Shown piece by piece: positions 1 through 64,000 of a DNA stretch of 64,000 nt. The notes beneath the pieces are model-generated. The model worked only from the letters and a program-made list of their open reading frames with translations. It had not been told where the DNA came from and did not search any database. Both the position numbers and the translations under genes were made by a program. Source of the stretch: Clostridiales bacterium Firm_14 (GTDB lineage: Bacteria > Bacillota > Clostridia > Saccharofermentanales > Saccharofermentanaceae); the NCBI GenBank assembly GCA_001604135.1, contig LVAT01000009.1, positions 1-64,000 of the forward strand, given 5' to 3'. Each line of letters starts with the position of its first letter. The stretch's first letter is position 1.

Positions 1-352
1 AAAACTGATTTCAGGTAGGTATTACCGTCAAATTTGGCTTTTCTCATGTTTTGGCGGTACGTGTTTTGGTTTGGTTTTCAAAAAAGCCGTCAAAACTGAG
101 ATTTTCTGATTTTGGCGGTACATGTTTTTGTGTGGGGTTTTCGAAAATACCGTCAAAACAGCAATTTCCAGATTTTGACGGTAAGAATTCCCCTTCCGGA
201 GAGGCTTTCCAAGCTTCTCAAGCAAGTTATATGGCAAATGCAGGCCTGTTAGAACCGCCAAAAGCACAAAAAGTGTATTTTTGGCGGTTAACTGCAGGGT
301 GCTTCAGTTTTTCCGAACCGCTAATTCATAAAAATATGCAAAATGGCGGTAA
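1..352. repeat. Intergenic imperfect ~62-bp repeats with inverted GGCGGT words
   Basis: The word TTTTGGCGGTA recurs at 49 and 110, and as TTTTGACGGTA at 173, giving periods of 61 and 63 bp. Each unit also holds the opposite-strand form CCGTCAAA, so units can fold as hairpins. Further on, AACCGCCAAAA (253-263) and TTTTGGCGGTT (279-289) form a perfect 11-bp inverted repeat with a 15-nt loop, and a degenerate copy follows near 319-352. The minus strand has a 79-codon open frame over 28-267, but its 21-residue periodicity follows from the DNA repeat and it has no convincing start. I treat the region as non-coding. Confidence 0.7.
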
Positions 353-369
353 CTTAAGAGGTTTACATA

Positions 370-418
370 TTAAGATAACCCCTCAGGGCCTGCAAAAGGC
401 CGGGAGGGGTCATCTTAA
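370..418 (-). terminator. Long hairpin after trpG
   Basis: Arms 370-384 and 404-418 are complementary over 15 positions with one mismatch (G-U pair in the minus-strand RNA), and an inner GGCC/GGCC extends the stem. It lies 20 bp past the trpG stop and is the likely end of the trpEG transcript. No strong U-run follows, so it may act partly as a 3' stabiliser. Confidence 0.6.
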
Positions 419-437
419 GGTTATGCCGTGTAAACAA

Positions 438-1004
438 TCAACAGAGGGAAAGGAAGTTCTCCAGCATCTTCCTGCCTTCCGGGGTCAGGATCGACTCCGG
501 GTGGAACTGGACGCCGTAGATCGGGTAATCGCGGTGCTTTACCGCCATGACCTCGCCGTCATCGGCAACGGCTGTTATCTGCAGGCAGTCAGGGATGGTG
601 TCGCGGTCTGCCGCGAGGGAGTGATAGCGCGCGACCTTGGTGTGCTCGCCTATTCCCCTGAACAGAGGGCACAATGCGTAGAGGCCTACATCGGACTGCT
701 TGCCGTGCATAAGGTGCTCGGCGTAAGTGATCGTGGCGCCGTAAGCCTTGCAGATGGCCTGGTGGCCCAGGCATACGCCGAGGACCGGAATGTCATGGAT
801 CGAAGCTGCCACGTCGCAGATGATGCCGGCATCTTCAGGCCTGCCGGGTCCGGGTGAGATGATGATGTGGTCGGGAGCAAGCGCCCTGATCTCATCTACA
901 GTCATCTCGTCATTTCTGATGACCTTAATGTCGGGATTGATCTCACCTATCATCTGATAGAGGTTATATGAAAAGCTGTCGTAATTATCTATAAGAAGTA
1001 TCAT
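438..1004 (-). CDS. trpG: Anthranilate synthase component II (glutamine amidotransferase)
   Basis: Class I glutamine amidotransferase that supplies ammonia to TrpE for making anthranilate from chorismate, the first step of tryptophan synthesis. The 188 residues are a normal length for a stand-alone TrpG/PabA. Visible motifs are the N-terminal LLIDNYDSFSYNL, the oxyanion region SPGPGRPEDAG, the nucleophile motif GVCLGHQAI and the HPESILTPEG motif carrying the catalytic His-Glu. It starts 3 bp after the trpE stop, with its GGAGG ribosome binding site inside the trpE end, so the two are co-translated in a stoichiometric pair. TrpG and PabA cannot be separated by sequence alone; the Trp-specific T-box upstream settles the role as mainly tryptophan synthesis, although the protein might serve folate synthesis too. 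Confidence 0.92.
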   Translation of the reverse strand: MILLIDNYDSFSYNLYQMIGEINPDIKVIRNDEMTVDEIRALAPDHIIISPGPGRPEDAGIICDVAASIHDIPVLGVCLGHQAICKAYGATITYAEHLMHGKQSDVGLYALCPLFRGIGEHTKVARYHSLAADRDTIPDCLQITAVADDGEVMAVKHRDYPIYGVQFHPESILTPEGRKMLENFLSLC

Positions 1005-1007
1005 CTC

Positions 1008-2468
1008 TTATACCTCCTCTGCGAGCGATAAGGAATTGAGGACGGCCCTTGCCTTGTTGAGGCACTCTTCGTACTCTTTCTCGGGAACTGAATCTGCTAC
1101 GATGCCGGCGCCGCTCCTGACGAAGACCTTGCCGTTCTTCTTGTAGGCGATGCGGATCGCAATGCAGGTGTCCATGTTGCCTGTAAAGTCGATATAACCG
1201 ATGGCGCCGCCGTAAATGCCTCGCTTGTTGTTTTCGAGCTCGCCGATGAGCTGGCAGGCACGGATCTTCGGAGCACCGGACAGAGTTCCTGCAGGAAGGA
1301 CTGCCTCAACTGCGTCCAGTGCGTCGTGCTTCGAATCGATCCTGCCGCGTACGGTGGAGCCGATGTGCATGACGTGGGAATAGCGCTCGATGCTTCTGAG
1401 CTTCTCTACTTCAACTGAGCCGAATTCGCTGATCTTGCCCAGGTCGTTACGGCCGAGGTCTACGAGCATGTTGTGCTCGGCCAGCTCTTTCTCGTCAGCC
1501 AGGAGCTCTTCTTCGAGTCTCTTGTCCTCTTCTTCCGTCTTGCCTCTCGGCCTTGTGCCGGCGAGAGGGAACGTGTGGAGGATCCCGTCTTCAAGTTTTA
1601 CCAGTGTCTCAGGGGAAGCGCCAGCGACTTCGACGTCGGTGCCTGCGAAATAGAACATATAAGGAGAAGGATTAATAGTTCTTAATAATCTGTAAGTATT
1701 AAGAAGGCTTCCTTCATAAGGTGCGGAGAGGCGGTTCGAGAGGACTATCTGGAAGATGTCGCCTTCGTGGATATAGTTCTTGGCCTTCTCGACCATTGCG
1801 CAGTATTCTTCGCGGGAGAACAGGGGCGTAACTTCACCTAAGAGTCTGCCTGCCGGATCGTCAGCCTTTTCGCCGTTCTTAAGAAGGTCTATGAGGGACT
1901 CCAGTTCTTCAACAGCTTCCTTGTAGCCGGCATCTACGTCCTCCAGTGACATGTTGGATATGAGGATCAGCTTCTGCTTTACGTGGTCGAATGCTATGAC
2001 CTTGTCGAAAAGCATGAGGTCGACGTCCTTGAAGTTCTCTTCGTCAATAACGTCGCATTTTGCCGTGGGTTCGGCATAGGTCAGGTAATCGTATGAGAAA
2101 TAGCCGACCAGACCGCCTGTGAAGGAAGGCAGATAATCAAGTCTGGGGCTTCTGAACTTGGACATGATCTCTCTTATGATCTTCGACGGGTCATCTGTCT
2201 TCTCGGTCTTGTCGCCGTATGTGATCTCGCCGTTGATGCAGGTGATCTCGAGCTTGGGATCAAACCCTAAGAAAGTATATCTGCCCCATCGCTCGTTGGC
2301 CCAGGCGGACTCGAGCATATAAGCATGTGTGGAAGCATTCTTCAGAATGCGGATCGTTTCGATGGGTGTCGTGAAATCCGAGAGGATCTCGCAGCTTACG
2401 GGTACGACATCGTACTTGCCTGTAGCAGCAAATGCTCTGACTTCTTCAATTGACGGCACTACTTTCAT
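1008..2468 (-). CDS. trpE: Anthranilate synthase component I
   Basis: Chorismate-using enzyme that, with TrpG, makes anthranilate. The protein is 486 residues. The N-terminal half carries the region that in the family binds feedback tryptophan (around LLESAWANERWGRYTFLG), and the C-terminal half carries the chorismate-binding core: IFQIVLSNR, the GASPETLVKLE segment, the FPLAGTRPRG motif, DLGRNDLG and the GAPKIRACQLI segment near the end. An upstream GTG gives a slightly longer frame, but it overlaps the GGAGG site, so I chose the ATG at 2468, 8 nt downstream of it. Only trpE and trpG are here; the rest of the trp pathway must be elsewhere. Expression is very likely set by the T-box leader. 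Confidence 0.93.
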   Translation of the reverse strand: MKVVPSIEEVRAFAATGKYDVVPVSCEILSDFTTPIETIRILKNASTHAYMLESAWANERWGRYTFLGFDPKLEITCINGEITYGDKTEKTDDPSKIIREIMSKFRSPRLDYLPSFTGGLVGYFSYDYLTYAEPTAKCDVIDEENFKDVDLMLFDKVIAFDHVKQKLILISNMSLEDVDAGYKEAVEELESLIDLLKNGEKADDPAGRLLGEVTPLFSREEYCAMVEKAKNYIHEGDIFQIVLSNRLSAPYEGSLLNTYRLLRTINPSPYMFYFAGTDVEVAGASPETLVKLEDGILHTFPLAGTRPRGKTEEEDKRLEEELLADEKELAEHNMLVDLGRNDLGKISEFGSVEVEKLRSIERYSHVMHIGSTVRGRIDSKHDALDAVEAVLPAGTLSGAPKIRACQLIGELENNKRGIYGGAIGYIDFTGNMDTCIAIRIAYKKNGKVFVRSGAGIVADSVPEKEYEECLNKARAVLNSLSLAEEV

Positions 2469-2477
2469 TTTAGTCAC

Positions 2478-2799
2478 CTCCGGCTCTTCTCTCCTGCCAG
2501 AGGCAATAAAAAACGCCCTCTGACAAAAGACCTTCTGATCTTTTAGTCAAGGACGAATAACAGTTTATCCGCGGTGCCACCTTGATTCACGATCTGACTC
2601 GTGCGCTTAGACAAGATACCAACATATCTCCGGCCTCTTACGCGTGCCTCACGTCGCAATATACTTGGGGAGCCTCCCTTTCCTCTGCGCCCTCCGGAGT
2701 CCATTCGCTTAAGGTCCTTGCTGTCCGGATCTCACCACCCCGGGCTCTCTTTGAACGGTTTCCTGTAAGTTACTCACTCTCCGTCAACGGTTTGAAACT
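2478..2799 (-). promoter_or_regulatory. T-box leader with tryptophan specifier (TGG)
   Basis: On the minus strand the leader contains the T-box consensus AAGGTGGCACCGCGG (2583 to 2569). Upstream there is a Stem I with a GGTGGTGAGA distal loop, and then the specifier loop GAA-TGG-ACTCC. The specifier codon TGG occupies 2703-2701 and would pair with the CCA anticodon of tRNA-Trp. Uncharged tRNA should stabilise the antiterminator (T-box sequence pairing with the TCCTT near 2552), while charged tRNA allows the terminator at 2508-2555. This places trpEG under tryptophan starvation control. Confidence 0.93.
2508..2555 (-). terminator. T-box intrinsic terminator
   Basis: In the minus-strand RNA the arms CGTCCTTGAC (2555-2546) and GTCAGAGGGCG (2524-2514) pair with one bulge and are followed by six U residues (2513-2508). 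The 5' arm is shared with the antiterminator, as expected for a T-box switch. Confidence 0.85.
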
Positions 2800-2805
2800 G
2801 ACATA

Positions 2806-2834
2806 AAAATACTATACGACAGGTAGGTTGTCAA
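2806..2834 (-). promoter_or_regulatory. Promoter of the trpEG leader
   Basis: Minus-strand TTGACA (2834-2829), a 17-bp spacer, and TATTTT (2811-2806) precede the T-box leader by a few bases. The terminator of the neighbouring lipoprotein gene ends just upstream, which insulates the unit. Confidence 0.6.
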
Positions 2835-2850
2835 TCAGGAACAAAAAAGA

Positions 2851-2874
2851 GGCTGCCTCTTATAAGAGACAGCC
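2851..2874 (-). terminator. Terminator after first lipoprotein gene
   Basis: A GGCTGTCTC/GAGGCAGCC hairpin on the minus strand is followed by a CTCTTTTTT run. It belongs to a family of near-identical hairpins in this window (see findings). Confidence 0.85.
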
Positions 2875-2905
2875 CCATAATGTTTAAACTCAATTGCCCG
2901 TTTTA

Positions 2906-3847
2906 TCAGGGAATGTAAGTCATGTCGATTTCTTCGAATACGTTGTTCTTGAAGCTGAATTCGATTCTATTGCTGTTATAGAACTTTGTACCCTTCTTTG
3001 TCCACTCAAGCTTGTCGTAAACATTCTTCTCTGTCTCGTTGTGGTAAGGCTTCTCTGTAGGCTCACCTGAATTAGCCTTAAGGTCTTCCATTGTGAGAGT
3101 GAAAGGGAAATCAAAAGAAACCATTGTCTGCTTTGTGCCTTCTTCAGTCAGGAACTTGAAAAGAATCTGATTTACGTAGCACTCGCTCATGGGCTTGCCT
3201 GCATCAGTATCGTTGAATACTTCGATCCAGAAATAGCAGCCCTTGACACCGAGATTGACCTTAATATAACCGGACTGATAGTGAGACTTAACGTTGTTGG
3301 AGAAGTTATCAGACTCTCCATCCTCGAAAGGAACGCCGTCATTGATAAGATCCTGGAGTGTTGTCTTTCCGAGTGTGTACTTCTTGCCGTTGATGTAGAA
3401 GTTCATCTCGTCGAAGTTTACATACTTAGCACCTGTAGGATTAGGGTTAGGGTTAGAACCGCCGCCGTTCTCTGAAGAATCTGTTGCAGTAGCTTCAGTA
3501 GTTGTTGTTGTGGGAGTCTCTGTCTCAGTTGTTGTGGGATCAGTCTCCTCAGTTGTTGTTGTAGTTGTAGGTGCCTCAAGTTCTCTGTCATCGAACTCGA
3601 ACTCGTCAGGAGTCTTAGCGTTCCATGTAACTGTAACTTCAAGTGTACCGTCCTTGGAGATCAAAACCCATTCAGCGTCCTTCTCATCGTCGGAAATATC
3701 CTCTGAATCTACCTTGAAATCCATGTCATACTCTTCTGCTGCAGCTTTCTTTACATCGCTCTTGGAAGGTACTTCAACCTTCTTTGCGCATGAAGCGAAT
3801 CCGAGCAATACGGAAAGGCAGAGAATAAGAGCCAAAACCTTTTTCAT
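2906..3847 (-). CDS. Lipoprotein with Thr-rich linker, paralog A
   Basis: Unrecognised secreted lipoprotein of 313 residues. A signal peptide ends in a lipobox (LLGFASC, Cys about 20). A conserved N-terminal domain of about 75 residues follows, then a low-complexity linker of Thr/Glu/Pro blocks (about residues 93-135), an NPNPNP spacer, and a C-terminal domain of about 170 residues starting KYVNFDEMNFYINGKKYTLG. Thr-Pro linkers of this kind often join extracellular domains and may be glycosylated. The next gene upstream (3989-4930) is a paralog of identical length. Each has its own hairpin terminator and a strong GAGGAGG site. Function unknown. Confidence 0.85.
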   Translation of the reverse strand: MKKVLALILCLSVLLGFASCAKKVEVPSKSDVKKAAAEEYDMDFKVDSEDISDDEKDAEWVLISKDGTLEVTVTWNAKTPDEFEFDDRELEAPTTTTTTEETDPTTTETETPTTTTTEATATDSSENGGGSNPNPNPTGAKYVNFDEMNFYINGKKYTLGKTTLQDLINDGVPFEDGESDNFSNNVKSHYQSGYIKVNLGVKGCYFWIEVFNDTDAGKPMSECYVNQILFKFLTEEGTKQTMVSFDFPFTLTMEDLKANSGEPTEKPYHNETEKNVYDKLEWTKKGTKFYNSNRIEFSFKNNVFEEIDMTYIP

Positions 3848-3934
3848 TGTTTAATCCTCCTCATTATCCTTTTATAAAGGCTTTTTAATAATATCCCTAT
3901 AATCAGAATAAAAAAAGTAGACAAAATAAATAAA

Positions 3935-3958
3935 AGGCTGCCTCATATGAGACAGCCT
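3935..3958 (-). terminator. Terminator after second lipoprotein gene
   Basis: Minus-strand AGGCTGTCTC/GAGGCAGCCT hairpin followed by TTTATTTATTT. It shares its stem core with the terminators at 2851 and 5015. Confidence 0.8.
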
Positions 3959-3988
3959 CTTGTTAATTGGCGTTAATTGTCCGGCTTA

Positions 3989-4930
3989 TCAGGGAATGTA
4001 AGTCATGTAGAAATTTCTGAGCTGTCCGTTATAGAACTCGAAATCATAGTAGTTGTTGTTGTAAAACTTTTTTCCCTGCCTTGTCCACTTGAGGTAATCA
4101 GCAATGAATTTAGGATCATCCTCATTGTGGTATGTCTTCTCGTTAGGTTCGCCGGAATTTGCCTTAAGCTCATCGATCGTCAAAGTATCAAACGGGAAGT
4201 CGAATGTAAGGATCTTCTGGTCAGCCCTTCTCTGTGAAGTATAAACAGAGATCTCATTTACATAGCACTCGTTCATAGGCTTTCCTTCATCTGTCTCGTT
4301 GAAAACGTTGATGGAAACTGTCCAGCCGTCACCGATGTTAAGTCTGATCGCTGCTGACTGATACTTTGCCTTGAGATTGTTCTGGAAGTTATCTGATTCG
4401 CCTTCCTTGAAAGGAACACCGTCATCGATAAGTTCCTGGAGTGTAACCTTGCCTAATGTGTACTTCTTGCCGTTGATGTAGAAGTTCATCTCGTCGAAGT
4501 TAACATACTTGGCGCCTGTAGGATTAGGGTTAGGGTTAGCACCGCCGCCGTTCTCTGAAGACTCTGTTGAAGTAGCTTCAGTTGTAGTAGTTGTCGGCTC
4601 TTCCTCTGTCGTGGTTGTTGTGGGTTCTTCTTCGGTTGTTGTTGTAGTTGTAGGTTCCTCAAGTTGTCTGTCATCGAACTCGAACTCGTCAGGATTCTTC
4701 GCATTCCAGGTAACTGTTACCTCAAGTGTTCCATCCTTAGAGATCAAAACCCACTCTGCATCTTTCTCATCATCGGAAACATCCTCAGAATCGACCTTGA
4801 AGTCCATGTCATATTCTTCTGCAGCAGCTTTCTTTACGTCGCTCTTGGAAGGTACCTCTACCTTCTTTGCACAAGATGCAAATCCGAGCACCATGGAAAG
4901 TGTCAGAAGAAGTGCCAAAATCTTTTTCAT
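3989..4930 (-). CDS. Lipoprotein with Thr-rich linker, paralog B
   Basis: A 313-residue lipoprotein of the same length and architecture as the gene at 2906-3847. The signal peptide with lipobox (LGFASC) and the next about 75 residues are almost identical to paralog A. The linker is built of cleaner PTTTTT-EE blocks, three in a row. The C-terminal domain is related but clearly diverged, especially in its second half. An in-frame upstream start (4996) exists, but AGGAGG lies directly before the ATG at 4930, and that start restores the signal peptide to the N-terminus. The pattern fits a tandem duplication with faster divergence of the exposed domain. No known function. Confidence 0.85.
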   Translation of the reverse strand: MKKILALLLTLSMVLGFASCAKKVEVPSKSDVKKAAAEEYDMDFKVDSEDVSDDEKDAEWVLISKDGTLEVTVTWNAKNPDEFEFDDRQLEEPTTTTTTEEEPTTTTTEEEPTTTTTEATSTESSENGGGANPNPNPTGAKYVNFDEMNFYINGKKYTLGKVTLQELIDDGVPFKEGESDNFQNNLKAKYQSAAIRLNIGDGWTVSINVFNETDEGKPMNECYVNEISVYTSQRRADQKILTFDFPFDTLTIDELKANSGEPNEKTYHNEDDPKFIADYLKWTRQGKKFYNNNYYDFEFYNGQLRNFYMTYIP

Positions 4931-5014
4931 TGATCTGTCCTCCTTATTACCGTTTAAAGGCGCCCTAATAATATCGCGAATGCTCGAAAAAGACAAATAA
5001 ATCAGAAAATATCA

Positions 5015-5043
5015 AGGGCTGCCTCATTTCGAGACAGCCCTTA
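5015..5043 (-). terminator. Terminator after the foldase-like gene
   Basis: Minus-strand hairpin AAGGGCTGTCTC/GAGGCAGCCCTT with a GAAAT loop. Its 5' arm lies 27 bp past the stop of the 5070-6590 gene. Confidence 0.75.
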
Positions 5044-5069
5044 AATAATTAATAAATTAGTTAACTATA

Positions 5070-6590
5070 TTAGTAGATAAGGTATCTGCAAAGGCCTGCG
5101 TTGATGACATAACCGACGTTGCCTGTATCAAGAGAAGCGTTCCAGTCATTGAAGTTGGAAGCGATCATGTTGTTCCTGATGGATACTTCCCAAGCAGGTC
5201 TTGCTGTCTCGAAGTAGAAGACATAAACTGTCTGCTTGTCTTCGGAAGCGATGACGAATACATCACCCTGCTTACGTGCGTCATCGAAGAGCCATGTGCC
5301 TGCTTCGACTACTGAAGGATCGACCGGATCCTGCTCTGTGGATACGAAGTAGTCAGCATTCTGTACGTTGTAGCCGCCTTCGAGCTTATCGTTGAGGTTA
5401 GTTGTCTTCTCCTTAACGAGCTTATAGAAATCGAGAGGATTCATTCCGCTGGGTGCCATTGTCTGTGCATCAGCAATAGTCTTCTGGAGAGCAGCAGCCT
5501 TCTCTTCGTCAGTAGCGTCGCTCTTAACGTCTGTTGAGAGTGTGAGCATTCTGTAAGTAACTGTCTTCTCGTCTCCGTTGTCCTTATTTGCGATATAGAT
5601 TACATATGCGCCGAATTCTGTCTGGATGACCTTCTTGTCGCCAGTCTTGCTGTCGCCGAAGAGGTAGCTCTTAACAGCTTCATCCATGTATGTAGCTACG
5701 CTGTATGTGAAATCCTTTGTAAATGTAGGATCTGCACCGTTCTCGAAAGTAGAGATCGCAGCTGCATCGCCTGTGCCCTTAACATACTCTAAAACTGCAT
5801 CTCTGAAAGAAGTGGAATCAGTAGTAGCATCGGCAACCTTGTTTGCAGCCTTAACTGCGTCATCCATGCCGACCGGCTTTCCGTCCTTGTCTGTTGCAGC
5901 CTTTATGAAGTAGAGGTTGTAGTCAAGTGTGCAGTAGATCGTTGTATCTTCGTTGTACTTAGCGAGAACTTCCTCATCAGTAGGGATGATAGAAGTATCG
6001 AACTGCTTTAAGTAGCTGCCGTACTCATTTACGAGAACCTCGCGTGCAGCGAAATCAGTATACAGTCTCTTTGTCATGCCTGTTCCGTAGAGAGCCTTAA
6101 GATAAGACTGTCCGGACGGATAACCGTATAACTTAGCGTAGAGTTCCAATGTCTCGAGATTCTTAGCAGAAAGCTCACGTGCCTTGGAGATCTCCATGAA
6201 GCCTGATTCCTTAGCAGCGCGCTCAACCAATGTGAGTGTCTTCATCTGGTTAGCAGCTTCTCTGAGAAGTATGTCTCTGTAAGTTTCACCGGTCTCCTGG
6301 TTGCTGACATTGTCCAATGTGTCTGCAGATACCATTCCGTACTGGGAATAAGAATCGAAAACTTCCTTGAAGTGGAAATTGGACTCGAGAACAGAGTAGT
6401 TCTGAAGGTTCTTGCTAGTGCCGTCAGGATTATTCTCCGTAACCGTAATGCCTGTAAGAGTCTGGGGAAGTATTCCGGAAATATACGTGAAGAAGCAAGC
6501 GATAATGAGAATGACTGCTACGACTACTACAATCATTCCGCCTGAAACGAGCGACTTGTTTGCCTTTCCGGACTTGGTGGTCTTTGCCAT
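5070..6590 (-). CDS. Membrane-anchored SurA/PrsA-like protein
   Basis: A 506-residue protein with a short basic cytoplasmic N-terminus, one transmembrane helix (about residues 17-41) and a large extracellular part. The extracellular part is rich in helices with the organisation of SurA_N/PrsA chaperones: an N-terminal helical bundle (about 70-190) and a parvulin-like stretch (about 200-350) containing a repeated 'FGAYVIYIANK' type strand. I do not see a full set of parvulin active-site residues, so peptidyl-prolyl isomerase activity is uncertain; a chaperone or foldase role is inferred. It lies downstream of, and separated from, the HAD/corC/gat operon. The other foldase-like gene (12164-13672) resembles it in layout. 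Confidence 0.65.
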   Translation of the reverse strand: MAKTTKSGKANKSLVSGGMIVVVVAVILIIACFFTYISGILPQTLTGITVTENNPDGTSKNLQNYSVLESNFHFKEVFDSYSQYGMVSADTLDNVSNQETGETYRDILLREAANQMKTLTLVERAAKESGFMEISKARELSAKNLETLELYAKLYGYPSGQSYLKALYGTGMTKRLYTDFAAREVLVNEYGSYLKQFDTSIIPTDEEVLAKYNEDTTIYCTLDYNLYFIKAATDKDGKPVGMDDAVKAANKVADATTDSTSFRDAVLEYVKGTGDAAAISTFENGADPTFTKDFTYSVATYMDEAVKSYLFGDSKTGDKKVIQTEFGAYVIYIANKDNGDEKTVTYRMLTLSTDVKSDATDEEKAAALQKTIADAQTMAPSGMNPLDFYKLVKEKTTNLNDKLEGGYNVQNADYFVSTEQDPVDPSVVEAGTWLFDDARKQGDVFVIASEDKQTVYVFYFETARPAWEVSIRNNMIASNFNDWNASLDTGNVGYVINAGLCRYLIY

Positions 6591-6623
6591 CTTGCCTACC
6601 TACCTTATTTTATATTTATAAAA

Positions 6624-6648
6624 AGCACCAAACATTATAATTCGGTGC
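6624..6648 (-). terminator. Terminator overlapping the HAD gene stop
   Basis: Minus-strand arms GCACCGAA and TTTGGTGC flank an 8-9 nt loop that includes the stop codon region of the 6635-7294 gene, then a CTTTTTATA tail. It ends the gatC-A-B-corC-HAD transcript. Confidence 0.7.
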
Positions 6649-7294
6649 CCTTAATAATGCAAGGAAGTCGTTCGGGAACCTCCACTAAATAGTCGGGGTT
6701 GTGGCTCATAAGATCCTCTCTTGGCATCTTCGTCCACCCTACCAGAGCAAAATCGCATCCGGCGTCCCTCGCTGAAAGCAAGTCAGGAAGGGCATCTCCG
6801 ACATATAAGACCCTGCTCATGTCATTTATCCCCAATCTTCTCGCCGCCTCGATGAGCGGGTCACCGTACGGCTTGGCCCTCTCGGTAGCTTCCCTGAAGA
6901 CCATGTCATCAAAGTACTGCCCGAGCTCCAAAAGGTCTATGGTGATCATGGCAGAATCTTCGAGTTTTGAGGTGACTATGCCCTGCTTAACGCCCAGAGC
7001 CCTGATTTTCGCGAGAAAATCATAGACACCGGGAAAGATTGGAATGACATTTTCCTTCATTCTGGCGCAGTTATAGTCGAGATAAGCCCTAATCAGACGC
7101 TCCTGAGTCTCTTCGTCATGCATCCGGAATGTATCTGTCAGGGGCTTTCCGATATAGCTCATCAGATCCTCGTCGGTCCTGTCGGTGCCGCCGAGAACGA
7201 TATCGTAACAGGTTCTAAGGGATTCCATAATGAGAGGGACAGAGTCCTGCAAAGTGCCGTCCAGATCATAGAGGACGAGGTCATACTTACTCAT
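6635..7294 (-). CDS. HAD-family phosphatase (phosphoglycolate phosphatase-like)
   Basis: A 219-residue haloacid-dehalogenase hydrolase of the PGP/beta-phosphoglucomutase branch with a helical cap. Motif I is YDLDGTLQDS (nucleophile Asp10, acid/base Asp12), motif II the VTSK segment, motif III the Lys of AKPYGDP, and motif IV VGDALPDLLSARDAG with the Mg-binding acids. Substrate cannot be read from sequence; phosphoglycolate, a sugar phosphate or pyrophosphate are all possible. It overlaps the end of the corC-like gene by 8 bp, so it is translationally coupled to it and is the last gene of the gat operon. Confidence 0.85.
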   Translation of the reverse strand: MSKYDLVLYDLDGTLQDSVPLIMESLRTCYDIVLGGTDRTDEDLMSYIGKPLTDTFRMHDEETQERLIRAYLDYNCARMKENVIPIFPGVYDFLAKIRALGVKQGIVTSKLEDSAMITIDLLELGQYFDDMVFREATERAKPYGDPLIEAARRLGINDMSRVLYVGDALPDLLSARDAGCDFALVGWTKMPREDLMSHNPDYLVEVPERLPCIIKGTEL

Positions 7295-8633
7295 CGGCCT
7301 TTGGGTTCTCCTCTTTGCTGCCCTCTTCGGGGTCCTCTACGGGATTAATGTGGATGAGGACCTTCGCGATCGCATTCTCCTCAACCTTAAGTACCTTGAT
7401 CCTCAGGTTCTTGTAGTTGACGACAGGGTGCTCGGTCTCTTCGGGAACGCGGTCTAACTGCGAGATGATAAGTCCTGCGATCGTGTCATATTCGTCGTCG
7501 GTAAGTTCTATATCAAGGACGTCCTCCAAGTCAGAGAGGGTCATGTCGCCTCTGACGATATAGTCGCCGTTGGAGAGCTTTACGAACTCATCGGCCTCAT
7601 CATCGAACTCATCCGTGATGTTTCCGACCAATTCCTCGAGCATGTCCTCGATCGTGGCAATACCCATGGTTCCGCCGTATTCATCAACGATTACGGCCAT
7701 CTGCATGCCGCAGTTCTTCATCTCGCCGAAGAGAGAAGAGATCTTGCGCGTCTCATGAACAATGAGCGGCTCTCTTATGAACTTCTCGAGCTTGAAGGGT
7801 TTATCCTCCGTGGGAGGCATAATGCCGATGAGGTCTTTTATGTGAAGGATGCCGATGATGTCATCGATCGTATCCTTGTAAACAGGGATCCTCGTAAACT
7901 TCTCTTCCCTCGCGACACGCATGACTTCATCGTAATCAGCATCGATCGGAAGCGAGACGATCTTCTTTCTGTGAGTCATGATCTCCGATACTTCGATGTC
8001 GTTGAACTCGAAAACGTTCTCGATCATCTCTTTCTCGGTATCTTCGATGTTGCCGGATTCGGATCCGACATCGACCATCATACGGATCTCTTCCTCCGTG
8101 ACGGGCTTGTCTGTCTGGTTGGGATCGATCCTGAAGAGTCTTAAGATCACGTTCGTGGACTTCGTAAGGAACCATACGAAGGGCTTTAAGATAGCGCCGA
8201 AGAACTTAACGACGTTTGCAGCCGCAAAAGCCCATTTCTCGGGCTTATTCTGTGCTATGCGCTTGGGAACGAGCTCGCCAAGAACGAGCGAGAAATAGGA
8301 CAGGACGACCGTGATCACCACTGTCCACAGTGATTCCATCCATGCATGCTTCGAAGCCGGATCGACCAGAAGCGCGAGCTTGCTGGCAAAGCTGTTGGCG
8401 GCAAAAGCGGATGATAAGAATCCGGCCAGAGTAACGCCGACCTGAATGGTCGCCAGGAAGTTTCCGGGATTATCAAGGAACTTGATAACGCGGAGAGCCT
8501 TCTTGTCTCCCTCTTCAGCGAGCTTATGCATTTTCGCATCGTTAAGCGAGATGACAGCCATCTCGGTGCCTGAGAAAAAGGCATTAACGAGGACGAAGAA
8601 TACTACCAGTAAAATGCTTAAGACTGTTTCCAT
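7287..8633 (-). CDS. CNNM/CorC-type membrane protein with CBS domains
   Basis: A 448-residue protein of the HlyC/CorC family. Residues about 1-190 form a DUF21 (CNNM) membrane domain with three to four helices, starting LSILLVVFFVLVNAFFSGTE. Two CBS domains follow (about 205-330, with the ITDEFDDE boundary), then a C-terminal CorC_HlyC domain (about 345-425) and an acidic tail. The family is linked to magnesium or cobalt efflux and divalent metal homeostasis; the CBS pair is expected to bind Mg-ATP. Its ATG overlaps the gatB stop as TAATG. Its presence in an operon for transamidation and a phosphatase probably reflects shared expression, not pathway. Confidence 0.88.
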   Translation of the reverse strand: METVLSILLVVFFVLVNAFFSGTEMAVISLNDAKMHKLAEEGDKKALRVIKFLDNPGNFLATIQVGVTLAGFLSSAFAANSFASKLALLVDPASKHAWMESLWTVVITVVLSYFSLVLGELVPKRIAQNKPEKWAFAAANVVKFFGAILKPFVWFLTKSTNVILRLFRIDPNQTDKPVTEEEIRMMVDVGSESGNIEDTEKEMIENVFEFNDIEVSEIMTHRKKIVSLPIDADYDEVMRVAREEKFTRIPVYKDTIDDIIGILHIKDLIGIMPPTEDKPFKLEKFIREPLIVHETRKISSLFGEMKNCGMQMAVIVDEYGGTMGIATIEDMLEELVGNITDEFDDEADEFVKLSNGDYIVRGDMTLSDLEDVLDIELTDDEYDTIAGLIISQLDRVPEETEHPVVNYKNLRIKVLKVEENAIAKVLIHINPVEDPEEGSKEENPKADE

Positions 8634-10072
8634 TATTTCATTCCGTTAAGCAGATCGATCAATGTCTGTCTTACAACCTGATGGTCAGCCTTGCCCTTGA
8701 GAGCTCTCATGGACTGGCCGATAAGGAACGTCAGGTTCTTCTCTTCGCCTGCGAGATAGCCTGATACGGCCTTCTCGTTGGCAACCAGGATCTCCTTGAT
8801 GACGGGCTCGATGGCGCTCGTATCGGATACAAGTGCGAGTCCGTTGTCTGCAATATACTTCTCAGGATCAGTGCCGTTGAGGAATGCTTCCTCCAATGCC
8901 TTCTGACCTGACTTGCGGTTGATCTTGCCCTCGTTTACGAGGTTTATGATCTTGCCCATGATCTTACCGTCGAAATCGATATCGCCTGCCAGTACCTTGG
9001 CATCCTTGGCGAACTTAAGGAGGTCTGTCATGAGCCAGTTAGAGCAGTCCTTGGGGCTGGATGTTACTTCGCAGGCAGCCTCGAAAACCTTGACCAGTGC
9101 CGGTGTTCCCGTAATGATCTCAGCGTCGTACTCAGGGAGGCCCAACTCCTTAACATATCTCTCGCGCTTAGCATCAGCGAACTCAGGGAGCTCTGCTCTT
9201 ACCTTGTCGAGGAACTCCTCGGAAATATTGATCGGCATGAGGTCAGGATCCGGGAAATACTTGTAATCCTGGGCATTTTCTTTTGAACGCATGGAATATG
9301 TATACTCCTGCTCGTCGTCCCAGCGTCTTGTCTCCTGGACAACCTTGCCGCCTTCTTCGATGAGGTCGATCTGTCTGTCGCGCTCGTATTCGATGGCGCG
9401 CTCTATCGCCTTAAGGCTCGCGATATTCTTCATCTCCGTCCTGGTGCCGAATTCCTTCTGGCCTGCAGGTCTTACGGAGAGGTTAACGTCAGCTCTCATG
9501 GAACCTTCCTGCATCTTGCAGTCGGAGATCCCCAAGTACTGCATTGTGTCTCTGAGCTTCTCAAGGTAAGCGATTACCTCTTCGCCGGATCTGAAATCAG
9601 GCTCTGATACGATCTCAAGGAGCGGAACGCCGCAGCGGTTGAAGTCGACCATCGTCATGCCCGTAACAGGGTCATGAACGAGCTTGCCGGCATCCTCTTC
9701 CATGTGGATCTCGTGAATGCCGATGGACTTCATTCCCTTGGATGTCTTGATGTCTACGTGGCCGTTCCTGCATATCGGGAAATAAAGCTGTGATATCTGA
9801 TATGCCTTCGGAAGGTCAGGATAGAAATAATTCTTACGGTCAAACTTGTTGTTTCTTGTGATCTCGCAGTTAAGCGCGAGTCCTGCCTTTACGGCATACT
9901 CGACTACCTGCTTGTTCAATGTGGGAAGCGTGCCCGGCATACCGGAGCAGACTTCGCAAACGTGTGTATTGGGCTCGCCTCCGAACTTGGCAGAGCATCC
10001 GCAGAAGATCTTGGATTCTGTGGAGAGCTCGCAGTGTACTTCGAGGCCTATTACCATCTCATAATCCTGCAT
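8633..10072 (-). CDS. gatB: Asp-tRNA(Asn)/Glu-tRNA(Gln) amidotransferase subunit B
   Basis: GatB binds the misacylated tRNA and activates the side-chain carboxyl by phosphorylation, using ammonia channelled from GatA. The 479 residues match the usual size. The N-terminal catalytic cradle begins YEMVIGLEVHCELSTESKIF, contains the zinc-type cysteines (CGC and CEVCSG) and the conserved HEIHMEEDAGKL and VDFNRCGVPLLEIVSEPD segments. The C-terminal helical plus YqeY-like tail runs from about residue 330 and is involved in tRNA recognition. The ribosome binding site is GAGGGGAGGG at the gatA end, 4 bp after the gatA stop. The organism therefore makes Gln-tRNA, and possibly Asn-tRNA, by the indirect route. 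Confidence 0.96.
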   Translation of the reverse strand: MQDYEMVIGLEVHCELSTESKIFCGCSAKFGGEPNTHVCEVCSGMPGTLPTLNKQVVEYAVKAGLALNCEITRNNKFDRKNYFYPDLPKAYQISQLYFPICRNGHVDIKTSKGMKSIGIHEIHMEEDAGKLVHDPVTGMTMVDFNRCGVPLLEIVSEPDFRSGEEVIAYLEKLRDTMQYLGISDCKMQEGSMRADVNLSVRPAGQKEFGTRTEMKNIASLKAIERAIEYERDRQIDLIEEGGKVVQETRRWDDEQEYTYSMRSKENAQDYKYFPDPDLMPINISEEFLDKVRAELPEFADAKRERYVKELGLPEYDAEIITGTPALVKVFEAACEVTSSPKDCSNWLMTDLLKFAKDAKVLAGDIDFDGKIMGKIINLVNEGKINRKSGQKALEEAFLNGTDPEKYIADNGLALVSDTSAIEPVIKEILVANEKAVSGYLAGEEKNLTFLIGQSMRALKGKADHQVVRQTLIDLLNGMK

Positions 10073-10076
10073 GATC

Positions 10077-11573
10077 TTAGCCCTCCCCTCTCAAAGCATT
10101 TTCGGGAATCTTGTTCTCGAATCCGTTATCAGCCGTTGCCTTCTGGTAAGCGGAAGCAACACCGATGATCTTATCTTCCGAGAATCTCTTTCCCATGATC
10201 TGAAGTCCTACAGGGAGGCCTTCGGATGTGAAGCCGCAGGGAACGGACATCGCAGGGATACCGACGATGTTGATGAGTACCGTGCAGATGTCGCCTAAGT
10301 ACATCTTCAGAGGATCTGATAAGCTCTCGCCCTTCTTAAGAGCAGCGGTAGGAGCAACAGGTCCTAAGATGGCGTCATACTTCTCGAACGCCTGGTCGAA
10401 AGCCTGCTTGATGAGGTTCTTAACTCTCAATGCCTTGTTGTAGTAAGCATCGTAATAACCGGAGGAGAGTACGAAGTTTCCGAGCATGATCCTTCTCTTG
10501 ACCTCCAGGCCGAAGCCTTCGCTTCTGGACTTGATGTAGAGCTGGCCAAGGTCTTCAACGCCTTCGGGCCTGTAGCCGTACTTAACGCCGTCATATCTGG
10601 AGAGGTTCGAACAAGCCTCTGCCGTGCAGATGATGTAGTAAGTCGGGATAGCATACTTGATGATTGGCATCGGGAATGTCTCGACCGTGGCGCCCTTTGA
10701 CTTAAGGACTTCTACTGCATCAAGGACTGCCTTCTTGACGTCCTCATCGATGCCTTCGCCGATGTATTCTTCCGGAATGCCGAACTTCTTGCCCTCAAGG
10801 CTAAAGTTCCCGATTGCGGAGAGGTCGAGCTTCTCAGACTCCAATGAAGACTGGTCCTTGGGATCCTTGCCGCTGATAACGTTATAAACTGCAGCGATGT
10901 CTTCAGCTTTTCTCGCGATCGGTCCGATCTGGTCAAGAGATGATGCGAAAGCAACGAGACCATATCTGGATACTGCGCCGTAAGTAGGCTTGAGGCCCGT
11001 AACGCCGCAGAAAGAAGCAGGCTGTCTTATGGATCCGCCCGTATCAGAACCCAGAGCAACAGGAGCTAATGCAGCTGCCACGCATGCGGCAGAACCGCCG
11101 GAAGATCCGCCCGGAACCCTGTCTGTGTCCCAGGGATTGGATGTGATCCCGAAATAGCTCGTCTCTGTCGTGGAGCCCATTGCGAACTCGTCCATGTTCG
11201 TCTTGCCGAGAATGATCATTCCGGAATCTTCGATCTTTCTGATTACCTCAGCATCGTAAGGAGGAACGAAGTTTCCGAGCATCTTGGATGCACAGGTTGT
11301 CTTGATCCCCTTCGTGCAGATATTGTCCTTAATGGCGATCGGAACGCCTGCCAGAGGACCTGTCAGTGTTCCTGCCTTGATAGCCTCATCAGCCTTTGCG
11401 GCCTTTGCGAGAGCCTCATCCCTGATAACTGTGATGTAGGACTTGTACTCGCCGTCTTTCTGGTCAATAGCATCGAGGAAAGCCTTTGCAGCTTCAACTG
11501 AAGTGATCTTTCCTTCCTTGATCGCTGCGCCTATCTCAAGTGCGCCTAATTTTCTAATCTCGATATCAGTCAT
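10077..11573 (-). CDS. gatA: Asp-tRNA(Asn)/Glu-tRNA(Gln) amidotransferase subunit A
   Basis: Glutaminase subunit of GatCAB, an amidase-signature enzyme that releases ammonia from glutamine. The Ser-cisSer-Lys machinery is visible: Lys in GVPIAIKDNICT, the Gly/Ser-rich GGSSGGSAACVAAAL segment and GSDTGGSIRQPASFCG. Length is 498 residues with the ATG at 11573. A GTG two codons upstream would extend it slightly, but AGGGG sits 7 nt from the ATG and fits it better. It follows gatC by 11 bp and precedes gatB by 4 bp. Confidence 0.96.
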   Translation of the reverse strand: MTDIEIRKLGALEIGAAIKEGKITSVEAAKAFLDAIDQKDGEYKSYITVIRDEALAKAAKADEAIKAGTLTGPLAGVPIAIKDNICTKGIKTTCASKMLGNFVPPYDAEVIRKIEDSGMIILGKTNMDEFAMGSTTETSYFGITSNPWDTDRVPGGSSGGSAACVAAALAPVALGSDTGGSIRQPASFCGVTGLKPTYGAVSRYGLVAFASSLDQIGPIARKAEDIAAVYNVISGKDPKDQSSLESEKLDLSAIGNFSLEGKKFGIPEEYIGEGIDEDVKKAVLDAVEVLKSKGATVETFPMPIIKYAIPTYYIICTAEACSNLSRYDGVKYGYRPEGVEDLGQLYIKSRSEGFGLEVKRRIMLGNFVLSSGYYDAYYNKALRVKNLIKQAFDQAFEKYDAILGPVAPTAALKKGESLSDPLKMYLGDICTVLINIVGIPAMSVPCGFTSEGLPVGLQIMGKRFSEDKIIGVASAYQKATADNGFENKIPENALRGEG

Positions 11574-11584
11574 ATGCACACCCC

Positions 11585-11872
11585 TTAATCAAAGGTCTTC
11601 GGCACGAGGATCGTACCGTCCTTTGTCTCGGGCGCGTTGCTTAAGACCGCATCCCTCATATCTTCATTTGCGATAACATCTTCACGTGTGACATTTGAAA
11701 CGCCTGCCACATGGCTCAAGGGCTCAACGCCTTCAGTGTCGAGCTCGCTTAACTGGTCGAAATAGCCCAGGATATCGCCTAATGCCTTCTGAGTCTTCTC
11801 CTCGTCTTCAGGGCTCAGCTCTAAGCGCCCAAGGCTCTCAAGGTACTGAACCAGATCTTTGGTAATCTCCAT
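11585..11872 (-). CDS. gatC: Asp-tRNA(Asn)/Glu-tRNA(Gln) amidotransferase subunit C
   Basis: Small subunit that wraps around GatA and stabilises the GatAB complex. The protein has 95 residues, the standard size. It starts MEITKDLVQYLESLGRLELS, with the family-typical segment LGDILGYFDQLSELDTEGVEPLSHV near the middle and REDV further on. A longer frame begins at 11887, but GGAG lies 9 nt before the ATG at 11872, and the shorter form begins like other GatC proteins. It is the first gene of the gatC-A-B-corC-HAD run. Confidence 0.93.
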   Translation of the reverse strand: MEITKDLVQYLESLGRLELSPEDEEKTQKALGDILGYFDQLSELDTEGVEPLSHVAGVSNVTREDVIANEDMRDAVLSNAPETKDGTILVPKTFD

Positions 11873-11939
11873 GAAATTACACTCCATCCTAAAAAAGTTA
11901 TAAATCTACAGCCTAAAATTTTAACATGACGCCCTATAT

Positions 11940-12105
11940 TAGTAAATAAACGCGCGACTTAATATGATTTTGCCGATGTCTTGTGTCCGTGCTCGACGGA
12001 CATACGCGGAATTTCGTATAGAAAGCTTATTTTGTCCGTCAACGTTTTCGAAAACATGAGCCTACGGATAAATCCAAGGAAACATCGAAATTATCCGTAA
12101 CCCAA
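11940..12105. repeat. Intergenic island with TGTCCGT words
   Basis: Between gatC and the next gene the word T(G/A)TCCGT recurs: TGTCCG/CGGACA as an inverted pair (11984-11989 and 11997-12002), TTGTCCGTC near 12032, TACGGATA near 12063 and TTATCCGTAA near 12091. No open frame or promoter stands out. I see nothing else in it. Confidence 0.45.
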
Positions 12106-12109
12106 AAAC

Positions 12110-12140
12110 AAGGGGCTGACTCTTACGAGGCAACCCCTTG
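12110..12140 (-). terminator. Terminator after the acidic-tailed lipoprotein gene
   Basis: Minus-strand CAAGGGG/CCCCTTG outer stem with an inner GCCTC/GAGTC section and a GTAA loop, followed by TTTTTGGG. Confidence 0.85.
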
Positions 12141-12163
12141 GGAAATCTGATTACAGTTGAAGA

Positions 12164-13672
12164 TTACTCTTCTTCGCCGTCCTCTTCATCGCCGTCTTCG
12201 TCTTCTTCATCCTCTTCAGGTTCGGAAGCTTTCTTGGAAGACTTGGACTTAGAAGGCTTTACTTCTTCCTCTTCATCCTCGTCCTCATCATCGTATACGT
12301 GCTTTCCGGCGGGCTTGCTGCCGGAAGTGCCGTTCTTGTTATTCTTGATCGCATAGTTGATCAGGATAACGATGACTGCAAGGATAGCAACACCTGCGAG
12401 AGTGAAGAATACAACGATCAGAACATCTGTTGTGGACATGTTGCCCTGGCCGTTCTGAGCAGTGCCGGTAGGTACCGTTGCATCAGGATTAAGGCTCTGT
12501 ACGGGAGCATCTGTAACTTCCGGTGCAGTTGTAGCCGTAGGTGCGGCAGGAGGTGCATCGTATGTACCGTCGCAGTGGAAATCGTGTTTCTTGGCCTTGA
12601 TCTCTTCAAGGAGACCGTCGCTCAATGCCTTCAAAGCGATGTTGTTAAGCTCGCTCGCTTCAACATCCTTAAGTCCGAGGTAGCCGACTACGAAGTAACC
12701 GTACTCCTGGGCATAGATAACATCAAGTTCGCCTTCTTTTCTGTCCTTGCCGTATGACCATTCTTCGAAAGCCTTGACCATCTGGCCCTTAGGAACGGCG
12801 ATGTCGCCCTGATCCATTACGGAACCGTCAGCCAGAGCAGTCTCTGAAAGACCTGTAAGGTCGTCTATTGTCTTGCATGCGTCCTTCATGGCATTTGCAG
12901 AAGCAAGAGCCTTGTCCTTTGTATCCTGATCTGCCGTCTGGGGCGCATAGAAAAGTGCGTATCTTACGTAAGGAACCTTCTTCTCTGCGTCTGTGAACTG
13001 ATAGTTAGCGCAGTAATCCTTGGAATAAGCATCTGCAAGGAAATATCTCTCAACGACCGTTCTGAAGCTTGCTTCGTCCATTCCGGGACCATACCAGAGC
13101 TGCAGATATTCCTCGAAAGACAAGCCGGACTGAGGAGCCTTTTCTGTCTTGAGGCTTACGATCATGTCGTCGATCTGCTTCATTGTCTCGTCATCCAGAG
13201 TAACTCCCTCAGCCTTAGCACGTGCGCAGAGAATGCATGTGCTCTCGATGGAATTCTCGGCATAGTAAACGTAATAATCGCCGTAAGTCTTATACTCGTC
13301 GCCGTCGTATTCTGCTGCCAGATCGAGGAAGCCGAGAGCCGTAGCCGGGTAATAACCCATGTTCGCATAACCGCTTAAGTCAACGAAAGCATTGATGAAG
13401 TAAAAGTTGGTCTCCTGCTTCAAGAGCGCCTCACCTTCGAAATAATACTGGTGATCCATGTATGTCGAGATCTGGTTGCCGTAGAGCTCTTCAAATGTCT
13501 TGGGGGACTCATCTGATGTCTCGGCCGTAACATCTGAAGATACGGAAGGCTCAGTCGAAGAAGTTAAACCTGTTGCTGCAGAAGGATCTGTATCAGATAA
13601 CTTGTTTCCGCAGCCTGCGATCATTGATGCAGCTATTACTGCCGTGAGAATTACTGTTCCGAATTTTTTCAT
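12164..13672 (-). CDS. Foldase-like lipoprotein with C-terminal membrane helix and acidic tail
   Basis: A 502-residue protein. A signal peptide ends in the lipobox MIAGC (Cys about 21), and a Thr/Ser-rich stretch and a helical region (about 50-270) resembling SurA/PrsA-type chaperones follow. A parvulin-like segment (about 285-340) includes DQGDIAVPKGQMVKAFE. Then comes a Pro/Thr/Ala linker, one strong transmembrane helix (near 420-440, VLIVVFFTLAGVAILAVIVI) and a highly charged tail of alternating Asp/Glu and Ser/Lys runs. Its ATG overlaps the glf stop as ATGA, so the two are coupled. I chose 13672 because only that start puts the signal peptide first. Isomerase activity is not assured; the topology is discussed in findings. 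Confidence 0.65.
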   Translation of the reverse strand: MKKFGTVILTAVIAASMIAGCGNKLSDTDPSAATGLTSSTEPSVSSDVTAETSDESPKTFEELYGNQISTYMDHQYYFEGEALLKQETNFYFINAFVDLSGYANMGYYPATALGFLDLAAEYDGDEYKTYGDYYVYYAENSIESTCILCARAKAEGVTLDDETMKQIDDMIVSLKTEKAPQSGLSFEEYLQLWYGPGMDEASFRTVVERYFLADAYSKDYCANYQFTDAEKKVPYVRYALFYAPQTADQDTKDKALASANAMKDACKTIDDLTGLSETALADGSVMDQGDIAVPKGQMVKAFEEWSYGKDRKEGELDVIYAQEYGYFVVGYLGLKDVEASELNNIALKALSDGLLEEIKAKKHDFHCDGTYDAPPAAPTATTAPEVTDAPVQSLNPDATVPTGTAQNGQGNMSTTDVLIVVFFTLAGVAILAVIVILINYAIKNNKNGTSGSKPAGKHVYDDEDEDEEEEVKPSKSKSSKKASEPEEDEEDEDGDEEDGEEE

Positions 13673-14778
13673 TTTGCACTTATCCTCTTGTAATCTTCCA
13701 TGCATGCGGCGATCGTATCGTCCATGTCATAGTATTTGTACTTGCCGAGTCTTCCTCCGAATATAACGTTGCCGTCACTTGCGGCAAGCTCTTCATACTT
13801 CTTGTAAAGCTCGTTGTTCCTGTCGTTGTTGAGCGGATAATAAGGCTCGTCGCCCGGTTTCCACTCAGCCGGATACTCGTGAGTGATAACGGTACCCTTG
13901 CCCTTGCCGAACTCGAAATGCTTGTGCTCCAAAATCCTCGTGAAAGGCGTCTCGGCATCGGTGTAGTTTACTACAGCATTGCCCTGGAAGTCATCAGTAT
14001 CAGGAAGATATTCCGTCTCAAATCTCAGACTTCTGTACTCGAGTTTGCCCAGGGAGTAATTATAATACTCATCGATCATTCCCGTATAGATGATTTTCGA
14101 GGCAATGTTGTCATAGGATTCCCTCTCCTTGAGATAATCCACTCCAAGCCTTACTTCGATGCCTTCGAGCATGTTCTCGATCCACTTGGTATAGCCTCCG
14201 ACCGGAATGCCCTGATAGTTATCGTTGAAATAGTTGTTGTCGTAAGTAAGTCTTACCGGAAGTCTCTTTATGATGAATGCCGGAAGCTCGGTTGCCTTCC
14301 TGCCCCACTGCTTCTCCGTATAACCCTTAACGAGCTTGTTGTAGATGTCAGGTCCTATAAGGGAGATTGCCTGCTCTTCCAGATTCTTAGGCTCGTCCAC
14401 CTTGCCTAAAGCGATCTGCTCGTCGAGCTTGGCCCTTGCTTCCTGGGGTGTTACAACGCCCCACATCTTATTGAAGGTGTACATGTTGAAAGGCATTGAG
14501 TAGAGCTCACCCTTGTAGTTAGCGACTACGCAGTTTGTATAGCGGTTGAATTCAGCGAACTTGTTCGCGAAATCCCAGACTTCCTTGTCACTCGTGTGGA
14601 AGATGTGAGCACCGTACTTGTGGACGTTAATGCCGTTAACGTTCTCAGTATAGACATTGCCTGCGACATTAGGCCTTCTGTCGATCACAAGGCACTTATA
14701 TCCGTCATCTGTTGCAAGACGCGCGAAAGTCGCACCGTATAGTCCCGCACCGACGATCAGGAAATCATATTCACCCAT
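13669..14778 (-). CDS. glf: UDP-galactopyranose mutase
   Basis: FAD-dependent enzyme converting UDP-galactopyranose to UDP-galactofuranose, the donor for galactofuranose in surface glycans. The protein has 369 residues, normal for bacterial Glf. The dinucleotide-binding motif YDFLIVGAGLYGATFA is at the N-terminus. Family hallmarks follow: VIDRRPNVAGNVYTE, the GAHIFHTSDKEVW segment, and the C-terminal ending where FAD is held (FGGRLGKYKYYDMDDTI). The open frame extends 28 codons upstream, but GGAGGCG lies just before the ATG at 14778 and that start fits the family. It sits between the GH3 gene, with a terminator between them, and the foldase-like gene. Confidence 0.95.
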   Translation of the reverse strand: MGEYDFLIVGAGLYGATFARLATDDGYKCLVIDRRPNVAGNVYTENVNGINVHKYGAHIFHTSDKEVWDFANKFAEFNRYTNCVVANYKGELYSMPFNMYTFNKMWGVVTPQEARAKLDEQIALGKVDEPKNLEEQAISLIGPDIYNKLVKGYTEKQWGRKATELPAFIIKRLPVRLTYDNNYFNDNYQGIPVGGYTKWIENMLEGIEVRLGVDYLKERESYDNIASKIIYTGMIDEYYNYSLGKLEYRSLRFETEYLPDTDDFQGNAVVNYTDAETPFTRILEHKHFEFGKGKGTVITHEYPAEWKPGDEPYYPLNNDRNNELYKKYEELAASDGNVIFGGRLGKYKYYDMDDTIAACMEDYKRISAK

Positions 14779-14826
14779 ATTCACGCCTCCAATTATCTGA
14801 AAGTCTTGATAATAATACACTATTTG

Positions 14827-14853
14827 CAAAAAATCGCCTAATTTCAGGCGATT
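14827..14853 (-). terminator. Terminator between GH3 gene and glf
   Basis: Minus-strand AAAATCGCC and GGCGATTTTTT arms around a TGAAATTA loop, directly after the GH3 stop. glf therefore probably has its own promoter in the following about 45 bp or depends on read-through. Confidence 0.85.
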
Positions 14854-14861
14854 TTGAAGCA

Positions 14862-17156
14862 TTATCCGGGTCTGTAATCCTTTGCGGCTTTCTTGAAATT
14901 AACAAGCTTGTCCGTCTCCCCGAAGAGCTCTGAAAGCTTCATGGAAGGCACGTACTCGAGATTTACGATAAAGGCCATGAACGGGAATCCTGCTGCTTCG
15001 AAGTCCTTCGCGATCGCGTCAGTAAGCTCCTTGCTTTGAGCAAGCCTTGAGATCGCCCAGTCCGGTCCGCACTTCAGTTCGTCAGATCCGTCGACATAGA
15101 TATCTCCTGCCGGGATCAGGTCATCACAGCCGTTGATGCTGACAAAGAGGTCATACCTGCCTCCCTCTATGAGGAACTTCTTATGTTCCTCATCAAAATA
15201 CGAGAGCTCGCTCTTATCGAAGGTAACCGTGATCTCCTTTCCGCTCTCTTCCCTGATCAGGGGCTTTGCAAATCCTACAAGGCGGTAAGGCTCCCTGCCT
15301 GTAACAGGCTTGCGCTTTGCCGCATAGACCTGGACGACCTTCTTGCCGTCGATCTTACCGGTATTGGTAAGATGGCAGGTAACGCTTACCTTGTTTCCCT
15401 TTGACGTGGAAACGATATAATCGACCGTAAACTTTGAATAAGACAGGCCGTAACCGAAGCTGTAAAGCGGCTTGATACCTCTCTTCTGATAGCCTCTGTA
15501 CCCGACATAGATACCTTCTCCGTATCTGCAGGTAAGGCTGTCCGGATAACAGAGATAAGCCGGCGTGTCCTTGTAGGATACTGGGAAAGTGCACGGCAGG
15601 CACCCTGAAGGATTTACCTTGCCCGTAAGAATGTCAGCCATCGCCTTTGCGCCCATCATGCCGGGATAGAAGACCGTGAAGATTGAATCTGCGATGTCTT
15701 CGATCCCATCCAGTTCAACTGGGCCGGGAGTGTTAAGGATCAGGCATATCTTACCCTTGCCGCGCTCTTTGGCGAGTTTCTTAATGGTTGAGACAGTCTT
15801 CTTAGTGAGCTTCAGATCAGGCCTGTCCGTACCTTCACCCGACTCGATGGTCTCAATGACTATTGCGGCAGCGCCCTTCTTAAAAGCTTCCATGTCATCC
15901 CTTAAGACCTTGGTGCTGCCGAGCAGCTTACTTAATTCTTCAAAGAGATCCGTCGTTCTGGAAGTCGTGGCTTTCGCGCTCCCCGAACCATAATCCCTGA
16001 AGCGCTCAGGTCCGAAGAATACGGCTTTGGAAGTCTTATTAAGAGGCAGGCTGCCCTTCTTCAGCATTACGATACCTTCAGCAGCTGCATCGTATGCAGC
16101 CTTATCGCCCGTCTTCTTATACTTTGCTGCGGTGAGTCCTTCAGGCGCCTTAACACTGCTGAATCTGTCTATCAGTTCAAGGACGCTCTTTGCTGCCGCG
16201 TCGAGATCCTTTATGGACAGAATGCCGTCTTCAACGGCCTTAATTATCTCAGCAGGGTCTCTGGGGCCCGGCATGAAAATATCCTGTCCGTTAGCTACGG
16301 CATTGCCCATGTTGGTTACTATTGCATCCCAGTCAGTTACTGTCGTGCCCTTGTATCCCCATTCATTTTCCAGGATGTCCTTTAAGAGCCACTTGTTTTC
16401 AGAGCAGTAAACTCCATTGATCTGAGGGTAAGCGGTCATTAATGTTGATGCGGCCTTGCTGCATGCTTCAAATGCCGGCAGATAGATCTCTCTGATCGTG
16501 CGCTCATCGATAAGTTCATTGATCTTCTGGCGGTTGATCTCCAAGTTGTTGCACGCGAAATGCTTAACGTTCGAAGATACGCCCATGCTCTCGACGCCCT
16601 TGCACATCTCGGGTGCCAGGGTTTTCGCGAGGCAGGGATCTTCAGAATATCCTTCGAAGAATCTTCCGTTAACGGGTTCTCTTAATATATTGCAGTTAGG
16701 GGTTCCCAGAAGCACTCCCACACGGTAAACTGCTGCTTCCATGCCGAGAGCTTTTCCGTTCTCATAAACAACCTTCGGATTCCATGTTGAAGCGAGCAAA
16801 ATGCCGGGCGGATAGCATCCGGGAGCTTCATCGATCCCGCAGCGTAGCTCTGTGAGGCTGTCGTTTGCTTCTTTTCTTAATGCCTTCTCATTTTCGGTGA
16901 GATTATCCTGGTCATAGAAATTGGTAAGCACGCGGAAGCCCTCTTCCATGCTGTACTTGCTTATCATCTCCATGCTGAATATGCCGCGGCCGAACAGGTG
17001 CATGAAGTTAATGCCCGTGCCGCCGTCCTGCAGTGCCAGAACCGGTATGGATCCTGCCTGTGACTCGAATCCTCCGATAGAGTTGGGTGTGGTACCGCAA
17101 AGGAGTCTTGCCTTGTCTTCCGTGGTCATCTGCTTAAGTATCTTCCTGGTATTCAT
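14862..17156 (-). CDS. Glycoside hydrolase family 3 (beta-glucosidase-like)
   Basis: A 764-residue GH3 enzyme releasing terminal beta-linked sugars, probably glucose or xylose, from oligosaccharides. The N-terminal TIM-barrel domain (about 1-310) carries the substrate-binding segment REPVNGRFFEGYSEDP, the KHFACNN motif and the catalytic nucleophile Asp275 in TVTDWDAI. The alpha/beta sandwich domain (about 345-560) supplies the acid residue. The C-terminal fibronectin-III-like domain (about 590-690) contains GYGLSYSKF. No signal peptide is present, so it is cytoplasmic and acts on imported oligosaccharides. Exact specificity cannot be read. Ribosome binding site AAAGGAG. Confidence 0.93.
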   Translation of the reverse strand: MNTRKILKQMTTEDKARLLCGTTPNSIGGFESQAGSIPVLALQDGGTGINFMHLFGRGIFSMEMISKYSMEEGFRVLTNFYDQDNLTENEKALRKEANDSLTELRCGIDEAPGCYPPGILLASTWNPKVVYENGKALGMEAAVYRVGVLLGTPNCNILREPVNGRFFEGYSEDPCLAKTLAPEMCKGVESMGVSSNVKHFACNNLEINRQKINELIDERTIREIYLPAFEACSKAASTLMTAYPQINGVYCSENKWLLKDILENEWGYKGTTVTDWDAIVTNMGNAVANGQDIFMPGPRDPAEIIKAVEDGILSIKDLDAAAKSVLELIDRFSSVKAPEGLTAAKYKKTGDKAAYDAAAEGIVMLKKGSLPLNKTSKAVFFGPERFRDYGSGSAKATTSRTTDLFEELSKLLGSTKVLRDDMEAFKKGAAAIVIETIESGEGTDRPDLKLTKKTVSTIKKLAKERGKGKICLILNTPGPVELDGIEDIADSIFTVFYPGMMGAKAMADILTGKVNPSGCLPCTFPVSYKDTPAYLCYPDSLTCRYGEGIYVGYRGYQKRGIKPLYSFGYGLSYSKFTVDYIVSTSKGNKVSVTCHLTNTGKIDGKKVVQVYAAKRKPVTGREPYRLVGFAKPLIREESGKEITVTFDKSELSYFDEEHKKFLIEGGRYDLFVSINGCDDLIPAGDIYVDGSDELKCGPDWAISRLAQSKELTDAIAKDFEAAGFPFMAFIVNLEYVPSMKLSELFGETDKLVNFKKAAKDYRPG

Positions 17157-17305
17157 GGCTTGGCTCCTTTAGTGTTATATGGATTAACTATAACATTTTT
17201 GGGAGACTCAAAGATATGGCAGCCTGATTGTTCATATCCGTAATGCAACATAAACGTCTTCAGGTCTGTATATAGTTCAGAAAGCAATTTAAAGGAGACA
17301 CAAAA

Positions 17306-17815
17306 ATGAAGACAACAACGAAGCTTTTAACCATATTAATGACTGCTGTGCTCGCCCTTTCCATAGCAGGATGCGGAAGCGCCAGGACCGGCAGGGACCG
17401 CAAGAGCAGCATGGGCAACAAGATCGACATCGAAGAACTTCAGAAGAACAGCGGAAACATGCTTGTGATCACCCGCAACCCCCAGGAAGCTATGACGGCA
17501 GAACAGTATGAGATGGCAAGGTTCGAGATCACGATCTCTTATGAAGGCGATATCACCATTCCCGGAAATCCGGTCAATCAGACAAGCCTGAAGCTGAAGA
17601 ACGAAGACTACATCAAGTTCTATAAGATCGGCATCGATAATGCTGAGAAGAGCAAGTTCGCAAATTACAGTGAAGACGTCTGCGACGGCGCTACGTATAC
17701 ATTCACATTTTACGACACGGACGGCAATCCGCATGTCATCTACGACGGTTACTGCTACAACAACAAGGATCTCCAGGACATCCTCCATATTACCGGCAAT
17801 TACTATCTTGACTGA
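17306..17815 (+). CDS. Small lipoprotein, unknown function
   Basis: A 169-residue exported lipoprotein. The signal peptide ends LSIAGCGS (Cys about 23). A short basic stretch follows, then a single domain of about 120 residues with mainly beta-strand character (ARFEITISYEGDITI; TYTFTFYDTDGNPHVIYDGY). It has a strong AAAGGAGA site, is the only plus-strand gene here, and ends at a bidirectional hairpin shared with fabZ. I do not recognise the domain. Confidence 0.8.
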   Translation: MKTTTKLLTILMTAVLALSIAGCGSARTGRDRKSSMGNKIDIEELQKNSGNMLVITRNPQEAMTAEQYEMARFEITISYEGDITIPGNPVNQTSLKLKNEDYIKFYKIGIDNAEKSKFANYSEDVCDGATYTFTFYDTDGNPHVIYDGYCYNNKDLQDILHITGNYYLD

Positions 17816-17847
17816 TCTGCAATCTGTCAAAGCATGCCATAGAAAAA

Positions 17848-17876
17848 CGGGGCATCTCTTTTCGAGAACTGCCCCG
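17848..17876. terminator. Bidirectional terminator
   Basis: CGGGGCA/TGCCCCG stem with an inner TCTC/GAGA section and a TTTTC loop, preceded by A-rich and followed by CTTTTATT. It lies between the convergent lipoprotein gene and fabZ and serves both. Confidence 0.85.
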
Positions 17877-17904
17877 CTTTTATTGACTGATAAATAAGGT
17901 CCGA

Positions 17905-18345
17905 TCAGGAATTCGTAAGGATAGCGAACTTGAGTGTTGCCTGAACTGCAACCTTGCCGTTGACTGTGGCAACAGCTTCGCCGAGGCCGACAGGTCCCTT
18001 TACGGCAGTGATCCTTGTCTCAAGTCTTGCTGTGTCGCCGGGAACGATGGGCTGCTTGAACTTGCACTTGTCGATGCCTGCGAAAACAGCGATCTTACCC
18101 TTGAACTCTTCCTGTGAGAGGATCGCAACGGCACCTGCCTGTGCAAGAGCTTCAACTGTGAGAACACCGGGAACGATGGGCATCTCAGGGAAATGTCCTC
18201 TGAAGAAATACTCATCAAAGGTGAAGTTCTTATAAGCGATGCAGAATTTACCCGGTTCATAATCCTCTACCTTGTCGATGAGAAGGAAAGGATGTCTGTG
18301 AGGGATGATCTTCATGATCTCTGTTGTGGTAAGTGCATTTGCCAT
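17905..18345 (-). CDS. fabZ: 3-hydroxyacyl-ACP dehydratase
   Basis: Dehydrates 3-hydroxyacyl-ACP to trans-2-enoyl-ACP in fatty acid elongation. The protein has 146 residues and a hot-dog fold. The catalytic His51 is in RGHFPEMPIVPGVL and Glu65 in TVEALAQAG, both in their standard spacing. The PHRHPFLLIDKV segment near the N-terminus is family-typical. It is the last gene of the fab operon, 18 bp after fabF, and is the only dehydratase visible in this window, so it may also serve the ACP/KS cluster upstream. Confidence 0.95.
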   Translation of the reverse strand: MANALTTTEIMKIIPHRHPFLLIDKVEDYEPGKFCIAYKNFTFDEYFFRGHFPEMPIVPGVLTVEALAQAGAVAILSQEEFKGKIAVFAGIDKCKFKQPIVPGDTARLETRITAVKGPVGLGEAVATVNGKVAVQATLKFAILTNS

Positions 18346-18363
18346 AATGTGGATCCTCCGTAA

Positions 18364-19596
18364 TTATTCAGCAAACTTCTTGACTATCATGGAAGCGTTG
18401 TGACCGCCGAAGCCCAGGTTGTTTGTCATAGCATAAACTATATCGCGATTCTTAGGTTCAATAAAGGTGTAATCGAGATCCATCTCGCCTTCAGCTTCCT
18501 TGGAGCCTGCAGTAACGTGTACATAGCCGTCCTGAATAGCCTTAACGCAAGTGATGAGCTCGATTCCGCCTGCACCGCCCAGAGCGTGGCCGATCATGGA
18601 CTTTGTGGAGTTGATGGAGACATTCTTTATGTCTTCCTTGAACGCATACTTCATCGCGCGTGTCTCGAAAAGGTCGTTGTGGTGAGTAGACGTTCCGTGA
18701 GCATTGATGTAGTCCATCTGTGAAGGAGCGATTCCTGCTTCCTTCATCGCAATGATCATTGCCATGCCTGCTCCTGAACCGTCCTCAGCAGGTGATGTGA
18801 TATGGTATGCGTCACATGTTGCGCCGTAACCTACGATCTCTGCGAGGATGTTGGCGCCTCTTGCCTTAGCGTGATCATAAGATTCGATAACGAGAACGCC
18901 TGAACCTTCACCGATTACGAATCCGTCTCTGTCCTTATCGAACGGTCTTGAAGCTGTCTCGGGATCTTCGTTTGTTGAAAGAGCCGTAAGTGCTGCGAAT
19001 CCCTGGATACCTGTCTTGCAGACTGCTGCTTCGCATCCGCCTGTGATCATGACGTCTGCGTCACCGTACTTGACTGCCTTGAAAGCATCACCGATAGAAT
19101 GAAGACCTGTAGCGCATGCTGTAACAACGCATGTATTGATGCCCTTCATTCCGTACTGGATAGCGATGTTTGCTGAAGCCATGTTAGCGATCATCAAAGG
19201 AATGTACATAGGAGCGATCTTGCCTGATTTCTCGAATCTGATCTGCTCTCTCTCGTGTGCCTGCATCGATCCGATACCGGAGCTTACGATGACGCCTACT
19301 CTGTAGGGATCTTCCTTCTCCATATCGAGACCTGCCTGCTCGATAGCTTCCTTTGCTGCTGCCAATGCATAGTGTGCGAAGGGTTCCATACGCTTCATTG
19401 TCTTGAAGTCCATATAATCTGTGGCTTCGAAACCCTTGACCTCACAAGCAAGCTTTACCTTGGCGTTGCTCGCATCGAACTTGGTAATGGGAGCTGTTGC
19501 TGCCTTACCCTTCTTGAGACCTTCCCAAAAAGCCTCAACACTGTTACCCAGCGGGGTGATCGCACCCATGCCGGTTACTACGACTCTGTTTGCCAT
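18364..19596 (-). CDS. fabF: 3-oxoacyl-ACP synthase II
   Basis: Condensing enzyme for chain elongation, adding malonyl-ACP to acyl-ACP. Length 410 residues. The catalytic triad is complete: Cys161 in VVTACATGLHSIGDAF, His in NAHGTSTHHND and His in SMIGHALGGAGG. Ribosome binding site GGAGA. It follows fabG by 57 bp in the fab operon. Confidence 0.95.
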   Translation of the reverse strand: MANRVVVTGMGAITPLGNSVEAFWEGLKKGKAATAPITKFDASNAKVKLACEVKGFEATDYMDFKTMKRMEPFAHYALAAAKEAIEQAGLDMEKEDPYRVGVIVSSGIGSMQAHEREQIRFEKSGKIAPMYIPLMIANMASANIAIQYGMKGINTCVVTACATGLHSIGDAFKAVKYGDADVMITGGCEAAVCKTGIQGFAALTALSTNEDPETASRPFDKDRDGFVIGEGSGVLVIESYDHAKARGANILAEIVGYGATCDAYHITSPAEDGSGAGMAMIIAMKEAGIAPSQMDYINAHGTSTHHNDLFETRAMKYAFKEDIKNVSINSTKSMIGHALGGAGGIELITCVKAIQDGYVHVTAGSKEAEGEMDLDYTFIEPKNRDIVYAMTNNLGFGGHNASMIVKKFAE

Positions 19597-19653
19597 TTAA
19601 ATGTTCTCCGTTAATTCTTTATTTATCGTGGCGCTCCCCAAAAGCACCATTGA

Positions 19654-20400
19654 TTACATATGCATGCCGCCGTCAACGGACAATACCTGACCTGTGATGT
19701 AAGAAGCATCATCAGAGCAGAGGAAGTTTACTACGTTGGCAATATCTTCGGGCTGTCCGTATCTCTTGAGCGGGATCATTGCGAAGATAGCTTCCTTCTG
19801 CTTGTCTGTAAGAACAGCTGTCATGGGTGTCTCAACATATCCGGGCGCAATAGCATTGAATGTGATGTTCCTTGAAGCGAACTCTCTTGCGCAGGACTTT
19901 GTAACGCCGATGATGCCTGCCTTTGAAGCGGAATAGTTGACCTGGCCTGCCTGGCCTTCGATACCTACGATGGAGGAGATGCTTACGACTCTTCCCTCTC
20001 TCTTCTTCATCATGAAAGGAGTTGCATGCTTGATGAAGTTGAAAGTACCCTTGAGGTTGACTGCGATAACTGAATCGAAGTTCTCTTCTGTCATCTTGAG
20101 GAGCAGGCTGTCTCTTGTGATGCCTGCGTTGTTAACGAGGATGTAGATGCCGCCGAAGTCTTCATTGATCTGTGCCACTGTCTCGCCGACCTTCTCGAAA
20201 TCAGCAACGTTGCACTGATATGCCTTGGCATCAACGCCCAAAGCCTTTACTTCCTCTTCTGCATCCTTGCTCATCTCGAGGGGGCATGCATCAACGATCG
20301 CGATGTTGTAGCCGCTCTTGGCAAGCTTTAATGCGATTGCCTTGCCGATTCCTCTTGAAGCGCCTGTAACGATTGCTGTTTTTCTTGTATTCTCAGACAT
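19654..20400 (-). CDS. fabG: 3-oxoacyl-ACP reductase
   Basis: NADPH-dependent short-chain dehydrogenase reducing 3-oxoacyl-ACP. It has 248 residues. The cofactor motif is VTGASRGIGKAIA, the NNAG motif is VNNAGITRDSLL, and the catalytic Ser-Tyr-Lys lies in ISSIVGIEGQAGQVNYSASKAG. The end VLSVDGGMHM is typical of FabG. A strong AAGGAGG site precedes it. It lies between fabD and fabF. A second FabG-like gene, at 24336-25070, belongs to the neighbouring cluster. Confidence 0.94.
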   Translation of the reverse strand: MSENTRKTAIVTGASRGIGKAIALKLAKSGYNIAIVDACPLEMSKDAEEEVKALGVDAKAYQCNVADFEKVGETVAQINEDFGGIYILVNNAGITRDSLLLKMTEENFDSVIAVNLKGTFNFIKHATPFMMKKREGRVVSISSIVGIEGQAGQVNYSASKAGIIGVTKSCAREFASRNITFNAIAPGYVETPMTAVLTDKQKEAIFAMIPLKRYGQPEDIANVVNFLCSDDASYITGQVLSVDGGMHM

Positions 20401-20421
20401 GATATTTACCTCCTTAAGGTC

Positions 20422-21339
20422 TTAGCCGAGAGTTTCCAATAACTTATCTACATCTTCGGGTGTTGATACACCGATTACTTTGATCGACGGAACTGTCTTT
20501 CTTACGAATCCTGCGATGGTCTTGCCGGGGCCGACTTCGATGATCGTGTCAACGCCCATCTTTTCGAGCTCATAGAGCGTCTGCTCCCACTTAACAGGGC
20601 TTGATACCTGAGCTTCGAGAAGGCCCTTGATCTGTGACTTGTCTTCAACAACAGATCCTGTAACGTTCGCAAGATAAGGGATCTTTAAGCTTCCGAGCTC
20701 AACGCCTGCAAGCTCTTTTGCAAGCTTCTCGCCTGCGCCCTTGAGAAGAGGTGAATGGAAAGGTCCGGAGACGTTGAGTTCTACGACCTTCTTGGCACCT
20801 GCCTCAGAGAGCTTGGGCATAGCTTCGAGGACTGCTTCCTTCTTGCCTGTGATAACGATCTGGCCGGGGCAGTTGAAGTTTGCGCACCAGCAGCCGTCGA
20901 TGTCCTTGATGACGCTCTCGATTGTCTCAGCGTCAAGGCCGATTACCGCTGCCATTGTGCCTTCGCCTGCGGGAACTTCGGAAGACATGAGCTTTCCTCT
21001 GATCCTTGTAAGTCTTACGGCGTCTTCAAAGCTCATAGCGCCTGCAACATAGAGGCTGCAGTATTCGCCAAGTGAGAGGCCTGCCGTAACGTCAGGCTTA
21101 ACGCCCGCAAGGAGCAGCGCATCCGTGATGATGCAGCATGCCGTAACCAATGCCGGCTGTGTGAATTCTGTGATGTTGATGTCTTCGTTGGGCTCGAAAA
21201 GGAGCTTATTCATATCAACTCCGGAAGCCTTAGTAGCTTCGGAGATCATGTCGGCATAGTGCTCGCCAGACTTGACGAATCCCTCTGCCATTCCTACCTG
21301 CTGTACGCCCTGACCCGGATAACAAAATGCGATCTTCAT
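20422..21339 (-). CDS. fabD: Malonyl-CoA:ACP transacylase
   Basis: Moves malonyl groups from CoA to ACP for both FabH and FabF. It has 305 residues. The N-terminal YPGQGVQQVGM is family-typical. The nucleophile Ser89 lies in GLSLGEYCSL; many FabD proteins have GHSLGE, so the residue before Ser is Leu here. The second catalytic His is in NVSGPFHSPLLKG. Its ATG overlaps the fabK stop as TAATG. It may load the separate ACP encoded at 27354-27605 as well, as no other transacylase is visible. Confidence 0.95.
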   Translation of the reverse strand: MKIAFCYPGQGVQQVGMAEGFVKSGEHYADMISEATKASGVDMNKLLFEPNEDINITEFTQPALVTACCIITDALLLAGVKPDVTAGLSLGEYCSLYVAGAMSFEDAVRLTRIRGKLMSSEVPAGEGTMAAVIGLDAETIESVIKDIDGCWCANFNCPGQIVITGKKEAVLEAMPKLSEAGAKKVVELNVSGPFHSPLLKGAGEKLAKELAGVELGSLKIPYLANVTGSVVEDKSQIKGLLEAQVSSPVKWEQTLYELEKMGVDTIIEVGPGKTIAGFVRKTVPSIKVIGVSTPEDVDKLLETLG

Positions 21340-22271
21340 TATGCTTCGAGTTTCCTTCCTAAAAGTTTATCTGCCTGCTCGAACATCGATTCGATGATGA
21401 CCTTGGCAGGTCTTACTTCCTTGACGAGACCTGCGATCTGGCCTGCCATGAATGTGCCTTCCTTGATGTCGCCTTCGACAACAGCCTTACGGAGACTTCC
21501 TACTGTGAGTCCCTCGAGCTCTTCGAAAGTAACGCCGCTCTGTTCCATCTCAAGATACTTGTTGGAGAGAGCGTTTCTTATCTGTCTTACAGGGTGGCCG
21601 TAAGATCTGCCGGTAACTCTTGTGGAGTTGTCCTTTGCCTTGATGACCATATCCTTGTAGTTCTGGTGAACGTTTACTTCGTCACATGCACAGAAGACTG
21701 TTCCGCACTGAACGCCCTCGGCACCGAGCATGAAAGCTGCTGCAACGCCTCTGCCGTCAGCGATACCGCCTGCTGCGATAACGGGGATGGATACTGCGTC
21801 AACTACCTGGGGAACCAATGTCATTGTCGTTGCTTCGCCGATGTGTCCGCCGGACTCTGTGCCCTCAGCGATGACTGCGTCAGCACCGCACTGCTCCATT
21901 CTCTTTGCAAGAGCAACGCCTGCAGTAACGGGAACAACGATGATGCCTGCTTCCTTCCACATGTCCATGTACTTTTCCGGAGAGCCTGCGCCTGTCGTAA
22001 CGACCTTTACCTTCTCTTCTGCAATGACCTTAGCGATCTCAGGAGCTCTGGGATTCATGAGCATGAGGTTTACGCCGAAAGGCTTGTCTGTTGCTTCTCT
22101 GCACTTCTTGATCTGGTCGCGGAGCCAGTTCTCGTCAGCGCCGCCGACACCGATGATTCCAAGTCCGCCTGCCTCAGATACTGCTGCAGCGATGTGCCAG
22201 TCAGCTACCCAGGCCATACCGCCCTGGAAGATAGGATATTTGATTCCGATCAAATCTGTGATTCTTGTCAT
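21339..22271 (-). CDS. fabK: Enoyl-ACP reductase II (FMN-dependent)
   Basis: Flavin-dependent enoyl-ACP reductase that completes each elongation cycle; FabK enzymes are not related to FabI and are naturally insensitive to triclosan. It has 310 residues with the nitronate-monooxygenase-like TIM barrel: IKYPIFQGGMAWVAD at the start, the GTESGGHIGE segment that binds flavin, and IPVIAAGGIADGRGV. Ribosome binding site AAAGGAG. It lies between fabH and fabD, a usual order in Clostridia and streptococci. Confidence 0.94.
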   Translation of the reverse strand: MTRITDLIGIKYPIFQGGMAWVADWHIAAAVSEAGGLGIIGVGGADENWLRDQIKKCREATDKPFGVNLMLMNPRAPEIAKVIAEEKVKVVTTGAGSPEKYMDMWKEAGIIVVPVTAGVALAKRMEQCGADAVIAEGTESGGHIGEATTMTLVPQVVDAVSIPVIAAGGIADGRGVAAAFMLGAEGVQCGTVFCACDEVNVHQNYKDMVIKAKDNSTRVTGRSYGHPVRQIRNALSNKYLEMEQSGVTFEELEGLTVGSLRKAVVEGDIKEGTFMAGQIAGLVKEVRPAKVIIESMFEQADKLLGRKLEA

Positions 22272-22308
22272 GTCCTTTTATCTCCTTTGTATATTTCGAA
22301 AATGTCGT

Positions 22309-23289
22309 TTAGTAAACTATGTAATTGGCATCCCATGTAAGTCCGGCGCCGAAGCTTGCGATAACGAGCTTCATTCCGGGCTTAAGTCTGCCGTCCTGCT
22401 TCATCTCGTTCAGAAGGATCGGGATGCTCGCAGATGAGATGTTTCCGTAGTTCATGATGTTCATGGGGAAACGGCTTCTCTCGATGCCGAGCTTCTTAGC
22501 CGTGGCTTCGATGATGCGCGCGTTTGCCTGGTGAAGGATGTAATAATCAACGTCTTTGTCGAGATCGAAGTTAAACTTCTCGGAAAGATCCTTGATGATC
22601 TGGGGAACCTCAGATACTGCGAACTTGAATACTTCCCTGCCCTGCATATAGAAAGATGTGGCTGTCTTGAAGCCCTCCTCTTCCCATCTGTCGGGCTGTC
22701 TTGCAGCTTCGCAGTGAAGGCATCCGCCTCTTGCGCCTGATGATCTCATGATGAACTCATTGCGCTTTGCACTCTCGTCAGCCTTAAGTACAGCTGCGCC
22801 TGCGCCGTCACCAAAGAGGATGCATGTTCCTCTGTCTTCGTAGTTAGCGAAATTGGAATTGCACTCGGAACCGATGCAGAGTGCAACCTTGGAGTTGCCT
22901 GATTCGATAAAGCTCTGGACTGTGTTGAAAGCAGCAACGAATCCGGGGCATGCCGAATTAACATCAAAGCATCCGCAGTTCTCCGAAGCGCCGATCGCCT
23001 CATGAACCACGCATGACATGGAAGGTATAACAAGGTCGGGTGTTGTGCATGCGGTTACGATGAGATCGATGTCCTTAGGGTCGATGCCTGCATCTTCGAT
23101 AGCCTTTTTCGCAGCCTCAACTGCCATTGTCGAAGGCTTCTCGGTGATATGGTCTGCAATATGTCTTTCCTTGATTCCAGTACGCTCGGTGATCCATTCA
23201 TCGCTTGTGTCCAGGAATTTAGCAAAATCGTCATTGGTGACGACCTTCTTGGGGATGTAGGAACCGAGTCCGATTATTCTGCCTGTCAT
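22309..23289 (-). CDS. fabH: 3-oxoacyl-ACP synthase III
   Basis: Starts fatty acid synthesis by condensing an acyl-CoA primer with malonyl-ACP. It has 326 residues. Catalytic residues are Cys114 in VNSACPGF, His in ILHQANARI and Asn in YGNISSASIP. It is the first gene of fabH-K-D-G-F-Z. No acpP is in this operon, which is unusual for clostridial fab operons; the ordinary carrier protein is presumably elsewhere. Its promoter region carries two FabT-like sites. Confidence 0.95.
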   Translation of the reverse strand: MTGRIIGLGSYIPKKVVTNDDFAKFLDTSDEWITERTGIKERHIADHITEKPSTMAVEAAKKAIEDAGIDPKDIDLIVTACTTPDLVIPSMSCVVHEAIGASENCGCFDVNSACPGFVAAFNTVQSFIESGNSKVALCIGSECNSNFANYEDRGTCILFGDGAGAAVLKADESAKRNEFIMRSSGARGGCLHCEAARQPDRWEEEGFKTATSFYMQGREVFKFAVSEVPQIIKDLSEKFNFDLDKDVDYYILHQANARIIEATAKKLGIERSRFPMNIMNYGNISSASIPILLNEMKQDGRLKPGMKLVIASFGAGLTWDANYIVY

Positions 23290-23349
23290 TACTAAAACCT
23301 CTTAAGTTCAGCCTGCCGTGCGGACATAATAATCCCTCAGGCTAAATAG

Positions 23350-23362
23350 TTTGATTGTCAAA
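23350..23362. promoter_or_regulatory. FabT-like operator 1 (fab promoter)
   Basis: TTTGATTGTCAAA, a near-perfect palindrome matching the FabT (MarR family) box TTTGATTATCAAA. It touches the -10 element and covers the expected transcription start of fabH. Confidence 0.75.
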
Positions 23363-23390
23363 GTATTCCACAGGAAGGGCGTTTTGTCAA
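23362..23390 (-). promoter_or_regulatory. fabH operon promoter
   Basis: Minus-strand TTGACA (23390-23385), a 17-bp spacer and AATACT (23367-23362). It is flanked on both sides by the FabT-like operators. Confidence 0.75.
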
Positions 23391-23394
23391 GTGC

Positions 23395-23407
23395 TTTGAT
23401 TGTCAAA
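23395..23407. promoter_or_regulatory. FabT-like operator 2 (fab promoter)
   Basis: A second TTTGATTGTCAAA, identical to operator 1, placed just upstream of the -35. Centre-to-centre distance to operator 1 is 45 bp, about four helical turns, so two dimers would sit on a similar DNA face. Confidence 0.75.
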
Positions 23408-23424
23408 GGAATGGCAAAACTGTC

Positions 23425-23600
23425 TGATTTATTGCCGCAATTACAGGTATTCAGGGTAACTGCGATTTTCCGTCTTTCTTTCGAAAATTCCGGAAAATTT
23501 CCGACTGTATCGGATAAAAATCTGGAATTTTAGGGTGTGAAAGCGAAAAATCCAGATAAAAGTCCGACATGGCCGGAACTATTTCCGGAAAAATAAACTA
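23425..23600. repeat. Intergenic island with TCCGGA/TCCGAC words
   Basis: Between the fab promoter and the flavoprotein gene the DNA holds repeated words: ATTCCGGAAAATTTCCGAC, ATCTGGA matched by TCCAGAT as an inverted pair, and GGCCGGAACTATTTCCGG. These can fold but give no clean terminator with a U-run. No open frame is supported. Confidence 0.4.
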
Positions 23601-23601
23601 C

Positions 23602-24336
23602 TTACTTCTCGAATCTTGAAGCAGCCCAGCCGCCCTCGTTCATGTGGGAATTAGTGAGGGTTGCAAAGCCTTCCGGCGACAGGAGAGGTATCTGGAGCTT
23701 TCTGATCGTCTCGGGATCGAGCTTAAAATTATTCGCACAGTACTCGGCGCCGGCCTTTTTAAGATCTTCGAGATAGACCCTGATCTGCCTTTTGGCCTTG
23801 CCGGTCATGAAGACTTCGCCCATAGGGCACAGGATTGCCGTGTACTTTTCCCTGCCGCCGCAGATCAGATCGTACTGGGCGAGCAAAGCCGGATAGACGG
23901 GCTCGAGCTCGACATAGCCGCATGAGCTTATTACAACGAATTTCTTTTTAAATATAGAGGGATCTCTCATCTTATTGAAAGTCTGGCCGTCGTCAGACCT
24001 TGTGCCCATGTAGGGTTCGGCAAGAGATAGGCACCTGTCGGTAACTGCCTTAAGCTGTGAAGGCATGCCGTAGAAATAGAGCGGGAAGCTCTCGATGATG
24101 ACGTCTGCTTCCTTGATGGCAGAAATGATCTCTGCCATGTCATCCTTTATTGCGCAGGTTCCGTCGGGAGATGCCCAGCATGCAAAGCAGCCCAGGCAGG
24201 GCTTGATGTTTTTCTCATAAATATTGATCTTCTTAACTTCCGTGCCCTCTGGAAAACCGGATACGAACGCGTTCGTAACCTGGATGGTGTTGCTCCTGTC
24301 CTTCTTGGGACTGCCGTTAAGAACGAGAACCTTCAT
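23602..24336 (-). CDS. Iron-sulfur flavoprotein / NADPH-dependent FMN reductase family
   Basis: A 244-residue flavodoxin-fold protein. The N-terminal VLVLNGSPKKDRSNT is the phosphate-binding loop for FMN of the NADPH-dependent FMN reductase family. A compact cysteine motif follows at Cys47, Cys50, Cys53 and Cys61 (C-x2-C-x2-C-x7-C), as in iron-sulfur flavoproteins that carry a 4Fe-4S cluster. ESFPLYFYGMPSQLKAVTDR is the second flavin-side motif. Its start overlaps the stop of the ketoreductase gene (TGATG), so it is part of the ACP/KS cluster. It could reduce enoyl or keto groups or pass electrons in tailoring the product; this is inference. Confidence 0.78.
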   Translation of the reverse strand: MKVLVLNGSPKKDRSNTIQVTNAFVSGFPEGTEVKKINIYEKNIKPCLGCFACWASPDGTCAIKDDMAEIISAIKEADVIIESFPLYFYGMPSQLKAVTDRCLSLAEPYMGTRSDDGQTFNKMRDPSIFKKKFVVISSCGYVELEPVYPALLAQYDLICGGREKYTAILCPMGEVFMTGKAKRQIRVYLEDLKKAGAEYCANNFKLDPETIRKLQIPLLSPEGFATLTNSHMNEGGWAASRFEK

Positions 24337-25070
24337 CAGAGACTTAAGCCTCCGTCGAGCACGATGACCTGACCGGTCATGTAAGAGAATGCATCTGATA
24401 CGAGGCTTGCGACACAGTCAGCGACGTCTTCGGCTGAGCCGAAACGCTTCATGGGGACTGCTTCGAGATATTTCTCAGCGAGGTCGCCGGGGATCGACTT
24501 GATCATGTCAGTGCCGATGAAGCCCGGTGCTACAGCATTTACCTGGATGCCGTAGGGAGCGAGCTCTTTGGCCATCGTCTGTGTCATTGAATTGACCGCA
24601 CCCTTGGTAGCGCTGTAAACGGTCTGGCCGGGAACAGCGAGGATGGAGCTTACGGAAGATACGTTAATGATCTTGCCGCTCTTCTGTGAGCACATCTTAA
24701 GGCTTGCCGCCTGTGCGCAGTTGATGTAGCCCTGGATATTGATCGCAAGGCTCCGTGCAAGAGAGTCGGGTCTGATCATGAGAAGATATGCGTCATCGAC
24801 GACACCGGCGTTGTTTACGAGGACGTCTATCGTCTCAAAGCTCTTCTTGATCGCCTTGAACATGTCCTTAACCTGGGCGATGTCTGATGTGTCAGCCTTA
24901 TAGATCTCGCAGCGGACGCCTGCAGCAGTGATCTCTTCCTGAGCAGCCTTTGCGGCATCGTCGTTGCTCGCATAGTTGAGCGCTATGTCATAGCCGTCTT
25001 TTGCGAGCTTAAGCGCAATGGCTTTGCCGATTCCTCTGGAGCCGCCTGTAACTACCGCTGTCTTGCCCAT
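24336..25070 (-). CDS. FabG-like ketoreductase of the KS-CLF cluster
   Basis: A 244-residue short-chain dehydrogenase. The cofactor motif VTGGSRGIGKAIALKLAKDGY, NNAG in VNNAGVVDDAYLL, and the active site in VSSVSSILAVPGQTVYSATKG are intact. It is clearly a paralog of fabG (19654-20400) but diverged, as expected for a dedicated partner of the fused ketosynthase upstream (17 bp gap) and the flavoprotein downstream (1 bp overlap). Likely role is reduction of beta-keto intermediates on the cluster's own ACP. Confidence 0.85.
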   Translation of the reverse strand: MGKTAVVTGGSRGIGKAIALKLAKDGYDIALNYASNDDAAKAAQEEITAAGVRCEIYKADTSDIAQVKDMFKAIKKSFETIDVLVNNAGVVDDAYLLMIRPDSLARSLAINIQGYINCAQAASLKMCSQKSGKIINVSSVSSILAVPGQTVYSATKGAVNSMTQTMAKELAPYGIQVNAVAPGFIGTDMIKSIPGDLAEKYLEAVPMKRFGSAEDVADCVASLVSDAFSYMTGQVIVLDGGLSL

Positions 25071-25086
25071 AATAAAGCCCTCTTTC

Positions 25087-27351
25087 TTATGCTTTGGTCA
25101 GCAATACTGCCGAGTAAAGCGCGCTGGTTCCGTAAGAGACCGCGATACCGTTCTCGAACTTGCCTTCGTAGATATCCTGTGCGAGCTTCGCAAACTGCAG
25201 TGATGAGGATGCGGCTCTCGCTTCGCCGAAGTCCTTCTTGACGAGCTTGACTTCGATACCGTCTCCAAAGATCTTCTTATATGCTTCCTTCTCGAAAGAA
25301 TCGATCTCGGGAATTCCGTTGCCGAAGCCGTAGATGCACTTAACGTCAGATGCCTTCACGCCGCCCTCTTCGAGGACGTTCTCTATTGCCTTTGTAAGGG
25401 CTGCTTCGGAAAGTCTCGTGTTATCTGACCTGTCGCCTGCTGTATCTCTCGTGGAAGAGAATCCTGCGATCTTCGCATAGCGCTTAGCGCCGCGCTCTGT
25501 TGCCGAAGAATCCTTCTCGATGACGCAGGTTACCGATCCTTCGCCCAATGTCATCTTTCCTTCGCCTGCAAGGCCGAGGTCAGCATACATCTCTTCGTCG
25601 ATGTCGGTGCATTCGTCTGTTCCTGATGCGAGCATGATGCTCTCATAACCGAACATGATCGCACCTGCTGCGGCGCAGACGCTCTGGAGGCCTGACTGGA
25701 AACCGTTCGCGATCGTAACGTTATAGCCCTTGATGCCTGTTGCGATGCTTAAGTATCCGCCTGCTGCGTTATAGACGGTATTCGGGAATGCGAATGCGGA
25801 TCCCTTGTCTATGCCGTCCTTGATTATGCCCTTCTGGAAGTTGGCGATCTCTGTCATGGGACCGTCGTTGGTTCCGATGCAGATTCCGATGATGCCTTCA
25901 TTCTCGGATGTGACCGTTACACCGGCATCCTCTAATGCCTTAAGGCCGCTTAAGAGCTGGAGCTGTGACAGTCTGTCGAGCTTTCTTAAGAATGCGGACT
26001 TAACTCCGTAGGATTTGAATGTATCAGTATCGAGCTTGGCAACGAAGCTGCCTGACTCTTCATCGAATTCGCCGCTTACGATGCCCACGCCGGTTACATA
26101 GAGTTCCTGCTTGGGGCATGTGAGGTTAAGGAGATTCGGATCCTTTGCGAAAACGATGCTCGCGTTGTTGCCGCCGAATGCGAAAGAGTTCGACATCGCG
26201 TACTTGATGTCCTTTTCGAGCGGCTTGTTGGCAATGAAATTAATATTGCCGGACTTCTCGGCCAGGACCTTTAAGTCTTCTTCGCTGTAGCCTGTCGTCG
26301 GCGGAAGCTTGCCCTCTGTAAGAGCCTTTACCGTGAGGACGGCTTCGATGGCGCCTGCCGCGCCTAAGCAGTGTCCGGTCATGGACTTGGTCGAGCTTAC
26401 GGACAAGTCCTTGTTGTCTGCGAAAACAGTATTGAGCGAGAGGAATTCCGACTCGTCGTTCTTGGCTGTTCCGGTACCGTGTGCATTGACATATTCGATA
26501 TCAGTGAACTTAAGTCCGGAATTATTGACGGCACGTGTGATAACGCTCATCTGGCCTTCGCCGTCGGGCCTCGGAGCAGTGATGTGATAAGCATCGGAGC
26601 TTACGCCTGAGCCGAGAACATCGCAATAGATCTTGGCGCCGCGCTTAACTGCATGCTCGTAAGATTCGACAACGAGTACGCCTGCGCCTTCGCCCAACGT
26701 GATTCCGTCACTGTGGTTGAACGGTGAACAGTCAGAGGGAGCGAGAGCCCTTAACGCGTGGAATCCTGCATATGCGAGCGATGAAAAAGAATCGCAACCG
26801 CCTGCAAGGAAGATCTCGCCCTTGCCGCCCCTGATAAGATCGATCGCCATTGCGACACTCAAAGTGCCTGCCGCACAGGCGTTTACGATATTCGCGGTAA
26901 TGCCGCCGGCATTGTAATAATCGGCAACATTTCCTGCAATGGCAGAAGCCGGCATCGCCTTAAGATCGTCGATGTCGCCCTTCTCGCCTTTAACTTTTGC
27001 ATTGTAATATTTCTCGACGCAAGCAGCGCCTGCAATACAGGATCCCAGGATGACACCGATGTCTGATGCGTCTTCGGAATCTTTGTCGATTCCTGCATCA
27101 GCCAGGGCCTCACCGGCTGCCTTGATTCCGAGGGCAGTCGTCCTGTCGTACTTGCCGTTTGCGAGCTGTTCATTGGTGCTGTCAACTTCTGCGCCCTTGT
27201 GTGAATAGCATGCGGAAGTATCGAAGCTCTTAACGTCAGCTATGCCTGACTTGCCCGTGAGTGCTGACTCAAAGCATTCGTCAGTATTATTTCCGATTGC
27301 GCAGACGAGGCCTAAGCCCGTGATCACGCAACGCTTCTCATTCATTGGCAT
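25087..27351 (-). CDS. Fused ketosynthase - chain-length-factor-like protein
   Basis: One 754-residue polypeptide with two thiolase-fold condensing domains. Domain 1 (about 5-403) is an active-looking ketosynthase: Cys159 in NACAAGT, His291 in NAHGTGT and His327 in SMTGHCLGAAGA. Domain 2 (about 415-754) keeps the fold (YVTGVGIVSGEF; GICIGTNDGP; a C-terminal SYGTSALYSAVLL) but has Phe551 where the Cys should be (NGFQSGLQSV), GFGNG where HGTGT should be, and no GH motif. That is the pattern of a chain-length factor (KS-beta). Type II systems normally have KS and CLF as separate genes; here they are fused head to tail. It sits 2 bp after the ACP gene. The product is unknown. Confidence 0.85.
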   Translation of the reverse strand: MPMNEKRCVITGLGLVCAIGNNTDECFESALTGKSGIADVKSFDTSACYSHKGAEVDSTNEQLANGKYDRTTALGIKAAGEALADAGIDKDSEDASDIGVILGSCIAGAACVEKYYNAKVKGEKGDIDDLKAMPASAIAGNVADYYNAGGITANIVNACAAGTLSVAMAIDLIRGGKGEIFLAGGCDSFSSLAYAGFHALRALAPSDCSPFNHSDGITLGEGAGVLVVESYEHAVKRGAKIYCDVLGSGVSSDAYHITAPRPDGEGQMSVITRAVNNSGLKFTDIEYVNAHGTGTAKNDESEFLSLNTVFADNKDLSVSSTKSMTGHCLGAAGAIEAVLTVKALTEGKLPPTTGYSEEDLKVLAEKSGNINFIANKPLEKDIKYAMSNSFAFGGNNASIVFAKDPNLLNLTCPKQELYVTGVGIVSGEFDEESGSFVAKLDTDTFKSYGVKSAFLRKLDRLSQLQLLSGLKALEDAGVTVTSENEGIIGICIGTNDGPMTEIANFQKGIIKDGIDKGSAFAFPNTVYNAAGGYLSIATGIKGYNVTIANGFQSGLQSVCAAAGAIMFGYESIMLASGTDECTDIDEEMYADLGLAGEGKMTLGEGSVTCVIEKDSSATERGAKRYAKIAGFSSTRDTAGDRSDNTRLSEAALTKAIENVLEEGGVKASDVKCIYGFGNGIPEIDSFEKEAYKKIFGDGIEVKLVKKDFGEARAASSSLQFAKLAQDIYEGKFENGIAVSYGTSALYSAVLLTKA

Positions 27352-27353
27352 TA

Positions 27354-27605
27354 TCAGTCCTCTTTGTGTGCTTCTACGAATGCCGTAAGAGTCTCAATGG
27401 AACGGAAGTCCTCTCTTGTGGCACCTGCACCGGAAATGTCTACTCCGAAGAGATTCTCGATACCTACGATGATCTCGATGGAATCGATGGAATCAAGTCC
27501 GATATCCTCTCCAAAGAGCTCTGAATCGTATTCGAGCTCATCTTCCGGGATCCTGAGTCTCTCTACCAGCATTCCCTTGATCTTCTCGGCAATCTCATTA
27601 TTCAT
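27354..27605 (-). CDS. Acyl carrier protein of the KS-CLF cluster
   Basis: An 83-residue acidic helical carrier protein. The phosphopantetheine attachment site is Ser39 in GEDIGLDSIDSIEI. The usual housekeeping AcpP motif is GADSLD; GLDSID is more typical of dedicated ACPs. A GGAGG site precedes it. It lies 50 bp after the C39-like gene and 2 bp before the KS-CLF gene. It is the only ACP in the window, so a housekeeping role cannot be excluded, but the context argues for a specialised one. Confidence 0.88.
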   Translation of the reverse strand: MNNEIAEKIKGMLVERLRIPEDELEYDSELFGEDIGLDSIDSIEIIVGIENLFGVDISGAGATREDFRSIETLTAFVEAHKED

Positions 27606-27655
27606 TTCCTTAGGTTCCTCCTATATATTAAAAAGTAAAACTTACGGCTATAACC

Positions 27656-28294
27656 TTACACTATGTCGCTCTGTTTTTCCAATGAAACGGAATAAAAGCG
27701 CAAAATGACGCCAAAACTTTTAAGTTCTCTGACAGACATTTTGCACCTGCCGCCCCATGAAGACACCCAGAGATCATCACCGTCTATTTCCGTGACCGTG
27801 ACCCAGTGAAAATTGCACATGACCTTATATCCGCTCGGTTCCTCGACACAGATCTTCTTGATCGGAGACACGAAGAGCATTATCAGCGGGTCGCCGCCCT
27901 CCAGATATTTGGGGATCTTCTCCCACCATTTGAACACGAAGGATCTGAGCTTTATTTTCAGGCCTTCCTTGACGGCAAGCTTCCTGATGCCTCTGCTGAA
28001 TCTTACCGAGCTGACGCCGAAGCTTCCGTAGAAATCCCTTCCGAAGAGCTTTCTTGCTTGCCTGTTCTTTCCGATCGTAATGGGCCTTATATAATCCTTG
28101 GCGTCGAAAAAACGGCTGAAGTATTCATCCCTGGTCATGCCCTTATTCTCCTCGCCCTTAAGGCGCAGGATCGCATCAAGACCTGCGATGATCCCGCATC
28201 CGCTGTTCACGAACATCTCGTCAGGAAGCCACATCTGGCTTCCGCCGAACGACTCACGGCCCAAACTGTCAACTATCTTAGGCGGCTGACTCAT
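27656..28294 (-). CDS. C39-like cysteine hydrolase, putative
   Basis: A 212-residue protein that I cannot place firmly. It resembles the papain-like C39_2 fold: a Cys near the N-terminus followed by a helix (NSGCGIIAGLDAIL, Cys33), and late in the sequence a His followed by a beta strand and a WGG turn (FHWVTVTEIDG, His163; then VSSWGG). No signal peptide or membrane helix is seen. Its ATG overlaps the end of the asparaginase gene (ATGA), and the ACP gene follows 50 bp downstream. It could act on an amide, thioester or peptide related to the cluster product; this is inference. Confidence 0.5.
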   Translation of the reverse strand: MSQPPKIVDSLGRESFGGSQMWLPDEMFVNSGCGIIAGLDAILRLKGEENKGMTRDEYFSRFFDAKDYIRPITIGKNRQARKLFGRDFYGSFGVSSVRFSRGIRKLAVKEGLKIKLRSFVFKWWEKIPKYLEGGDPLIMLFVSPIKKICVEEPSGYKVMCNFHWVTVTEIDGDDLWVSSWGGRCKMSVRELKSFGVILRFYSVSLEKQSDIV

Positions 28295-29127
28295 CTAAGT
28301 AACACCTCCGACCAGGCTCCTTCAACAGGCATGCCCGTAAGTTCCATGGCTCCGGCTTCCCTAAGTCTCCTGCGGCTCTCATAGACTCCGCCGTTTAAGG
28401 GAATTGGCGCCATAAAGCAATCGATCCCTTTTTCTGTCCAACGCTCTACCATTGGGACAAGCCCTGCAGATGCCGTTCCCGAATGGTTGCAGCAGATAAG
28501 GACTCTGTCAAAACCTTCTTCAGGGATCACGCTCCCCGGAACAGAAGGGATCACCAATATCTTCGGGAGTTTCTCTTTGGTAAGGAACTCCGTATGGTCT
28601 TTCTTTTCAGGCACGGTGCCCTCGCTGTATTCGGAATAGATACCGTTTATGTCAGGCGACATTATCAGGTGCGCGCCGTAAAGCTGTTCTTCTCCTTCGG
28701 CATTTCTGAATACTACGCCGGTCTTCCCTTCTTCAAGGCACCTGACCGCAAAAGCCAGATTCCCGGATGCCTCACCGGGATCCGTATCCGGCGATCTCAT
28801 GGAGCCTGTAATCACAAACGGAATGTCCAAAATACCGAGAACTCTTGATGCGAGCTGCGCGAAATAAGCACATGTATCGGTTCCGTGAGTAATCAGGATC
28901 CCGTCAAAGCCTGGAGCTTCATCAACTGTCTTCTTCAATGCGCTGCGGTAAAGATAAGGCGTCGCATCCTCTGAAGAATAGGTCTCAAATTCAGGAAAGA
29001 CGAATTCGTGGGACGGATGGTTTTCGAGAAGATAAGAGCGCGCGAAAGAAGGCTCACCGAGCTTAACCGTGCCCGACGAATTATAAGAAGAGATCGTTCC
29101 TCCGAGCATCACGCCTAATATCCTCAT
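28291..29127 (-). CDS. ansA: L-asparaginase family protein (type I-like)
   Basis: Hydrolyses L-asparagine, or a related amide, to the acid and ammonia. It has 278 residues. The two Thr motifs of the family are present: the first in MLGGTISS (Thr11) and the second in LITHGTDT (Thr83-Asp84); the GSMRSPDTDPGEASGNL segment is also typical. The open frame extends upstream, but AAGGA lies 7 nt before the ATG at 29127 and that start gives the normal N-terminus. It is the first gene of the run into the C39-like, ACP and KS-CLF genes, and is divergent from exoA. Confidence 0.82.
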   Translation of the reverse strand: MRILGVMLGGTISSYNSSGTVKLGEPSFARSYLLENHPSHEFVFPEFETYSSEDATPYLYRSALKKTVDEAPGFDGILITHGTDTCAYFAQLASRVLGILDIPFVITGSMRSPDTDPGEASGNLAFAVRCLEEGKTGVVFRNAEGEEQLYGAHLIMSPDINGIYSEYSEGTVPEKKDHTEFLTKEKLPKILVIPSVPGSVIPEEGFDRVLICCNHSGTASAGLVPMVERWTEKGIDCFMAPIPLNGGVYESRRRLREAGAMELTGMPVEGAWSEVLLR

Positions 29128-29174
29128 TTCCCTTTCCTTCCAACGCAATATTAGAGTAAAATCTACGAAGTAAT

Positions 29175-29180
29175 TATAAT
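29175..29180 (+). promoter_or_regulatory. -10 element of exoA
   Basis: TATAAT 15 bp ahead of the exoA ATG, with a GAGG ribosome site at 29184-29187. The 67-bp gap to ansA must hold both divergent promoters. Confidence 0.55.
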
Positions 29181-29194
29181 TCACGAGGTTTTAT

Positions 29195-29956
29195 ATGAGA
29201 ATAGCGAGCTGGAATGTCAACGGAATAAGAGCAGTAGCAACAAAGGGTTTTGCTGAGAGCCTGGAGAAGATCGGCGCCGACATCATAGGCATCCAGGAGA
29301 TCAAGGCGATGAGAGACCAGTTAGGCCCTGAGATCACTGATATTCCGGGTTACAAGAGCTGGTTCTATTCAGCCGAGCGCAAGGGCTATTCCGGCACGGC
29401 ACTCTATTCGAAGATCGAGCCTGTAAGCGTCGAATTCGGTTTCGGCGTCGAAGAGTTCGACCATGAAGGCCGCGTTATCAAGGCTGATTTCGGTGACTTT
29501 GTACTCTTCAACATCTACTTCCCAAATGGCGGAAGAGGCGACGACTTCGTTAAGTTCAAGCTCAGATTCTACGACTGCTTCCTGGATCAGGTGGATGCCC
29601 TTAAGGCACAGGGCAAGGAAGTCATCTGCTGCGGCGACGTAAATACCGCCCACAAGGAGATCGACCTGTCCAACCCTAAGGCAAATTCCAAGATATCAGG
29701 CTTCCTTCCCGAAGAGCGCGCATATATGGACAAGTTCATCGAGAGGGGCCTTACAGACACATTCAGAATGCTCCATCCCGACGATAAGGAATGCTATACC
29801 TGGTGGTCTTACAAGACCGCCGCAAGAGAGCGTAATGTCGGCTGGAGGATCGACTATTTCTTCACGACTGACGGACTGATTTCACGCGTAAAAGAGTCCA
29901 ACATGATGACTGACATCATGGGCTCCGATCACTGCCCCATCTATTTGGATATCTGA
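29195..29956 (+). CDS. exoA: Exodeoxyribonuclease III
   Basis: AP endonuclease and 3'-5' exonuclease acting in base excision repair. It has 253 residues. Motifs in order: MRIASWNVNGIRA, Glu35 in IIGIQEIKA (metal ligand), YSGTALYSK, the GDVNTAHKEIDL segment, and the terminal GSDHCPI with the catalytic Asp-His. Close in size to E. coli Xth (268 residues) and B. subtilis ExoA (252). Its last 16 bp overlap the end of the convergent gene at 29941. Confidence 0.96.
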   Translation: MRIASWNVNGIRAVATKGFAESLEKIGADIIGIQEIKAMRDQLGPEITDIPGYKSWFYSAERKGYSGTALYSKIEPVSVEFGFGVEEFDHEGRVIKADFGDFVLFNIYFPNGGRGDDFVKFKLRFYDCFLDQVDALKAQGKEVICCGDVNTAHKEIDLSNPKANSKISGFLPEERAYMDKFIERGLTDTFRMLHPDDKECYTWWSYKTAARERNVGWRIDYFFTTDGLISRVKESNMMTDIMGSDHCPIYLDI

Positions 29957-32900
29957 TCTTCGCCTCTGGTATTTTCTTCGAAAAGACTGCCGTTGACGTC
30001 AAGCTTTGTAATGGATCCTGTTACCCGGAAATCCATGTTGACTGAATGCCTGGGTATATCAAGGCTGGTAAAGATAGTACCTTCGGTCTTGCAGTTGGAT
30101 ACCCTGACCCTGACCCTGTCATCCATGCCTCTGTAGATTCCGGCCTGCTTGCCGCCGATATCGACTCTTATGGTGACATAATCTATCATGATATTTGAAG
30201 GTGCAGCCGTGCCGGATCCGATGACGGTGATGTCATGTGCCTTGGCCTGTGCGATAACCGTCGCGCTGTATATGATTATATGCAGTTTCTCGCTGTGCTT
30301 CGAACCGATCATGACGACTTCAGCGCCCTCGAAATCCATATTTACGGAGGAGTGCTCGATCATCATGTCGCATCTGCCCATGAACGAACCGATTCCGACA
30401 GCATTCTGCGCCACGCTCTTGATCCCGATAAAGCAATTGCCGATAAGCGGTTCGATATCGCCGGTATTAGAACCGATTCCGACAGCATTCTGGCCCATGA
30501 GATTGAGCTTATACATGCCCCTCCGGATATTAAGATGCCCGCCTAAGCCGCTTCCTATTGCGACACTCTTGTTGGCATTGACAGTTATCTCGATAAGGCC
30601 ATCCTGATCGAAAACAAGGTCTCCGTGATAAGAGTTCATATCGTTTCCGATACCGAATGTTTCCGTCGCCGTCGTACTGATGGAGAGGTTTCCGACTCCT
30701 TCGAAAGTCAGGGTCGACGAAGGTGCGACCCTTATTCCGCCGCCTGTAAGCGTATTCTCACCCGTAAGGGCTAATACTACTTCGCAGTCTTCGCCTATAC
30801 TTATCGCAGGCATAGTTTCCCTGCCGGTAAATGAGCCGTTCTCAAGCGTTATCTTTCCCTTGTAGCCGTTCTCGATCTCAATGTTGATCGAACCTTCATC
30901 GCCGGGAACACCAATGATATGCAGGTCTCTGTATGTAACATAGCCTGATGTTATGTGAATGGTCTTGTAGCCCTCATTGCTGAGGATAGGCAGAGAGATC
31001 ATTTCTTCTCTTCCGGCAATATAGTCTTTCTTCGTGTGGTTATTGCCTCTGCTCATGCAGTATCTGACGATCTCTTCCTTGACTGCTTCAGGGATCTCCT
31101 TGATCATCTTAGCCGAAGGCCTTGCAGTGTAGAAACCCTGAATGAGATCGATCCCGAGTTTGATAACAGTCTCGACTTCTTCTGCTGTTTCTACGCCTTC
31201 AGCAAGCGCCAGGATATTATTGTCATGCGAGAATTCAATGATATTCCTTACAAAGTGCTGCTTCTGCGGTGAATCCTGAATATTTGCAAGCAGCGCCCTG
31301 TCGATCTTTACGTAGTTAGGCATATAACGCAGGAGATTGCTTACATTTGAATATCCGGAGCCATAGTCATCTACAGCTGTCTCAAAGCCTGCTTTAATAC
31401 AATCATTTTTCAGGAGGGTCAATTCCTTCTCGTCGATCTCGGCCTGCTCCGTTAATTCGACTACAAGTCTGCCGGAAAAGGCCTTGGCCTTTTCGGCGAT
31501 CTCTTTCATGTCCTTGCTCTTCATACGCTGTCCGGGAATGGAGTTAATGAAGATCTTAGCGTCGCTCTTGATAGAAGCGGCGTGCTTATTCAGATAATCC
31601 AAAACATTATTGAATGTTGCGTATTCGATATCGTAAAGCCTGTTAAAGAGTCCTGCATACTTTAAGACAACGAGCGGCTGGATGATCGGGCGGGTGTCAA
31701 CTCTCATAAGCGCTTCATAGGCATAGATCTCACCGTTCCTGACATCGATGATCGGCTGGAAGTAATAGTTGATCTTGTTCTTGTCCAGGATCTCATTTAC
31801 TATATTGGCCTCTTCGATCTGGGCATCTGTCAGTCCGTCTGCATTGAGTTTCTGGATATTCATCTTCTGTCCGTTCTTTCGGGACAGTGCAACGGAAATA
31901 AGGCTCTCGTAATCGTTTCTGGTTCTTGGAGTTCCTTCTGCGGTTCCAAAGTAAACTTCGATCTTTCTTCTGCCTGCAGGAAGGGTTTTGTTGAAGGCGG
32001 CGATCTTTTTGTTAAGCTGCTGCTCTCTTTCTTCCATGACTCTAAGAGGTTCGCTGTCACCGCTGACGACTTCGAGCGCAACCATCTCGCCGTTGCCCAT
32101 GCTGTAGATCTGACCTTTCGAGAAAACCTCGATAAGCAAACGAGCGACGCTTATGATCGTGTTGTCACCAACGGTCCTGCCGTCGTCATTGTTGATCCTG
32201 GAGAGATTCTTGATGTCGATCGCAAGTGCTCCGACCTTCTCATCCTCTTTCAATGGATTAAGGGCGATTATGCCTTCTATCTGTCTTAAGAATCCGTTGT
32301 AATTATATATGCCGGTAAGCGGGTCCCTTACGAGGCTTGCCTCAAGCTTCCTGTTGATCGCATTGAGCTCGTCGTATCTTCTGAAGTTTTCGAGTCCCCT
32401 CATTATGCTGTGGAGCCAGAAACGGTACGATTTCTTGTAAGATCTGGGATCCGTATAGGACAATACCGCATAACCGAAGACGGATTCTTCAAAATGCATT
32501 GGCGTGAAGAAGAAAGCTTCAGGCTTTTCTCTGTCCATGTCGAGTCTCGGGATAAGAATATGCCTGTCGAAGTAAACATCGTTGCTTACTCTGTCGCAGT
32601 TAAGGCTTTCCGGACTGCATGCGATCACATGCATCATCTTCCTTGAAAAGAATCTGTCTGTATCTGACAGGCTCGCCACAGAGAGCCTTGAATCATCGAT
32701 GGCTCCTGCCATGAGTTTTGCCCTCGACTGCCATTTGTCATTAAGGCAGATCGAGAAACTCTCAAAATCCCTGATCTGGAAGACATACGAGAATGCGGTT
32801 TTCATGAGGCCGTTAAAATCATTCTGTATTATCAGATCCTCGTCTAAATGGTTAAACGAAGAGAAAACGCTGTTATGTGAAGTGTCCGTATCCCAAACCT

Positions 32901-33798
32901 TGCGAAGCTTGACTTCATACCGCACCTTATCCTCGCTGCAGCCGCAGGTCCTTCCGCAGAAGAATTCACCGTTATCCTTGAACGGTTCGGTCTTTTGGCC
33001 TTCCATGGAATTGAAAAGATAATCGAGCGCATATGAACCCAGGGCCATGGCCGGTATCTTGATGGAAGTGAGCGGTTTGGGAGAATATCTGCCCTCTTCA
33101 GTGGAATCGTAACCTGCGATCGCAATATCTTCAGGAACCCTGATCCCGCCCGCTTCCAAAGCTTTTGCAAGACCTATAGCCATGCAGTCATTGGCGCATG
33201 CGATGGCCTGCGGAAGCTTTCCGCCCTTCTTGACAAGACGGTCACCTAAGCTCTCACCGCTCGTATACCAGAAATCACCATAGAAGACCCTGTCCCTGCC
33301 TACTGACAGGCTGTGTTCGGACATGGCATCGATAAACGCCTGAAGTCTTTGCTTTGAGTAATGATGCCATGCCTTGCCCGTAAGGAAAGCGATATCCGTG
33401 TAACCGTGATCGTCGATCAGGTGGTTAACAAGCATCTTGACAGCATCGTAATGATTCGGGAAGACCGACGGAAAATACTTGCTCTCCTTATCGATGAAGA
33501 TGACCGGGCATTTGCAGCGGTCATGGATCATCTGCTCGATGCTGTCAGACAGGCCGGATGACTGAAGAGTATCGGCCATGACAGCGACAGCATCAAAATC
33601 TTCAAAAGGAACAAGAGAAAAAATCGATGTCTCGCCGACTTCTCTTCCGAAATTATTCTGATATTTGAGGTAGCTTCCGAAGACAAGAACGTCAGCATCA
33701 TGCTTAAATGCATTGTCAATAAAGCCCTGAATAAATTGGGACTGATAATATTCATCAGCCTGGGCAACGATTAAAGCTATTCTTTTACGGTCCGCCAT
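29941..33798 (-). CDS. LacI-type sensor / GGDEF / EAL / beta-helix protein
   Basis: A 1285-residue soluble protein with no signal peptide or membrane helix. Residues about 1-285 form a LacI/PurR-type periplasmic-binding fold without a DNA-binding head (KRIALIVAQADEYYQSQF; PQAIACANDCMAIGLAKAL), ending in a CGRTCGC cluster. A linker of about 200 residues follows. A GGDEF domain (about 490-645) is degenerate, with GNGEM near 568. The EAL domain (about 670-915) looks active: YEALMR, FINSIPGQ, ELTEQAE, DDYGSGYSN, VKIDRAL, AEGVET and IQGFY. From about 935 to the end runs a repetitive beta-helix-like region with recurring (V/I)GIGS turns. It is probably a ligand-sensing c-di-GMP phosphodiesterase. 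The C-terminal repeat on a cytoplasmic signalling protein is unusual. Confidence 0.82.
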   Translation of the reverse strand: MADRKRIALIVAQADEYYQSQFIQGFIDNAFKHDADVLVFGSYLKYQNNFGREVGETSIFSLVPFEDFDAVAVMADTLQSSGLSDSIEQMIHDRCKCPVIFIDKESKYFPSVFPNHYDAVKMLVNHLIDDHGYTDIAFLTGKAWHHYSKQRLQAFIDAMSEHSLSVGRDRVFYGDFWYTSGESLGDRLVKKGGKLPQAIACANDCMAIGLAKALEAGGIRVPEDIAIAGYDSTEEGRYSPKPLTSIKIPAMALGSYALDYLFNSMEGQKTEPFKDNGEFFCGRTCGCSEDKVRYEVKLRKVWDTDTSHNSVFSSFNHLDEDLIIQNDFNGLMKTAFSYVFQIRDFESFSICLNDKWQSRAKLMAGAIDDSRLSVASLSDTDRFFSRKMMHVIACSPESLNCDRVSNDVYFDRHILIPRLDMDREKPEAFFFTPMHFEESVFGYAVLSYTDPRSYKKSYRFWLHSIMRGLENFRRYDELNAINRKLEASLVRDPLTGIYNYNGFLRQIEGIIALNPLKEDEKVGALAIDIKNLSRINNDDGRTVGDNTIISVARLLIEVFSKGQIYSMGNGEMVALEVVSGDSEPLRVMEEREQQLNKKIAAFNKTLPAGRRKIEVYFGTAEGTPRTRNDYESLISVALSRKNGQKMNIQKLNADGLTDAQIEEANIVNEILDKNKINYYFQPIIDVRNGEIYAYEALMRVDTRPIIQPLVVLKYAGLFNRLYDIEYATFNNVLDYLNKHAASIKSDAKIFINSIPGQRMKSKDMKEIAEKAKAFSGRLVVELTEQAEIDEKELTLLKNDCIKAGFETAVDDYGSGYSNVSNLLRYMPNYVKIDRALLANIQDSPQKQHFVRNIIEFSHDNNILALAEGVETAEEVETVIKLGIDLIQGFYTARPSAKMIKEIPEAVKEEIVRYCMSRGNNHTKKDYIAGREEMISLPILSNEGYKTIHITSGYVTYRDLHIIGVPGDEGSINIEIENGYKGKITLENGSFTGRETMPAISIGEDCEVVLALTGENTLTGGGIRVAPSSTLTFEGVGNLSISTTATETFGIGNDMNSYHGDLVFDQDGLIEITVNANKSVAIGSGLGGHLNIRRGMYKLNLMGQNAVGIGSNTGDIEPLIGNCFIGIKSVAQNAVGIGSFMGRCDMMIEHSSVNMDFEGAEVVMIGSKHSEKLHIIIYSATVIAQAKAHDITVIGSGTAAPSNIMIDYVTIRVDIGGKQAGIYRGMDDRVRVRVSNCKTEGTIFTSLDIPRHSVNMDFRVTGSITKLDVNGSLFEENTRGEDQISK

Positions 33799-33950
33799 AG
33801 AAGAACCTGCCTGATATCCAAAATCTCAAAAAAGCACTTATAGTGACAGTCTAACCACCGTGATTTTTAAAAGCAATAATCTTTGACTTTTGTTTTCACG
33901 ATTCAGACTGAATATTTACATTTTGTCTATAAAAGATTTCGAAAAAACAA

Positions 33951-34970
33951 TCAGGCAAGAACTCTGTCTACAGGAGCATATCCCGTTGTCTTCTTAAACT
34001 TAATGTTGCTCTCGAAGCTCTCCAGGCAGTCAGAAGGATCGATACGCTCAAAGTTCAGGGTAGCAAGAGCATCTCTCTTGATCTTGACAGAAGCGATCGT
34101 AACTTCCTCGTCGTTGCCGGTAGCCAGATTCAGGATCTTATCTACTGCGTGGACAAGGACTGTCTTGACCGGCAGTAGCGCGAATGTATCTCTTGCAACT
34201 CTGAGCATCGTGCTCGAGACATAATCCTGTACGAGCTCATAGTAAGCAGACTTTGTGAAATCCTTCATTACCAGCTCGCCGTTGGCCTTCATGTCAGGAT
34301 ACTGTGTCGGAACGATATCACCTGACTTGACCTGGAATTCGATCTGCATGATCTGCGGATCGTCGGTGCCGACTTCAAAACCGCTGCCGTACTCGAGAAG
34401 ATCGTCAAAAGGTCCTACTTCAGAGATAACATTGAAATATGCATCGATGTCGCCTGCCAGAACACTCTGTGCGAAAGGCTGGAGTTCCTTGAACTGGCCG
34501 ACTGCGCCGTTTGCGATAGCTTCCCAGTCGATATATCCGTCAGACTGCTTGTGTACTGACTTAAGAGCTTCGATCCCTGCTGCAAATTCTTCGACTTTTG
34601 CCTTTGATGCTGCGATGAGCTCTTCATTGACTGCGGGCTTTGCTGCTGCCTTAGTGCCTGCAGCTGCACCTGCTGCGGCTGCCTTTGTACCCTTCGTTGC
34701 CTTGGGCTCAGCTGCGGCCTTGCCGGCAGCCTTCTTATTCTTGGCATCCTGAGCCTTGCCGGTCAGGCTGCTTACAACGTTCTTGACGTTGGTATTCTTC
34801 GTATAATAGATACCTGTTCCCGGAATTCCTACCGTGGTCCTCGCCTGGCCCTTGAGGTTTACGGACTGTCTGAATCCGCTCTTACCAAATGAGACACTGG
34901 GTCCTGATTTGCTCAAGTTAAGCTTTAAGCCTTTGCCCAAAGAGATCGATTTGCGGAAATTAAGTCCCAT
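33951..34970 (-). CDS. DUF4236 domain protein
   Basis: A 339-residue protein whose first about 55 residues match the DUF4236 pattern: GLNFRKSISLGKGLKLNLSK, the SVSFGKSGF segment and RTTVGIPGTGIYY. A lysine/alanine-rich low-complexity linker (about 70-115) joins it to a C-terminal domain of about 220 residues that I do not recognise. No signal peptide or clear membrane segment. GGAGG site 8 nt before the ATG. The DUF4236 domain has no assigned function. It lies alone, with the repeat island upstream of it. Confidence 0.75.
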   Translation of the reverse strand: MGLNFRKSISLGKGLKLNLSKSGPSVSFGKSGFRQSVNLKGQARTTVGIPGTGIYYTKNTNVKNVVSSLTGKAQDAKNKKAAGKAAAEPKATKGTKAAAAGAAAGTKAAAKPAVNEELIAASKAKVEEFAAGIEALKSVHKQSDGYIDWEAIANGAVGQFKELQPFAQSVLAGDIDAYFNVISEVGPFDDLLEYGSGFEVGTDDPQIMQIEFQVKSGDIVPTQYPDMKANGELVMKDFTKSAYYELVQDYVSSTMLRVARDTFALLPVKTVLVHAVDKILNLATGNDEEVTIASVKIKRDALATLNFERIDPSDCLESFESNIKFKKTTGYAPVDRVLA

Positions 34971-35093
34971 ATGCAGTTCCTCCGGAAAAATTTGTTAAAG
35001 TAATTTTATCACAAATCCTTCTGCGAATATGCGTAAAACCTTTAATTGGCGTATGTATTTTGCGTGATTTTCCGTGTGTGAAGTGTGGGGGCT

Positions 35094-35189
35094 CAGGACT
35101 GGCCGGAGTGGTACATTTTTCCTTTCAGGATGGTCCGCAGTGGTGTAATCTCCCCTTCAGGACGGACCGGAGCGGTGAATTTCCCCTAA
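35094..35189. repeat. Three degenerate 32-bp tandem repeats
   Basis: Units starting at 35094, 35126 and 35158, each beginning CAGGA(C/T)GG or CAGGACTGG and containing CCG(G/C)AG(T/C)GGTG. The period is exactly 32 bp. Upstream of the DUF4236 gene and next to the 64-bp array. No gene is supported in 34971-35582. Confidence 0.75.
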
Positions 35190-35251
35190 AAGTGCATTTT
35201 TCCAGGCGGAATTCCAGGCGGCGCCTGAAGTTTTGCCCGGTATTCGAGTTC

Positions 35252-35530
35252 GGGCGGTAATTTGGGCGGCCTTAGCCGTTCATTTAGCCGGCTTTTTCGC
35301 TGTTTTAGACCATTTGGGCGGTAATTTCGCCGGCTATAGCCGTCCATTTAGCCGTTCTTTTCGCTGTTTTAGGCCGTTTGGGCGGTAATTTCGCCGGCTA
35401 TAGCCGTCCATTTAGCCGTTCTTTTCGCTGTTTTAGGCCGTTTGGGCGGTAATTTCGCCGGCTATAGCCGTTCACTTAACCGGCGTTTTCGCTGATTCAG
35501 ACCCTTCGGGCGATAAATTAACGTTTCAAT
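35252..35530. repeat. Four-copy 64-bp tandem repeat array
   Basis: Units start at 35252, 35316, 35380 and 35444 with a degenerate fifth from 35508, all exactly 64 bp apart. Each begins GGGCGGTAAT; units 2-4 contain the palindrome GGCTATAGCC and all contain TTTTCGCTG. Units 2 and 3 are nearly identical, and outer units are more diverged. There are no unique spacers. The two 32-bp halves of a unit resemble each other. Confidence 0.9.
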
Positions 35531-35538
35531 ACAAAAAA

Positions 35539-35560
35539 GGCCGCCCCTTTCGAGACGGCC
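35539..35560 (-). terminator. Terminator after sufB
   Basis: Minus-strand GGCCGTCTC and GGGGCGGCC arms around GAAA, followed by TTTTTTG. It lies just past the sufB stop. Confidence 0.85.
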
Positions 35561-35582
35561 CGCAAAATCAAAATAAAATATT

Positions 35583-36500
35583 TTATCTCAGGAATCCTTC
35601 GATGATCTTCTGCTCTGCTTCCTGCTCGTTAAGGCCGAGCGTCATGAGCTTTGTGATCTGCTCGCCGGCGATCTTGCCGATTGCTGCCTCGTGGATCAGG
35701 GAAGCATCGACGCATGTGGCCTTGAGCTTAGGTGTTGCGACGATTACGCCCTTGTCCATGATGATGGAGTCGCACTCTGCATGACCTTTGCATCTGGCGT
35801 TGCCGGAGATGTCGATGATGACGTCCTGCTCGGATTCGCCCTTGGCAACGCCACGGCTTACGATGTCGCAGACTGAGCCGTCACCGTTGAGGTCGACAGT
35901 GATCTCTGCCTTGGCTGTCTGGTCGAAGTTTGTGAGGATCTTGTCGTGCATGATGAGCGTAGCGTTTGCACCGAGCTCAGCCTTTGTGATCCTGTATGTG
36001 TCGTTTATTCCGGCGATCTGGGAGGTATCCATGTCCATCGTGGCACCCTCTTCGAGATATACAACGGTTGTGGGGTTCATGAGCCTCTTGCCCGTGCCTG
36101 TTCCCTCGCCGTAGTGCTTCTCGATATACTTGACCTTGGAATTCTTGCCGATGTGGAAGGTGTGGATTCCGTCGTGCTGGCTGTCATGGCCGCCGCAGTT
36201 GCTGATGCCGCAGCCTGCAACGATAACGACGTCGCAGTCAGAGCCTACGAAGAAATCGTTATAAACGCACTCCTTGTGGCCTGTCTTGGAAATGATTACC
36301 GGGATGTGGCAGGACTCGTTCTTTGTGCCGTCCTTGAAGTAGACGTTGATGCCGTCGCCTGATTCCCTGGATTCGATCTGGATATTTGCAGTGGAGTTTC
36401 TGGCTTCACTTGCGCCGTTGCTCCTGATGTTAAACGCACCGACGGGAAGGCTGTCTAACTCTGCAACTTCTTTTAGCATTCTCTTCTCGAGCTCATCCAT
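35583..36500 (-). CDS. sufB: SufB/SufD-family Fe-S scaffold protein (short form)
   Basis: Scaffold partner of SufC in iron-sulfur cluster assembly. It has 305 residues, much shorter than classical SufB (about 470), lacking most of the N-terminal region. The right-handed beta-helix core is recognisable from the repeating hydrophobic strands. Late conserved parts are CKGHAECDSIIMD and the SLIHEAAIGKI segment with the His-Glu typical of SufB. It overlaps the sufC end by 8 bp. No second SufB/D, SufS or SufU gene follows, so it probably works as a homodimer with SufC, as in the minimal two-gene Suf-type systems. Confidence 0.88.
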   Translation of the reverse strand: MDELEKRMLKEVAELDSLPVGAFNIRSNGASEARNSTANIQIESRESGDGINVYFKDGTKNESCHIPVIISKTGHKECVYNDFFVGSDCDVVIVAGCGISNCGGHDSQHDGIHTFHIGKNSKVKYIEKHYGEGTGTGKRLMNPTTVVYLEEGATMDMDTSQIAGINDTYRITKAELGANATLIMHDKILTNFDQTAKAEITVDLNGDGSVCDIVSRGVAKGESEQDVIIDISGNARCKGHAECDSIIMDKGVIVATPKLKATCVDASLIHEAAIGKIAGEQITKLMTLGLNEQEAEQKIIEGFLR

Positions 36501-37218
36501 TGCAGGACACCCCCTTCTGACCGTAAGCGCAATCGCATCCGCCTCTGCGCCTCATATTAAGATCATCCATGATCTTTGCTGACTCGTCGTATCTGTCGAC
36601 CATACCGTCCTTCAGATAGATGATCTTGTCAGCGATCTCAAGGATCCTCTCCTGATGGCTGATGATAAGGATGTTTCCATTGGTGATATTTCGCAGGTTC
36701 TCGAAAACCTCGATAAGGCTCTGGAAGCTCCAGAGGTCGATACCTGCCTCAGGTTCATCGAAAAGGCTGAGCTTACCGCCTCTTGCGGCAGCCATTGCGA
36801 TCTCGATCCTCTTCATCTCTCCGCCGGAGAGAGTATCGTTGATCTCACGGTTCAGATAATCTCTGGGACAAAGGCCTACGGATCTTAAATATGAGCAGTC
36901 CTTGCTGACATCCTTGCCTGCAGCGATGCTTAAGAGGTCCTTGACCTTAAGGCCCTTGAATCTTACGGGCTGCTGGAAGGCAAAGCTCATTCCGAGATTT
37001 GCGCGTTCGTTAACGGGAAGATCCGTAATGTCCTGTCCGTCAAAGATGACTTTGCCTGATGTAGGCGTGATGATTCCCATGATGACCTTAAGGAGCGTTG
37101 ATTTGCCGCTGCCGTTAGGTCCCGTTATTGCGACGAATTTATCGTCGATCTTTAGGCTTATGTCCTTGAGGATGTCTTTGTCATCCGCATGGAAGCTTAT
37201 GTTTTGCAGTTCGAGCAT
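36493..37218 (-). CDS. sufC: Fe-S assembly ATPase SufC
   Basis: ABC-type ATPase that drives the SufB scaffold. It has 241 residues from the ATG at 37218, which has AAAGGG just upstream; the longer frame to 37284 lacks a site. Walker A is GPNGSGKST (33-41), the Q-loop AFQQP, the signature LSGGEMKR and Walker B LSLFDEPEAGIDLWS, with the SufC-typical Glu-Ala-Gly-Ile-Asp. First gene of the sufCB pair. Confidence 0.93.
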   Translation of the reverse strand: MLELQNISFHADDKDILKDISLKIDDKFVAITGPNGSGKSTLLKVIMGIITPTSGKVIFDGQDITDLPVNERANLGMSFAFQQPVRFKGLKVKDLLSIAAGKDVSKDCSYLRSVGLCPRDYLNREINDTLSGGEMKRIEIAMAAARGGKLSLFDEPEAGIDLWSFQSLIEVFENLRNITNGNILIISHQERILEIADKIIYLKDGMVDRYDESAKIMDDLNMRRRGGCDCAYGQKGVSCNG

Positions 37219-37398
37219 ATACCCTTTACCCTTTCTGAACGGAGCACTTTTGGCACTGTAAAGCACTCCCGCGTATGAAACCAATTTACTTTAAATTGTT
37301 TGGGGTCAATTATCAATAGTTATTTTCGACATATGACGAATAATATCTGATAACGTTCATTATACCTATTGTGAATGATTACCATACCCAGAGAGTTC

Positions 37399-37428
37399 TT
37401 AAACCGCCCTATGATACTGTGATAAAAT
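37399..37428 (+). promoter_or_regulatory. Putative glmS promoter
   Basis: TTAAAC (37399-37404), an 18-bp spacer and TAAAAT (37423-37428). The predicted start gives a leader of about 22 nt, too short for a glmS ribozyme. Confidence 0.45.
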
Positions 37429-37457
37429 ACTTCAATTAAAAATAAGGAGAATTCTTT

Positions 37458-39308
37458 ATGTGCGGAATCGTAGGTTACACAGGTAAGAAGAAGGCTGCTC
37501 CTATCCTCTTGGACGGTCTTGCAAAGCTTGAGTACAGAGGTTACGACTCGGCAGGTCTCGCCATAAGAGACGGAGAAGCAAATCCTGTGGTCGTAAAGGC
37601 AAAGGGCAGGCTCAAGGTCCTTTCCGAGAAGACAGACGGAGGCGCAGCGCTCAAGGGCACATGCGGCATCGGCCACACAAGATGGGCCACCCACGGCGAA
37701 CCCACGGAGAATAACGCACACCCCCACATCGTAGATGACTATAACGTTGTCGGCGTTCATAACGGCATCATCGAGAACTATCAGGAACTTCGTGACAAGA
37801 TGATCCGCAAGGGTTACAAGTTCTATTCCGAGACAGATACCGAAGTCGCCATCAAGACTATCGATTACTACTACAAGAAGTACACACACGATCCGATCGA
37901 GGCGCTCGCAAAGACAATGGTCCGTGTAAGGGGCTCATATGCTCTCGCGGTAATGTTCAAGGATCATCCGGGCAAGATCTTCGTAGCACGCAAGGATTCC
38001 CCGATGATCATCGGCTGCGACAAGGACGCTTCCTACCTCGCATCAGACGTTCCCGCGATCCTCAAGTACACCAGATCCGTTTACTACATCAACGATCTCG
38101 AAATGGCTTGCCTTGAAGCAGGCAACGTTACCTTCTATAACCTGGACGGTGACACGATCGAGAAGACTCCCACGGAGATCGACTGGGATGCAGCTTCCGC
38201 TGAAAAGGGCGGCTTCGAGCACTTCATGATGAAGGAGATCCATGAGCAGCCCAAGGCAGTCCAGGACACTCTGAATTCAGTCATCGTACCTGACGGCGAC
38301 TCCTGCAAGATCGACCTCTCAGCTTCAAACCTCAAGGACGAGGACTTAAAGAGCTTTGACCAGATCTACATCGTCGCATGCGGTTCCGCTTATCACGTAG
38401 GCTGCTGCACACAGTACATTATCGAGCAGCTAGCTGGGATCCCCGTAAGATGTGAGCTCGCTTCAGAGTTCAGATACAGAACGATGCCCCTTAACAAGAA
38501 CGCTCTCTGCATCATCATCAGCCAGTCCGGTGAGACCGCCGACTCCCTTGCAGCATTAAGAGACGCCAAGAAGAACGGCATCAAGACACTTGCGATCGTT
38601 AACGTTGTAGGTTCATCGATCGCGCGTGAAGCAGACTACGTCCTCTATACTCTCGCAGGTCCTGAGATCTCAGTAGCAACGACAAAGGCATACTCCGCCC
38701 AGCTCGCGATCTGCTACGTTCTCGCGATCAAGTTTGCCCTCGCGAAAGGAACTATCACTCCGGAGCAGGCAACAGAACTTACAAACGAGGTCATGACGAT
38801 CCCTAACAAGATCAATAAAGTCCTTGAAGACAAGGAGCGTCTCCAGTGGTTTGCAGCAAAGCTCGCAGCACAGAAGGACATCTTCTTCATCGGCCGCGGC
38901 ATCGACTATGCGATCACATTGGAAGGCAGCCTTAAGATGAAGGAGATCTCCTACATCCACAGCGAAGCTTATGCGGCAGGCGAACTTAAGCATGGCACGA
39001 TCAGCCTTATCGAGGAAGGCACTTTCGTAATCGGCGTTCTCACACAGAGCGGTCTTTACGAGAAGACACTTTCGAACCTGGTTGAGACAAAGGCCAGAGG
39101 CGCTTACCTCATGGCTCTCACATCCTTCGGCAATTACGCGATCGAGGATTCTGCCGACTTCGTAGTCTATGTTCCGAAGATCAACGAGCTCTTCGCTGCA
39201 TCCCTCGCAGTCGTTCCGCTCCAGCTTCTTGGCTACTACGTTTCCTGCGCAAGAGGTCTCGACGTCGATAAGCCCAGAAACCTCGCAAAGAGCGTTACCG
39301 TAGAGTAA
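37458..39308 (+). CDS. glmS: Glutamine-fructose-6-phosphate aminotransferase
   Basis: Makes glucosamine-6-phosphate from fructose-6-phosphate and glutamine, the first step to UDP-GlcNAc for peptidoglycan. It has 616 residues. The N-terminal glutaminase domain (about 1-225) starts MCGIVGYTG with the catalytic Cys2, followed by GYDSAGLA and HTRWATHGEPT. Two SIS sugar-isomerase domains follow (about 290-430 and 465-600) with SQSGETADSLAAL and the end DKPRNLAKSVTVE. AAGGAGA site. No ribozyme is seen upstream. An 11-bp perfect hairpin (39344-39374) follows. Confidence 0.96.
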   Translation: MCGIVGYTGKKKAAPILLDGLAKLEYRGYDSAGLAIRDGEANPVVVKAKGRLKVLSEKTDGGAALKGTCGIGHTRWATHGEPTENNAHPHIVDDYNVVGVHNGIIENYQELRDKMIRKGYKFYSETDTEVAIKTIDYYYKKYTHDPIEALAKTMVRVRGSYALAVMFKDHPGKIFVARKDSPMIIGCDKDASYLASDVPAILKYTRSVYYINDLEMACLEAGNVTFYNLDGDTIEKTPTEIDWDAASAEKGGFEHFMMKEIHEQPKAVQDTLNSVIVPDGDSCKIDLSASNLKDEDLKSFDQIYIVACGSAYHVGCCTQYIIEQLAGIPVRCELASEFRYRTMPLNKNALCIIISQSGETADSLAALRDAKKNGIKTLAIVNVVGSSIAREADYVLYTLAGPEISVATTKAYSAQLAICYVLAIKFALAKGTITPEQATELTNEVMTIPNKINKVLEDKERLQWFAAKLAAQKDIFFIGRGIDYAITLEGSLKMKEISYIHSEAYAAGELKHGTISLIEEGTFVIGVLTQSGLYEKTLSNLVETKARGAYLMALTSFGNYAIEDSADFVVYVPKINELFAASLAVVPLQLLGYYVSCARGLDVDKPRNLAKSVTVE

Positions 39309-39343
39309 CCTCTCTGATTTGAATAATTAATAATGCTTTTGAC

Positions 39344-39374
39344 CAACCCCGATACTGTCCTATTATCGGGGTTG
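39344..39374 (+). terminator. Hairpin after glmS
   Basis: CAACCCCGATA (39344-39354) and TATCGGGGTTG (39364-39374) pair perfectly over 11 bp with a 9-nt loop. No clear U-run follows, but the place fits a terminator or 3' stabiliser. Confidence 0.6.
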
Positions 39375-39381
39375 TCAAGTC

Positions 39382-39410
39382 TTTAATACGCCACAACCCG
39401 CGTTTATAAT
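39382..39410 (+). promoter_or_regulatory. Promoter giving a leaderless transcript
   Basis: TTTAAT (39382-39387), 17-bp spacer, and TATAAT (39405-39410). The predicted start is at or within one base of the A of the ATG at 39417, and no ribosome binding site is present. Confidence 0.55.
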
Positions 39411-39416
39411 GTACAT

Positions 39417-41069
39417 ATGAGTAAGCGTAGACCATACATCTTTATGACACAGGACAAGCTGATCGATCTCTGCAGATATGACATCGGCTGGATCGACATC
39501 GTAGGCGGTACCGAACTCGATGCATATCCGGATACAGGCTTTGACGTCCAGTGTGAGAATGAATATCCGATGCTCTTATCGGATCTTAAGACTGCGCTCT
39601 GCCATTTCGAGGATGAGAAGCTCTCATTCGATGACTTTGCTTTCGACTGGTGGTGCCCCATAACCACATATTTTTTCGAAGACCTCTGTCTGGATGAACT
39701 CCTGGGACCTGATCCGGATAATATCTGCGATCTTCCCCTGCCCCCTCTTCCCGAGACAGATGAGGACATGATAGTAACCATCTTTATAAAGATCGCCAAG
39801 ATAGCAGATACCACCGTAGGAACCGATAAATTCCCCAGAGGCACGGCTTCTGAAGTATTGGGGATCGCAGGCCTCATCAGCATGATCGAGAACTATGAGG
39901 AGAATAAGGAACTTCCGCCCGATGAGCGCACATATACCAGGGATCAGATGCTCACATTCCTCAATCACTGGGATAACAGCCTGCTTCTGGCCGATGCCAG
40001 GGAAGATGTAATAAATCACTTCGTTGATTTTACGAACATTCTCTGCAAGCAGCACGTTTTCGAAGCCCTTAAGATCAAGGCATTCGCCGTAAACGGCGGC
40101 AATGCTGCTTTCGCCTGCGATTACGGCGAAGCTGTAGATCTCCTTACGATCCTTCTTAAGGAATTCGGCTTCGGCTATGCGGCAAACGCACTGGGCTTCA
40201 TATACTACGACGGCAAGTACACGGGCATTCCGGACTACGACAAGGCCTTTGCCTACTTTGCGATCGCATCCAATTACGGCATCTCAGAGGCCAAGCTCAA
40301 GTTTGCCGACATGCTCCTCATGGGCGACGCAGGCAATCCTGACCCGATCCTTGCTTATAACACTTATCTTCAGGTATATCACGATGCCAGGATCAGGTTC
40401 GAATCAGGCGACTATAACAGCAATCTCCCTGAGAGTGCTATCAGGATCGCGAGAGCATTGAAGCTCTTCCCTGACCAGAAAGTCAGAAGGCTTAAGCTCC
40501 TGCTCGAAGCGACATATTCGTCCTTTGTGCGCTATCAGAATAACAAGGTCTATACCGACCTGGAATTCTCCAAGAGCGTTCAGGCCGAGATCGATAAGGT
40601 GATAAATGAATTCACCAAGGATGACCCCGTTAAGATCAATACAGGCTGGCAGCAGCTGGGCCTTGATGATGTTAACGATGTCTTTGACGACTTCTCGGGT
40701 CCGCCCTTCCCCGCTTACTATACCGTCGGCGTAAAGAAGCTTAAGAGCAACAGGTATAAGCTGACCATTAAGCGTCATTCGCTCTTCCCGGATGCTTATC
40801 CGCCGCTGTCACTTTCCGTCCAGCCGTGGCTCCTGAGCGCAGGCCTTTGCGACAACCTGGTATTTACAGTTCCGGGCGAATGCGGCAACGATGCCCTCGA
40901 TTATCTCGCAAACAGCGGAGAAGAAGGCACTTTCGATAAGCTCGTGGTAAGGAGCACTGAAGAGAAGAACGCTTCCAGATTCTCGTTCGTAAGGAACGGC
41001 GAGGTTGTGCTGGGCTTTGAAGCAGGCAAGATCTTCTTCAACAAGCCTTCTGGAAAGACATTGGGTTGA
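39417..41069 (+). CDS. Sel1/TPR-like protein, unknown function
   Basis: A 550-residue soluble protein. Residues about 240-330 contain Sel1-type helical repeats (ANALGFIYYDGKYTGIPDYD; DKAFAYFAIASNYGISEAKL; FADMLLMGDAG), a fold used for protein contacts. The N-terminal about 230 residues are acidic and rich in aromatic residues (FDDFAFDWWCPITTYFFEDL-like segment). The C-terminal about 150 residues include beta strands (YYTVGVKKLKSNRYKLTIKR). No signal peptide or membrane helix. It has no ribosome binding site and seems leaderless. Function unknown; a scaffold or regulator is possible. Confidence 0.7.
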   Translation: MSKRRPYIFMTQDKLIDLCRYDIGWIDIVGGTELDAYPDTGFDVQCENEYPMLLSDLKTALCHFEDEKLSFDDFAFDWWCPITTYFFEDLCLDELLGPDPDNICDLPLPPLPETDEDMIVTIFIKIAKIADTTVGTDKFPRGTASEVLGIAGLISMIENYEENKELPPDERTYTRDQMLTFLNHWDNSLLLADAREDVINHFVDFTNILCKQHVFEALKIKAFAVNGGNAAFACDYGEAVDLLTILLKEFGFGYAANALGFIYYDGKYTGIPDYDKAFAYFAIASNYGISEAKLKFADMLLMGDAGNPDPILAYNTYLQVYHDARIRFESGDYNSNLPESAIRIARALKLFPDQKVRRLKLLLEATYSSFVRYQNNKVYTDLEFSKSVQAEIDKVINEFTKDDPVKINTGWQQLGLDDVNDVFDDFSGPPFPAYYTVGVKKLKSNRYKLTIKRHSLFPDAYPPLSLSVQPWLLSAGLCDNLVFTVPGECGNDALDYLANSGEEGTFDKLVVRSTEEKNASRFSFVRNGEVVLGFEAGKIFFNKPSGKTLG

Positions 41070-41155
41070 CCTGTTCCTTGTTGCCGTACTGGACTATCAG
41101 TAAAGATGGTTTATAATCTCATTGGTTTGGAATAATAAGGAATAGGTATTTTCAT

Positions 41156-41998
41156 ATGGCTCGCAGATCCGGTGACCGTCATCTCACACATGCTATTGCC
41201 CTGATCATCATATCGGGCATGCTTTGCTGTGCCTGTCAGGCCGAGACATCCTACGTGACCACGGAGAAAACAACGACCGAGTTTACTTACTATTCCGATT
41301 CCTCCGGCTGGAGCTTCGAAGCTGAGGGCGCGGAGACCATGCCTATATCCTCCGATAAGAACGTCCCCGACGAGACCGAAGAGGGCGGAAACGTGTCTTC
41401 GGAAGGATCAGAAGATACCGGTAATACGGACGGCACGACCGAATCCACAGCTGAGCCCACGTTCAATTCCGGCGTTACATCCGTAGGCGAAGGCCCTTTT
41501 ACATTCATGATCGGCAGCACCAAGTTCCATTCGAGCACCGATATCTCCATGCTGATAAAGCCCGAAGACGGCTCCGTCTATGACTTTGGCGCGAGGGAGT
41601 GTGCCTGCACCTGGATAGATGCTTCCTATGTGCTGGGTACGTACAAGATGAAGACTTTAGATGCATCCTACCGTTATCTCGGTTACTACAACTCCGACAT
41701 GTCCGTAACCTTCAACCCATATAAAGAGATCGGCGAATGGAAGTCCCCCAAGGGACATGATTTCACGCTCTATCTGACCGAGATCCTTATTATCTCCCAC
41801 AACCTCGAGATCAGGATCCTCCCCAAGGAAACGAACAGCTACGATATCTACAACGTATCGATCAACGGCAGAGGATATTATGCTTCCAAGGACCAGCTCC
41901 AGATGATGGATTTTGTGCTGAGCCTACTTGCCAAAACACCTTACATAGACCCGCTTGAAGGCCTCTACACGGGTACTGATCACAAGTACTATTTCTGA
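41156..41998 (+). CDS. Putative lipoprotein with Thr/Glu-rich linker
   Basis: A 280-residue exported protein. The N-terminal hydrophobic stretch (about 12-26, AIALIIISGMLCCAC) is followed by Cys27, a plausible but not ideal lipobox. A long Ser/Thr/Glu/Gly linker (about 30-115) leads to a C-terminal globular domain of about 165 residues (PFTFMIGSTKFHSSTDISML; SVYDFGARECACTWIDASYV). It recalls the layout of the tandem lipoproteins at 2906-4930, but the domain is different. Unknown function. A -10 TATAAT lies near 41112. Confidence 0.72.
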   Translation: MARRSGDRHLTHAIALIIISGMLCCACQAETSYVTTEKTTTEFTYYSDSSGWSFEAEGAETMPISSDKNVPDETEEGGNVSSEGSEDTGNTDGTTESTAEPTFNSGVTSVGEGPFTFMIGSTKFHSSTDISMLIKPEDGSVYDFGARECACTWIDASYVLGTYKMKTLDASYRYLGYYNSDMSVTFNPYKEIGEWKSPKGHDFTLYLTEILIISHNLEIRILPKETNSYDIYNVSINGRGYYASKDQLQMMDFVLSLLAKTPYIDPLEGLYTGTDHKYYF

Positions 41999-42006
41999 TT
42001 AGAGGA

Positions 42007-42981
42007 TTACAGATCCTTTTCCCACCAGCTGCGGTTATCAAGATACCATTTTATGGTCTTCCTGATTCCTTCATCGAAGTCCATTTCGGGCTTCCAGCCT
42101 AACTGTTCACGGATCTTCGAAGAATCGATCGCATAACGCTTGTCGTGGCCTTTACGGTCTTCGACATAAGTGATGAGAGATTCGGGCTTACCGAGCTCTT
42201 TTAAGATGAGCTTTACGATATCTATGTTCCTGATCTCGTTATAAGCACAGATATTATAGATTCCGCCTTCTTTTCCGCTGTGGAGGATCAGGTCGATCGC
42301 CCTGCAGTTATCTTCCACATAGAGCCAGTCACGCACATTAAGACCGTCACCGTATACCGGGAGAGGCTTGTCATTTAAGGCATGAACGATCATGCGTGGG
42401 ATCAGCTTCTCAGGATATGTATATGGGCCGTAGTTATTAGAGCTTCTGGAGATCGTAACGGGGAGATTGAACGTGCGGTGATATGACATTACAAGGAGAT
42501 CTGCACCGGCCTTGGATGAACTGTAGGGAGAACTCGTATTAAGCGGCGAATCCTCATTGCAGAGAGCGCCATTGCCGTCCAGCGGTACGTCGCCGTAGAC
42601 TTCATCCGTGGAAACCTGGTGGAATCTCTTTATCCCGTATTTCCTGCATGCGTCCATCAGAACGCTCGTTCCGACAATGTTTGTCTGAAGGAATATGGCA
42701 GGATCGTCAATGCTCCTGTCGACATGGCTCTCGGCGGCAAAATTGACCACAATGTCCGGATGCTCTTCTTCAAAGAGCTTATAAACGCCTTCCCTGTCGC
42801 ATATGTCGAGCTTTACGAACCTGAAATCCGGGTTTTCCATGACGCCCGATAACGTGGACAGGCTGCCTGCATATGTCAGCTTATCGAGACAGACGACCCT
42901 GTATCCGGGATGCTTGTCCAGGATATGGAAAATGAAATTTGAACCGATAAAACCGGCTCCGCCCGTGACGATAATGTTCAT
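42007..42981 (-). CDS. rmlB: dTDP-glucose 4,6-dehydratase
   Basis: Converts dTDP-glucose to dTDP-4-keto-6-deoxyglucose, precursor of rhamnose and other deoxysugars. It has 324 residues. The NAD motif is VTGGAGFIGSNF, the catalytic set Ser124-Thr125-Asp126-Glu127 in VSTDEVYGD, and the Tyr153-x3-Lys157 pair in PYSSSKAG. SRSSNNYGPYTYPEKLIPRM is typical of RmlB. It follows the AepY gene by 6 bp with only a weak ribosome site, so it probably depends on translation from upstream. rmlA, rmlC and rmlD are not in the window. Confidence 0.94.
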   Translation of the reverse strand: MNIIVTGGAGFIGSNFIFHILDKHPGYRVVCLDKLTYAGSLSTLSGVMENPDFRFVKLDICDREGVYKLFEEEHPDIVVNFAAESHVDRSIDDPAIFLQTNIVGTSVLMDACRKYGIKRFHQVSTDEVYGDVPLDGNGALCNEDSPLNTSSPYSSSKAGADLLVMSYHRTFNLPVTISRSSNNYGPYTYPEKLIPRMIVHALNDKPLPVYGDGLNVRDWLYVEDNCRAIDLILHSGKEGGIYNICAYNEIRNIDIVKLILKELGKPESLITYVEDRKGHDKRYAIDSSKIREQLGWKPEMDFDEGIRKTIKWYLDNRSWWEKDL

Positions 42982-42987
42982 AGGGTC

Positions 42988-44103
42988 TTACTTGATGTAC
43001 TCCATGAAGTTCTCTTTGTTCTCGAGCGCAGTGGTCGTAGGTCTGCCGAGATCGTCTCTCGCGCCGATGGAACACTTGACTTCAATGAGTGAGAGCTCAT
43101 TTCTCGCTTTTGCAGCTTCGAGTTCCCTGTCTAAGTCCTCGAAAGTATCGACGCATACGGCATTCGGATAGCCGCAGGCCTTTGCGATGGCTACGATGTC
43201 GATAGAACCCGCAACAGTCGGCATTCCGCCTACTGTCTCGTGAGCACTGTTATTGATCACAACATGGATGAGATTGGAGGGCTTGTTTGCGCCCAGAACC
43301 GCCATGGATCCCATGTGCATGAGGACGGCACCGTCACCGTCTACGCACCAGATGCGCATGTCTGGCTTGTTGATCGCAACGCCCAGTGCGATCGATGAAG
43401 AGTGGCCCATAGAGCCTACCGTGAGGAAATCGTACTTGTGGGACTGTCCGTTAGCCACACGTGTCTCGAAGAGCTCTCTTGAAGCCTTGCCCGTTGTGGA
43501 TACGATCGGATCTTCACCGGATGCCTTGACTATATGCTGGATGATCTCTTCACGGATCATCTTGTTCTCATTCTTATATTCGACTTTGCCGTCGAATGAG
43601 AGCGCGCCCTTTCTGATAACGAAAGCAACGTCCTTGCCCTTTGCGAGTATCTCTCTGAATTCAGCCATCTTGGCTTCAACTTCTTCGTCAGTCGTATCCT
43701 TTCCGATGGCGAACGTGGCGATGTCCATGTCCTCTAAGAGCTTTACGGTTACTTCGCCCTGGTAGATGTGCTGTGGCTCGTCGTGAATGCCGGGCTCGCC
43801 TCTCCAGCCGACGATAAATACCATCGGGATGGCGTAAACCTTATCGTTCAGGAGGGAAGCTACCGGGTTGATGATGTTGCCCTCGCCCGAATTCTGCATG
43901 TAAACTACCGGCACCTTGCCTGTTGCCAGATGATAGCCTGCTGCAAGAGCCGTGCAGTTACCCTCATTGGCTGCAATGATGTGATGCTTGGGATCGATCC
44001 CGTATGTAGCCATCAGATAATTGCAAAGAGCCTTGAGCTGACTGTCCGGAACACCCGAATAAAAATCGCTGCCGATGATCTCAACCAGTTTTTCTACCTT
44101 CAT
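42988..44103 (-). CDS. aepY: Phosphonopyruvate decarboxylase
   Basis: Thiamine diphosphate-dependent enzyme that decarboxylates phosphonopyruvate to phosphonoacetaldehyde, the step that makes phosphonate synthesis irreversible. It has 371 residues. The N-terminal domain contains GVPDSQLKALCN and HHIIAANEGNCTALAAGYHLA, with the glutamate for cofactor activation. The C-terminal domain carries the cofactor motif beginning GDGAVLMHMGSMAVLG and ending VVINN. WRGEPGIHDEPQH is typical of the family. No PEP mutase (aepX) or AEP transaminase is adjacent, which is unusual. A related sulfopyruvate decarboxylase cannot be fully excluded. Confidence 0.85.
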   Translation of the reverse strand: MKVEKLVEIIGSDFYSGVPDSQLKALCNYLMATYGIDPKHHIIAANEGNCTALAAGYHLATGKVPVVYMQNSGEGNIINPVASLLNDKVYAIPMVFIVGWRGEPGIHDEPQHIYQGEVTVKLLEDMDIATFAIGKDTTDEEVEAKMAEFREILAKGKDVAFVIRKGALSFDGKVEYKNENKMIREEIIQHIVKASGEDPIVSTTGKASRELFETRVANGQSHKYDFLTVGSMGHSSSIALGVAINKPDMRIWCVDGDGAVLMHMGSMAVLGANKPSNLIHVVINNSAHETVGGMPTVAGSIDIVAIAKACGYPNAVCVDTFEDLDRELEAAKARNELSLIEVKCSIGARDDLGRPTTTALENKENFMEYIK

Positions 44104-44197
44104 ATTCCCTCCGGTATGCGGGCACCATTAACATACGCCCGCGTATTATTCTTTCGGGACACATTATAACACTAATAATAAGCAGGTATTACCGGCT

Positions 44198-44761
44198 TTA
44201 CAAATTGCACTTGGAGATCGATGATCCTCCGACATACTTATCGGCAAACTCATTTTCGTCCCAGGTGGTGTAATACTCCATTATTCCGGTATCGTCTTTA
44301 CTTGTCTTAAAGGTATATTTACCTGTCTTTGCAGACTCAGCCTGGATCAGATAATAGCCTTCGATATTCCTGTCGATACGTGAGATCTTGTCTGAACGGT
44401 CATTAACGAACTCGCCTTCATTCATATGTCCGTACTGGATCTCTGTTCTCGTAAACCTGACATAGAACTCCGGTTCAGACTTGCCGTCTTTCTCTGCCAC
44501 GGAAGCGGACTGCCATGTTCCCGGCACGGCAATGTCGCCATTGGCGGCAACATCAGTGGTCTCAACCGATGATGTCTCCGTGGGCTTTGCTGTAGGCTTA
44601 GCCTTATTCTTATCTGCATCTGCAGAAGGTTCTGTCTGGCTTTCTGTCGCGATCTGAATGTCAGCAGCCTGGGTAGCTAATGTAGCCTGCTGATTAGACT
44701 GACATCCGGCAATTCCTAATACCAATACCGCTGACAGTGAAAGTATTAGAATCCTTTTCAT
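44198..44761 (-). CDS. Small lipoprotein, unknown function
   Basis: A 187-residue lipoprotein: the signal peptide ends VLGIAGCQS (Cys20). A Thr/Ser/Lys-rich linker (about 25-75) and a single beta-rich domain (about 78-185) follow, with DIAVPGTWQSASVAEKDGKS and EFYVRFTRTEIQYG. The domain reads like the short lipocalin-like domains found in clostridial lipoproteins, but I cannot name the family. AGGAGA site. About 95 bp separate it from the start of aepY. Confidence 0.75.
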   Translation of the reverse strand: MKRILILSLSAVLVLGIAGCQSNQQATLATQAADIQIATESQTEPSADADKNKAKPTAKPTETSSVETTDVAANGDIAVPGTWQSASVAEKDGKSEPEFYVRFTRTEIQYGHMNEGEFVNDRSDKISRIDRNIEGYYLIQAESAKTGKYTFKTSKDDTGIMEYYTTWDENEFADKYVGGSSISKCNL

Positions 44762-45046
44762 TTGGTTCTCCTAAAAATTTATTACAGGCAACCCTATCCA
44801 AAGGAAGACAACGCGAAAAAACGTTTAAGCCGCGCAAGGCAAAAAACGATCTGGACGAAATATTCCTTTGTATTATCCCCGGTATCCGTGTTCCTCCTTA
44901 AATTCCCTTCAGAACACTTCAACTGCATTAATTTTACTCTCTTAAGCTCTGCGCTTCGAGACAATTAAGGGCAAAAATGTATGACTTATCAAAAAAAATG
45001 TATTATTTCGTTCGAAAAAAATATCGTTCATTTGCTTTTTAAAGCC

Positions 45047-45074
45047 TTTACATTCATTCCACGGTGAGTATAAT
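45047..45074 (+). promoter_or_regulatory. Promoter of the FMN riboswitch-ribU unit
   Basis: TTTACA (45047-45052), 16-bp spacer, and TATAAT (45069-45074). The transcript would begin near 45081, at the first base-paired segment of the riboswitch. The stretch 44762-45046 before it shows nothing recognisable. Confidence 0.7.
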
Positions 45075-45079
45075 CGGAA

Positions 45080-45220
45080 ACGTCCAAGGCGGAGTGTGAT
45101 TCTCCGACCGGCGGTGAACGTTAGACGCGTAAGCCCGCAAGCCTCATAAATTCTTATGGTGAGGTTGACTCGGTGTGATTCCAGGGGCCGACGGTAAAGT
45201 CCGGAAGAAAGGAAGTGTAT
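45080..45220 (+). promoter_or_regulatory. FMN riboswitch (RFN element)
   Basis: All conserved blocks are in order: GGCGGAGTGTGATTCTCCGA, CCGGCGGT, GCCCGCAAGCC, GACTCGGTGTGATTCC, AGGGGCCGACGGT and AGTCCGGAAGAAAGGAAG. The element binds flavin mononucleotide and lowers expression of riboflavin genes. The 3' end of the closing helix (GGAAG) is also the ribosome binding site of ribU, with no terminator between, so control is likely at translation. P1 pairing of GGAAG with CGTCC near the 5' end is plausible with one mismatch. Confidence 0.95.
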
Positions 45221-45225
45221 TTTCT

Positions 45226-45879
45226 ATGTCTGAAACCAAAGTAACCGTTAAGGCGGATTCTCATGCTGCACGCAAGAGAATGCTGATCAGGCTCGCTGTT
45301 TGCGCGATCCTCACATCAATGGCAGTAATGCTCATGTATCTTGAGTTCCCTCTGCCGTTCATGCCTCCGTTTTTGAAGTTCGACTTCTCCGAACTGCCCG
45401 TTCTTTTCGGATCATTCGCATTGGGACCGTTGTGGGGAATCGTCATCGAGCTCTTGAAGAACCTCATTCACCTACCTGCCACAGGAACAATGGGTATCGG
45501 CGAGTTCTCAAACTTCATTACGGGATCGATCTTCGTCGGCACTGCAGGCCTTGTCTACCGTAAGACGCGCAACAGACCCGGCGTTGCTTTATCCGTAGTT
45601 GCCGGCACAATCGCGCTTGCAATAATCGCCGTTCCCGTTAACGCCTTCATCACATTGCCTTTGTACGCTTCGGCAATGGGCTTTTCCACAGAGGCCATAA
45701 TCGGAATGAGCACTTCGGTAAATCCTCTTGTTAAAGACAAGCTCTCGCTTCTTTTGGCAGTATTCGTACCCTTCAATCTCATCAAGGGCTTCGGTGTAGG
45801 CCTCTGGGCTTTCCTGATCTATCTGCCTCTCAAGAACTTCGTTAACAGGATCTACGACAGGACACACAAAAAAGCGTAA
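45226..45879 (+). CDS. ribU: Riboflavin ECF transporter S component
   Basis: Substrate-binding membrane subunit of an energy-coupling-factor transporter for riboflavin. It has 217 residues from the ATG at 45226. The frame to 45175 runs back into the riboswitch, so I reject it. About five to six membrane helices are seen (for example AVCAILTSMAVMLMYLEFPL; GVALSVVAGTIALAIIAVPV). The motif PFLKFDFSELPVLFG is typical of RibU. The EcfA/EcfT module is not in the window. The FMN riboswitch confirms the substrate. Confidence 0.94.
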   Translation: MSETKVTVKADSHAARKRMLIRLAVCAILTSMAVMLMYLEFPLPFMPPFLKFDFSELPVLFGSFALGPLWGIVIELLKNLIHLPATGTMGIGEFSNFITGSIFVGTAGLVYRKTRNRPGVALSVVAGTIALAIIAVPVNAFITLPLYASAMGFSTEAIIGMSTSVNPLVKDKLSLLLAVFVPFNLIKGFGVGLWAFLIYLPLKNFVNRIYDRTHKKA

Positions 45880-45901
45880 AAGATTAATCAGCGTTTGATC
45901 T

Positions 45902-45931
45902 CAAAGAGCGGTCTTCACGGGCCGCTCTTTT
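45902..45931 (+). terminator. ribU terminator
   Basis: AAAGAGCGG and CCGCTCTTT arms with a TCTTCACGG loop, followed by TTGTT. It lies 22 bp after the ribU stop. Confidence 0.85.
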
Positions 45932-45935
45932 TGTT

Positions 45936-46105
45936 ATGTATCTCAAACTTCGAAAAAACAGTATTTGAAGACACAAGTTCGCCTGAAATGTATCTCAAAC
46001 TGCCTTATTTAACCCAGGTTGAGATACATATTCCCTGCATTTGTATCTTAACCTTCGGGAAATCGCCGGATTGAGATACAATTTGCATTCAAAATGTATC
46101 TCAAA
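45936..46105. repeat. Intergenic island with six TGTATCTCAA words
   Basis: ATGTATCTCAAAC occurs at 45936-45948 and 45988-46000, ATGTATCTCAAA at 46094-46105, a variant TTGTATCTTAAC at 46041, and inverted copies GTTGAGATACAT at 46018 and TTGAGATACA at 46071. It lies between the convergent ribU and esterase genes. No gene is supported. Confidence 0.85.
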
Positions 46106-46159
46106 ATCCCCTAAGACACAGATTAAAGACACATTCGGGGAAAATGCTAATGAAGCTCC

Positions 46160-47047
46160 TTACCTTCTCCCCACCGCATTCTCAGCCAGAAGCTCGATCG
46201 CTTTTACTGACTGGGGCCACTCGGGATGAGCTATCGGATAGACGTGATGGCACTTAAGCTCGCCATCGTTCCTGCCTTCGTAATAGACCGCATTGCTGAC
46301 GAGGTCTTTGAACTCGCGGTTCTGCGAAAGAAGGAAATCATCCTCTCCGGCGATCACGCAGACTCTTAAGTCCCCGTCGCTTTCTGCGAGGAGCTTTAAG
46401 TCATAGGCATAATCGGGGAGGCGCTTTTGTTCTGTCTTGTTGTCGATCTTTTTCTCGAAATAATAACCCGGGAATTCCTTGGCATTATTGACGATTCCGG
46501 GGCAGATCATGCCTGCGGATTCTGCGGTCGCGCGGGGTTCCTCGGAAACCCAAAGTCCTTGGCAGATTTGTCTGTTTCTGGTGGCTATGGCAACCAGGAA
46601 TGCCAGGAACCCGCCGGCCGAATCTCCGACCGTATGGATCTTCTTAAAACCGTATCTGCCGCATACGAAATTGATCGCCGTGAATATCTCGTTGATTACC
46701 TGTGACAGATCGGAATCGGGCATGAGCGTATAGTCGACGTTAACGACCGGGATGTTGGCTTTGAGAGCCAAGTGCATGCCGAAGTTCTGGTCGAGCTTTT
46801 TAAAGCCGTAAACAAAAGCTCCGCCGTGGATAAGGATGAAGCATTCCTTAGCGTCATAACAGTCAATAGGGGTATAGATGTCCAGCTTAAGCGGCTGCGG
46901 GCCGTGCTTGTATTCTATGTCCATCTCCGTCTTGCATCCGTCAGGAAAGACTTCATTCTCGAGTCTGGGCGCGTCAAACCCCTCGCAATTCCTGATGAAT
47001 GTCAGTCTGTTCTTTTCTGCTTTGTAACGGACGAAAGAATCGAACAT
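46160..47047 (-). CDS. Alpha/beta hydrolase (HSL/esterase type)
   Basis: A 295-residue cytoplasmic esterase or lipase-like enzyme. The oxyanion motif His74-Gly75-Gly76 in ILIHGGAFVYG and the nucleophile Ser143 in GDSAGG place it in the hormone-sensitive-lipase branch. The acid is probably the Asp in AGEDDFLLS, and the His lies near KCHHVYPIAHPEWP. Ribosome site GGAGG. It is 22 bp after the gene upstream (47070-48500), so the two may be cotranscribed. Substrate unknown; carboxyl esters or acetyl groups on glycans are possible. Confidence 0.85.
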   Translation of the reverse strand: MFDSFVRYKAEKNRLTFIRNCEGFDAPRLENEVFPDGCKTEMDIEYKHGPQPLKLDIYTPIDCYDAKECFILIHGGAFVYGFKKLDQNFGMHLALKANIPVVNVDYTLMPDSDLSQVINEIFTAINFVCGRYGFKKIHTVGDSAGGFLAFLVAIATRNRQICQGLWVSEEPRATAESAGMICPGIVNNAKEFPGYYFEKKIDNKTEQKRLPDYAYDLKLLAESDGDLRVCVIAGEDDFLLSQNREFKDLVSNAVYYEGRNDGELKCHHVYPIAHPEWPQSVKAIELLAENAVGRR

Positions 47048-47069
47048 AGAAAGTTCCCTCCTCGTTAAG

Positions 47070-48500
47070 TCACCTCTTCTTGAAAGAGATCGGCTTGGTC
47101 CTCGGTGTTAAGAGACCGATGATGATCCAGAAGTAAGGAGCAACGTTCAGGACGCTGCTGTTCAGCATTGCCTGGCATGCATATGCAGCGAACATGACGA
47201 GGAAGATCCAGTGGAGACATCTCTTGATGTCACTCTTCTCGTTGACGATCCTCTTAACTGCTTTTACTGCTGCGTAGACGAGTACGGAGAGGTAATTGAT
47301 AAGAGCAAACACGCCCTGTGTAACGAGAATATGGAGATACTCATTGTGACCCTTGTCCTGGATAAAGTCGCGCTTGCTCCAGCCGGGCATTTCTCTGAAG
47401 GCCTGTGCATAGTTATCAAGACCGATACCCGTTACCCAGTGCTTCGGAATGCTGAGGAGTCCTGCTTTCCAGATCTTTCCTCTGCCGTGGCCGAAGCTGT
47501 CGTCACCGACCTTGGCAAGCGTATCTTTAGCTGTCTCCTCGACTCTGCTGGTAACGATGTTCGTGGCTAAAGTCGTGATCAGGATAACTGCCAGGAATCC
47601 GCCGCACATGATCAGGAAGTCGATTACGATCTTCTTGAGCCTTTTCTTGTACATCTTGTTCCTGCTCATAACGATAAAGGAAACGATATATGTGCCGATC
47701 ATGCCTGCAAAGCCAAGCCATGCAAGACGTGAATAGCTCGCGAGCATTGTATAGAACACTAAGAGGGCAACACAAAACGAGACCCACTTGATGACCAGTG
47801 AAGACTTCTTCTTTTTCCATGATCTGAACAGTACCGAGCTGAATATGAACAGTCCGGAAACCGCTGCTACAAATACAAGAGAGAGAGCTCCGTAGAAATT
47901 AGTATTCTGAAGGAGTCCGTAAGCTGCTTTTGTGGATGCTCTGTTGTGAAGGAAGAAGCAGTAATGTATCTCGATCTTGAATGTCTGAAGGAATGCAACA
48001 ATACCCTGAATGACAGCTACGGTGAAATACGTGAAGAGCATCTTTTTGCGGAGCTTCACATCTTCGATCATGGAGCCTGCGTAATAGAGGCAGTAATAGC
48101 AGACGAATATCTCAGGTCTCTCGTGATAGTATTTGGATCCGCCTGAAAAGACTCCGGGATTAACGGAGAATATCATTGAGAGGAGCATGAAGATAAAGAG
48201 CGTGACGAAGAAAATATCAGCAACATAGAGCTTGAACTTTCCGTTTACTATCCTGGATATCACATTCAGGATTATGGCAAGTGCCAGGAGCGCACCGAAA
48301 AAGCCTACGACATAGGGCTGGAAAAGAGACGGGATCGGCGGTCTGGGACCCGGTATGCAGATCTTAAATCTGCCCATGAGCTCGTTAATTATCTCCGCGA
48401 TCGGCAGAGCAAAAAACAGCCCCATGGATAAATAGCAAAACACCTTGTCGGAAGACAGTTTGGCAAGGAGCGGTGCTTTGAGCCTTGTATCTTCAGTCAT
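47070..48500 (-). CDS. O-antigen ligase / Wzy-like membrane protein
   Basis: A 476-residue polytopic membrane protein with about ten to twelve helices and a large extracellular loop in the second half, the layout of the O-antigen ligase (PF04932) superfamily. The loop contains SFGHGRGKIWKAGLLSIPKH and the NEYLHILVTQGVFALINYLS segment, the latter with the His-Asn-Glu pattern typical of this group. In Gram-positive bacteria such proteins polymerise or attach surface polysaccharides or glycolipids. Not clustered with glycosyltransferases here. Exact role unknown. Confidence 0.82.
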   Translation of the reverse strand: MTEDTRLKAPLLAKLSSDKVFCYLSMGLFFALPIAEIINELMGRFKICIPGPRPPIPSLFQPYVVGFFGALLALAIILNVISRIVNGKFKLYVADIFFVTLFIFMLLSMIFSVNPGVFSGGSKYYHERPEIFVCYYCLYYAGSMIEDVKLRKKMLFTYFTVAVIQGIVAFLQTFKIEIHYCFFLHNRASTKAAYGLLQNTNFYGALSLVFVAAVSGLFIFSSVLFRSWKKKKSSLVIKWVSFCVALLVFYTMLASYSRLAWLGFAGMIGTYIVSFIVMSRNKMYKKRLKKIVIDFLIMCGGFLAVILITTLATNIVTSRVEETAKDTLAKVGDDSFGHGRGKIWKAGLLSIPKHWVTGIGLDNYAQAFREMPGWSKRDFIQDKGHNEYLHILVTQGVFALINYLSVLVYAAVKAVKRIVNEKSDIKRCLHWIFLVMFAAYACQAMLNSSVLNVAPYFWIIIGLLTPRTKPISFKKR

Positions 48501-48641
48501 TATTCATATTCCCCTTTGTACAAAATCATTTAATTATTTGGTTTATTATAAAGAACTTGGATATTTATTGAAAGTCTAAGTCCGTTTATAGTGATTCATT
48601 GTTATATAATTGACACATCAATGTTTTATGGAGGTTTTCTT

Positions 48642-49541
48642 ATGTCACAAGACATGCCCCGTGAGAAGCTGGCTTCGCTTGTCGCTTCTTTTATGAGCTA
48701 TTCTGCAGGACACCTTCCGGACGATGTAAAGCTTCGTCTGACGCAGATGAGCGAGGTCGAGAACGAAGGCTTCGCACCCGAGATCTACAAAGTTATGAAA
48801 AAGAACATGGAACTCGCGGACTCTCTTAAGAGACCCTCATGTCAGGATACGGGAATCCCCCAGTTTTTCGCGCGCGTCGGCTCCAAGTGGCCTTATATGG
48901 ACATCGTAGAGGATGCGCTTATAGATGCCGTAAAGGAAGCTACGGCGAAGGCGCCTTTAAGACCTAATGCAGTCGAAGTTTTCGACGAGAAAAACACCGG
49001 AAATAACGTCGGAACACACAGCCCCTGGATCGACTGGGAGATCGTAAAGGATTCCGATCAGTTAGAGCTCTATTTCTATATGGCAGGCGGCGGATGCTCC
49101 CTCCCCGGCTTTTCCAAGGTCCTCATGCCTTTGGAAGGCTACGAAGGAATCGCAAAGGCTGTTTTCGAGCAGATGACGACATACGGCGTAAATGCCTGCC
49201 CACCTTGCCTTGTAGGCATCGGCATCGCAGGTTCTTCCGAAGTTGCTGCCAAGCTCTCGAAAAAGGCGCTTCTCAGGCAGGTCGGTTCCCATAATCCCAA
49301 CCCCAAAGCTGCTGAGATGGAAAAGCTTTTGGAAGACGGCCTTAACTCAATAGGCTTAGGTCCCGGCGGATTTGGCGGAAAGCTCTCTGTCATGGGCGTC
49401 AACATCGAGCAGGCTTCAAGACACCCCGCAACACTTGCGATGGGCATGTCCACTGCATGCTGGGCACACAGGAGAGCCGGCATCAGGATCAATCCTGACT
49501 TCACCTACGACTTCTTCACACACAAGGGGGTAGTCTTATGA
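48642..49541 (+). CDS. ttdA: L(+)-tartrate dehydratase, alpha subunit
   Basis: Iron-sulfur hydro-lyase subunit converting L-tartrate to oxaloacetate. It has 299 residues from the ATG at 48642, which has GGAGG 7 nt upstream; the longer frame to 48591 lacks a site. Cluster ligands are expected among Cys67 (PSCQDTG), Cys186 (VNACPP) and a late Cys in TACWAHRR. KAPLRPNAVEVFDEKNTG, MAGGGCSLPG and SHNPNPKAAEMEKLLEDGL follow the TtdA pattern more closely than class I fumarase. Its stop overlaps ttdB (ATGA). Confidence 0.85.
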   Translation: MSQDMPREKLASLVASFMSYSAGHLPDDVKLRLTQMSEVENEGFAPEIYKVMKKNMELADSLKRPSCQDTGIPQFFARVGSKWPYMDIVEDALIDAVKEATAKAPLRPNAVEVFDEKNTGNNVGTHSPWIDWEIVKDSDQLELYFYMAGGGCSLPGFSKVLMPLEGYEGIAKAVFEQMTTYGVNACPPCLVGIGIAGSSEVAAKLSKKALLRQVGSHNPNPKAAEMEKLLEDGLNSIGLGPGGFGGKLSVMGVNIEQASRHPATLAMGMSTACWAHRRAGIRINPDFTYDFFTHKGVVL

Positions 49542-50161
49542 GCACCTTTGAATTCAAAACACCGGTTACGGACGAAGATATCAGGAAAGTTCACATAGGC
49601 GACGTTATCTATCTTACAGGCGATATCGTTACTGGCAGAGATGACGTTCACCACAGGGTAGTCATCGGCGGCAAGGAGCCCCCGGTTGACCTTAAGGGCA
49701 AAGCTGTCTTCCACGCAGGCCCCATCATGAAGAAGATCTCCGGAGACGGCGAGCCTGACAAGTACAAGGTCATAAGCGTCGGCCCCACAACTTCCATGCG
49801 TATGGAAAAGGCACAGGCAGAGTTTCTCGAGAAGACCGGCGTTAAGATCATCATCGGCAAGGGCGGAATGGGTCCCAAGACGACTAAGGGCTGCGTTGAT
49901 AACTGCGCCGTTCACACGATCTTCCCCGGCGGATGCGCCGTTGTCGCAGCTGAGGAAGTCATAGACTGCGAAGGCGTCGAGTGGCTTGATCTGGGCATGC
50001 CTGAAGCCATGTGGAAGCTTAAGTGCGACAGGTTCGGACCATTGATCGTATCCATCGATTCATACGGCAACAACCTGATCGAGAACAACAAAGTTGATTT
50101 CAACATCAAGAGAGAAAAAGCCTTGGAAGACCTTAAGGGCAAACTCTCTTACCTGGAGTAA
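49538..50161 (+). CDS. ttdB: L(+)-tartrate dehydratase, beta subunit
   Basis: Small subunit of the same enzyme, 207 residues. VISVGPTTSMRMEKAQ, HAGPI, IGKGGMGPKTT, the FPGGCAVVAAEEV segment and FGPLIVSIDSYGNNLI all match TtdB. Class I fumarase beta domains usually have TTSGRMD at this point, so the TTSMRME form favours tartrate. A fumarase role cannot be fully ruled out without assay. Coupled to ttdA before it (ATGA) and to the HAD gene after it (TAATG). Confidence 0.85.
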   Translation: MSTFEFKTPVTDEDIRKVHIGDVIYLTGDIVTGRDDVHHRVVIGGKEPPVDLKGKAVFHAGPIMKKISGDGEPDKYKVISVGPTTSMRMEKAQAEFLEKTGVKIIIGKGGMGPKTTKGCVDNCAVHTIFPGGCAVVAAEEVIDCEGVEWLDLGMPEAMWKLKCDRFGPLIVSIDSYGNNLIENNKVDFNIKREKALEDLKGKLSYLE

Positions 50162-50871
50162 TGATGGGTTCAAAAATGCCCGAGAAATATCCCGATCTTA
50201 AAACGCTCTCTACGGAGGGCGTTAAGCTTCTCATATTCGATCTCGACGGCACTCTTCTGGATTCCATGAGCGTCTGGCACGATGTCGACGTCGAATTCCT
50301 GGGCAGATACGGATATGAGGTAACTCCCGAATATACTGACATCGTCAAGCGCGCATCTATCGAAGATGCCGCGAGATACACACAGGAAAAATACAGGATC
50401 CCCCTCACCTGGCAGGAGATAGTGGATACCTGGGAATCAATGGTCTACGAGTTTTACAGATCTGAAGTAACGCTTAAGGACGGTGCAAGGGAATATCTTG
50501 ATGAAGCCAAAAAGCACGGCTTCAAATTATGCGTAACGACTGCTCTTTCGAAGAAGAATGCAAATGCTTCGCTTGAAGCGACAGGCATAAAGGATCTTTT
50601 CGACTGCGTTATCACGCTGGAAGACTTGGACGGCAACGTCAACAAGGGTTCGCCCGATATCTTCCTCCGCGCGACCGGATATATTTCAGCAAGAGGCAAT
50701 GTGATCACGCCTGAACAGGCTCTGGTCTATGACGATGTCCTTCAGGCCATATGCGGCGCCAGAGCAGGCGGCTTTAAGACTTGTGCGGTATATGACAACA
50801 TCGGCTGCGGAGGTCCCGGTAATTGGGAGAGCTTCGCAGCCGGATGTGATTACTCTGTATTCAAATTCTGA
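50161..50871 (+). CDS. HAD-family hydrolase
   Basis: A 236-residue HAD phosphatase with a helical cap, of the beta-phosphoglucomutase/phosphatase branch. Motif I is LLIFDLDGTLLDS (Asp27, Asp29), motif II the Thr of VTTALSKKNAN, motif III the Lys of VNKGSPDIF, and motif IV VYDDVLQAICGARAGG. Its ATG overlaps the ttdB stop (TAATG; a second ATG is 3 bp on). The coupling suggests a role with tartrate or its products, perhaps metabolite repair, but no substrate can be named. Confidence 0.82.
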   Translation: MMGSKMPEKYPDLKTLSTEGVKLLIFDLDGTLLDSMSVWHDVDVEFLGRYGYEVTPEYTDIVKRASIEDAARYTQEKYRIPLTWQEIVDTWESMVYEFYRSEVTLKDGAREYLDEAKKHGFKLCVTTALSKKNANASLEATGIKDLFDCVITLEDLDGNVNKGSPDIFLRATGYISARGNVITPEQALVYDDVLQAICGARAGGFKTCAVYDNIGCGGPGNWESFAAGCDYSVFKF

Positions 50872-50958
50872 TAAACTTCTTATTCCGTAATTGTTCCTTT
50901 TTATCTTTGATCCACGGTCGATTATTCAGATTCTGACTACAGATTTTATATGTAAAAC

Positions 50959-52086
50959 TTATTCCTGATCTTCTTTTGATCCTTCCTTCTTTACGTCCTT
51001 CTTCTCGCTCTGAGCTGCTCTTCTTGCTGCTTCAGCCTTAGCTTCTGCGAGAGCTGCCGCCTCTCTCTTTCTTCTCTTCTTACGAGCTGTGAAGACGATG
51101 ACGATAACGATCACTGTAACGATTCCACAGAATACTAAGAACGGGATAGCTGCGATGAGGCCCAAGAGGAAATTCTGGAAGAATTCGACTGTACCTTCCC
51201 ACATGTCCTTAAACTGTTCGCCGACTCTCTCGCCGTATGTGACAACGTGAGGTTCTTCGATCTCTGTCTCTTCGAGGACTTCTCTTATCTGGAGATTTAA
51301 TGTTCCATACTGTACCTGGTTCTCAAGTACTCTGATGCGGGATTCAGCGCTCTCGATCTGATATCTTACTTCTGTAAGTCTGTTCTGGAGAATGAGGATG
51401 TTATCGAGGTCCTTGGCATTTCCAAGGAGCTCCATAAGCTGCTCGTATTCGACTCTTAATGAATCGAGTCTTGACTTTGTGTCAACGTATTCGAGAGTAA
51501 CGTCTGTTGTATTCTCGCTTGAAGACAAAACCGTGCAGCTGTTGCCTACTGTGGTGATGAGCGAATCGAGCTTGTCTGCAGGAATGCGGATCGTGTAATA
51601 GATCGTGCGCAGATCGTGATTCTTGCCTGTTCCGGACATTGAAGAATTCTCGATATATCCGCCAAGCTCCCTGATCTGGTTCTCGACATCTGCCTTAACC
51701 TGATCGATGTTCAGTGTTTCTGCGGACATCGATACGGTCCTTATGAGAAGTCTGCCCTTCGCGGGATCGACATTTACATCATTGGAAACGGACACGCCCG
51801 GACCGGCATCCATTGGTGCATCAGCAACATATTCTTGATCGCCGTAACCGTAATCGTAATCAGCCGTTGCACCGGCATTTGCCATGGTTGTGCTCTTATA
51901 TGTGACGCTGTTTCCGCCGGCCATCGCATTGATCGAATCGTTTACGACTTCAACTTTTGCGTTATGTTCACGAACCGGGGCGCTTGCTGCTTTCGCTTTA
52001 GTTAAGTAAGCGCCCAGCATGCCGAATGTAAGAAAATTAACGGCGATGATGCCTGCGACTATTCCAATGACCACACCTTTTTTCAT
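50959..52086 (-). CDS. DUF4349 membrane protein
   Basis: A 375-residue protein from the ATG at 52086, which has GGAGG nearby. An N-terminal anchor helix (about 3-25) leads to a Gly/Tyr/Asp-rich region and then the DUF4349 domain (about 110-335): GRLLIRTVSMSAETLN, a long coiled coil (about 205-260, SRLDSLRVEYEQLMELLGNA), and LQIREV. A second transmembrane helix (about 300-325) and a basic cytoplasmic tail rich in Lys/Arg/Ala follow. The family occurs as putative lipoproteins or membrane proteins of unknown role. It is alone on its strand. Confidence 0.82.
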   Translation of the reverse strand: MKKGVVIGIVAGIIAVNFLTFGMLGAYLTKAKAASAPVREHNAKVEVVNDSINAMAGGNSVTYKSTTMANAGATADYDYGYGDQEYVADAPMDAGPGVSVSNDVNVDPAKGRLLIRTVSMSAETLNIDQVKADVENQIRELGGYIENSSMSGTGKNHDLRTIYYTIRIPADKLDSLITTVGNSCTVLSSSENTTDVTLEYVDTKSRLDSLRVEYEQLMELLGNAKDLDNILILQNRLTEVRYQIESAESRIRVLENQVQYGTLNLQIREVLEETEIEEPHVVTYGERVGEQFKDMWEGTVEFFQNFLLGLIAAIPFLVFCGIVTVIVIVIVFTARKKRRKREAAALAEAKAEAARRAAQSEKKDVKKEGSKEDQE

Positions 52087-52168
52087 ATGTAATACCTCCG
52101 TTTGCACGTTAGTTGTGCTTCGTTGTTACCATAAATACAGATGTAAATAATAAATTGTTGCAGTCTTC

Positions 52169-52197
52169 TCGAAAAATTTTATCCTTCGCTTTATACT
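52169..52197 (+). promoter_or_regulatory. Promoter giving a leaderless transcript
   Basis: TCGAAA (52169-52174), 17-bp spacer, and TATACT (52192-52197). The predicted start lies at the ATG (52205), and no ribosome binding site is present. Confidence 0.5.
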
Positions 52198-52204
52198 TTA
52201 CCCT

Positions 52205-53287
52205 ATGAACGCATCGGAATCAAAACAGGATCTCTGGGAATACCTGTCAGAAGTCCGCCGCCCTATAGCCCTCTACGGTACGGGTGACGGCGCTGACAAG
52301 ATCATTTCCGTACTCGAAAGATACGGTCTTAAGGACCTTGTCGTTGCTGTCTTTGCAAGCGACGGTTTTGTAAGGGACAGGATGTTCCATGAATATAAAG
52401 TCATCTCTTATTCCGAATGCTGCGAGAAGTTCGGCGGCAGGGACTTCATCGTCCTCGTCTGCTTCGGTTCATCAAGGCCCGAAGTGCTTGAGCAGGTGGC
52501 AAAGATAAAGTCTGAAAGAGAGCTCTACGTTCCTGATGTCCCTGTATACGGCAACATCTTGTTCACCCGTGAATTCTACGGATCCAACAAGGATGCGGTC
52601 GAAGATGTTTATAACCGTATGGAAGATGATGCTTCGCGCAATTGCTATGAGAATTTCATCTCTTACAAGCTTACCGGCGACATCACTTATCTGGAAAGAG
52701 CGGAGTCTGATCCTGACGATGAATTTGGACTTCTGAAGGACATTACAGAAGGCTGTTTTGTCGATCTCGGCGCATACTACGGCGATACGCTGATCCGTTA
52801 TCTTAACAGTTTCCCGTGCCTTAATAAGGCTGTCGCAGTCGAGCCGGAGCGCCACTCATTTAAGAAGCTTACGGCATGTGCGGAGACACTCGGTCCCGGC
52901 ATCACATGCATCAACGCACTTGTTGGAAGCCATACCGGCACAGAACAGGTGTCAGCCTCCAGAGGCAGGGGCACAAGGGCTCTTGCGGCAAGCAATGTTG
53001 AGCTTAAGAAAACAATAGACATAGACATCGTTACCGTTGATTCCCTGGCTCTTGATAACGTAAGCTTCATCAAGTTCGATGTCGAAGGCTCAGAATCAGA
53101 TGCGATCGAAGGCGCCAAGGAAACAATAAAGAAGTGCCGCCCGTTAATGAAGATCGCCTGCTATCACAGGAGCGAGGATGTTTTCGCGATCGTGCAAAAA
53201 GTGCTGGAGATAAGGGACGATTATAAGATCTATATGCGCCACACAAGATGTATCCCGGGCTGGGATACGGACTTCTACTTTATCTGA
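52205..53287 (+). CDS. FkbM-family methyltransferase
   Basis: A 360-residue SAM-dependent methyltransferase. The N-terminal about 110 residues form a Rossmann-like part (PIALYGTGDGADKIISVLER) sometimes found ahead of FkbM domains. The FkbM domain (about 175-345) carries the SAM motif GCFVDLGAYYGDTLIRYL, AVEPERHSFKKL, and the FIKFDVEGSESDAIEGA motif characteristic of the family. Such enzymes often methylate sugars or secondary metabolites. It seems leaderless. The YfcE gene follows 12 bp downstream. Confidence 0.85.
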   Translation: MNASESKQDLWEYLSEVRRPIALYGTGDGADKIISVLERYGLKDLVVAVFASDGFVRDRMFHEYKVISYSECCEKFGGRDFIVLVCFGSSRPEVLEQVAKIKSERELYVPDVPVYGNILFTREFYGSNKDAVEDVYNRMEDDASRNCYENFISYKLTGDITYLERAESDPDDEFGLLKDITEGCFVDLGAYYGDTLIRYLNSFPCLNKAVAVEPERHSFKKLTACAETLGPGITCINALVGSHTGTEQVSASRGRGTRALAASNVELKKTIDIDIVTVDSLALDNVSFIKFDVEGSESDAIEGAKETIKKCRPLMKIACYHRSEDVFAIVQKVLEIRDDYKIYMRHTRCIPGWDTDFYFI

Positions 53288-53299
53288 TAAGGAACTCTC

Positions 53300-53848
53300 A
53301 TGAAGATACTGATCGTAAGTGACTCACACGGAAATAACGGACCTTTAAGGGCGGCGATAATGAAGGAAGCTCCTGATATGCTGATCCATTTGGGCGATGC
53401 CGAGTTCTCGCAATCCGAGATCGCAAGATGGGCCGGAGCTCCGAAGAATCCCTGCATTTTTGTAAAGGGCAACTGCGATACTTACTGCGATCAGGATATC
53501 GTAAGAAATACTGCCGTTTTCACGCTTAACGGCCATAAGATATTCTGCTCACACGGCCACCTTCAGAAGGTCAATTACGGGCTTTTGACGATATCGCTCA
53601 CGGCTCAGGAACAGGGCTGCGACATCTGCATGTTCGGCCACACGCATGTCCCCTATGACAGCTTCGGTGACGCAGTCTCGGAATATAACAGATTTTATGA
53701 ATCAGGGTTCGGCTCGAGCTTTTCAGGGCCGCGCATACTTAATCCGGGATCGATATCGATCCCCAGAGGCGGTTCTGCGCGCAGTTACATGATCATGGAT
53801 ATGGAAGATGACGGCAGATATGACGTCAGATACTGCCTCTGCGATTAA
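53300..53848 (+). CDS. YfcE/MJ0936-type metallophosphoesterase
   Basis: A 182-residue calcineurin-like phosphodiesterase. All metal-binding motifs are present in order: ILIVSDSHGN, HLGDAEFS, KGNCD, FCSHGHLQ and FGHTHVP. Proteins of this family cleave artificial phosphodiesters; the natural substrate is usually unknown. Its last 4 bp overlap the end of the convergent Na/Pi transporter gene. Confidence 0.88.
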   Translation: MKILIVSDSHGNNGPLRAAIMKEAPDMLIHLGDAEFSQSEIARWAGAPKNPCIFVKGNCDTYCDQDIVRNTAVFTLNGHKIFCSHGHLQKVNYGLLTISLTAQEQGCDICMFGHTHVPYDSFGDAVSEYNRFYESGFGSSFSGPRILNPGSISIPRGGSARSYMIMDMEDDGRYDVRYCLCD

Positions 53849-55605
53849 GCCTTATACTTCTTGACGTATTCCTGATACTTTCTCTCGTCCTTATCCTTGC
53901 GCTGCTTGAAGTCGTGCATGTAAGTATCCTGATTCTTGGAATGCTTGGCACCTGCAGACTTGAATCTGTATGCGATCGCAGCGATGTTGAGGCTGTGCTC
54001 GGCTATTCTGACGCAGCTGTAAAGGATATCGTTAAATACGAATCCCTGCTCTGTCGTGCAGACGCCTGAAGCAAGTCTGTCGACATGATTGGACTTGAAC
54101 TTGTCGCACATCTCACTGATGACGATCCTTAAGGGTCCGATATCATCGGCATGCGCGGCATCTTTGGAAAGATAGCATTCCAAAGCCATGGTATATATGT
54201 CATGGACTGCGGGAATGACTCTGGAGAGCTCTTCTTTTGCAGTATCGGAGAATTCCATATGCTTGTTGGCGATCTCTTCGGCAGAATCGGAAAGATAGTT
54301 CGCGTGGTCGGCAATTCTTTCCACTTCTCCGATCGCCTGAAGGATCATCGAAGACCTGTTCTTGTCATCTTCGCTCAAATGCTGTGTGGTTGTAAGTCTC
54401 ATTAAGTAAGAACCGAGAAGATCCTCGTAACCGTCAACCTTCTCCTCATTCTTCTTTATGAAATCGAAATCAGTGGTGTTGTAGCCTTTAAGGAGCATGT
54501 CCATGGATTTATCAAGACCGTCTTTAGCCTTGTTTACCATGTTGATCATCATCTTGCGGCACTCACCTACAGCGATCGCAGGAGTAAGCATGAGACGCTC
54601 GTCAAGCTTGAATTCCTGCTCTTCTTCTGTTTCCTTGACAATAAGATGTGCGATCTTTACGAGGAGCTTGGAGAACGGGAACAGGAGAATCGTATTTGCA
54701 ATATTGAATACAGAGTGGATAGCAGCAACGCCTACGATATTTACCGGGCTGTTCAGGAAGTCGAAATCGAATATCGCATTTACGCTGTAGAAAACGATAA
54801 GCCAGATGACCGTGCCGATGAGCTTAATAGCTACGTGGATGACCGTAACTCTCTTAGCATCCCTGTTAACGCCGATAGATGAGAGAATAGCTGTCATGCA
54901 TGTACCGATGTTGGCACCCATTACGAGCGGAATAGCCATGCCGTACGTAAGCTGGCCGGTCATGGAGATCGACTGCAGGATACCGATGGCAGCAGCTGAG
55001 CTCTGGATGATGCCTGTAACGATTGCGCCTGAGAAAACGCCTAAGAGCGGGTTCTTGAAGGCTGTCATGATGGATACGAAGCTGTCCATCTCCTTTAGAG
55101 GTTCCATGGACGAGGACATCATGGTCATGCCCTGCATGAGGATCGAGAAGCCTAAGAGCATCGAACCGACGTCCTTGTGCTTCTGCTTCTTGGCAGCCAT
55201 GATGAGGATAATGCCGATGAGAGCAAAGACAAGTGAGAAGCAGGAAGGCTTCAGAAGTCTTAATACTATGTTGTCTCCGGAATCGATACCTGCAAGGGAT
55301 AATATCCACGCTGTAAGCGTCGTGCCGATGTCAGATCCGAAGATTACGCCTACCGTCTGGGGCAGTTCCATAATGCCTGAGTTAACAAAACCTACCAGCA
55401 TGACTGTCATTGCAGATGAGGACTGGATGGCGATCGTTATGATGGCGCCTATGGTAAGACCTTTGAACTGGTTGTCAGTGGCTTTGTTGAGGAGTTTCTC
55501 CAAGCGGCCGCCTGCGGTCTTCTTCAATGAATCAGACAAGAGCTTCATTCCGTAAAGGAAGAATGCCAAGCCTCCGAAAAGGGTTATAAACATGAAAATA
55601 TCCAT
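53845..55605 (-). CDS. Na/Pi-cotransporter family protein with PhoU domain
   Basis: A 586-residue inner membrane protein. The N-terminal half has two inverted Na/Pi repeats, each with the QSS motif (IQSSSAMTVMLVGFVNSG; IIQSSAAAIGILQSISMTG), and about eight helices. The C-terminal part (about 335-560) is a cytoplasmic PhoU-like helical domain (RSSMILQAIGEVERIADHAN), followed by a basic tail. Probably sodium-driven phosphate uptake or export; direction cannot be read. Ribosome site GGAG. Confidence 0.9.
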   Translation of the reverse strand: MDIFMFITLFGGLAFFLYGMKLLSDSLKKTAGGRLEKLLNKATDNQFKGLTIGAIITIAIQSSSAMTVMLVGFVNSGIMELPQTVGVIFGSDIGTTLTAWILSLAGIDSGDNIVLRLLKPSCFSLVFALIGIILIMAAKKQKHKDVGSMLLGFSILMQGMTMMSSSMEPLKEMDSFVSIMTAFKNPLLGVFSGAIVTGIIQSSAAAIGILQSISMTGQLTYGMAIPLVMGANIGTCMTAILSSIGVNRDAKRVTVIHVAIKLIGTVIWLIVFYSVNAIFDFDFLNSPVNIVGVAAIHSVFNIANTILLFPFSKLLVKIAHLIVKETEEEQEFKLDERLMLTPAIAVGECRKMMINMVNKAKDGLDKSMDMLLKGYNTTDFDFIKKNEEKVDGYEDLLGSYLMRLTTTQHLSEDDKNRSSMILQAIGEVERIADHANYLSDSAEEIANKHMEFSDTAKEELSRVIPAVHDIYTMALECYLSKDAAHADDIGPLRIVISEMCDKFKSNHVDRLASGVCTTEQGFVFNDILYSCVRIAEHSLNIAAIAYRFKSAGAKHSKNQDTYMHDFKQRKDKDERKYQEYVKKYKA

Positions 55606-55709
55606 AATAACTGCTCCACATCATGTAAAAAAGCAAATTTAACCGGATATATTCTATCGTCAAAAACCGCTATTGTAAAACAAAAAAATATTACAAGATT
55701 AAATACATA

Positions 55710-55744
55710 GATGCCCGTCTATGTATCAACAAAGACGGGCATCT
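55710..55744 (-). terminator. Hairpin after ABC exporter genes
   Basis: AGATGCCCGTCT (55710-55721) and AGACGGGCATCT (55733-55744) pair perfectly over 12 bp with an 11-nt loop, 26 bp past the permease stop. The minus strand follows with ATGTATTTAATC. Confidence 0.65.
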
Positions 55745-55769
55745 TGAGTGCATTTTTATTGTGCTTTGT

Positions 55770-57470
55770 TTATTTCCTTCCCAGGACCGCCGGCAGTATG
55801 AGCGATACGAGGAATCCTATGAGCGCATTGATGGCTGCTCCGATCAGGATGGCCGGGGTAAGGTGTCCTAAAAGGATTCCCACTATAACTGCAGCTGCTG
55901 AAGGTGTAAGTCCGAAATAAAGGAACATCATCTGCACGATAAGTGCTATCGTCTGCGCCTGATCCTTTGGAAGCGAGAGCGAGATGAGGGTTCCTACTAC
56001 CGTTGCAAAGAAGCTGATCGACAGTATGAAAAGGAACCATGCGATAACGCTCAGGGGATCAGCATTGAGGATCACTGCAGAAACAATGATCGGAAGCAGA
56101 AGGTCGATCGCCGTGACGGAAAGGCATCCGAGCAATGAATACAGGAGCTTCTTGTGGGGCTTCTCAGGGATCATGATGAAGAAGTCCTTGGAGGTGTCTT
56201 CCCTGATCGGGTCGCCCATGGTTCTGTAGAAGGCCATGACTCCGAGCACTGCTGCGGGGATAAAGAACGCATCGCCGTAAGGATACTGTTTGGAAAGGTA
56301 CGCGACTACTCCTGCAATGATCGTATAGATGATCATCGTTGTGGAGAATATCTTGAGCTTGGCAAATCTGAATCTGTTGAAGACCGCCTTGTAAAGGAAG
56401 ACATTTGCGCCGTTTCCGTAACGGAAGCCTTCCCTGTCGACTTTGCCCGTTCTCTCCTTTTCCCTGGTCATGACTCCGCCCTTTACGGCATTTCTGGCGC
56501 TCTCGATCTGCTCTGCCTTATGCTCTGCGGCAAACATGGCATCTTCGTAGAAGTCTGCCTTGAGCTTCCAGATAACAAGAACGAGCACGGCGCATGCAGC
56601 AACGAAGAGACCGAGGTAGATCAGCGATAAGGTAATATCTCCGGTGCATGCATAATATGAGATTCCTCTGAGCCAGCCCCAGAAAGGTACCCAGTGAGTA
56701 TTTGAGCCTGCGAAGAATGCGAAGAGAGCAGAAATTACAGGCTGCTTTGTTATAACAGTGAAAGCCAGGAAGCCTAAGGCGATGACGCCGTAAACTCCGG
56801 CAAGGAAATTCTTGATGTTTCCGGTTCCGCTCTTCATTTTGGATGTGATCGTATAAAAGACCACCTGAACCAGTGTGCTGAATGCGAGTATCAGCGAATA
56901 TACGATGATAATGGATACCGCACCCCAGAGGCTTAAGCCCACGCCATGAGTCAGGTTCGGTATCTGGAACAGCATGAACAGCGAGATAAAAAGAGATGAA
57001 CCGAGCGTGCAAAGAAGCCTGAACATAAGAACAGACTGCGGTCTCATCGGTGTGGAGAACAGCATCGGAACATCCGCCGGCAGGAATATCTTGCTCGAAT
57101 TCTGTGCGTTTATGATGTTAGTGGCAAGGATCAGAAGGAATACTGCAGAGATGACGAGATCTACGATCTGCTCTTTTGTAATGTTGTATTCCTCCATCAT
57201 CTGTCCGATCTTGGATTTTGCAAGGTTTCCGGAGACAGCATCTTCTACGGAGATCTCTTCGCCGGGACCTTCGCCGTTATCGACCTGAACGATCGATGTG
57301 CCTGAAGGTTCCGTACTGTGCTTCTTCTCCTTCTTATCGAAGAGTCTGGCAACAAGACCTACGACAGTTCCGAAGACCAGTGCTATCACTATGAAAGCGA
57401 CCCACGTCTTCATCAGCTTTCTAAGCGTGTTAAAAAGCGAGTGGGAAACGTAATAAAGGAAAAGTCTCAT
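55770..57470 (-). CDS. ABC exporter permease
   Basis: A 566-residue polytopic membrane protein with about twelve helices, layout of the putative ABC exporter family. A short acidic cytoplasmic stretch follows the first helix. It has ADVPMLFSTPMRPQSVLMFRL in its first half. Its ATG overlaps the stop of the ATPase gene (ATGA), so it is the membrane partner of that ATPase. Substrate unknown; a drug, lipid or peptide is possible. Confidence 0.82.
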   Translation of the reverse strand: MRLFLYYVSHSLFNTLRKLMKTWVAFIVIALVFGTVVGLVARLFDKKEKKHSTEPSGTSIVQVDNGEGPGEEISVEDAVSGNLAKSKIGQMMEEYNITKEQIVDLVISAVFLLILATNIINAQNSSKIFLPADVPMLFSTPMRPQSVLMFRLLCTLGSSLFISLFMLFQIPNLTHGVGLSLWGAVSIIIVYSLILAFSTLVQVVFYTITSKMKSGTGNIKNFLAGVYGVIALGFLAFTVITKQPVISALFAFFAGSNTHWVPFWGWLRGISYYACTGDITLSLIYLGLFVAACAVLVLVIWKLKADFYEDAMFAAEHKAEQIESARNAVKGGVMTREKERTGKVDREGFRYGNGANVFLYKAVFNRFRFAKLKIFSTTMIIYTIIAGVVAYLSKQYPYGDAFFIPAAVLGVMAFYRTMGDPIREDTSKDFFIMIPEKPHKKLLYSLLGCLSVTAIDLLLPIIVSAVILNADPLSVIAWFLFILSISFFATVVGTLISLSLPKDQAQTIALIVQMMFLYFGLTPSAAAVIVGILLGHLTPAILIGAAINALIGFLVSLILPAVLGRK

Positions 57471-58204
57471 GCTTCGGGCTCTCCTTCACCGCTTACAGAT
57501 GATTTATCAATGCCTTCGGTTACTTCGAAGAACAGGTCTTCCAATGTCTTTCCGCTTGCATCAACCTCGGCTCTTGTAACGTTAGCCTTGATCTGACCGT
57601 TCTGCATGATGATGGTCCTGTCCCAAAGCATGTCAACGCTGTCGATGATGTGGGTGCTGATGAACAATGTCTTTCCTGCTTTGCGCATCTCTTCGATGTA
57701 GTTCTTTAATTCCTTGATCGCATGAGGATCAAGACCTACCAGAGGCTCATCGAGAAGGATGATGTCAGGATCGGGCAGAAGGCCTAAGCAAAGGTTTAAC
57801 TTCTGCTGCATACCCTTTGATAATTCATCACCGAACTTCTTGCGCTTGTCATCTAATTCGAAGCGCTCGAGGAGCATGTTGATGCGGTCCTTGTAGTCTG
57901 TAAGTTTATATGCTCTTGCAATAAACTCCATGTGCTCGATAACGGTAAGCGTCGGATAGAGAGAAGGCATCTCGGGAATATATCCCAGGACTTTTCTCGC
58001 GCCGACAGACTTATTGACCATGCCGTTTACGGTGATGGTTCCGTCATACTTCAAAAATCCGATGATCGATTTGATGATCGTACTCTTACCTGCACCGTTA
58101 GGTCCCAAAAGTACCGTAAGCGAGCCCGGTTCGAGCGTAAAAGATACATCATTGCATGCGACATTTTTGCCGTAACGCTTTGTTACGTTTTTAACTTCAA
58201 GCAT
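57467..58204 (-). CDS. ABC transporter ATP-binding protein
   Basis: A 245-residue ABC ATPase. Walker A GPNGAGKST, Q-loop and YIPEMPSLYPTLT, signature LSKGMQQKLNLC and Walker B DIILLDEPLVGLDPHAI are intact; LFISTHIIDSVD carries the H-loop. The order and sequence style match the CcmA/EcsA-type exporters. Coupled to the permease by ATGA. The 216-bp gap to the plus-strand signalling operon contains the divergent promoters. Confidence 0.93.
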   Translation of the reverse strand: MLEVKNVTKRYGKNVACNDVSFTLEPGSLTVLLGPNGAGKSTIIKSIIGFLKYDGTITVNGMVNKSVGARKVLGYIPEMPSLYPTLTVIEHMEFIARAYKLTDYKDRINMLLERFELDDKRKKFGDELSKGMQQKLNLCLGLLPDPDIILLDEPLVGLDPHAIKELKNYIEEMRKAGKTLFISTHIIDSVDMLWDRTIIMQNGQIKANVTRAEVDASGKTLEDLFFEVTEGIDKSSVSGEGEPEA

Positions 58205-58420
58205 AAGTTATTACCCCCAAATATATTGCGAATAGTTTGCCACCCCAAAAATCGCTTTTCAAGGGAAAAATGAGGAGTTTAAGGTTCTGTTAAGGATAGT
58301 TATCAAAAAACCGATATATTTATGCGGAAATAACGATTTTGCGCGACTTTATATACCCGCGCATGTTATTATCTAAAATACTAGTGCTTTTCTTTAAAAG
58401 TTTTAGGGGTGTCTTAATTT

Positions 58421-60781
58421 ATGGCAAAATGGATAATCGTCGTCGATGACGACACGGCCAACCTTAAGATGGCTGGCCACATCCTGAGCAAAAACAACAT
58501 GCGTGTCACGGCCTTTAAATCGGGCAGGTCTTTCCTCGATTACGTCGATGACAACGGAATGCCGGACTTGGTCCTCCTCGATATCAAGATGCCGGTAATG
58601 GACGGATTCGAGACCTTGGGCGAACTTCGCAAGCTCGAAGAACAAAAAGGACTCATGAAAACACCTGTTGTTTTTCTCACGGCAGATGAAGATGTTGATA
58701 CAGAGACGAGAGGCTTTGAGGTCGGAGTATCCGACTTTATCAGAAAGCCCTTCAATCCTGATGTTCTCTTAAGGAGAATTGACAACATCATGTCGAATTC
58801 CCAGGAGATGCATGACCTCAAGAGCGAGGCCACGATCGATAAGCTCACGGGATTTCTTAACAAGGGCGCAACCGGTGTCGAACTCTCGAAAATGTGTTCC
58901 GAGAAGTCCGGATGCCTTATGATGATCGACTTGGATTCGTTTAAGCTCGTAAACGATATCTACGGCCACGAGATGGGTGACAGGGTCCTCATCGCATGTG
59001 CCGAGACGATCAGGAATGCAGTTCCCGAAGGCAGTAAATGCGGCCGTATCGGAGGAGATGAATTTGTTGCCTTCGCAGCAGGCGTTACTTACGAGTCTGA
59101 CGTGTCTGCCATTTCGAGAGCGATCAATGACGGTATCACAAAGCGTGCTAAAGAACTCATGGGCGACGATATGGGCATTCCGATCGGCGCATCCATCGGC
59201 GGTATCTTCGTTCCTAGATACGGCAACGATTACAATTCCCTCTTAAAGCTCGCAGACAAGTCGCTCTACATCGTCAAGAAGAACGGCAAGCACGGCTTCG
59301 GACTTTACGATGAAGATGTAGAGGAAGAAAACGACAGTCTTACGCCTGATATACATGCGCTCTCTGAGATCTTAGGCGAGCGTTCGATCCAGGACGTAGC
59401 CCTGCAGCTCGACAAGGATTCTTTCTCGCCCGTATACCGCTATGTAATCAGATACATACTGCGTCACCACATAAACGCTTGTAAGGTATTGCTTACTCTG
59501 GCGCCTGTGAGCGGAGTCAGGGACTCTGTGTTCTACAGCAGCATCGACGAGTTCGGCAACCACATCAGAAGTTCGCTGCGCAAGTCCGACATTTTTATGA
59601 GGAACGGCAAGAACCAGTATTTCGTATTCTTAACTGACATCAGGGCGGATTCGATCGACAAGGTAATCACCCACCTTGTTGAAGACTGGGACCTGGCGGG
59701 CGCAGCAAATATCAATATCACCCACGAAAAGGAATTTATCGGCAACAGGCAGGAGCTCGTTTCCGCAAATAAGATCAAGAAAGTCGTTGTCGTAGATGAC
59801 GATGCCATCAACCTGCAGGTTGCGGGAAAGATCTTAAGCTCGGGAGGCCTCCGCGTCGCAGCGCTTAAGTCGGGAGAGGCTCTTTTCGATTACCTCGCGA
59901 AAGAAAGCGAACTTCCAAACCTCATCCTTCTTGACGTTAAGATGCCCGGAATGGGCGGCTTTGACTGCATCAGGAAGCTGCATTCATTAGAAGGCGCGGC
60001 ATCCAAGATCCCGGTCATATTCCTTACTGCCGACGAGAGCGAAGGAACCGAGAAAGAGGGCTTAAAGCTCGGCGCGATGGACTTCATCAGAAAGCCCTTC
60101 GTTCCCGAAGTGCTCCTCTTAAGAGTTAAGAACCTCATAGAACTCGTTACTTTGCAGAACCGGCTTTATTTCGAGGTCGAGCAGAAGACGAGGGAGAACA
60201 AGGATCTCTTCATGCAGATCGTCACATCCCTTGCTGCCGCGATCGATACAAAGGATGTATATACCAAGGGCCACTCATCCCGCGTCGCGGAATATGCCAG
60301 GATGATCGCCAAGAGAGCCGGCTATACCGATGTCAGGCAGGATGAGATCTATGTGCTTGCACTCCTCCACGACGTAGGCAAGATAGGCATTCCCGACGGC
60401 ATTCTCAATAAGCCCGGCACACTGACGCCGGAAGAATATGAGTTCATCAAGGCTCATTCCGCAATGGGTGCTTCGATCCTCAAGAACATCGAGAATGATC
60501 CGAAGTTCGAGAGCTGCGCCATGTATCACCACGAGAGATACGACGGCACGGGCTATCCTAAGGGCATAAAGGGGACCGAGATACCTGAGGAAGCAAGGAT
60601 AATCGCTGTTGCCGACGCTTATGACGCGATGTCATCCGACAGGAGCTACAGGGCCCACCTGACACAGGAAGCGATCAAGAGAGAACTTGAGATCGGAATG
60701 GGAACCCAATTCGATCCCAAATTTGCGGAAATAATGCTCACGATAGTAGAGGAAGATAAAGAATACAGATTAAGAGGGTGA
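58421..60781 (+). CDS. REC-GGDEF-REC-HD-GYP bifunctional c-di-GMP protein
   Basis: A 786-residue response regulator. Order: receiver 1 (about 3-125, phospho-acceptor Asp54 in LVLLDIKMP), GGDEF (about 140-300, intact GGDEF at 211-215; no RxxD inhibitory site before it), a spacer of about 150 residues, receiver 2 (about 453-575, Asp505 in LILLDVKMPG), and HD-GYP (about 590-780, with HD at 650-651 in LLHDVGK and a later HHERYDGTGYP). It can in principle both make and break c-di-GMP, each half under its own receiver. The hybrid kinase follows 5 bp downstream and may phosphorylate it. Ribosome site AGGGG. Confidence 0.93.
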   Translation: MAKWIIVVDDDTANLKMAGHILSKNNMRVTAFKSGRSFLDYVDDNGMPDLVLLDIKMPVMDGFETLGELRKLEEQKGLMKTPVVFLTADEDVDTETRGFEVGVSDFIRKPFNPDVLLRRIDNIMSNSQEMHDLKSEATIDKLTGFLNKGATGVELSKMCSEKSGCLMMIDLDSFKLVNDIYGHEMGDRVLIACAETIRNAVPEGSKCGRIGGDEFVAFAAGVTYESDVSAISRAINDGITKRAKELMGDDMGIPIGASIGGIFVPRYGNDYNSLLKLADKSLYIVKKNGKHGFGLYDEDVEEENDSLTPDIHALSEILGERSIQDVALQLDKDSFSPVYRYVIRYILRHHINACKVLLTLAPVSGVRDSVFYSSIDEFGNHIRSSLRKSDIFMRNGKNQYFVFLTDIRADSIDKVITHLVEDWDLAGAANINITHEKEFIGNRQELVSANKIKKVVVVDDDAINLQVAGKILSSGGLRVAALKSGEALFDYLAKESELPNLILLDVKMPGMGGFDCIRKLHSLEGAASKIPVIFLTADESEGTEKEGLKLGAMDFIRKPFVPEVLLLRVKNLIELVTLQNRLYFEVEQKTRENKDLFMQIVTSLAAAIDTKDVYTKGHSSRVAEYARMIAKRAGYTDVRQDEIYVLALLHDVGKIGIPDGILNKPGTLTPEEYEFIKAHSAMGASILKNIENDPKFESCAMYHHERYDGTGYPKGIKGTEIPEEARIIAVADAYDAMSSDRSYRAHLTQEAIKRELEIGMGTQFDPKFAEIMLTIVEEDKEYRLRG

Positions 60782-60786
60782 TCACC

Positions 60787-63339
60787 ATGAGTACTAACGA
60801 CAAGGACCTGTTTCAGTCTTCGCACCTTACCATCCTGATAAGCTACACGATCTTTGCGACGATCCTGGTCGTTGAATCGCTCCTCTTGGACTGGGAGAAA
60901 TGGGCGCTTATCCTCATAATCGGAGGAATCATTGCCGCCTGGGTCCTTCACATCAGGCACACGACTCCCTCAAATGTCCGTATCTGGCTGTACGCAGTCC
61001 TTATGATGGGCTGCTTTTTCTTCTACGGCATACACCAGACAAGCACTTTCGACTTAGCCCTCGTAATGGCAGCGATAATAATGCTCCATACCATGACGGG
61101 CAAGAAAGCATTCATTAATCTCTGCCAGTTCACCTTCTGCATAACGATGGTCTATGAGATCGTGATCATGGTCATAAGCAAGGAAGTATTCGATGTCCTC
61201 GTGGTCTCACGTCTCGTGCTCCATTTTGTCATGATCTTCTTTGTCGGATGGTTCGCGAAGAGCATCATCGATAAGTGGATGCAGGTACTTAACAAATCCA
61301 AGGACGAAGTCGTCCAGCTCACTGAAGCTACAGAACACCTGAATGACTTCCTCGCTAATGTATCACACGAATTAAGAACTCCTGTAAATGCGATCATCGG
61401 TCTTACGACACTCTGCATCGACAAGTCGAGACACAGAGAGATCGAAGGCGATCTCATCGCCGTAAGAGATGCCGGACGCAAGGTCGCAGAACAGATCAGC
61501 GACATCCTCGACTATTCCGAGATCGACCGTAAGAAAGCAGTCTGCAACAACGAAGACTACATGCTCTCTTCAGTTCTTCACGATCTTGTTACCGACATAA
61601 AGCAATATAAGTCCAAGAACGTCGAGCTCATCATCGACGTCGATCCTTCGATCCCCGCCGTCATGAATTCCGACGTCGCCAAGATCAAGAAGATCCTCAA
61701 AGCCCTCATCACGAACAGCCTCAAGTACACCCAGAAGGGCGGCGTTTATGTGAGGATCACGACCGTGACCCACGCATACGGCTTAAACCTCTGTATCGAG
61801 GTTACGGATACCGGCATGGGCATGTCCGAATATGAACTGGAGAAGGTCTATGACAGCTTCTATCAGGCAGATTCCAGCCGTTCCCGCCAGGGCGGCGGCT
61901 TAGGTCTTGGCCTCGCGATCGCATCAGGCTTCGTATCCCTTTTAGGCGGCTTCATGACGATCGAAAGCAAGCCTGACGCAGGCACAACCGTCACTGTCAG
62001 TATCCCTCAGAGAGTCGTGGATCCTTTAAGCTGCATGTCCGTCTCAGCGCCTGACAAGCTCTGTCTGGGCGCATTCCTGCATTTCGAGAAATACGATCAT
62101 CCGGCAGTAAGAGATTACTATAACGCGATGGTACTTAACATCGTAAAGGGCCTGGGCATCCAGATGCACAGAGTTAACAATACCGAGAACTTAAAGCTCC
62201 TTCATAGCTCGGTCCATCTGACCCACCTCTTCATCGCCGAAGGCGAATACCAGGACAACGTCGATCTCATCGAAGAGCTTGCCAAGGAAATGGTAGTTGC
62301 CGTTGTCGCAAATGAAGACATCGTTCTTCCCAAGAACTCGCGCGTCAAAGTGCTCGAAAAGCCTTTCTACTGCTTCCCTGTCGTATCCATCCTGAATTCC
62401 ACGGTCGACAGCAAGGAAGAGCGCGTCAAGAAGCTCCGCTGCGAGGGCGTAAGAGCGCTCGTTGTCGACGATGAGTCAATGAATCTCGTAGTAGCAAAGA
62501 GCATTTTCTCCAGATACGGAATGAAGGTATCCACCGTTACTTCCGGTCAGGAATCGATCGATATCTGCCGTGAGAAAGTTTTCGACATCATATTCATGGA
62601 TCACATGATGAGCGGTATGGACGGTGTCGAAGCCATGAAGAGGATCAGGACCGATGTCTCAGGCCTCAACGGCTCGATCCCTGTCGTTGCCCTCACCGCA
62701 AATGCGATGAGCTCCGCAAAGCAGATGTTCCTGGCAGAAGGCTTCGACGGCTTCGTAAGCAAGCCTATCGAGATCGAAGAACTAGAACGTGTCTTAAAGC
62801 AGGTCCTTCCCAAGTCGGCCATCTCATTCGTAGACGCTGAAGGCATTGCGGAAGAGATCCCCGATGAACCCGAAGAACCTGCAAAGCCCGCTCCCGTTAA
62901 AGAGAAGGACTTCATCACGGAGCTTAGAAAGTTCGGCATCGACACCGATGCCGGCCTCAAATACTGCGTTGGTGACAAGGACTTCTATAAGTCCCTGCTC
63001 GTCCAGTACTCGACTGAATCCGGCGACAAGATCGCTTCAATGAAGAAATATTACAAGATCAGGGACTGGCACAACTACGAGATACTCGTTCATGCGCTGA
63101 AGAGCACTTCGAAGATGATCGGCGTGATCGATCTGTCAGAGAAGGCCAAGGCCCTCGAAAAGGCAGCAAAGGAAAACGAAGGCGACTACATCCTGCAAAA
63201 CCACGACGCGATGATCAGGGATTACGGACGCATCGCGGGCGAGATCAAAAACCAACTTCTGAAAGGCGATGAGGACAAGCCCGAAGATGATGATGTTTTC
63301 GAATTCGAACCTGAGAGTGACGGAGGTGACAAGGTATGA
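60787..63339 (+). CDS. Hybrid histidine kinase with receiver and HPt domains
   Basis: An 850-residue membrane kinase. Five to six helices (about 10-165) form a small sensor with no clear ligand-binding loop. HisKA (about 180-250) has the phospho-acceptor His194 in NVSHELRTPVNAIIGL. HATPase (about 280-410) has GGGLGLGLAIASGF. A degenerate region (about 420-550), a receiver (about 555-675) with Asp605 in FMDHMMSGMDG, and an HPt (about 720-820) with His769 in LVHALKSTSKMIG follow. This is a full phosphorelay on one chain. I chose ATG 60787 because the in-frame GTG at 60778 lies in the ribosome site GAGGGTG. It overlaps the next gene by ATGA. Confidence 0.9.
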   Translation: MSTNDKDLFQSSHLTILISYTIFATILVVESLLLDWEKWALILIIGGIIAAWVLHIRHTTPSNVRIWLYAVLMMGCFFFYGIHQTSTFDLALVMAAIIMLHTMTGKKAFINLCQFTFCITMVYEIVIMVISKEVFDVLVVSRLVLHFVMIFFVGWFAKSIIDKWMQVLNKSKDEVVQLTEATEHLNDFLANVSHELRTPVNAIIGLTTLCIDKSRHREIEGDLIAVRDAGRKVAEQISDILDYSEIDRKKAVCNNEDYMLSSVLHDLVTDIKQYKSKNVELIIDVDPSIPAVMNSDVAKIKKILKALITNSLKYTQKGGVYVRITTVTHAYGLNLCIEVTDTGMGMSEYELEKVYDSFYQADSSRSRQGGGLGLGLAIASGFVSLLGGFMTIESKPDAGTTVTVSIPQRVVDPLSCMSVSAPDKLCLGAFLHFEKYDHPAVRDYYNAMVLNIVKGLGIQMHRVNNTENLKLLHSSVHLTHLFIAEGEYQDNVDLIEELAKEMVVAVVANEDIVLPKNSRVKVLEKPFYCFPVVSILNSTVDSKEERVKKLRCEGVRALVVDDESMNLVVAKSIFSRYGMKVSTVTSGQESIDICREKVFDIIFMDHMMSGMDGVEAMKRIRTDVSGLNGSIPVVALTANAMSSAKQMFLAEGFDGFVSKPIEIEELERVLKQVLPKSAISFVDAEGIAEEIPDEPEEPAKPAPVKEKDFITELRKFGIDTDAGLKYCVGDKDFYKSLLVQYSTESGDKIASMKKYYKIRDWHNYEILVHALKSTSKMIGVIDLSEKAKALEKAAKENEGDYILQNHDAMIRDYGRIAGEIKNQLLKGDEDKPEDDDVFEFEPESDGGDKV

Positions 63340-64000
63340 GAGACATGTTGAGATATCTGTTCAAACCGTCCAGCAACGACCGCGAAGCGATCAGATCCGC
63401 TTATTATGAATCGGTCGGACCTACCCGCGTCACGATGCTGATAACGCTTGTTGCCGCCATTACCTTCCTTGTAATGACATTTGTATATCCGGCCTATTTC
63501 GGAGGCACGACGGTCATTTATCACCAGATATGCTATGTCTGGGTAATCGCGATAGCCGTTGCATGGCTTATCGGCGCGGATTATGCGATGAAGGATTATT
63601 CGTCCAGATACCGCACGATATTTGTTCTTAACCACTTCATGGGAATTACCCTTTATGCCTGGGTAATCGCTCTCATGATCGTCAACTTCATGGCGCGGAA
63701 TACAGTAGACACCACGCTCTTCATGACGGTAGCGCTGGTAGTTCCTCTCTGCGTTTATTTCAACCCGCTGGCATATTTCACGGTTGCCCTCTTATCCAAT
63801 ATCGGGGTAATCTCATTTCTCTACTATGCGGTATCCACCGGTTCGATCGAACCTAACCAGATGGCAAACTTCCTGATCTTTGCCGTTTTCCAGCTTGTAA
63901 TGGGAGTCATCATGTCCTATACGAAGTTCAGGCTTAACGAGCAGCTCGTAACGGCTGAAAAACAGCGTAAAGAGATCTACATGCTCAATAAGTCGCAGAA
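63336..64000 (+). CDS. Membrane sensor protein, cut by the window end
   Basis: Starts at 63336 by ATGA overlap with the kinase stop, with GGAGGTGAC upstream, and runs off the window after 221 codons. Six membrane helices (about 33-200; for example VTMLITLVAAITFLVMTFVY and NFLIFAVFQLVMGVIMSYTK) are followed by a basic, probably coiled-coil segment. The layout matches the N-terminal sensor region of a histidine kinase or GGDEF/HD-GYP protein. The catalytic part lies outside the window, so the output domain is unknown. Confidence 0.8.
   Translation, partial: MRDMLRYLFKPSSNDREAIRSAYYESVGPTRVTMLITLVAAITFLVMTFVYPAYFGGTTVIYHQICYVWVIAIAVAWLIGADYAMKDYSSRYRTIFVLNHFMGITLYAWVIALMIVNFMARNTVDTTLFMTVALVVPLCVYFNPLAYFTVALLSNIGVISFLYYAVSTGSIEPNQMANFLIFAVFQLVMGVIMSYTKFRLNEQLVTAEKQRKEIYMLNKSQ

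Follow-up and report, generated by a model that had tools for sequence, protein, structure and literature searches.

A compact cassette with a fused ketosynthase-chain-length factor in rumen and gut Clostridia: a candidate polyene-type synthase for a membrane lipid

Organization of the locus

Six ORFs, all on the minus strand, lie head to tail in the window (the whole 64-kb stretch of DNA analysed), at the coordinates given in an earlier note on this DNA. They encode an asparaginase (28291-29127; Pfam asparaginase), a so-called 'C39' protein (27656-28294), a dedicated acyl carrier protein (ACP) of 83 aa (27354-27605; PF00550), a fused ketosynthase-chain-length factor (KS-CLF) of 754 aa with two Pfam ketoacyl-synthase stretches (25087-27351), a FabG-like ketoreductase (KR) of the SDR type, 244 aa long (24336-25070; Pfam SDR), and a flavodoxin-fold FMN reductase, also of 244 aa, with a CxxCxxC...C motif (23602-24336; Pfam Flavodoxin_2/FMN_red). 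From the asparaginase to the flavoprotein, the genes are joined by a 4-bp overlap, gaps of 50, 2 and 16 bp, and a 1-bp overlap. Ser39 of the ACP, within an LDSID motif, is invariant across 25 aligned rows. Immediately downstream of the cassette, and in the same direction, comes a complete fab operon that includes FabK; on the same strand, this operon carries FabD (20422-21339) and FabZ (17905-18345), and no other malonyltransferase-type acyltransferase or FabA/FabZ-type dehydratase was found in the genome.

The earlier note took the six genes for one set. Their head-to-tail arrangement holds, but this extent is too wide: since genome G009 lacks exactly the ACP, KS-CLF, KR and flavoprotein genes and retains those of the asparaginase and the 'C39' protein, the unit is made of four genes. 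The two upstream genes precede the cassette in 34/35 loci of the window's genus group, and are also kept without it in G011 (locus L053). In other genera, 'C39' is beside the unit in none of 22 loci and the asparaginase in none of 17. They are thus rejected as core pathway genes, as they do not adjoin the unit in other genera and persist where it is absent. The name 'C39-like hydrolase' needs correction too, since Pfam gives nothing for this protein at a cut-off as loose as E 10, although all 26 aligned rows keep its C33 and H163.

The fused KS-CLF

The KS half (residues 1-405; 26137-27351) carries the catalytic residues C159 (26875-26877), H291 and H327, already recognized in the earlier note and invariant in 24/24 aligned fused proteins of the genus, that of the window included. 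The CLF-like half (residues 411-754; 25090-26121) has F551 (25699-25701) in place of the active Cys and lacks both His motifs, as previously read: the corresponding motifs are YGFGNG and GEARAAS, the latter replacing the GH motif. The position of F551 is occupied by F, Y, S or N in the 24 genus proteins, never by C, and by V, I or A in 12 aligned rows from other genera; nor does the second half have a Cys there in the fused proteins aligned for the identity comparison with the Priestia and G314 proteins or for the 43-row tree described below. This second half keeps 113 invariant positions across the 24 rows.

Both halves score best against FabF. By NCBIfam, the KS half is of the FabF type, with 456 bits for TIGR03150, below the FabF equivalog cut-off of 493.75, and 444 for the looser subfamily model NF005589, above its cut-off of 387; the missed equivalog cut-off and the presence of two domains set the protein apart from a single-domain housekeeping FabF. 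For the KS half, the PDB sequence that matches best is 9s5h, named '3-oxoacyl-(acyl-carrier-protein) synthase'; the VIA-align rows listed are confined to this half. An AlphaFold2 model of the fused protein (pLDDT 84.8, pTM 0.90) agrees with the KS/CLF-like fold that the earlier note proposed to look for by modelling: its top Foldseek match is the KS-CLF didomain of PfaC (6riw; TMq 0.78), the other 49 matches listed being at 0.48-0.50. Sequence and model therefore both describe a predicted pseudo-heterodimer with one intact active site. As in highly reducing type II PKS, an active Cys-His-His KS is paired with a Cys-less CLF and accompanied by a dedicated ACP and KR; a dedicated dehydratase, which such systems have, is absent from the window unit.

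Conservation of the unit in Clostridia

Scanning genome contigs with two short peptide patterns yielded 61 cassette loci in rumen and gut Clostridia, a number which is a lower bound. Neighbours were counted at those of the 61 with enough flank. In the window's genus group, the fusion is accompanied by the ACP in 35/35 loci, and by the KR and the flavoprotein in 34/34 each; the corresponding counts in other genera are 25/25, 25/26 and 22/23, the two misses (one KR, one flavoprotein) being both accounted for. The reading of the earlier note hinged on these companions being conserved in related genomes, which is what we find, and the ACP, KS-CLF, KR and flavoprotein can be regarded, at the level of sequence and model, as a conserved unit.

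The unit is larger in other genera. A dedicated FabZ-like dehydratase belongs to it in 25/25 loci, a PlsC-like acyltransferase lies upstream in 21/23 and a PPTase beside it in 12/21. In the window's genus group, a dehydratase is nearby in 1 of 33 loci, and the PlsC-like gene upstream of the ACP is missing in 34/35, the exception, L095, probably belonging to the group of other genera. The operon of [Eubacterium] eligens consists of ACP, KS-CLF, KR, FabZ, MCAT, carboxyltransferase beta, flavodoxin family protein and PlsX; its flavoprotein and KR share 43% and 62% identity, respectively, with those of the window. Carriers among records without a MAG label are [Eubacterium] eligens ATCC 27750, Ruminococcaceae AB4001, YAD3003 and P7, and Lachnoclostridium MSJ-17. 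Scans with a CLF profile at E 1e-40 gave 6/391 genomes of the class and 4/398 of the phylum, each count including the window's own genome. As FabF-like frames of a single domain, 416-423 aa long, score up to about 143 bits, a frame was accepted as fused only if its length was close to 800 aa.

Phylogeny of the fused halves

In a 43-row tree, the sampled fused KS halves form one clade (100/100), as do the sampled fused CLF halves (100/99), both apart from separate KS/CLF pairs and from FabF. This tree omits both halves of L138 (CLF branch 3.28), L137, L140 and L108, and adds separate KS/CLF pairs, more FabF and L152. An earlier 37-row tree, long branches included, gave a fused KS clade (92/94) but not a single clade of CLF halves, so that a single origin of the fusion depends on the omission of L138. 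The halves of PfaC, PigJ and CylI are in neither tree. The fused CLF halves and the CLFs of separate pairs fall in different clades (100/99 each); the separate CLFs in the tree number four, and those of L154 and L155 have aromatase/cyclase genes as neighbours. The CLF half appears, from these sequences, to have arisen apart from the CLF of separate pairs.

The flavoprotein

Among PDB sequences, the flavoprotein is best matched by the flavone reductase FLR (7d38), with 36.9 bits for the single sequence and 44.9 for the profile, a distant match spanning its N-terminal 107-140 residues only. FLR, an ene-reductase (PMC7862272), has the same CxxCxxC...C motif, but at 310 aa it is the longer protein and has an additional tail at the C-terminus. 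Among the 50 Foldseek matches listed, most are azoreductases, and 7d38 is not one of them. The label 'iron-sulfur' given to the protein in the earlier note is weakened, as it rests on the motif that the solved flavone reductase also has; the term is absent from the main text of the FLR paper (PMC7862272). Among 11 genus genomes, this flavoprotein type scores 388-408 bits in 3/3 carriers, and the best match in the 8 non-carriers reaches 86 bits. The flavoprotein is a candidate ene/polyene reductase; should its substrate be the chain bound to the carrier, it would represent a novel type of enoyl or polyene reductase.

Proposed function and alternatives

The reading that we favour, though the case for it is about evenly balanced, sees in the cassette a compact type II synthase of the polyene (highly reducing) kind, which could feed a membrane lipid and use the flavoprotein as reductase. 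FabD would load malonate onto the dedicated ACP, the KS half would condense and the KR would then reduce; dehydration would be carried out by FabZ or, in relatives, by the dedicated FabZ-like enzyme, and the CLF half would limit the number of rounds. The chain would stay largely unsaturated, because there is no dedicated FabK-type enoyl reductase, and the flavoprotein, of the azoreductase/flavone-reductase superfamily, might reduce the conjugated chain or one double bond in it. The chain would finally be placed in membrane lipid by glycerolipid acyltransferases: PlsC in relatives, PlsX in [Eubacterium] eligens and an unlinked enzyme in the window's species. The borrowing of FabD and FabZ, already suggested in the earlier note, is likely, since one of each was found in the genome, and its proposal of a specialised acyl chain in an anaerobe gains support from the PlsC or PlsX of relatives.

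An ortholog of the cluster PlsC was sought in the window's genome. Seven proteins match PF01553, with a best identity of 28-29% to the cluster PlsC, and none is a clear ortholog. An unlinked AMP-ligase-ACP and double-PlsC locus (G000:C13, L164) is present in 29/33 carriers vs 1/37 non-carriers, among the 70 genus genomes for which both this locus and the cassette were scored. In a FabK/FabD/FabG tree of 46 of these 70 genomes (47 were taken, G028 being dropped for missing genes), two changes of cassette label suffice. As the cassette marks essentially one clade, this link amounts to about one event and is not independent evidence; the locus is rejected as a proven partner and stays a lead.

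The neighbouring fab operon counts against the polyene reading, as its FabK could reduce the chain fully, and an ordinary saturated product is possible because the KS half is closest to FabF. The remoteness of the flavoprotein's nearest solved sequence and the lack of a PlsC-like gene upstream of the ACP in nearly all loci of the window's own genus also speak against it. The cassette could accordingly be a specialised branch of fatty acid synthesis making a saturated or 3-hydroxy chain of set length, with FabK from the adjacent operon, complete and in the same direction, as enoyl reductase, PlsC or PlsX added in relatives, and an unrelated redox role for the flavoprotein. We consider this unlikely, though worth keeping in view: outside the genus, the unit is beside FabH in none of 20 loci, and a search directed at enoyl reductases of the FabK type matched no homolog in 26, the flavoprotein is nearly always present, and the nearest fused KS-CLF families sit in polyene-type clusters.

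These very families suggest another possibility, a diffusible polyene or pigment of the granadaene kind, in which the PlsC/PlsX-like proteins would join the chain to a head group other than that of a glycerolipid. Granadaene-like clusters and the cassette have a fused KS-CLF in common, and the clusters of G314 and G353 also contain flavoproteins of the same type, though the G685 stretch gave no match to one and none is annotated beside the Priestia fusion. GcvT/CylF-like, glycosyltransferase and ABC transporter genes are however absent from the window unit, and there is no such gene among the families common to at least 9 of 28 clustered loci, which makes this explanation quite improbable.

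That the cassette forms a ring, as the KS-CYF system AmcF-AmcG does in the biosynthesis of cispentacin, is very improbable: the NCBIfam AmcF, AmcB and AmcE models do match weakly to moderately, but below their curated cut-offs (267 vs 325, 46.8 vs 80 and, for AmcE with the FabZ of the fab operon, 67 vs 140), and the neighbours of the window unit gave no match to an aminotransferase. Finally, the protein could be two FabF copies in tandem, degenerate or redundant, with ordinary fatty acid activity. The best scores of both halves would suggest this, and the earlier note named such a pair as fatal to its reading, but it is scarcely tenable and already contradicted by the second half, Cys-less in all 24 genus and 12 other-genera proteins and still highly constrained, and by the separate KS and CLF clades of the 43-row tree.

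Returning to the polyene-type synthase, a bolder form of it may be put forward tentatively, as rather doubtful. The cassette could represent an undescribed membrane-lipid pathway common to rumen and gut Clostridia, [Eubacterium] eligens included, in which a fused KS-CLF of single ancient origin would build an unsaturated chain on its own ACP, the flavodoxin-fold flavoprotein would reduce the chain while bound to the carrier, as an enoyl/polyene reductase of a novel kind, and enzymes of the PlsC/PlsX type would put the chain in glycerolipids; in one clade of the window's genus, only four genes of the unit would be left, tied to the fab operon of housekeeping metabolism. The unit is conserved as well as compact, and it occurs in records without a MAG label, so its product can be sought in cultures. 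With KS and CLF on one chain, the control of chain length would also be easier to study.

Comparison with known systems

The enzyme layout has distant precedents. The cassette protein and PfaC of PUFA synthases (6riw) have a KS-CLF didomain fold in common, with 18% identity. PfaC is part of a multidomain megasynthase, with further domains on the same polypeptide. The cassette protein, unlike PfaC, has only KS-type stretches in its 754 aa, and its single 83-aa ACP is on a separate gene. The earlier note knew of no free two-domain KS-CLF; public plasmid records nevertheless hold such proteins in [Eubacterium] eligens, Priestia, Pseudalkalibacillus and Streptomyces.

We found no published description of this cassette family in the open-licence literature, where the matches for fused KS-CLF, judged by title and start of abstract, all concern PUFA. 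Only a handful of polyketide-like products of obligate anaerobes are known, according to PMC11839114. The yellow affinity substance (celluxanthene/flavoaffinin) was rejected as the product, being that of a type I PKS in PMC12144888, with a like attribution in PMC11839114.

The highly reducing type II PKS of ishigamide and aryl polyenes have the KS/CLF, ACP, KR and DH logic in common with the cassette, but their KS and CLF are described, in PMC10698177, as a heterodimer of separate proteins, in contrast to the single ORF found here; in the available portions of that paper and of the type II PKS catalogue PMC10132072, 'fused' and 'fusion' are absent. For the pks and fun clusters of Lactobacillus reuteri, the tables of PMC6498181 give PksB at 688 aa and FunB at 798 aa, accompanied by ACP, KR and PPTase and, in pks, by a dehydratase; a conjugated product is predicted there, and fun was suggested to use a borrowed dehydratase. 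They differ by a dedicated four-subunit carboxylase, and PlsC is not among the genes listed there.

Granadaene, a polyene, is built by a KS/KR/DH cycle, and in the cyl core the synthase genes are accompanied by those of CylF (GcvT-like), CylE and the ABC transporter (PMC6985545). Granadaene-like (cyl-like) clusters, namely those of Priestia, G314 and G685, contain a free fused KS-CLF with KR, ACP and FabZ-like dehydratase, and each of its two halves, KS and CLF, falls in one clade with its counterpart in the cassette, at identities of 33-39% (KS) and 26-27% (CLF) to the Priestia and G314 proteins. By analogy with these clusters, rather than from its own sequence, CylI itself may be a KS-CLF fusion. 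No GcvT or ABC gene was found among the scanned window neighbours, nor was CylE seen there; where granadaene clusters have GcvT/CylF, CylE, glycosyltransferase and ABC genes, the relatives of the cassette have PlsC or PlsX instead.

Structure of the KS-CLF protein

All six genes listed in the earlier note are found where it placed them. The central open reading frame (25087-27351) has a product of 754 residues, in which Pfam recognises two ketoacyl-synthase stretches. Its first half, which scores 456 bits against the FabF model TIGR03150 (cut-off 493.75), carries C159, H291 and H327, which do not vary among the 24 fused genus proteins aligned. In the second half, F551 takes the place of the cysteine and neither His motif is left. 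Both halves agree with the initial reading. At position 551 the same 24 proteins have F, Y, S or N. Taken alone, the CLF half gives low scores against ketosynthase families, about 110 bits with FabF models and 44 and 38 bits in Pfam. It is conserved, since 113 invariant positions persist across the 24 rows, which comprise two subgroups 53% identical.

A structure model, proposed in the earlier note as a check for a KS/CLF-like fold, was obtained with AlphaFold2 (pLDDT 84.8, pTM 0.90). Foldseek ranks the PfaC KS-CLF didomain 6riw first (TMq 0.78, rmsd 7.6, 18% identity); the remaining 49 matches listed are single-domain KS chains at TMq 0.48-0.50. In the model, the arrangement of the two halves is thus roughly that of a known KS-CLF pair.

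Extent of the unit in the genus

The recurring order in the genus is AsnA - C39 - ACP - KS-CLF - KR - flavoprotein - FabH - FabK - FabD - FabG - FabF - FabZ, inserts separating flavoprotein from FabH at some loci. By inspection of search rows, the cassette is present in 33 of 70 same-genus genomes (the window's own counted, and one, G050, with KS-CLF in two frames) and in 0/48 genomes of the order outside the genus; the genus records, titled Saccharofermentans sp., Ruminococcaceae, Clostridiales or Clostridia, are for the most part MAGs from rumen and gut. A tree covering 46 of the 70 genomes requires 2 changes of the cassette label, and one clade of 22 carriers includes a single non-carrier, G009. 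There, on a contig continuous at the site, FabH, C39 and AsnA follow one another, FabH and C39 being about 0.5 kb apart; G011 (L053) also has the order AsnA - C39 - FabH. As both genomes hold these three genes without the cassette, the removable unit is of four genes, and the six-gene extent initially proposed was too wide.

In two genomes (L042:5333-8034 and L043:9859-14403) the inserts code for large surface-like proteins, repeat-bearing or leucine-rich, and in four (L048, L050, L051, L062) for an AraC-like regulator with a lipoprotein-like protein, all named by eye. KS-CLF lies in two reading frames in G050 (L060 and L068) and at L109, from either assembly error or decay. Beside the locus, the genus also keeps a protein of 1285 aa (window 29941-33798) that combines a LacI-type ligand-binding domain with GGDEF and EAL domains.

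Conserved partners in the wider family

Scanning genome contigs with a CLF profile recovers at least 61 loci, 35 from the window's genus and 26 others (L095, with PlsC and without AsnA/C39, was assigned to the genus by hand). Partner counts were limited to loci where the flank was long enough or the gene itself was present, and families were named through Pfam matches of representatives. ACP accompanies 35/35 genus loci and 25/25 others, KR 34/34 and 25/26, and flavoprotein 34/34 and 22/23. The sole KR miss (L125) is a frame overlapping KS-CLF, lost to the position rule and present in the gene list, and the flavoprotein miss (L123) has its flavoprotein upstream; the neighbourhood, which the earlier note wished to see checked, is conserved. 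Outside the genus, the unit is accompanied by a FabZ-like dehydratase (25/25), an upstream PlsC-like gene (21/23), a PPTase (12/21) and a patatin-like gene (10/23), with FabH beside it at 0/20 loci. L123, the most divergent locus, has an additional malonyltransferase, carboxyltransferase and PPTase. [Eubacterium] eligens ATCC 27750 has a 797-aa KS-CLF fusion (46.6% identity), and the operon also encodes ACP, KR, FabZ, MCAT, one carboxyltransferase subunit, a protein of the flavodoxin family and PlsX.

Possible function

In the window's genome, which is 99.25% complete, profile searches detect one FabA/FabZ-type dehydratase, that of the fab operon, one malonyltransferase-type AT, FabD, one PPTase match (a 140-aa frame) and five PP-binding domain matches. 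Sharing of FabD and FabZ, as already guessed, fits these single copies and a cassette that lies beside the fab operon without its own dehydratase.

The model of the flavoprotein is that of an FMN reductase with a flavodoxin fold. Among solved structures, the closest by sequence is the flavone reductase 7d38 (36.9 bits for the single sequence, 44.9 with a profile), an ene-reductase of gut bacteria (PMC7862272) that shares the CxxCxxC...C motif. By Foldseek, azoreductases rank first among the 50 matches listed, and 7d38 is absent from these. Among 11 genus genomes, the cassette-type flavoprotein is found in 3/3 carriers; in the 8 non-carriers, matches go no higher than 86 bits. It is plausible that this protein reduces a conjugated chain.

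Sequence and model establish the unit of genes, the pattern of active-site residues, the fold as modelled, the conservation of the partners and the single copies of FabZ and FabD. In the proposed scheme, FabD would load malonyl, iterative condensation and a KR/FabZ cycle would process a chain whose length the CLF half may control, reduction would be incomplete, the flavoprotein would reduce, and the chain could be transferred to a glycerolipid. The grounds for this last step are the PlsC genes next to the unit in relatives and the PlsX gene of [Eubacterium] eligens.

An unlinked locus (L164:2604-10115, G000:C13), occurring in largely the same clade as the cassette, encodes GT2, an alpha/beta hydrolase, an AMP-ligase-ACP fusion (650 aa), a double-PlsC protein (464 aa), DegV, a second hydrolase, then FakA.

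Relation to known systems

By profile against solved structures, the CLF half is nearest to FabF (126 bits), known CLFs being far (1tqy_B 52, 6smo_C 48 bits). Free two-domain KS-CLFs, for which the earlier note gave no precedent, occur in [Eubacterium] eligens and also in Priestia megaterium, Pseudalkalibacillus and Streptomyces, as well as in genomes G314, G353 and G685. In a 43-row tree, built after dropping divergent rows (L138 both halves, L137, L140, L108; a first tree gave weaker support), the 13 fused KS halves group together (100/100), as do the 13 fused CLF halves (100/99), both clades standing apart from 4 separate KS/CLF pairs, 4 other separate Streptomyces KS-type proteins and 5 FabF.

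On a Pseudalkalibacillus plasmid (L138:10001-22020), the fused KS-CLF is annotated with KASIII, HAD-IIIC phosphatase, ACP and an E2-type acyltransferase, a set reminiscent of tetronate pathways. On Streptomyces plasmids (L137:4037-15464, L139, L140), a fused KS-CLF lies next to two more KS genes that stand separate, two dehydratase genes and one resembling KASIII. An order-level relative (G112:C154) has long frames (633-1603 aa) with three KS-like matches, which may belong to a type I PKS.

MCAT, KR, ACP, FabZ and a GcvT-like protein accompany KS-CLF in the Priestia, G314 and G685 clusters, and in G314 there are also two glycosyltransferases, a PPTase and, as recognised by eye, ABC transporter-like genes; these sets resemble the granadaene set described in PMC6985545. 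For the pks and fun clusters of L. reuteri, PMC6498181 gives KS proteins of 688 and 798 aa. No description of the gut-Clostridia family with flavoprotein and PlsC was found in the open-licence literature searched; the KS-CLF fusion itself is of a known type, already represented by PfaC and granadaene-like clusters.
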